Shown: one piece after another, positions 1-20,738 of the stretch
Numbering within the stretch: the stretch's first letter is position 1
Layout of the letters: each line of letters starts with the position of its first letter
Assembly (NCBI GenBank): GCA_011620345.1
Contig: WOZJ01000063.1
Location: 1-20,738, forward strand
Direction of reading: 5' to 3'
Length of the DNA stretch: 20,738 nt
Source: Nitrospirota bacterium
GTDB lineage: Bacteria > UBA2233
The notes under the pieces: model-generated
Databases searched by the model: none
Told to the model about the DNA's origin: nothing
Seen by the model: only the letters and a program-made list of their open reading frames with translations
Program-made: the position numbers and the translations under genes

Positions 1-41
1 TAAGCAGAGGGTCGCTGGTTCGAATCCAGCACGGCTCACCA
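1..41 (+). tRNA. tRNA 3' part, probably tRNA-Lys (truncated by window edge)
   Basis: The sequence folds as the 3' part of a tRNA. It reads: last anticodon base T, two purines, the anticodon-stem 3' half GCAGA, the variable loop GGGTC, a T arm GCTGG-TTCGAAT-CCAGC, the acceptor strand ACGGCTC, discriminator A, and an encoded CCA. The segments add up to exactly 41 nt. The anticodon must end in T. The AA after it and the pattern of the 3' half resemble bacterial tRNA-Lys (anticodon TTT or CTT), but the first two anticodon bases lie outside the window. A T-rich stretch at 43-52 could end transcription. Confidence 0.85.
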
Positions 42-74
42 TTCTCTTTTTTCATCCTCCCCTAGCACTGGATA

Positions 75-94
75 CCCCGGCCTTTAGACCGGGG
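75..94 (+). repeat. Left-end hairpin of the TnpB element
   Basis: CCCCGG (75-80) and CCGGGG (89-94) form a 6-bp stem around an 8-nt loop containing CTTTAG. Its place upstream of tnpB and the similar loop at the right end support a left-end (LE) imperfect palindrome. It could also act as a 5' UTR hairpin for tnpB. Confidence 0.55.
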
Positions 95-148
95 AGGAAA
101 GCGCCTTTTAGGTTGTGATCCGTTTAGTCCTATGGTAACATATCCTAT

Positions 149-1306
149 ATGAGTACGAAAACGGTATCCCTCAAGTTGGTTACGTCTGCGGAGCAGGCTT
201 CTGGGCTGTGCAGCATGGCCGAGGCCTACGCCAAGGCATGCGACATGATAGCAGCGTTCGCCAGGGAGCACCGCTGCTGGAACAGGGTAGCCCTTCACCA
301 CTTGGCTTACTACCCGGTCAGGGAAGCAATGCCTGCGCTGGGTTCGCAGATGGTGTGCCAGGCCGTGCACCGCGTGGCCGACACCTACAAAACACTCAAA
401 GCGAACGGTAAGATCCGCAAAGACAGGCCGGTGCCATCCGTCGCTTTCCAGCCTACGTCCGTCAGCTACGACAAAAGGACATACTCGATACAAGGCGACA
501 CGCTCTCGCTGTTCACGCCGTCCGGACGAGCCAGGATTCCGTTCGTCTGCGGCAAACATCAGCGCGACCTTATGGCTTCGGGCACCCCGAAGGAAGCTAG
601 GCTTGTCGTCAGAAAGGGCGTCTGGTACTTCAACCTTGCTCTGGACATCCCAGACGTGGCCCCAGTCCAAGGCAGCGGGGTTATTGGCGTGGACGTCGGG
701 GAAAACAACCTCGCCGCCACCAGCACTGGCAAGGTATGGGGCGGGGGGAAGCTCAGACACGACCGAGACAAACATCTTGCCCAACGCAGCAGTCTCCAAT
801 CCAACGGTAGCCGCGCAGCTAAGCGTAAACTCAAGGCTATCTCCGGGCGCGAGGAACGGCACGTAAAGCACATCAACCACGAAACCAGCAAAGCCATAGT
901 AACCGAAGCCCTGCGCGCAGGCACCAGCGAGATCCGTATGGAAGACTTGACCCACATCCGGGCCAGCATAAAGGCCGGGAAGCGTATTCGGGCCAGGCTG
1001 CACCGCTGGGCCTTCCGACAGCTGCAGGACTTCGTCTACTACAAGGCCAAGGCCGCTGGCCTTCGTGCAACCTACACCGACCCCGCCCACACAAGCCAGA
1101 CGTGCAGCGTTTGCGGGGCCATCGGAAAGCGGGAGAGGCATCTGTTCTCCTGCGCGTGCGGAACACGGCTGCACGCGGACGTGAACGCGTCCAAGAACAT
1201 TGCCGGGTTTGCCATGCCTATCGGCTTGGCGAGGGGCGTCCGTAACTCGTCCTGCATATTCGCGCATCAGGCCAGTCCTCCTGCAGCGAAAAGCCCCTCC
1301 CTTTAG
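149..1306 (+). CDS. tnpB: TnpB-family RNA-guided nuclease (transposase OrfB type)
   Basis: This 385-aa protein has the TnpB layout: an N-terminal helical/wedge region, a split RuvC nuclease and a C-terminal zinc ribbon. The RuvC residues are all present: D182 in GVDVGENN, E265 in RMEDLTHI and D344 in HADVNASKNI. The zinc ribbon lies between RuvC II and III, with C319 and C322 (CSVC) and then C335 and C337. The second pair is CxC rather than the usual CxxC. TnpB proteins studied elsewhere are RNA-guided DNA nucleases that use an RNA from the element's right end. The ATG at 149 starts the conserved N-terminus. The length is normal for the family and no frameshift is seen. The stop codon sits in the loop and stem of the right-end hairpin, so the gene is tightly nested in the element. 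Confidence 0.93.
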   Translation: MSTKTVSLKLVTSAEQASGLCSMAEAYAKACDMIAAFAREHRCWNRVALHHLAYYPVREAMPALGSQMVCQAVHRVADTYKTLKANGKIRKDRPVPSVAFQPTSVSYDKRTYSIQGDTLSLFTPSGRARIPFVCGKHQRDLMASGTPKEARLVVRKGVWYFNLALDIPDVAPVQGSGVIGVDVGENNLAATSTGKVWGGGKLRHDRDKHLAQRSSLQSNGSRAAKRKLKAISGREERHVKHINHETSKAIVTEALRAGTSEIRMEDLTHIRASIKAGKRIRARLHRWAFRQLQDFVYYKAKAAGLRATYTDPAHTSQTCSVCGAIGKRERHLFSCACGTRLHADVNASKNIAGFAMPIGLARGVRNSSCIFAHQASPPAAKSPSL

Positions 1307-1328
1307 GGATGGGCGTAGTTACTTCAAC
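1200..1328 (+). ncRNA. Predicted omega RNA (right-end RNA) overlapping tnpB 3' end
   Basis: In characterised TnpB elements the guide-carrying RNA is made from the 3' end of tnpB through the right-end hairpin, with the guide just beyond the element boundary. Here the terminal hairpin is at 1293-1314: GCCC/GGGC plus TCCC/GGGA, one C-T mismatch, loop TTTA. The probable boundary is near 1328, so the guide would begin about there. The 5' limit is a guess from known examples; no promoter or processing site can be read directly. Confidence 0.35.
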
Positions 1329-1410
1329 TCCTGTCTGCCTAGAATCTCCAAAAGCCTATCCATAGGCGTAAACCCTCGTTACGAAAGGCCGTTGATCGAG
1401 GCGGCTTAGA

Positions 1411-1443
1411 AAATACCTCGAGGGTATTTCCTAGTTCTCTAGG
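1411..1443 (+). terminator. Two adjacent small hairpins, possible terminator
   Basis: AAATACC (1411-1417) pairs with GGTATTT (1423-1429) across a 5-nt loop. CCTAG (1430-1434) pairs with CTAGG (1439-1443) across a 4-nt loop. A T-rich stretch (AATTCTTTCTTC) follows. This is the only structure found in the roughly 250-bp gap between the TnpB element and the STAS gene. It could isolate the two transcription units, but there is no long uninterrupted T run. Confidence 0.35.
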
Positions 1444-1553
1444 AATTCTTTCTTCGTTATAGAAGGCGTTTGCTTGAAAAGAGCGGGCCTATGGTTTAAG
1501 CTAAAAAAGTCAGGCTATACACACAACCATATTATGAAATAGGAGATTCCACG

Positions 1554-2402
1554 ATGTCGCAGGAGGCCGGAGTGTGCAGTCGCCCTAGGGAAGAAAGGCT
1601 GAAAGGCTGCCCTGAGGCCGGTCAAAACCAATTTTTTGCCCTCAACGAAGCGCTGGACCAAGCCGAAGTGCGTCGGATTGCCAACGGCGTGACCGACTTC
1701 CTGAAATCCGGGGGGTTTTCCAACACGTTCGAAGATCAAGCGTTTGAGGCCAAGTTCCGTAACGGGATGGAGCGCTGGCTCGAAAGCCTGCTGGATGACG
1801 ATCTTCCGGAAGAATCCTACGCCCAAGACCGGATCAGGATCGGGCGCTCCTACGTCAAGAGGGGGCTCGCCATGACCATCATCCTCAAATCCTACTCCTA
1901 TATCCGAAACGAGCTGATGCGCCTCCTTGAAGGTTCCCCCGTTTCAATGTTTACCGCCCTCAGTCAAAGGCTCGATGACGACCTAAGCTTGGTTCTCATG
2001 GCCTACGAAAAAGAACAGGTTCGTCTTGCCGAGGAGAGCCTTTCCAGCTACCGGACGATCCAGGAGCTCTCGAGCCCGATCATTGAAGTCTCAAGGCAAA
2101 CGCTGCTCGTTCCGATCGTCGGCGAGATGGACGAGCAGCGCACGGACATCCTAGAGGATAAGCTACTTCAAGAGGTCGCCTCCAAAAAGGCCAAGCAAGT
2201 GCTGATGGAGTTCAGCGGCTGCGAAATTAGGGATACCCACCTGACCAAGCGTCTTTTCGAAGTATGCAGGGCCGTAGAGCTGCTTGGGGCACGCGTCGTG
2301 TTCGTCGGCATTCGCCCCTCTTTGGCGCGTACGCTCGTTTCTATCGGGGCTGACTTCGCCGGCTTTCGTGTCGTAAGGTCGCTAGCCGACACCCGGGCTT
2401 AA
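1554..2402 (+). CDS. RsbR-like sensor: non-haem globin fold plus STAS domain
   Basis: This 282-aa protein has two parts. Residues about 30-165 resemble the protoglobin-like sensor of RsbR stressosome proteins: a helical region with conserved W, Y and IG positions. Where haem-binding relatives have a His in an IGxxHxxxGL context, this protein has IGRSYVKRGL, so haem ligation is unlikely, as in RsbR itself. Residues about 175-280 are a STAS domain (from LLVPIVGEMD through MEFSGCEIRDT to VGIRPSLARTLV). S221, in the SGC turn before the RDT motif, sits where RsbR-type STAS domains carry a kinase-targeted Ser or Thr. RsbS, RsbT and RsbX are not next to it, so the partner kinase must be elsewhere. 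The start is preceded by AGGAG with normal spacing. Involvement in stress signalling is inference from the family. Confidence 0.8.
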   Translation: MSQEAGVCSRPREERLKGCPEAGQNQFFALNEALDQAEVRRIANGVTDFLKSGGFSNTFEDQAFEAKFRNGMERWLESLLDDDLPEESYAQDRIRIGRSYVKRGLAMTIILKSYSYIRNELMRLLEGSPVSMFTALSQRLDDDLSLVLMAYEKEQVRLAEESLSSYRTIQELSSPIIEVSRQTLLVPIVGEMDEQRTDILEDKLLQEVASKKAKQVLMEFSGCEIRDTHLTKRLFEVCRAVELLGARVVFVGIRPSLARTLVSIGADFAGFRVVRSLADTRA

Positions 2403-2715
2403 GAAGGCCCAGAGTCCCAGTCCTCACGGAGCCGATGCCTTAGGAGCTTGCCAGAGGGGTTCCTGGGCAGGCTGCCAACGAACCGCACGTGGGCCGGCAC
2501 GGGGAACCAATATCGCCCGTATGCAACCACCCCCTCGAAGGGCCTCTGCCGTTTCCTTTGGCCTGCCAAAGTAGTCCGCCATGACGACCGGACTACGCAC
2601 GAGAATATCCCCAGCTTGTTCCGGCCCAAGGACGCGGCCGCACGTATCCACGATGGATACCTCCGTAGAAAAGAGCGGCTTTCCAGCCGTAAGGTTCAGC
2701 GTAAGCCAAGAGAGG
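2399..2715 (-). pseudogene. Remnant of an AMP-forming acyl-CoA synthetase (C-terminal part)
   Basis: Three reading frames on the minus strand together give recognisable ANL-superfamily motifs in the right order. First comes GKPLFSTEVSIVD, then GDILVRSPVVMADYFGRP and ETAEALRG (one frame). Next, after a shift in a G run near 2540, is WLHTGDIGSP (second frame), the motif with the ATP-ribose-binding Asp. Last, in a third frame, is VPAHVRFVGSLPRNPSGK, the C-terminal subdomain with the catalytic Lys. About 75-80 codons between TGD and VPAHV are missing compared with intact enzymes, and the large N-terminal domain is absent. The stop overlaps that of the STAS gene tail to tail. It cannot encode a working enzyme. 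It hints at past fatty-acyl or aryl activation here, consistent with the acyl-CoA genes later in the window. Confidence 0.85.
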
Positions 2716-2780
2716 TTTCTTTTCGAGACGATAAGGATCTTTGAAAGCCCGAGCCGCCTTGAGCGCCCGTGCGTTCAAGG

Positions 2781-2809
2781 TTGTACGCTCGAGGGATCTT
2801 CGCTAAACT
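2781..2809 (+). promoter_or_regulatory. Predicted sigma70-type promoter of ccdA
   Basis: TTGTAC (2781-2786) and TAAACT (2804-2809) are separated by 17 bp and lie about 56 bp before the ccdA start. The spacing is ideal and each box has a few mismatches. A strong ribosome-binding site (GGAAGGAGG) follows just before the ATG at 2866. Confidence 0.45.
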
Positions 2810-2865
2810 AAAAAAACTGCTTTCTTTGGCCTTTTCGTCTTGTATGACCTTGGAAGGAGGCCGGA

Positions 2866-3606
2866 ATGGTTTCGTTTTCACTCGTAAACCTGCTCGTTGC
2901 GTTCGGGGCCGGGGTGCTCTCGTTCCTATCGCCCTGCGTCCTGCCGCTCGTTCCAGCGCACCTTTCGTTTGTCGGCGGGTTTGCGGGTAAGGACCTCGAA
3001 CAGGCCTACGGGGCCGACCCGAAGGCATTCAGGGGGCGCATCTTTGTTCGCTCCCTTATGTTCGTTTTGGGGTTTACGCTCGTGTTCCTCCTTTTGGGGC
3101 TCGTCGTCGTCGGGCTCTTGGGGCCGATCGGCCGCTATAAGGGCTGGTTCGAGCGTGCGGCCGGCGTGCTGATTTTGATCCTTGGCACGCATCTTTTAGG
3201 GCTCATCCGGCTCCCGTTTCTTTCGCGCGACGTCCGCTACCATGGGGCCATCCAGGGCTCGGGCTCACTCGTTGCGTTCCTTACGGGCGCGGCGTTCGGG
3301 TTTGGCTGGACGCCGTGCGTAGGGCCTATTTTGGCGGGCATTCTCGCGCTCGCAACGTTCCAGCATACGTTCTGGCAAGGGTTTTCCCTTTTGATCGCCT
3401 ACAGCTTAGGGCTCGCGCTTCCGTTCTTCTTGGCCGGCGTGTTCGTCCCGCAGTTCTTTTCCTTATTTAAGGGGCTTCGCTCGAAAACGCTCGTGTTCGA
3501 GAAGGTGTCGGGCGTGCTGCTTATCGGTCTTGGCATCGTGCTCGTTCTTGGCAAGATGGGAACAATCTCGAGCTATCTGGTCGAAATCGGCCTTCCCACA
3601 ATCTAG
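2866..3606 (+). CDS. ccdA: CcdA/DsbD-type thiol-disulfide transporter for cytochrome c biogenesis
   Basis: This 246-aa inner-membrane protein has six predicted hydrophobic segments and the two hallmark Cys-Pro motifs of the CcdA family: SPCVLPLVP (C24) in the first helix and GWTPCVGP (C151) in the fourth. CcdA passes electrons from cytoplasmic thioredoxin across the membrane to periplasmic thiol carriers that keep apocytochrome c haem-binding cysteines reduced. The length matches stand-alone CcdA rather than full DsbD. The ribosome-binding site GGAAGGAGG is close to consensus. The gene is alone on its strand; no ResA-like thioredoxin or haem lyase adjoins it. A c-type cytochrome gene at the far end of the window would be one possible client, but no link can be shown. 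The stop overlaps the convergent purN stop. Confidence 0.92.
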   Translation: MVSFSLVNLLVAFGAGVLSFLSPCVLPLVPAHLSFVGGFAGKDLEQAYGADPKAFRGRIFVRSLMFVLGFTLVFLLLGLVVVGLLGPIGRYKGWFERAAGVLILILGTHLLGLIRLPFLSRDVRYHGAIQGSGSLVAFLTGAAFGFGWTPCVGPILAGILALATFQHTFWQGFSLLIAYSLGLALPFFLAGVFVPQFFSLFKGLRSKTLVFEKVSGVLLIGLGIVLVLGKMGTISSYLVEIGLPTI

Positions 3607-4265
3607 CCTGCCAGGCCAGGCCACCAAAACCCTTCGGGCGGAAGGCCCTTAAGCGCGTCCCCGCCCTTCAAGGTAACCCGCCTCCCTTCGAGCTCGAGCA
3701 GGCCTTTGGCGAACCAATCGAGCGCGAGCGGATAGATCTCATGTTCTTTTTGGAGAATCCTGCTGGAAAGCGCCTCTTCCGTGTCATCCTCGAGCACGGG
3801 GACAGCGGCCTGGATGATCGTTGGGCCGGAATCCACCCCCTCGTCCACGAAATGCACCGTACAGCCCGATACCTTAACGCCGTATGCAAGCGCCTGCGCT
3901 TGTGGCTTCAGCCCAGGAAATGCGGGCAAAAGGCTCGGATGGATGTTGAGGATCCGGTTCGGGCAGGCATTGAGAAGCGTAGGGCCCACGATTTGCATGA
4001 ACCCCGCCAAGCATACCCCATCGATCCGCCAGGCTCTAAGAAGCTCTACCATACGGTGTTCTTGTTCGGCTTTGGAGGGGAAATCCGCCCGGGCAACGAC
4101 TTCCGTGGCGACCCCTAAGTTTTTGGCCTTTTCAAGCCCCGGTGCGCTCTTGTCGTTCGAGACGACGAGCGCTACCTTGGCCTCGGCCCGCCCTTCTTTG
4201 CAGGCCTGCACGAGCGCGACCATGTTGCTTCCGCGCCCAGACAGGAACACGGCAACCCGCTTCAT
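3603..4265 (-). CDS. purN: Phosphoribosylglycinamide formyltransferase (GAR transformylase)
   Basis: This 220-aa cytosolic enzyme transfers a formyl group from 10-formyltetrahydrofolate to GAR, step 3 of purine synthesis. The phosphate-binding loop SGRGSN is at residues 9-14. The catalytic triad is present: N107 and H109 in NIHPSLLP, and D145 in DEGVDSGPTI. These sit one residue from the E. coli positions (106, 108, 144). The start codon overlaps the purM stop in an ATGA arrangement, so the two are translationally coupled. The stop shares the self-complementary CTAG (3603-3606) with the stop of convergent ccdA, leaving no room for a terminator. Confidence 0.96.
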   Translation of the reverse strand: MKRVAVFLSGRGSNMVALVQACKEGRAEAKVALVVSNDKSAPGLEKAKNLGVATEVVARADFPSKAEQEHRMVELLRAWRIDGVCLAGFMQIVGPTLLNACPNRILNIHPSLLPAFPGLKPQAQALAYGVKVSGCTVHFVDEGVDSGPTIIQAAVPVLEDDTEEALSSRILQKEHEIYPLALDWFAKGLLELEGRRVTLKGGDALKGLPPEGFWWPGLAG

Positions 4266-5317
4266 GCAAGCTTGCCCTCGTAGCGAATATGGGGCCCTTG
4301 GGGGTAGCGCTCCGCCAGCCGTCCGATCACGCTTGGCGTTTCACCGGCCTGGCCAAGCAGCGCCATCGCCTCTTCAAGCCTTGAAGGGCTTACGGCTACG
4401 ACGAACCCCACTCCCATGTTGAACGTCCCAAAGGCGTCTTCTTCTTGGATCTGGCCTTTTTCCATCAGCCAGCGAAACAACGGTGGAACGGAAAGCGAGC
4501 CCAGCTCCACCACGGCCTGTACGTTGTTGGCCAGCATCCTTGGGACGTTTTCCGTGATTCCCCCACCCGTGATATGCGCCATCCCCTTGGGAATCCCCGC
4601 CGAAACAAGCCTTTGGACTGCATCCACGTAGATCTTTGTCGGCGCAAGGAGAACCTCTGCAAGAGGCTTGTTTTCAAGCTCGGGGAGTCTATCCCTTATG
4701 CCATAGTGGTTTTGCTCGAAAAGAACCCTCCTTACGAGCGTGAAGGCGTTGCTGTGAAGCCCGCTGGATGCAAGCCCCACGAGCACATCGCCCGGCGCGG
4801 GGTTGTCCGTCGTGATGAGTGCGCGCTTGGGAACGCTACCTATCCCAAACCCCGCAAACTCGAACAGGCCATCTTGATACATTCCCGGCATCTGGGCGGT
4901 CTCTCCGCCCACAAGGTCCATCCGTGCGGCTTCCAAGCCCTGGGCCAGCCCCTTTGTCAGCTCATCTAGGGTGTTTTCCTCGAGCGAAGAGAACGCAAGG
5001 TAGTCGAGGAAAAAAAGAGGCTTGGCCCCCGTCGTGATCAGGTCGTTGACGACCATCGCGACAAGGTCGACCCCTAAGCCCTGGTAAGCGCCGGCCATCC
5101 TGGCAACGAGGATCTTTGTGCCGATGCCGTCGCTCGAGGCAACGAGGAATGCCCCCTCTTCCATCCCGAGCACCGCCGCAAACCCTCCCATTCCGTGGCG
5201 AACCTTGTCCGCATGCAATATCTTCGTGCGAAACCGGAGCTTTTCGATGAACCTCTTGGCAACGTTACGGTCAACTCCCGCGGCCCGGTAAGCGTTCATG
5301 GCTCTCCTTTGCTGCAT
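4262..5317 (-). CDS. purM: Phosphoribosylformylglycinamidine cyclo-ligase (AIR synthetase)
   Basis: This 351-aa enzyme catalyses ATP-dependent ring closure of FGAM to AIR in purine synthesis. Family motifs include the ATP-binding SSDGIGTK segment near residue 62, the GGETAQMPGMY segment, SSGLHSN, and HITGGGITEN. The length is normal. The annotated start has AGGAGG 11 nt upstream. A second ATG six codons in (5299), with its own GGAG, matches the usual N-terminus (AYRAAGVD) equally well, so the start is uncertain by six residues. It is the first gene of a coupled purM-purN pair, as in many proteobacteria. Divergent transcription from 5441 suggests that regulation is separate from that of the neighbours. 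Confidence 0.96.
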   Translation of the reverse strand: MQQRRAMNAYRAAGVDRNVAKRFIEKLRFRTKILHADKVRHGMGGFAAVLGMEEGAFLVASSDGIGTKILVARMAGAYQGLGVDLVAMVVNDLITTGAKPLFFLDYLAFSSLEENTLDELTKGLAQGLEAARMDLVGGETAQMPGMYQDGLFEFAGFGIGSVPKRALITTDNPAPGDVLVGLASSGLHSNAFTLVRRVLFEQNHYGIRDRLPELENKPLAEVLLAPTKIYVDAVQRLVSAGIPKGMAHITGGGITENVPRMLANNVQAVVELGSLSVPPLFRWLMEKGQIQEEDAFGTFNMGVGFVVAVSPSRLEEAMALLGQAGETPSVIGRLAERYPQGPHIRYEGKLA

Positions 5318-5339
5318 ACGCTGTTCATCCTCCTTTCTA

Positions 5340-5348
5340 TATATACCA
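5340..5348 (-). promoter_or_regulatory. Possible extended -10 promoter of purM
   Basis: On the minus strand TGG precedes TATATA, giving an extended -10 (TGn-TATATA). No good -35 is visible. Transcription would start close to the AGGAGG ribosome-binding site, so the leader would be very short; this lowers confidence. Confidence 0.3.
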
Positions 5349-5395
5349 TCCCTGAACCCGGATGTCCTAACGGGCTGCCTTTTGAACAGGTTTTG

Positions 5396-5404
5396 TGGTA
5401 TAAT
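5396..5404 (+). promoter_or_regulatory. Extended -10 promoter for the 5441-6318 gene pair
   Basis: TGG-TATAAT at 5396-5404 is a perfect extended -10 box. The -35 region at the right distance (TGCCTT) is poor, as expected for extended -10 promoters. The start codon at 5441 follows after a leader of about 30 nt containing GGGGAGGGTGA. Confidence 0.6.
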
Positions 5405-5440
5405 TTTTTTCTAGAAAAACACACGCTTCGGGGAGGGTGA

Positions 5441-5803
5441 ATGGTGCTAAACCCCTACGTGTTTCCCGTTCAGGTAGGCATGCCTAAGGAAATGGCGGGG
5501 CTTTTGCAAGCGCTTGGAACGACGGCCCTGAGTGGCGTTTCCCCTTTTAGCGCAATATCGCCCATAGGCGCATACACAACCCGCGTCGTCGACCGTGTAA
5601 CGCTTTCCGAGGGTATACAGCAAGGGCGGTTCCGGCGTTTCGCCAACCCGGAACTCGGGCTTGAACGTGCCTACCGAGAGGCCTGGACAGGCCTTTCTTC
5701 TACCGAACCCGGCCCCGAAGGGACGTTCGTCGCCTACGGAGCAGACCGGCTCGTACGAACCTTTGGCGGCTCTGGCAGGCCAAGAATAGACGTAGTTGTG
5801 TGA
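5441..5803 (+). CDS. Hypothetical protein, 120 aa, coupled to a MarR regulator
   Basis: I do not recognise this protein. It has no signal peptide, membrane segment, Cys cluster or clear repeats. The N-terminal half is rich in small and hydrophobic residues (GTTALSGVSPFSAISPIGAY). The C-terminal half is charged and ends in RPRIDVVV. The N-terminal part resembles low-complexity stretches seen in small flagellar or secreted-structure proteins, but no family can be named. Support for coding comes from the strong extended -10 promoter, the GGGAGG ribosome-binding site, and the overlap of its stop with the MarR start (GTGA). Confidence 0.65.
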   Translation: MVLNPYVFPVQVGMPKEMAGLLQALGTTALSGVSPFSAISPIGAYTTRVVDRVTLSEGIQQGRFRRFANPELGLERAYREAWTGLSSTEPGPEGTFVAYGADRLVRTFGGSGRPRIDVVV

Positions 5804-6318
5804 CCGAGATGAGCCCCCCCCTCAAGGCGGCTCCTTCGCCAAAAAAGGCGAGCCCGGCCTCGTTCAACCAAAGAAAGAGCGCCCGGGACGAGCTTGTGTA
5901 TTTTCGGATGGTCAGAGTCCTGCACGGGATCTACAACCGCCTTCAGCGCGTGCTCGTCCAGGCCGGCGTAACGGCCCCCCAGTTCGAAGTTATCTCGCTG
6001 CTCGTGCGGATGAACGACGCCAAGCTCAAAGAAATAGGCAAAAGGCTGCTGATCACCGGAGGAAACGTTACGGGCATCATGGACAGGCTAGAAAAAATTG
6101 GCCTTGTCCTTCGAGTGCGCGATACGGACGACAGGCGGATCATCAAGGCCAAGCTTACCCAAAAGGGGCTAGAAACCTTCTACAACGCGGATGCTCTCTA
6201 TAAAATGGAGCTCAAGGAGGTTTTTGGGGCCTTGAACAAGCAAGAAAAACGAATCTTGGCCGGCCTCCTTCGGAGGACTGAGCTTCGGGCGAGGCGCAGG
6301 GCTGCGTCCTCCCTTTGA
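5800..6318 (+). CDS. MarR-family transcriptional regulator
   Basis: This 172-aa protein has a MarR-type winged helix-turn-helix at residues about 60-135. PQFEVISLLVRMNDAKLKEI gives helices 2-3. GGNVTGIMDRLEKIGLV is the recognition helix. The wing RDTDDRR is the conserved DxRxxR-type motif. LTQKGLE is the characteristic segment after the wing. A basic, low-complexity N-terminal tail of about 30 residues precedes the domain, and the C-terminus is Arg-rich. MarR proteins bind DNA as dimers and often respond to small aromatic ligands or oxidation. The GTG start overlaps the stop of the upstream 120-aa gene; an ATG three codons later (5809) is an alternative. Its targets are unknown. Confidence 0.9.
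   Translation: MTEMSPPLKAAPSPKKASPASFNQRKSARDELVYFRMVRVLHGIYNRLQRVLVQAGVTAPQFEVISLLVRMNDAKLKEIGKRLLITGGNVTGIMDRLEKIGLVLRVRDTDDRRIIKAKLTQKGLETFYNADALYKMELKEVFGALNKQEKRILAGLLRRTELRARRRAASSL
6272..6312 (+). terminator. Inverted repeat at the end of the marR gene, possible terminator
   Basis: GGAGGAC (6272-6278) pairs with GTCCTCC (6306-6312). An inner hairpin (GAGGCGCA with TGCGTCCTC, one bulge) is also possible. A run of six T occurs at 6335-6340, too far away for a classical terminator. It lies over the last codons of marR. Confidence 0.3.
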
Positions 6319-6451
6319 TCCCCTAAAAAGTCGGTTTTTTCATCCTTCGCTCCCTTCCGTGCCAAACGATCTCAAGCTTCCGCTTGCAAAAACCTTTCTA
6401 GCGCGAAAATGCGAGGGGATTCACCCTTTTAGGCCATCCTGCGATGAGTTT

Positions 6452-6460
6452 TGCTATAAT
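6452..6460 (+). promoter_or_regulatory. Extended -10 promoter of the ftsE-like operon
   Basis: TGC-TATAAT is a perfect extended -10. No matching -35 is seen at 6432-6437. Transcription would begin near 6467, which fits translation from the ATG at 6503 better than from the GTG at 6470. Confidence 0.6.
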
Positions 6461-6502
6461 CAAGCCTAGGTGTTCGAAAATACCAAGGCGGCTTCAGGGG
6501 CG

Positions 6503-7192
6503 ATGGCTTTTGTGCAAACGAGCGTCTATCACGATTGTCTCGCATTCCTTCGTGTCTCCGGCTCAAAGGCGGGGGGACGGATGGCTGCCGAGGCGTCTTT
6601 TTCCCTCCCAAAGGGCGGAATCCTAGGCGTTTTTGGCGCTCCAGGAACTGGCAAGAGCACGCTCACTAGGCTCGCTGCCCTAAGGGAGATGCCCTCCGAT
6701 GGGTACATCGTGTGCTTTGGCCGGAACGTGCTCAAGTGCCAGTTGGCACAGCTCCAGCAGATGCGCCTTAGGATAGGAGCGGTGTTGGAAGGAAGCAGGC
6801 TAATCGAAGAGGCCAGCGTGGCGTTCAACCTCAAGTGCCTTGCCCCTTTGGCCGAGGAGTGCTCTAAGGGGACCCTTAAGGAGCGCACCGAAGCACTTTT
6901 AGAGCTTTTGGAATGCCCCGGCAGTTTGCAAGCTTTCCTGAAATCGCGGGTAAGCATCCTGCCGGAGAGCTTAAAAAGGAGGGTGCTGTTCATGAGGGAG
7001 TGCCTTCTTGCGCCGGAGCTCCTCGTCCTCGATTGTCCGTTCGAGTTGCTCGGACATCGCCTTGGCCAACGCTTCCTCTACGGCGTTCAAGGGGTGCTTC
7101 AGAAGACAGCGGGCATCCTCTTGACCGCCTCGAGTCCGGAAACGGCCAGGGCGCTGCAAGACCGCTTCCCCTGGGTCAGGCTCGAAGCGTAG
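6503..7192 (+). CDS. FtsE-like ABC ATPase with degenerate catalytic motifs
   Basis: This is a 229-aa ABC-type protein; a GTG at 6470 would add 11 residues. The Walker A motif GAPGTGKST is intact about 45 residues from the start, as in FtsE. Later motifs are degenerate. The ABC signature LSGGE is replaced by LPESL before KRRVLF. Walker B reads LLVLDCP instead of LLLADEP, so the catalytic Glu is Cys. The switch His (ATHD) is replaced by TASSP. The protein may bind ATP but should hydrolyse it poorly or not at all. It is identified as FtsE-like mainly from its neighbours: an FtsX-like permease 3 bp downstream, then a LytM-like protein and CtpA, an order known in deltaproteobacteria. In the known system FtsEX uses ATP hydrolysis to activate septal cell-wall amidases through EnvC. 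The identity is likely; the activity is doubtful. Confidence 0.8.
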   Translation: MAFVQTSVYHDCLAFLRVSGSKAGGRMAAEASFSLPKGGILGVFGAPGTGKSTLTRLAALREMPSDGYIVCFGRNVLKCQLAQLQQMRLRIGAVLEGSRLIEEASVAFNLKCLAPLAEECSKGTLKERTEALLELLECPGSLQAFLKSRVSILPESLKRRVLFMRECLLAPELLVLDCPFELLGHRLGQRFLYGVQGVLQKTAGILLTASSPETARALQDRFPWVRLEA

Positions 7193-7195
7193 ACG

Positions 7196-8014
7196 ATGGA
7201 AAGGCTCCAAGGAACCATATTCTGGGCTCGCTCTCTGGGCTGTCTTTGGTGGGCTATCGCCAAGGATACCTCAGACACCCCGAGATTTTTGGGGCGGGTA
7301 ATCCTCGTCTTTTCCATGCTATGGGGGGTGCTCCTCATCGGGGAGCCGATGGGCTTCTGGATCATCCAGCCAAAAACGCTTGCCTGGGTCTTGGCGGACC
7401 CAGGCATGGCCTCCGACATGCAAACCCTCACCGGTCGCCTTGCCAACCTCCAAAAACGCCGCAAAGACCTGGCCCTCACTCCGGAACGCTTGCCCAAACA
7501 TCCAGAAGCAAGAGTTTGGAGGCTTACGGTGCGAACCGTCCTTCAGCCCAATGGGCGCGTGGCTCTCGAACGTCCGCTGCTTGAAGGACTGCAAGGGGTA
7601 CGGGTTCTCTGGCAAGAACCTGTCCCGCTTTTGGGGTTCGACGACTCAACGGCCGCCAAGCGTTTCCTAGCCGTTGCGTTTGCTTGGGTTGCTTCGCTCG
7701 GGTTCCTATACGGAATATTGCTCGCCTCCGGGCTCGAGCGAACCCGCCCCCTCTGGAGCGTGTGGTTTTGGCATGGGCTTGAGCCTTCCAGGCTAAAAAT
7801 CCTCATGGGCGGGCATCTTGTAGCTACGGGGTTGCGCGATGGCCTACTGGCGGGCGTGGCAAGCGCTTGGCTTGCCTTTTGGTTCAAGCTCGTGGCCCTC
7901 CGGGACTTTCTCGTCGTAGGGGGCGCTTGGATGGTGCTTGTCGTCGGCCTTAGCGGGTTGATTCTTGTAAAGCGTTTTATGAGGAAAATCCTTGAAGATT
8001 CTTGTTCGGCTTAG
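7196..8014 (+). CDS. FtsX-like inner-membrane permease
   Basis: This 272-aa protein has the FtsX topology. A cytoplasmic N-terminus leads to a first membrane helix at about residues 31-55. A periplasmic loop of roughly 95 residues follows, containing a charged helical stretch (LTGRLANLQKRRKD). Three more hydrophobic segments lie at about 158-182, 212-232 and 239-258, and the tail is basic. FtsX carries signals across the membrane from FtsE to a periplasmic LytM activator. Sequence similarity is weak by eye, and the call rests on topology and order. The start is 3 bp after the ftsE-like stop and no strong ribosome-binding site is visible, which suggests coupling. The 3' end overlaps the next gene by 23 bp. 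Confidence 0.7.
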   Translation: MERLQGTIFWARSLGCLWWAIAKDTSDTPRFLGRVILVFSMLWGVLLIGEPMGFWIIQPKTLAWVLADPGMASDMQTLTGRLANLQKRRKDLALTPERLPKHPEARVWRLTVRTVLQPNGRVALERPLLEGLQGVRVLWQEPVPLLGFDDSTAAKRFLAVAFAWVASLGFLYGILLASGLERTRPLWSVWFWHGLEPSRLKILMGGHLVATGLRDGLLAGVASAWLAFWFKLVALRDFLVVGGAWMVLVVGLSGLILVKRFMRKILEDSCSA

Positions 8015-8528
8015 GGCTCTTTCCTTACCGATTGCCGCGCTCATTCTTGCGACTTGTGCTGGCTTGGCATGGCTTCGAGGCGCTGTACCGTCCCTACCCT
8101 TGCAAGCCTTCCATCGCGGGCATGTCCAAATGCGTACGATGCCCCAAAGCCACCCTCAAGAGCTCACGGAAGCTTGGCTAGCGCTCCAGCGAGAGGCGAA
8201 AGAGGCGCTGGACATCGGGCTTCCATCCGAGCCGGCAGAACCTCCCAAGCCGCTGTGGGGTGGTGTTATAATAAACGCTGAGAATCCTTTGGTGCTCGCC
8301 GGAGCGTCTGGAAGGCCGATCTACATAGGGTTCGTGAACGGCCTTGGTTATGTCGTCGTACTGGACCACGGAAACAGGACATACACGATTTATGGCCTCC
8401 TCAAAGAAGTGTTGATCCACAACCTAGAGCGCGTCGCGAAGGGCCAGGCGATAGGGCTTGCCCACACGGAGCCTGGAAGGCGCCTCTATGCCGCATATTT
8501 TGCCGTGCAAAAAGAGACAACGCGCTGA
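7992..8528 (+). CDS. EnvC/LytM-like periplasmic protein, non-catalytic M23 fold
   Basis: This 178-aa protein begins at TTG (7992) with GAGG upstream; no ATG fits. Residues about 10-28 form a hydrophobic signal or anchor helix. Residues about 85-175 resemble the degenerate LytM/M23 domain of EnvC: GGVIINAENP, then GRPIYIGFVNGLGYVVVLDHG, TYTIYGLL, VAKGQAIGLA and LYAAYFAVQ. The DHG turn is kept. The YGH histidine of the M23 metal-binding HxH motif is replaced (YGLL), and the second His is missing too, so it should not cleave peptidoglycan. EnvC and NlpD are similarly inactive and work as amidase activators. The long EnvC coiled coil is reduced to about 30 residues (PQELTEAWLALQREAKEAL). It overlaps ftsX by 23 bp. 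The role as an FtsEX partner is inferred. Confidence 0.72.
   Translation: MKILVRLRALSLPIAALILATCAGLAWLRGAVPSLPLQAFHRGHVQMRTMPQSHPQELTEAWLALQREAKEALDIGLPSEPAEPPKPLWGGVIINAENPLVLAGASGRPIYIGFVNGLGYVVVLDHGNRTYTIYGLLKEVLIHNLERVAKGQAIGLAHTEPGRRLYAAYFAVQKETTR
8264..8272 (+). promoter_or_regulatory. Intragenic extended -10, possible internal promoter for ctpA
   Basis: TGT-TATAAT lies inside the LytM-like gene, about 320 bp before the ctpA start. It matches the extended -10 form used elsewhere in the window. No -35 is evident. It could give ctpA and downstream genes extra expression. Confidence 0.3.
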
Positions 8529-8592
8529 AAACCCAAGCCCTGGAGCCAAGCCCCCTGTATCCAAACCCACACCAGAAAGGAGTTTTGCCTTT

Positions 8593-9927
8593 ATGAGTGC
8601 AACGCCAAAGCAACGTCGCAAGTGGATTTTCATTCTAAGCGCGTTGAGCTGCCTAGCGGCGGTCTTTTACGGCCTGGATGGCCTGGCATTAAAGCAAGAT
8701 CAAGAATCCTCAACCTTCGGGCAGTTCAAGCTTTTCACGGAGGTCATGTCCGTAGTCAGGGAAAACTACGTCCAGAACCTCGAAACCGAACAGCTGATTC
8801 AAGGCGCGATGAAGGGGATGATCAGTCAGCTCGACCCGCACTCGTCCGTCTTGACGCCCGAGGAGTTCAAAGAGATGCAGATCGAAACGAGCGGGTCGTT
8901 TGCAGGCGTTGGGATGGTCATCACACTCAAGGACGGTCTTCTTACCGTTGTTTCGCCCATAGAAGACTCGCCCGCCCAAGCAGCAGGCATACGGTCCGGC
9001 GATGTAATCTTGAAGATCGACGGGGCCGCGACGCAGGGAATGACGACAGAAGAGGCGGCAAAACGTCTTAGGGGACCCAAAGGTACCAAGGTCAAGCTCT
9101 TGGTCCTATCAGACGGCACGCAAGAACCCAGAGAGGTCGGGTTGGTACGGGACGTCATCCGCGTCAAGAGCGTAAAGACGAGCATGCTCGCCCCGGGCTA
9201 CGGGTACGCGCGCGTTTCGCAATTCCAGGAAAACACGTCCAAGGAGCTTGCCAGGCAAGTTGCGCTTCTTCAAAAGCAAACCCCGCTTCGCGGGCTCATA
9301 CTCGACCTTAGGAATAACCCCGGAGGGCTACTGGACCAGGCCGTTACAGTGTCGGATTTCTTCCTCAAGAAAGGCCTGATCGTCTACACCAAAGGCCGAA
9401 GGGCCGACCAGGAACTTAGCTTCAGAGCCAAAAACGACGGCAATGAACCAACCTGCCCGCTTGTCGTGCTTGTCAACGCCGGCTCGGCATCGGCCTCCGA
9501 GATCGTGGCAGGGGCGCTCCAAGATCAGCGCCGCGCCGTTGTTTTGGGATCGCAGACGTTTGGCAAAGGCAGCGTTCAGTCGGTTTTTCCTCTGGACGAG
9601 GGGTGGGCCTTAAGGCTCACGACGGCGCTATACTACACGCCCAAGGGCCGCTCCATCCAGGCGACAGGGATCGTCCCGGACATCACGGTCGCCGAGGGCG
9701 GGGAAACGGACTTCAAGCGGCTAAAAAAAGAGCCCCTTACGTTTAGGGAGCGCGACTTAGAGCGGCATTTTGAAAATGGAAGCGAGAACAAAAAAGAAGA
9801 CGTACCAAAACCTGTTCTGAATGGGCCTGTCGATTTGTTGACAACAGACCCTCAAGTAGAACGCGCCTACCAAATCCTAAAGGCGCTCGAGGCGCTCGAG
9901 GCCCCTCTGCAACAGAAGAAAGGATAA
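8593..9927 (+). CDS. ctpA: C-terminal processing protease CtpA (S41A family)
   Basis: This 444-aa periplasmic serine protease is anchored by an N-terminal hydrophobic segment (about residues 11-33). Next come a helical cap, a PDZ domain (about 98-185, with GSFAGVGMVI and AGIRSGDVILKIDG) and the S41 catalytic core. The Ser/Lys dyad is present: S300 in NAGSASASEI and K325 in TFGKGSVQS, spaced 25 residues as in E. coli Prc. LRNNPGG is also conserved. CtpA enzymes trim periplasmic proteins, including cell-wall hydrolases. The ATG at 8593 has AGAAAGGAG upstream and places the signal anchor at the N-terminus. The frame stays open upstream to 8458, but that would add a hydrophilic stretch overlapping the LytM-like gene. 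It lies 64 bp after that gene. Confidence 0.95.
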   Translation: MSATPKQRRKWIFILSALSCLAAVFYGLDGLALKQDQESSTFGQFKLFTEVMSVVRENYVQNLETEQLIQGAMKGMISQLDPHSSVLTPEEFKEMQIETSGSFAGVGMVITLKDGLLTVVSPIEDSPAQAAGIRSGDVILKIDGAATQGMTTEEAAKRLRGPKGTKVKLLVLSDGTQEPREVGLVRDVIRVKSVKTSMLAPGYGYARVSQFQENTSKELARQVALLQKQTPLRGLILDLRNNPGGLLDQAVTVSDFFLKKGLIVYTKGRRADQELSFRAKNDGNEPTCPLVVLVNAGSASASEIVAGALQDQRRAVVLGSQTFGKGSVQSVFPLDEGWALRLTTALYYTPKGRSIQATGIVPDITVAEGGETDFKRLKKEPLTFRERDLERHFENGSENKKEDVPKPVLNGPVDLLTTDPQVERAYQILKALEALEAPLQQKKG

Positions 9928-9939
9928 ATAGGAAGAGGC

Positions 9940-11127
9940 ATGATGGACTTGCTCCATGGAATCACCGTCTTGGATTTAACGAGGCTCTTACCGGGGAACT
10001 TTTGCACGCTGTGCTTGGCGGACTTGGGCGCGGAAGTGATCAAAGTCGAAGACCCCGTGCGAGGGGACTACATTCGCTGGATGCCGCCGTTTTTTGGCGA
10101 GGAGAGCGCCTACCATCTGCTCGTGAACCGAAGCAAGAAGAGCGTTTGCTTGGACTTAAAACAACCTAAGGCCAAGGAGTCCTTCCTTAAGTGCCTCGAG
10201 CGTGCGGACGTGCTCGTCGAAAGCTTCAGGCCCGGCATAATGGCAAAACTAGGCTTGGACTACGGTACGCTCAAGGGCCTTTTCCCTAGGCTTGTCTACT
10301 GCGCCATCACGGGCTACGGGCAAGACGGCCCATTTCGAGACCGGGCGGGCCATGATTTGAACTACATCGGGTTTGCCGGGCTGCTTTCGACGACGAAGGA
10401 TGGGGCCGGCAGGCCTGTCATTCCTGGCATTCAGGCGGCCGATTTGTTCGGAGGGGGGCTCATGGCCGCCCTTGGGATCGTCTCCGCCCTCATCCGGTGC
10501 CAAAGGACGGGGGCGGGGGCATTTTTGGATATCAGCATGACGGACGGGGCCGCCTTCTCCCAGCCCGTCGCCCTTGCAGAGCCAATGTTTGAACAATCCC
10601 AAGAGGGGTCAACAATCAAGGTCTTGACGGGCGGGGTCGTGTGCTACAACGTCTACGAGACGTTGGACGACAGGTTCGTAACGCTCGGCGCGATCGAGGA
10701 GAAGTTCTGGCAGAGCTTCGTTGAGGCCGTAGGCAAGCCAGAGTGGAAGTCCCGCCAGTTCGACGCGGCGGATTCCTCCGACCAGAGCTCTGTCTACGGT
10801 GATCTCTGCGTTCTTTTCCGGCAAAAATCCATGCAGGAATGGGAAGCGATGCTTTCTAAGGTCGATACCTGCTTCGGCGTCGTCCAGACGCACGCGGAGG
10901 TGCTTCGCCACCCGCTCTTTCAGGCCCGGGGGTTATTTGGAGAGATGAGCGATCCTGAGCTTGGGACGATCCCGCAGGTTATGAGCCCGATCAAGCTAGA
11001 CGGCGCCCCGTTCCAGCCAAAGGCAAGGGCGCCAAAGTTCGGCGAGCATACGTTCGAGGTCCTTACAAGCTACGGGGTCGATTCCGCCACGCTCGAGGCA
11101 CTAAAACGCTCGGGCGCGGCCCGCTAA
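9940..11127 (+). CDS. Alpha-methylacyl-CoA racemase-like / family III CoA-transferase
   Basis: This 395-aa protein belongs to the CaiB/BaiF (family III) fold. It starts with the usual GITVLDLTRLLPGNFCT, followed by DLGAEVIKVE and RSKKSVCLDLK. Three residues match the catalytic set of alpha-methylacyl-CoA racemases: H138 in RAGHDLNYIG, D168 in AADLFGGG and E253 in GAIEEKFW. D168 is also the acyl-anhydride Asp of the CoA-transferases. The GHDxNY segment and GAIE favour racemase over formyl-CoA transferase. It probably epimerises 2-methyl-branched acyl-CoAs so that beta-oxidation can proceed, which would fit the acyl-CoA dehydrogenases at 12820-15121. GGAAGAGG precedes two adjacent ATGs (9940 and 9943). 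It sits 12 bp after ctpA and 4 bp before rnhC, so it is co-transcribed with unrelated functions. Confidence 0.85.
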   Translation: MMDLLHGITVLDLTRLLPGNFCTLCLADLGAEVIKVEDPVRGDYIRWMPPFFGEESAYHLLVNRSKKSVCLDLKQPKAKESFLKCLERADVLVESFRPGIMAKLGLDYGTLKGLFPRLVYCAITGYGQDGPFRDRAGHDLNYIGFAGLLSTTKDGAGRPVIPGIQAADLFGGGLMAALGIVSALIRCQRTGAGAFLDISMTDGAAFSQPVALAEPMFEQSQEGSTIKVLTGGVVCYNVYETLDDRFVTLGAIEEKFWQSFVEAVGKPEWKSRQFDAADSSDQSSVYGDLCVLFRQKSMQEWEAMLSKVDTCFGVVQTHAEVLRHPLFQARGLFGEMSDPELGTIPQVMSPIKLDGAPFQPKARAPKFGEHTFEVLTSYGVDSATLEALKRSGAAR

Positions 11128-11131
11128 GCGC

Positions 11132-11782
11132 ATGGCAGGCATCATAGGTTCGGACGAATCGGGGAAGGGAGATTACTTCGGCCCCCTTGTCGTCGCGGCC
11201 GTGTTCGTGCCGGAAGAAAGCCTGGATGTCCTGAGCCTGCTGGGCGTCAAGGACTCCAAGCGGCTTAGCGATACAAAGGCCTTAAGGCTTGCCGATGAGC
11301 TTGGCCAGAGCTACCCAAACAGCATCGTGGCCATTTCCCCAAAACGTTACAACGAGCTATACGGGAAGTTTGGCAACTTAAACAGGCTTCTTGCGTGGGC
11401 GCACGCAAGGGCGATCGAGAACCTGCTTGTCGCCCACGAACCCAAACTGATCCTTGTAGATCAGTTTGCCGACCCCAGCGTACTCAAGCGCGCGCTGTTC
11501 GAAAAGACAAGGAAAAACGTTCTCCTCCAGCAGGTCAGGGCCGAAGAACACCCCGCTGTTGCCCTGGCGAGCATCCTGGCGAGAAGCAAGTTCCTTGTGA
11601 GTTTAAGGCAGCTTGGAGAGGAGTTTGGGCTCTCACTTCCAAAAGGTGCGTCGGCAGAGGTCGAGCAGACCGCACGATCCTTCTACCAAACCTTCGGCCT
11701 AGAAGGGCTCCACCAGGTCGCCAAGCTCCATTTCAAGACCACCCAACGGGTGGTCCCTCCGCAAGCCCCCCAGGGCGTATAA
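11132..11782 (+). CDS. rnhC: Ribonuclease HIII-like (RNase H2 fold), short form
   Basis: This 216-aa protein opens directly with the RNase HIII active-site motif IGSDESGKGDYFGPLVVAA (D8 and E9). D110 lies in LILVDQFAD, and a later acidic patch RAEEHPAVALASILARSKFL gives the remaining conserved region. These enzymes cut RNA in RNA-DNA hybrids. The DESGKGDYFGPL form is typical of RNase HIII rather than HII. Typical RNase HIII is about 300 aa and has an N-terminal TBP-like substrate-binding domain of about 80 aa, which is absent here. No upstream extension is possible because the racemase-like gene ends 4 bp before the ATG. The C-terminus is Pro/Gln-rich. It is the last gene of the operon beginning at 6503. 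Confidence 0.88.
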   Translation: MAGIIGSDESGKGDYFGPLVVAAVFVPEESLDVLSLLGVKDSKRLSDTKALRLADELGQSYPNSIVAISPKRYNELYGKFGNLNRLLAWAHARAIENLLVAHEPKLILVDQFADPSVLKRALFEKTRKNVLLQQVRAEEHPAVALASILARSKFLVSLRQLGEEFGLSLPKGASAEVEQTARSFYQTFGLEGLHQVAKLHFKTTQRVVPPQAPQGV

Positions 11783-11836
11783 CAGACAGCTGCCTCCACT
11801 CGCAAAATGCCAGCCGGGCCGCGTTGACCGTGCTTT

Positions 11837-11879
11837 CGCAAATGCCCGCAAACCTTCAAGGGCCTTGAGGGCATTTGCG
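11837..11879 (+). repeat. Perfect 11-bp inverted repeat in the 310-bp rnhC-csx16 spacer
   Basis: CGCAAATGCCC (11837-11847) pairs exactly with GGGCATTTGCG (11869-11879). Inside, TCAAGG and CCTTGA extend the pairing with an 8-nt bulge on the left arm. It lies about 55 bp after rnhC and could be a long terminator-like hairpin for the operon, though there is no clean T run. The rest of 11783-12092 shows no gene; its last 50 bp are A/T-rich and may hold the csx16 promoter. Confidence 0.6.
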
Positions 11880-12092
11880 GCATGGAAAGGGGGAAAAGCG
11901 TCGTCTTTTTCATGCTGTACTTTTCGGTGGCCGTTGAGATACGCTAAAACTTGAAAGAGTTTTGCAAAAGAACGAAGGTGCCAGGCAGCGGAATCCGTGC
12001 TCATTGTCGAAAAATCCCTTTGAGTTCTTCACTGCAGGTTCAATGTATATTTAACTATCCGTTAGAACTGGGAATGCATAAAGCGGGGAGAC

Positions 12093-12389
12093 ATGACGAC
12101 CTATTTCGTAACCCGGCATCCGGGTGCAAGAGAGTGGGCTGAGACAAATGGGGTTCAGGTGGACCGGTTAGTGGAACACCTTGACGTTCGAACCATTCAG
12201 CCCGGAGATATCGTGATCGGCTCCCTTCCTGTCAACCTCGCTTGGCAGGTGTGCGCTAGGGGAGGGCGCTATTTCCACTTAAGCTTAGAAATCCCGCAAG
12301 AATGGAGGGGGAAAGAGCTGACCAAAGAGCAGATGGATGCTTTCGGGGCCACAATAGAAGAGTACGTCGTTCGACGAGCGGAGCCTTGA
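12093..12389 (+). CDS. csx16: Csx16 (VVA1548-family CRISPR-associated protein), orphan
   Basis: This 98-aa protein reads like the Csx16/VVA1548 family over its whole length. It has an N-terminal TTYFVTRHPGAREWAE, a DIVIGSLPVNLAWQV core, a CARGGRYFHLSLEIP strand, and a C-terminal RGKELTKEQM helix. The length is normal. Csx16 occurs as an accessory of type III CRISPR-Cas loci; recent work groups it with ring nucleases that remove cyclic oligoadenylate signals, which would shut off or tune Csm6/Csx1-type effectors. No Cas10, CARF effector, adaptation gene or repeat array is visible within 8 kb downstream or 12 kb upstream, so it is orphaned here. GGGGAG lies just before the ATG. It is flanked by hairpin-rich spacers and probably transcribed alone. 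Confidence 0.85.
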   Translation: MTTYFVTRHPGAREWAETNGVQVDRLVEHLDVRTIQPGDIVIGSLPVNLAWQVCARGGRYFHLSLEIPQEWRGKELTKEQMDAFGATIEEYVVRRAEP

Positions 12390-12404
12390 CCCAAGGGGGT
12401 ACGT

Positions 12405-12421
12405 CAAGCCTTTTACGCTTG
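12405..12421 (+). terminator. Hairpin after csx16, possible terminator
   Basis: CAAGC (12405-12409) pairs with GCTTG (12417-12421); flanking ACG/CGT can extend the stem with one bulge. TTTT and TTTTT runs follow within 25 bp. It is the first structure after the csx16 stop at 12389. Confidence 0.35.
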
Positions 12422-12513
12422 CGTCTTACTTTTGGGGTTTTTCCCTTGTTGGGTTCCACAGGTTAAAGCTCCTGCGACAAAGCCGGAAAGTAAGAGCGTC
12501 CTAACGCAAAGGC

Positions 12514-12550
12514 TTTTTAAAGCACCGCTTTAAAAATGAGGCTGCGCCTC
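12514..12550 (+). repeat. Two tandem perfect hairpins in the csx16-acyl-CoA dehydrogenase spacer
   Basis: TTTTTAAAGC (12514-12523) pairs perfectly with GCTTTAAAAA (12527-12536) around ACC. GAGGC (12538-12542) pairs with GCCTC (12546-12550) around TGC. The first has an A/T outer stem, so it could work as a terminator in both directions. The 12390-12819 spacer contains no other gene that I can support. Confidence 0.55.
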
Positions 12551-12627
12551 CTTTCCCGGTACGTGCGTGTTCTTGCCTTATTTGGTCGATGGTCATCGTT
12601 TCGCCTCTAAATTAAGCGCTACATCCC

Positions 12628-12655
12628 TTGACGCCCCCTTCTTAAATGCCATAAT
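12628..12655 (+). promoter_or_regulatory. Predicted promoter of the acyl-CoA dehydrogenase pair
   Basis: TTGACG (12628-12633) and CATAAT (12650-12655) are separated by 16 bp, five matches each to the consensus. This is the best -35/-10 pair in the window. The leader to the ATG at 12820 would be about 155 nt and contains the palindrome at 12714-12725. Confidence 0.6.
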
Positions 12656-12710
12656 AGAGACACTATGCTGGCTCTTGGATAAGCGTTTTCAAGAAGCGCA
12701 TTCTGTGGTT

Positions 12711-12728
12711 TGAATGAACGTTCATGAA
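12711..12728 (+). promoter_or_regulatory. Palindromic operator, FadR/TetR-type candidate
   Basis: ATGAACGTTCAT (12714-12725) is a perfect 12-bp palindrome inside TGAATGAACGTTCATGAA. It resembles the operators of TetR-family fatty-acid-degradation repressors (the Bacillus FadR box is TGAATGAnnnnTCATTCA-like). It is placed about 50 bp downstream of the predicted transcription start, before two acyl-CoA dehydrogenase genes. It could act as a roadblock repressed until acyl-CoA is present. No such repressor is encoded in the window. Confidence 0.5.
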
Positions 12729-12819
12729 ATATGTTTCTTTTGGCAAAACAACTCTAGCAAGAGCAAGTGGGATGCTTTCCCAATGGAGGAACCATCAAGC
12801 CCGGCATGGAGGTGCCTAG

Positions 12820-13890
12820 ATGATCGATTTTGGTTTGAATGACGAGCAAAGAGAGCTCAAGGCCTTGGCCCAGGATTTCGCCAAGGAGCGTATCCGCCCG
12901 CTTAACCGGGATGCCGAAAAAGGGGGGGTCCCCGAAGCGCTGAAACGAGAGGCGTTCGAAGTCGGTTTCTCACGAATGGCCTTACCCGAAGGGTTGGACG
13001 GGCTAAACCTGGGCTATCTGGAACAGGCGCTTGTTTTGGAAGAGCTAGCATGGGGAGATGCCGGGATCGCGCCGATGCTCCTAGGGAGCGGATTTGCCGG
13101 GCTTGCCATCAAAGAGCTTGCGAGCGAACCCCAAAAGGAGCAGTTCCTTGCACCATTCGCGAAGCCTGAAAATTTTGCGCTGCTGGGGGCGCTCGCCTGG
13201 GCCGAGCCGACGGCCGGGTTCGACCTTAAAGCCTCCGAGGTTCACGAAAAAAACGGGAAGCTCTACGGGCAAAAAGGCCTCGTTTGGCCCTGTCCGGCAG
13301 GCCTTTACGTAGTGCTGGGCAACGACGGCGCCTGGGTTCTCCAAGGAACGCCAAAAACTAAACCCTCCCAAACACGCTTGGGCCTCCTGGCTACCCCTGC
13401 AGGATGGCTAAGCTTAGACGGCGAGCAAGCCGAGCGGCTTCAAGGAGATGGCCGTATCGGACGGCTCCTTGCCGGTGTTCGCGTCTTATTGGGGGGAATG
13501 CTCTGCGGGGTCGCGAGGGCAAGCCTCGAGTACGCGCTCGAATACACCTCTCAAAGAACGGCTTTCGACCAAGTGATTGCACAATTTCAGGGGATTTCTT
13601 TCGCTGCGGCAGATATGCACATGGAAAACGACGGGGCCACTCTTGGGGTCCTCAAGGCCGCTTGGGCGCTCGATAGCGGCCTTGAGGAGGCGGAAAAGCT
13701 CTCTTTCCAAGCGCTCGTGGCCGCATCAAGGGCTGCGCTGTTCTCGAGCAACTGGGCCGTCCAAATGCTTGGCGGCCATGGCTATACTTTTGATTACCCT
13801 GTTGAAAAATGGATGCGGGATGCAAGGGCGCTGGCCACGAATGCAGGTCAAGAAGAAGCCTTTATGCACCTTGCCGACACAGCTCTTTAA
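12820..13890 (+). CDS. Acyl-CoA dehydrogenase-like protein lacking the catalytic Glu
   Basis: This 356-aa member of the acyl-CoA dehydrogenase fold has an N-terminal helical domain (FGLNDEQRELKALAQDFAKE), a shortened middle beta domain (AWAEPTAGFD where TEPxxGSD is usual) and a C-terminal helical domain (SQRTAFDQVIAQFQG; MLGGHGYTFDYPVEKWMRDA). The normal catalytic YEGT segment is replaced by TNAGQEEA. The alternative Glu used by isovaleryl-CoA dehydrogenase, on the helix before the RxAF motif, also appears to be absent. It is shorter than typical family members (about 380-400 aa), mainly in the flavin-contacting domain. It may be the non-catalytic half of a heteromer with the next gene, as in the alpha2-beta2 FadE pairs of mycobacteria, or it may have another role. 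The start follows AUG context after a weak GGAGG at 12803. Confidence 0.88.
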   Translation: MIDFGLNDEQRELKALAQDFAKERIRPLNRDAEKGGVPEALKREAFEVGFSRMALPEGLDGLNLGYLEQALVLEELAWGDAGIAPMLLGSGFAGLAIKELASEPQKEQFLAPFAKPENFALLGALAWAEPTAGFDLKASEVHEKNGKLYGQKGLVWPCPAGLYVVLGNDGAWVLQGTPKTKPSQTRLGLLATPAGWLSLDGEQAERLQGDGRIGRLLAGVRVLLGGMLCGVARASLEYALEYTSQRTAFDQVIAQFQGISFAAADMHMENDGATLGVLKAAWALDSGLEEAEKLSFQALVAASRAALFSSNWAVQMLGGHGYTFDYPVEKWMRDARALATNAGQEEAFMHLADTAL

Positions 13891-13903
13891 GGAGGACCAT
13901 GGC

Positions 13904-15121
13904 ATGGCGCTTGAATTTCTTGAATCGCCACAGCAGCAAACCATTCGAGAGTTCGTCCACTGGGTGGCCAAAGAGAAGATGCGTCCGAACGCGCTCGAAG
14001 CGGACAGAAACCAAGAAGTCCCTATTGGGCTCTTGACCGAGCTCAAAGAGATGGGAATCACGATGGACACGGGTTCGGGCGGAGGCAGGCTAGAGGAAGG
14101 CTCCGAGAAAAAAGCGGGGAAGGCCCCAAAGGAGTTTAATCGGCTTATCGTGACGGCTGTCGAGGAGCTTGGCTGGGGGGACGCAGGCATTACGCTGAGC
14201 CTCTCTGGAGCAGGGTTGGGTGGCCCCCCCGTTTCCTCCTTCGGTACACTAGAACAAAGGGAGCGCTTTTTTGGGATCTTCAAGGACAAAGAGCCGAAAT
14301 GGGGTGCTTACGCCACGACGGAGCCTCAGTGTGGCTCGGATGTCTCTGGCATCCGTACGCGCTGCGTAAAAGACGGAGACGCCTACATCTTAAACGGCAC
14401 GAAGACGTTCATCACCAACGGCAATATCGCTTCGTGGGTCGTCGTGTTCGCCACGATCGACTTCTCTTTAGGTAGAGCCGGCCACAGGGCGTTCGTCGTC
14501 GAGAAGGGGATGCCCGGTTTTATTCAGGGAGAAAAGGTCCATAAAATGGGTCTTCGGGCGAACGACACGGCCGTTTTGTACTTCGAGGACTGCCGAGTAC
14601 CCAAAGAAAACCTGCTTGGCGGCGAAGACCTGTACGAGGCCCGCCAAAGCGGAGGGTTTCGTGTCGCGATGGGTACGTTCGATGCAACCCGTCCGATCGT
14701 GGCCGCGATGGCGCTCGGTATCGCAAGGGCCTCCTTCGAGCATACCCGAGACTTCATCAAGGAAAACTATAACTTAGACAGGCCTATCGCTCGTTACGGA
14801 AGAATAAAAGAAAAGCTGGCTGAAATGGAGCTTAAGCTTGGGGCTGGCCGCCTCCTAATCCAAAAGGCCGCATGGATGGCCGACGTAGGCAGGCCTAACA
14901 CGCTCGAAGCCTCGGCGGCCAAGGCGTACATGGGAAAGGCCGCTCTCGAGATATGCGCGGAATGCATCGATTTGATCGGCGATTCTGGCACCACGCAGGA
15001 TCACCTGCTCGAAAAATGGTTTCGGGATATTAAGGTTTACGACATCTTCGAAGGGACGGGGCAGGTCAACAGGCTTGTTGTGGCACGCAGGCTCTACGAG
15101 CCCTTCGGCATCCGCGTGTAA
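13904..15121 (+). CDS. Acyl-CoA dehydrogenase, catalytically complete
   Basis: This 405-aa flavoenzyme should oxidise an acyl-CoA to the 2-enoyl-CoA and pass electrons to electron-transfer flavoprotein. The beta domain has ATTEPQCGSDVSGI and NGTKTFITNG. The C-terminal domain has LDRPIARYGRIKEKLAEMEL. The catalytic Glu lies in IFEGTGQVNRLVVARRL near the end. The N-terminal region contains a Gly/Glu/Lys-rich insert (GSGGGRLEEGSEKKAGKAPKE) before the EELGWGDAG helix. The ATG at 13904 has TAAGGAGG 8-9 nt upstream and is 13 bp after the previous stop. Frames open further upstream lie inside the preceding gene. Tandem arrangement and the missing Glu in the neighbour suggest a shared complex. The substrate is unknown. 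Confidence 0.93.
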   Translation: MALEFLESPQQQTIREFVHWVAKEKMRPNALEADRNQEVPIGLLTELKEMGITMDTGSGGGRLEEGSEKKAGKAPKEFNRLIVTAVEELGWGDAGITLSLSGAGLGGPPVSSFGTLEQRERFFGIFKDKEPKWGAYATTEPQCGSDVSGIRTRCVKDGDAYILNGTKTFITNGNIASWVVVFATIDFSLGRAGHRAFVVEKGMPGFIQGEKVHKMGLRANDTAVLYFEDCRVPKENLLGGEDLYEARQSGGFRVAMGTFDATRPIVAAMALGIARASFEHTRDFIKENYNLDRPIARYGRIKEKLAEMELKLGAGRLLIQKAAWMADVGRPNTLEASAAKAYMGKAALEICAECIDLIGDSGTTQDHLLEKWFRDIKVYDIFEGTGQVNRLVVARRLYEPFGIRV

Positions 15122-15181
15122 GAGCAAAAAGGCTCAAAGTAAGAAAGCTGGGGCTCCTTAGCGGCTAAATGGCATGTGTAT

Positions 15182-15190
15182 TGCTACAAT
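15182..15190 (+). promoter_or_regulatory. Extended -10 promoter of the 54-aa gene
   Basis: TGC-TACAAT lies 47 bp before the ATG at 15237. It nearly repeats the TTGCTATAAT seen upstream of the ftsE-like operon. The -35 region is weak. Confidence 0.45.
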
Positions 15191-15236
15191 ATGTTCCTAT
15201 TAGTAGAAGTCGTAGAATTACTAAAGGAGCACTGCC

Positions 15237-15401
15237 ATGCCAGAAACCACAAAAGCAATTGCCTTCCATCAAGACGCTCGCCCCATCCAGGGCAATAAGA
15301 CATCCAAGAAGTTCGAACCGGGGGAAGGCGCGCCGATCTACTGCGCCTTCCCCAAGGTCACGTTCGGAGAAGCACTGGTAGAGGAATACCAGCCGTATTG
15401 A
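15237..15401 (+). CDS. Small protein, 54 aa, probably truncated at its 3' end
   Basis: I do not recognise this small protein. It has AAAGGAG six bases upstream of the ATG and an extended -10 promoter, so expression looks likely. It is hydrophilic and starts with MPETTKAIAFHQDARP. A single Cys is followed by AFPKVTFGEALVEEYQPY just before the TGA stop. The last 25 bp of the gene and 29 bp beyond are repeated at 15817-15870, where the stop codon is GGA. Joining the 5' part here to the downstream copy would give a 71-aa protein ending ALVRPRKYGNQA. The present gene therefore looks like a 3'-truncated form made by a duplication or insertion. Confidence 0.55.
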   Translation: MPETTKAIAFHQDARPIQGNKTSKKFEPGEGAPIYCAFPKVTFGEALVEEYQPY

Positions 15402-15430
15402 GCAAAGACGGCAGCGCTCGTTAGGCCAAG
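15377..15430 (+). repeat. 54-bp direct repeat, copy 1
   Basis: This begins GGTAGAGGAATACCAGCCGT and ends GCTCGTTAGGCCAAG. It matches 15817-15870 at 52 of 54 positions, with differences at 15399 (T versus G) and 15408 (A versus C). It spans the last codons and stop of the 54-aa gene. Confidence 0.95.
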
Positions 15431-15462
15431 AAGATTCCTCGATGCCAAAATCGAGGGGTCTT
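15431..15462 (+). terminator. Strong 13-bp hairpin after the 54-aa gene
   Basis: AAGATTCCTCGAT (15431-15443) pairs with ATCGAGGGGTCTT (15450-15462) around GCCAAA, with two G-U wobbles. It starts exactly where the first 54-bp repeat ends. There is no T run, so it may be a 3' UTR stabiliser, an end of a small mobile unit, or a recoding-type element 29 nt after the TGA. Confidence 0.5.
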
Positions 15463-15670
15463 GAGATGGGCTGGGTATCCCCGCTGGAGAGACCTAAAAA
15501 AGGTGAAACAAAATCATACACCACCCGGAGGGGTATTTTAGCGAGTACAACGGCAATATTCGCTTGCGATTGAGCAAGCTGCGTAATATTTGATACATTC
15601 CAGCCAAGAAAAGCCCCATCCTCGCTACGCGTTTGTCAGCGGTGTGAACCACGTAGCGGAAAACGCTTCC

Positions 15671-15864
15671 ATGAGTGAGATCAAAGGGGGGGGCTGTTCG
15701 ATACCTCTGCAAAAGAAGCCTTGAGGCTCATGCAAGAGGCCCATCAAAATATGTACAACGAATGGCCGCCTGCCGACGGGCATAGGAAAAACTTCTCGGA
15801 CCAAACCAGCAAAATAGGTAGAGGAATACCAGCCGTATGGAGCAAAGCCGGCAGCGCTCGTTAG
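15671..15864 (+). pseudogene. Frameshifted small ORF with an eight-G tract
   Basis: A frame starting at ATG 15671 reads MSEIKGG into a run of eight G (15686-15693). It would continue in another frame as LFDTSAKEALRLMQEAHQ and onward to SKAGSAR and TAG (15864), if the run held six or nine G. As given, the first frame stops soon after. The frame before the ATG is also open (RYAFVSGVNHVAENAS). The end runs into copy 2 of the 54-bp repeat. The protein is not recognised. No ribosome-binding site is clear. The rest of 15402-15888 contains only the hairpin and the repeats. Confidence 0.35.
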
Positions 15865-15870
15865 GCCAAG
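15817..15870 (+). repeat. 54-bp direct repeat, copy 2
   Basis: This is 52 of 54 bases identical to 15377-15430, offset by 440 bp. In the reading frame of the upstream small gene, this copy has GGA in place of TGA and stays open to a TAG at 15890-15892, but a TAG lies immediately before it in that frame. Confidence 0.95.
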
Positions 15871-15888
15871 GAAATACGGCAATCAGGC

Positions 15889-16887
15889 CTAGTGGACAAC
15901 CTGCATCACCTCGTCCAAAAGTTCCTTTGGAAAATCCTTCCCAACGAACCTGTCTGGCACCTTGGACGTTGCCTGCCTAAAATTGGCATACTCCTCGGGG
16001 GTAAGTTTCACCACCTCCATCCCGTATTCCTGGAACGCCGCAAGTGATTTTTCCTCGACCTCTCTGGCTTTTCTGACAACAACGGGCTCGATCTCCTTGA
16101 TGAGCCCGATCACCACCTCGAAGTCTTCCTTGGAAAGCTGCTTTGCAAGCGATTCATAGCCCTTCTTTGTCATGGCGACCGAGGCGATGCTAGTGTACCA
16201 CTTGGGAAAGTTTACGTATTTGAGCAGCGTAAACGTCTGCGTGCCGAGAACCCATACGGCCGGTCCCGGTGTCGCATCCAGCATGCCCGAGCGAAGCGCG
16301 GGGATCGATTCAACCTCTGAAATAGGTATGGGGCGGGTCCCGATGGCCTGGAGGATCTCCCCGCCCACGTCGTCCCAGGTGCACACCTTGATGCTCGCCG
16401 CATCGTGAGGCGATCTTACTGGGGTGGTCTTCGTGTAGAGCTGGTTGTAGCCTTGCTCCAAGATGGCCAGCATTTGAAAGCCGTGCCGCTCGGCATAGGA
16501 CTTGAGCCTGCCCCCGATGAGCGCCTTGGCCTTGTCGAGCTCTTCGTAGGAATCGAGCCGAAACGGCAAGACGGCCAGCACCTTGCTTTCTGGGCAGACA
16601 ACGCGCGTTCCGAGCGTCGAAAAAGCACCGAGGTGAACCTGGCCAAGCTTAAGCTTCTTGATAACGTCGTGATCATTGCCCATCACCCCGCCCAGATAGG
16701 TAACGAGCTCGACCCTTCCTTGGGTGCGCTTTTTGATTTTCTCCTTCATGCCTTTAAGAATGTCGGCAAGCTCCGTTCCGTCAGGGGCAAGGGTTGCAAC
16801 CTTGAGTTGTACCGTACCGGACCAGGATAGCGAAGGCAAGGCAAGATACAATGCCGCTAGAATCGTCAGGAACAAGCGCGTTGCCAT
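15889..16887 (-). CDS. dctP: TRAP transporter substrate-binding protein, DctP family
   Basis: This 332-aa periplasmic solute receptor has an N-terminal Sec signal (ATRLFLTILAALYLALPS, cleavage probably just after SWSG). The mature part carries DctP-family features: KVATLAPDGTELADILK, QGRVELVTYLGGVMGNDHD, KLGQVHLGAFSTLGT, and a segment with IPISEVESIPALRSGMLDA before a conserved W. It would bind an organic acid or similar anion for uptake driven by an ion gradient. The ATG at 16887 has AAGGGG upstream and exposes the signal peptide; an upstream ATG at 16941 would place 18 residues before it and lies in the promoter palindrome. No DctQ or DctM membrane subunit adjoins it, so it is an orphan receptor in this window. 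It is separated from kdsA by its own promoter and a terminator-like hairpin. Confidence 0.92.
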   Translation of the reverse strand: MATRLFLTILAALYLALPSLSWSGTVQLKVATLAPDGTELADILKGMKEKIKKRTQGRVELVTYLGGVMGNDHDVIKKLKLGQVHLGAFSTLGTRVVCPESKVLAVLPFRLDSYEELDKAKALIGGRLKSYAERHGFQMLAILEQGYNQLYTKTTPVRSPHDAASIKVCTWDDVGGEILQAIGTRPIPISEVESIPALRSGMLDATPGPAVWVLGTQTFTLLKYVNFPKWYTSIASVAMTKKGYESLAKQLSKEDFEVVIGLIKEIEPVVVRKAREVEEKSLAAFQEYGMEVVKLTPEEYANFRQATSKVPDRFVGKDFPKELLDEVMQVVH

Positions 16888-16931
16888 AATTAAACCCCTT
16901 GGTTGTATTTTTTCCAAAGGTGCACTCTTTT

Positions 16932-16960
16932 TCCATATCATGAATATAACGTATATTCAA
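16932..16960 (-). promoter_or_regulatory. Promoter of dctP with a palindromic operator between the boxes
   Basis: On the minus strand TTGAAT (16960-16955) and TATGGA (16937-16932) are 17 bp apart. TGAATATA-ACG-TATATTCA (16941-16959) is an inverted repeat with 8-bp arms that covers the -35 box and most of the spacer. A protein bound there would block RNA polymerase. The leader to the ATG at 16887 would be about 40 nt. Confidence 0.55.
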
Positions 16961-16970
16961 GCGCGGCGAA

Positions 16971-16987
16971 AAAAGAGGGTCTCTTTT
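16971..16987 (-). terminator. Possible terminator of the kdsB-pyrG-kdsA operon
   Basis: On the minus strand AAAAGAG pairs with CTCTTTT around ACC, followed by more T. It lies about 30 bp after the kdsA stop and before the dctP promoter. The stem is A/T-rich and therefore weak. Confidence 0.4.
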
Positions 16988-17016
16988 AGGCGTCTATACT
17001 AGCAAAAAAGGAATCT

Positions 17017-17847
17017 TTAGGCTTTCTCGGATAGCGATGTCGTTATGCGCAAGACATCTTTTAGGATGGAACGAAACGCCGCCGGTGTGACCATGTTCGG
17101 ACCGTCGGAGAGCGCCCTGTCCGGGTCTGGATGCACTTCGAAGAACAGCCCATCCACGCCGACGGCCGCGGCCGCCCGCGCCAGGGGGGCGACGAACTCG
17201 CGCTTTCCGCCAGAACGCTCCCCCTCCGCCCCCGGAGCTTGGACGGAATGGGTGGCATCGAAAACGACGGGAACTCCAAGCCGCTTGAGAATGTCGAGCG
17301 AGCGAAAATCGACGACCAGGTCTTGGTAGCCGAAGCTAGTCCCCCGCTCGGTCAAGAAGACCCTATCGTTTCCGGCATGCCTGGCTTTTTCAACAATCCC
17401 GCCCATTTGCTGGGGGGCCATGAACTGCCCTTTCTTGATGTTCAATGGCTTGCCCGTACGGGCCGCTTCCAGGACAAGGTCGGTCTGGCGGCACAAAAAC
17501 GCGGGGATCTGGAGCACGTCTACGACTTCTGCCGCGGGTCTAGCCTGCCAAGGTTCATGGATATCGGTCAGGATCGCCACCCCGGCTTCCTTTTTGACCT
17601 TGGCGAGCACTTCCAGCCCTTCTTGGATCCCAGGCCCCCGAAAGCTTCCGTGAACACTTCTATTTGCCTTGTCGAAGGAAGCCTTGAACACGAACCCGAC
17701 GCCAAGCTCCTTCGTGATTCCTTTGAGCATCTTGGCGATCTCGAGCGTCAAGGCTTCCGACTCTACCACGCAAGGGCCCGCGATTATAAGCAACGGGCTT
17801 CCAGGGCCCAAAGAGAGCCCGGGAATGATCTCGATTCGTTCCATCAT
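17017..17847 (-). CDS. kdsA: 3-deoxy-8-phosphooctulonate (KDO-8-phosphate) synthase
   Basis: This 276-aa cytosolic enzyme condenses phosphoenolpyruvate with arabinose-5-phosphate in KDO synthesis for lipid A-core lipopolysaccharide. Motifs include IIAGPCVVES, FKASFDKANRS, RGPGIQEGLE, FDATHSVQAPG and FFEVHPDPDRALSDGP. The Cys in AGPC (near residue 26), with the His, Glu and Asp in DATH, FFEVH and SDGP, marks the metal-dependent class; E. coli KdsA has Asn at the Cys position. The ATG at 17847 overlaps the pyrG stop (TGATG); a TTG codon one step upstream and an ATG at 17844 are alternative starts. It is the last gene of the operon. kdsD and kdsC, often next, are not here. Confidence 0.96.
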   Translation of the reverse strand: MMERIEIIPGLSLGPGSPLLIIAGPCVVESEALTLEIAKMLKGITKELGVGFVFKASFDKANRSVHGSFRGPGIQEGLEVLAKVKKEAGVAILTDIHEPWQARPAAEVVDVLQIPAFLCRQTDLVLEAARTGKPLNIKKGQFMAPQQMGGIVEKARHAGNDRVFLTERGTSFGYQDLVVDFRSLDILKRLGVPVVFDATHSVQAPGAEGERSGGKREFVAPLARAAAAVGVDGLFFEVHPDPDRALSDGPNMVTPAAFRSILKDVLRITTSLSEKA

Positions 17848-19460
17848 CAACCCGGGATCCTCTGAGATGCATGCTTCCCTGCGGCCTCGAGGAACGAAAC
17901 AAACAAAGGATGCGGGGCCAGCGGTTTGGATTCAAACTCGGGGTGGAACTGGCATCCCACAAACCAAGGATGTCCGGTAAGCTCGACTACCTCTACCAAG
18001 AGCCCGTCTGGGGAGCGGCCCATAACGCGAAGCCCCCGCTCCTCAAGAAGGCTCCGGTACTCTGGGTTGACCTCGTAGCGGTGCCTGTGGCGCTCGTAGA
18101 CCTCTTCCTTGCCGTAGGCGCGAAACGAAAGCGAGCCCGAAGAGAGGCGGCAAGGATAGGCCCCAAGCCGCATCGTCCCGCCCAAGTTTTGTTTGCTTTT
18201 CTGCTCCTCCAAAAGCGCGATGACTGGGTAGGGCGTGTTTGGCTCGAACTCTTCGGAGTTGGCATCTTCGAGCCCCAGCTCGTTCCTGGCAAACTCGACA
18301 ATCGCAAGCTGCATCCCCAAGCAAATCCCGAAGAAGGGCAGGCCGGAGAGCCTGGCGTTCTTGATGGCCGCGAGCATACCCAGAATGCCCCTTTGGCCAA
18401 AACCTCCGGGAACAACGATCCCGTCAAGCCCTTGGAGCATCTCCTCGGCGTTTGTTTCCTCGAGCCTTTCCGAATCGATGTAGCGGATGTCCAAATGAAA
18501 ACCCGTCTGGATACCTGCATGCACAAGGGCCTCTGAAAGGCTTTTGTAAGCCTCGGTAAGTCCCATGTACTTGCCTACCATACCTATGGAGAGCGTTTTC
18601 TCGAGCCCGTAGAAGCGCTCCACGAGCCTTCTCCAGCCCTCGAGCTTGGGTGCGCGTGTCCAGATGCTCAGCTTCTCTATAATCCGTTCGTCGAGCTTCT
18701 GAGCACCAAACAAAAGGGGCACCTCGTAGATGCACTCCACGTCCTTGGCCGTGATCACGCAGCTTGCCTCGACGTTCGTAAACAGCGCGATTTTATCCTT
18801 AATGGCAGGAGGAAGATCTTGATTTGTCCGACAAAGCAAAATGTCTGGCTGGATTCCGATTTCCCGCAGCTCCTTGACGGAGTGCTGGGTTGGCTTGGTC
18901 TTGAGCTCCTTGGCCGTCTCAATGTACGGCACGAGTGTAACGTGGACAAAGAGGACGTTTTGCGCGCCCAATTCTCCTCGCATTTGTCTTGCGGCCTCCA
19001 AAAACGGGAGCGATTCGATGTCTCCCACCGTGCCCCCGATCTCGACGATTACGATGTCGGTTTCTGGGCTCATCTTGAAGAACGAGCGTTTGATCTCGTC
19101 GGTTATGTGCGGGATTACCTGAACAGTGTCGCCCAAGTAATCTCCCTTACGCTCTTTTTGAAGCACGCTGAAGTAGATCTTGCCCGAAGTGATGTTGTTG
19201 TCCTTCGTCATGCGCGCAAGCGTAAACCGCTCGTAATGACCAAGATCTAGGTCTGCCTCGGCCCCGTCACGGGTGACATACACCTCGCCGTGCTGGTATG
19301 GGTTCATCGTGCCCGGATCGACGTTGATGTAGGGGTCTAGCTTGATGAAGTTTACGTTGAGCCCCCTGGCCTCAAGGAGCGTCCCCATCGAGGCGCTGGC
19401 AAGCCCCTTGCCCAAAGAGGAAAGAACGCCGCCTGTTACAAAGATGAACTTTGGCCGCAT
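17847..19460 (-). CDS. pyrG: CTP synthase
   Basis: This 537-aa enzyme aminates UTP to CTP with glutamine. The synthetase domain begins [17 protein letters not shown] (P-loop and switch), followed by [20 protein letters not shown] and [13 protein letters not shown]. The glutaminase domain has GGFGQRG, the nucleophile in [11 protein letters not shown], and the catalytic His/Glu in [11 protein letters not shown]. Length matches the family (E. coli 545 aa). The ATG at 19460 gives the standard N-terminus; the frame is open upstream only because it crosses kdsB. The start lies 25 bp inside kdsB and GAGG is 10 nt upstream, so translation is coupled. CTP is the substrate of the neighbouring KdsB, a sensible grouping. 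Confidence 0.97.
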
Positions 19461-20188
19461 AGGAGGAATGCCTCGGCTTTTTGTAGGTCTTCTGGGGTAT
19501 CGATGCCAAAACTTTGCGTTAGGGCAACGATTACGCGGAACTCGAAACCATGCTCTAGTGCCCTTAGCTGCTCGAGACGCTCGATTTCCTCGAGCGTTGC
19601 AGGAGGCAGGCCGGAAAACAGCTCGAGCGTACGGCGAGACATCGCATAAACTCCGTTGTGAACGAAAGCCCGTTTCGGCCCCTCTTGAGTCCTTTGCTGG
19701 CAAGGAATGGGGCTTCTTGAAAAGTACAGCGCCCTTCCTTGCGTATCCATCACGACCTTGACCCGGTTTTGGTCCTCAAACTCTTCCCAACGAAGGATGG
19801 GGGCTGCAGAGGTATAAATTAGCCCATCCCTGCCTTCGTGAACAATCCCATCGCCTAGCGCCTTGAGTAGAGACGGGGCGATGAAAGGCTCGTCTGCTTG
19901 AAGGTTCATGATAAAGTCGTCTTCGACCCAAGGCAGTGCCTTGGCGATTCTGTCCGTTCCAGAGGCGCAAGGCTCGTCGACAAGCACCACTTCGGCTCCC
20001 GCCTTCTTCGCTTCGTGAAGAACCCCCGAATGGTCGGAGACCACCACGATCCTCGAAAATATCCCAGCCTCTTTGGCCCGCCCGATCGTGCGTGTGATCA
20101 AGGCCTTACCGCCTAGCAAAGCAAGCGGCTTGCCAGGAAGCCTCGTCGAGCCAAAGCGTGCAGGGATCAAACAAGCAAGGCTTGGCAT
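19436..20188 (-). CDS. kdsB: CMP-KDO synthetase (3-deoxy-manno-octulosonate cytidylyltransferase)
   Basis: This 250-aa enzyme activates KDO with CTP to CMP-KDO for lipopolysaccharide assembly. It starts with the nucleotidyltransferase signature [24 protein letters not shown] follows. NLQADEPFI replaces the usual VQGDEP, a conservative change that keeps the metal-binding Asp. It also has YFSRSPIP and a GVYAM segment. The C-terminal E[11 protein letters not shown] and [12 protein letters not shown] are typical. No strong ribosome-binding site precedes the ATG. It is the first gene of kdsB-pyrG-kdsA. Confidence 0.96.
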
Positions 20189-20234
20189 GGGTACTCAACG
20201 GTTTAGGTTTCTTTCTGGAAGGCTGCCTTGCTTA

Positions 20235-20263
20235 TCTTAACCCAAAGCCCCCCTGGAACCCAA
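20235..20263 (-). promoter_or_regulatory. Possible promoter of kdsB-pyrG-kdsA
   Basis: On the minus strand TTGGGT (20263-20258) and TTAAGA (20240-20235) are 17 bp apart, about 47 bp before the kdsB ATG. Both boxes are imperfect. The 20189-20556 gap has no gene. It holds this promoter, a TATAAT at 20376-20381, the structure at 20430-20464, and a 9-bp direct repeat GCTAAGCTA (20470 and 20482). Confidence 0.35.
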
Positions 20264-20429
20264 CGGCCCCGAAAGGCCGGACAATCGCGCTATATGCCAT
20301 AGGAGGGTAAGAGGGAATAGGCATAGCGGTAACAGATGAAGAAAGCCATGCTCTCCGATCCGAGGCCTCATTTTTTATAATCCCCGCCCCTCGAGCTGGC
20401 CTCGTCCATTGTCGAGACGGCTCTCTATC

Positions 20430-20464
20430 TATAATGACGGCATTGCTGTTAACGCCGTGTCATT
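20430..20464 (+). promoter_or_regulatory. TATAAT box overlapping an inverted repeat upstream of the cytochrome c peroxidase gene
   Basis: TATAAT is at 20430-20435, with TTGTCG 15 bp upstream. AATGACGGC (20433-20441) pairs with GCC-gt-GTCATT (20454-20464) around a 12-nt loop. The repeat overlaps the -10 and start site, so it could be an operator. The leader to the ATG at 20557 would be about 115 nt. Confidence 0.4.
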
Positions 20465-20556
20465 CTGGTGCTAAGCTAGAGGCTAAGCTAAATGGTAGAG
20501 GCTGACGAACATGAAAACATCGGTCGACGATCATCGATAACCATGGGGAGGAACCA

Positions 20557-20738
20557 ATGCATCAGCGGACAGTCATCATGGGTTCTCTGGCTCTTGGGCT
20601 CGCTTTCGCAACATCGGTGGCGCACGGATTGACGCCCACCGAACAGCTGGGCAAATTCATCTTCTTCGACCCCAAGCTGTCGATCAACGGCAATCAGTCC
20701 TGCGCCAGCTGTCATGCGCCGGAGGTTGGCTGGACAGG
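20557..20738 (+). CDS. Di-haem cytochrome c peroxidase / MauG-family protein, N-terminal part
   Basis: This gene runs off the window after 60 codons. It begins with a Sec signal peptide (hydrophobic MGSLALGLAFATSVAHG). Next comes the family's characteristic TEQLGKFIFFDPKLSINGN and the first c-type haem motif CASCH, then APEVGWTG. Proteins of this family carry two covalent haems and act in the periplasm, either reducing peroxide or oxidising other substrates. GGGGAGG lies five bases before the ATG. Whether this one is a peroxidase or a MauG-like oxidase cannot be told from the part seen. It needs cytochrome c maturation, to which CcdA (2866-3606) contributes. Confidence 0.85.
   Translation, partial: MHQRTVIMGSLALGLAFATSVAHGLTPTEQLGKFIFFDPKLSINGNQSCASCHAPEVGWT

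Follow-up and report, generated by a model that had tools for sequence, protein, structure and literature searches.

A motif-depleted FtsE relative beside a shortened EnvC-like protein in 'Candidatus Cutipiota': a possible FtsEX-EnvC system without ATP hydrolysis

FtsEX is regarded as a switch that is powered by ATP and acts on cell-wall amidases. In E. coli, EnvC binds FtsX through its coiled coil, which upon ATP binding moves a restraining arm away from the groove of the LytM domain; an EnvC LytM domain that lacks this arm binds amidases without FtsEX (PMC12505981). The FtsE residues K41, D162 and E163 have been described as highly conserved across bacteria, the ATP-bound, non-hydrolysing E163Q protein of E. 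coli represents the activating state, and P. aeruginosa, M. tuberculosis and V. cholerae are reported to differ in their need for hydrolysis, binding or scaffolding (PMC11139282). It has also been found in E. coli that ftsEX phenotypes are rescued by an FtsEX dead for hydrolysis, provided that this is unable to block division, and that FtsE D162N blocks septal synthesis (PMC7343993).

The locus considered here lies in a stretch of 20,738 nucleotides (the window; contig WOZJ01000063.1) from a 1.8 Mb assembly that is 96.8% complete. UBA2233, the name given to its lineage, is a placeholder for the phylum 'Candidatus Cutipiota', whose two known genomes come from soil contaminated with oil and from a tailings pond (PMC11382960). 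Among 386 genomes searched, the only close relative of the host is Nitrospirae bacterium UBA2233 (assembly DDYN01000057), referred to below as the sister species. A preliminary description had noted an FtsE-like ATPase with an intact Walker A motif and with the signature, catalytic Glu and switch His lost, encoded in an intact operon with FtsX-like and LytM-like partners. The features of this region are collected in Table 1.

Table 1. Features of the FtsE-like operon, in window coordinates.
Feature	Position	Strand	Remarks
ABC ATPase-like gene, most probably FtsE-derived	6503..7192	+	229 aa
Walker A, GAPGTGKS	6635..6658	+	GGPGTGKS in sister species
ABC signature position, LPESL	6959..6973	+	Pro154 codon silently changed in sister species
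Walker B end, LDCP	7028..7039	+	Cys178 at catalytic Glu position; codon silently changed in sister species
Four-TM membrane protein	7196..8014	+	272 aa; FtsX by position and topology only
EnvC-like LytM protein	7992..8528	+	178 aa; N-terminal anchor, short helix-like stretch, degenerate LytM
S41 carboxy-terminal processing protease, CtpA type	8458..9927	+	Synteny anchor

Gene order and motifs of the FtsE-like protein

For a comparison of gene order, the DNA upstream of the best CtpA homologue was collected from 40 genomes of other phyla. In 12 of these 40 stretches the protease gene comes directly after ftsE, a gene for a four-TM FtsX and one for an M23-type protein with a coiled coil, with two variants within the 12: at L064 the M23-type protein is fused to FtsX, and at L068 there is a shorter coiled-coil protein without a recognisable LytM domain. 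The fused frame of L064 (genome G025, positions 1792-4494) is 668 aa long and joins FtsX to the M23 coiled-coil part; the FtsE encoded there reads ISENE at the signature and has ADEP and the His intact. If the four-TM gene is granted the place of ftsX, these four genes recur in the window, tightly packed and in the same order, which bears out the operon that had been described. The true start of ctpA is probably downstream of the listed TTG. A search of the operon region (window 6200-10100) for a sigma-70-like promoter returned no match, and terminator-like sites within these limits were twice as numerous as the shuffled mean on both strands, mostly inside genes. Elsewhere in the window, positions 149-1306 encode what appears by eye to be a TnpB-like protein of the IS200/IS605 or IS607 type that carries CxxC zinc-finger pairs.

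The FtsE-like frame begins at the ATG at 6503, which is common to both species; the sister species has a stop directly before the N-T-K that follows GTG 6470. Inspection of the motifs agrees with what had been reported for them. Walker A (GAPGTGKST, including Lys51) and the Walker B Asp177 are kept. When aligned to the solved FtsE 8i6r, LPESL falls without gaps on LSTGQ, at the LSGGE position, and LDCP falls on ADQP, so that the catalytic Glu is lost, while the switch region reads TASS and is devoid of His. MAFFT drew a four-residue deletion of SGGE at this place; it was discarded, since aligning LSTGQ with LPESL without gaps needs fewer indels. The erosion exceeds the preliminary description, since a motif table that included 18 FtsE proteins from the operons above reveals that the A-loop aromatic residue, the Q-loop Gln (VLEG for VFQD) and the D-loop Asp (ELLG for GNLD) are gone as well. 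With the A-loop, Q-loop, signature and D-loop residues lost, a closed ATP-sandwich dimer is doubtful, and the case for ATP binding is therefore weaker than had been assumed.

To which family does such a protein belong? Among the NCBIfam models FtsE (TIGR02673) ranks first with 58.5 bits, followed by NodI with 49.7, and it is the best model for the proteins of both species. The cut-off of this model, 264.85 bits, is not reached, however; the FtsE of L061, taken as a positive control, scores 292 bits. In a search of the PDB, FtsE accounted for the four top-ranking distinct sequences, the best being those of P. aeruginosa and V. cholerae. A better match to some other ABC family, which would have overturned the earlier assignment, was thus not encountered. 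The protein resembles FtsE (8i6r from P. aeruginosa, 8tzj from V. cholerae, 8hd0 from E. coli) in its best model and solved-structure matches, in its Walker A motif and in the placement of its gene before a membrane partner, an EnvC-type gene and ctpA. It differs in being only 20-25% identical to the operon FtsE proteins and in keeping, of all the motifs, only Walker A and the Walker B Asp. By the curated model and the catalytic motifs it is not FtsE; by descent it is most probably derived from FtsE. AlphaFold2 models of this protein and of its four-TM neighbour, based on two-row alignments, had mean pLDDT values of 39-42 (42 for the four-TM protein), too low for the models to be used.

The membrane and LytM partners, and a search for other FtsE genes

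By hydropathy, the four-TM protein has membrane segments near residues 31, 153-158, 217 and 240, with a loop of about 100 residues after TM1. It therefore resembles FtsX (PF02687, PF18075) in its four segments, its large first loop, its length of about 270 aa and its position next to the FtsE-like gene. It is unlike FtsX in sequence: no match was found to PF02687, PF18075, any FtsX model, a profile of operon FtsX proteins or solved chains, and profile-profile and HMM comparisons with 12-16 operon FtsX sequences gave no signal above block shuffles. The earlier label of FtsX-like thus stands for position and topology and fails for sequence, and on the former grounds we infer that this protein is a diverged FtsX. 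Residues 169-205 (window 7700-7840) weakly match the WS/DGAT wax ester synthases (E 0.0014, against 0.005 for the sister protein), with 34-35% identity over 47 residues in two genomes. Spanning just 37-47 residues, over a loop and the start of TM3, this match was judged to be probably due to chance.

The LytM-like gene can be placed more exactly. EnvC is the top NCBIfam match of its product, and the only solved structures that it matches are six EnvC chains. Residues W89, I93 and Y169 match W320, V324 and Y401 of EnvC, which replace zinc ligands (PMC11627006). The protein is therefore like EnvC (NF008644; 4bh5, 6tpi, 8i6o) in its LytM domain and in the replacement of the zinc ligands. It is unlike EnvC in lacking a coiled coil, which is absent from the whole open frame of about 180 aa (178 from the first start), with at most a vestige of the restraining-arm helix in one short helix-like stretch at residues ~56-74. 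The open frame of the sister species is only 181 aa between stops, and the EnvC-type counterparts encoded by the other operons are generally ~345-430 aa long, with long coiled coils. We conclude that the protein is of the EnvC type by its LytM domain and is without the coiled coil that defines EnvC; this loss is new and was missed in the preliminary description.

A search for a second, canonical ftsEX elsewhere in the genome had been proposed as a check. Neither the host nor the sister genome contains another FtsE over the cut-off, the host genome has no match to FtsX_ECD, and its PF02687 matches are all MacB, LolC/E or similar large permeases. The other, better-scoring ATPases are of the LolD, MacB and MlaF types by model or by neighbours. 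For one of them (on C26) FtsE ranks first, with 187 bits, but it adjoins a 404-aa MacB-like permease. A LolD-type ATPase (L002, G000:C65) adjoins a ClpB-like gene and has no adjacent permease; an equal-scoring counterpart is present in the sister species (L107, G001:C45). FtsA and an Amidase_3 protein are present, and both ends of the pathway therefore exist.

Fixation in the sister species and partial erosion in a second phylum

The FtsE-like protein of the sister species is 94% identical and has the same motifs. As that assembly is independent, sequencing error, assembly error and recent decay are ruled out as sources of the substitutions, which are fixed as far as two genomes with a divergence of ~5% can define fixation. 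In the set of 386 genomes no wider relatives were found beyond the sister species; a match in G172 proved to be an MlaF-type ATPase and one in G395 a MacB/LolD-type ATPase, as judged from motifs and neighbours, and both were set aside.

Thirty-four sites of the gene differ between the two species. The resulting 13 amino acid changes may be compared with the 23 expected under neutrality (P ~6e-4), so that the gene is under purifying selection. Residues 127-192, which include the signature, Walker B and D-loop positions, have accumulated six silent changes and no amino acid change, and the silent changes include the codons of Pro154 in LPESL and Cys178 in LDCP. The scarcity of amino acid changes, together with silent changes in the replaced codons themselves, indicates that the replaced residues are maintained, at least over this short divergence. 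The dN/dS ratio is lowest for ctpA (0.14), followed by the FtsE-like gene (0.22), the four-TM gene (0.36) and the LytM gene (0.43). The four-TM and LytM genes also fall below the neutral expectation (P ~0.03-0.04), and all frames are open in both species.

A milder form of erosion was found in seven genomes of one family (G072 and G079-G084; loci L098-L104), which have a partly eroded FtsE in an otherwise canonical operon. The switch His is absent and the Q-loop altered in 7/7. The catalytic position reads DEP in three (L102-L104) and DDP, a replacement of Glu by Asp, in the other four (L098-L101), and the signature has drifted to LSTGQ, LSAGE, LSSGE, LSRGQ, LSGSQ or LSGNQ. Two of the FtsX proteins in this family give weak to clear FtsX_ECD matches. 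These FtsE proteins share with the window protein the order of the operon, the loss of the switch His and of the A-loop aromatic residue, and the altered Q-loop. They are unlike it in that the D-loop Asp and part of the signature are kept and the EnvC-like partner retains its coiled coil, and they are not closely related to it (18-21% identity). Judged from sequence, the family forms an apparent natural series that leads from loss of the switch His to replacement of Glu by Asp, in a second, unrelated phylum, and this is new here. Milder signature changes occur in the FtsE of G025 (ISENE) and G032 (LSEGE).

A scaffold reading and its alternatives

We consider it likely, with a probability of roughly 0.6, that the FtsE-derived protein, predicted to be dead for hydrolysis, is a fixed cytoplasmic scaffold of a reduced FtsEX-EnvC-like complex and perhaps a sensor of ATP occupancy. 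The observations behind this reading are the motif losses, their fixation in both species, the purifying selection, the gene order, the EnvC-type LytM protein without a coiled coil and the absence of another FtsE from the two genomes. The presence of Amidase_3 and FtsA also speaks for it, as do the E. coli findings cited above on LytM without its arm, on E163Q and on rescue by hydrolysis-dead FtsEX. The FtsE-like protein would serve as a scaffold without hydrolysing ATP, its P-loop perhaps sensing whether ATP is bound. It would form one complex with the four-TM protein, a putative diverged FtsX, and with the LytM protein. The four-TM protein would hold or recruit the short, membrane-anchored EnvC-like protein, leading to amidase activation at division. 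As the complex would have no motor that hydrolyses ATP and no coiled-coil lever, activation might be constitutive once it is localised; alternatively, it might be controlled by assembly and degradation instead of an ATP cycle. The block of septal synthesis by D162N implies that a dead FtsE can harm an otherwise normal system, so that changes in its partners would be needed, and such changes are what is seen here. The earlier proposal of a non-hydrolysing, ATP-binding regulator or a different FtsEX cycle is supported in part: the losses are fixed, FtsE is the best family and no canonical backup was found; the binding of ATP and the FtsX identity of the four-TM neighbour stay putative. Against the scaffold reading are the lack of detectable FtsX similarity in the four-TM protein, the harm done by D162N in E. 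coli, the short divergence of the only two genomes, and the A-loop, Q-loop, signature and D-loop losses, which disfavour a closed ATP sandwich.

Several other explanations must be weighed. FtsEX-EnvC control may have been lost altogether, the three genes being slowly decaying remnants, open by chance, with CtpA alone still working. The joint disappearance of the ABC motifs, the membrane-protein similarity and the coiled coil would fit such a relaxation of the operon, as would the faster evolution of the membrane and LytM genes; nevertheless, the marked deficit of amino acid changes in the ABC gene, the weaker constraint on its two neighbours and the open frames in both species make it unlikely. 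It is less probable still that the protein belongs to some other, non-FtsE ABC system and lies beside ctpA by chance. The score far under the FtsE cut-off and the membrane partner without a recognised family would be expected in that case, but FtsE leads among the models as well as among the solved structures, and an EnvC-type LytM gene stands in canonical order before ctpA.

We also regard as improbable a mixed pair of nucleotide-binding domains, in which the FtsE-like protein would have as its partner a canonical ATPase from another locus, such as the LolD-type protein mentioned above, so that of the two sites one would be dead and the other live. Degenerate sites are a usual feature of ABC exporters that are heterodimers (PMC12038006, PMC7756269); in exporters with one such site the catalytic Glu is naturally replaced, as it is here, and both species have a LolD-type ATPase with no permease gene beside it. 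Those exporters, however, are heterodimers with one live site, whereas FtsE acts as a homodimer, in which both sites would be dead. Moreover, a composite site requires the signature and D-loop of the partner, both of which the FtsE-like protein has lost, and no gene-neighbour link connects it with the LolD-type ATPase. Finally, slow hydrolysis could persist through a non-standard arrangement of other acidic residues near the site, as Lys51 and Asp177 are intact. Since the signature, Q-loop, D-loop and switch His have been lost along with the Glu, this is very unlikely.

The scaffold reading can be extended to the statement that FtsEX-EnvC has been rebuilt without ATP hydrolysis, with the phylum's only FtsE a pseudo-ATPase scaffold and the EnvC lever lost, and that a second phylum is independently following. 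This we hold only tentatively, at somewhat less than even odds. The selected retention of a motif-dead FtsE relative beside a shortened activator suggests that the switch has been rebuilt without ATP hydrolysis. A lineage with a fixed dead FtsE and a lost EnvC coiled coil offers a natural experiment on the respective shares of hydrolysis, binding and scaffolding, and the graded series in the second lineage, from loss of the His to replacement of Glu by Asp, offers another on the same question.
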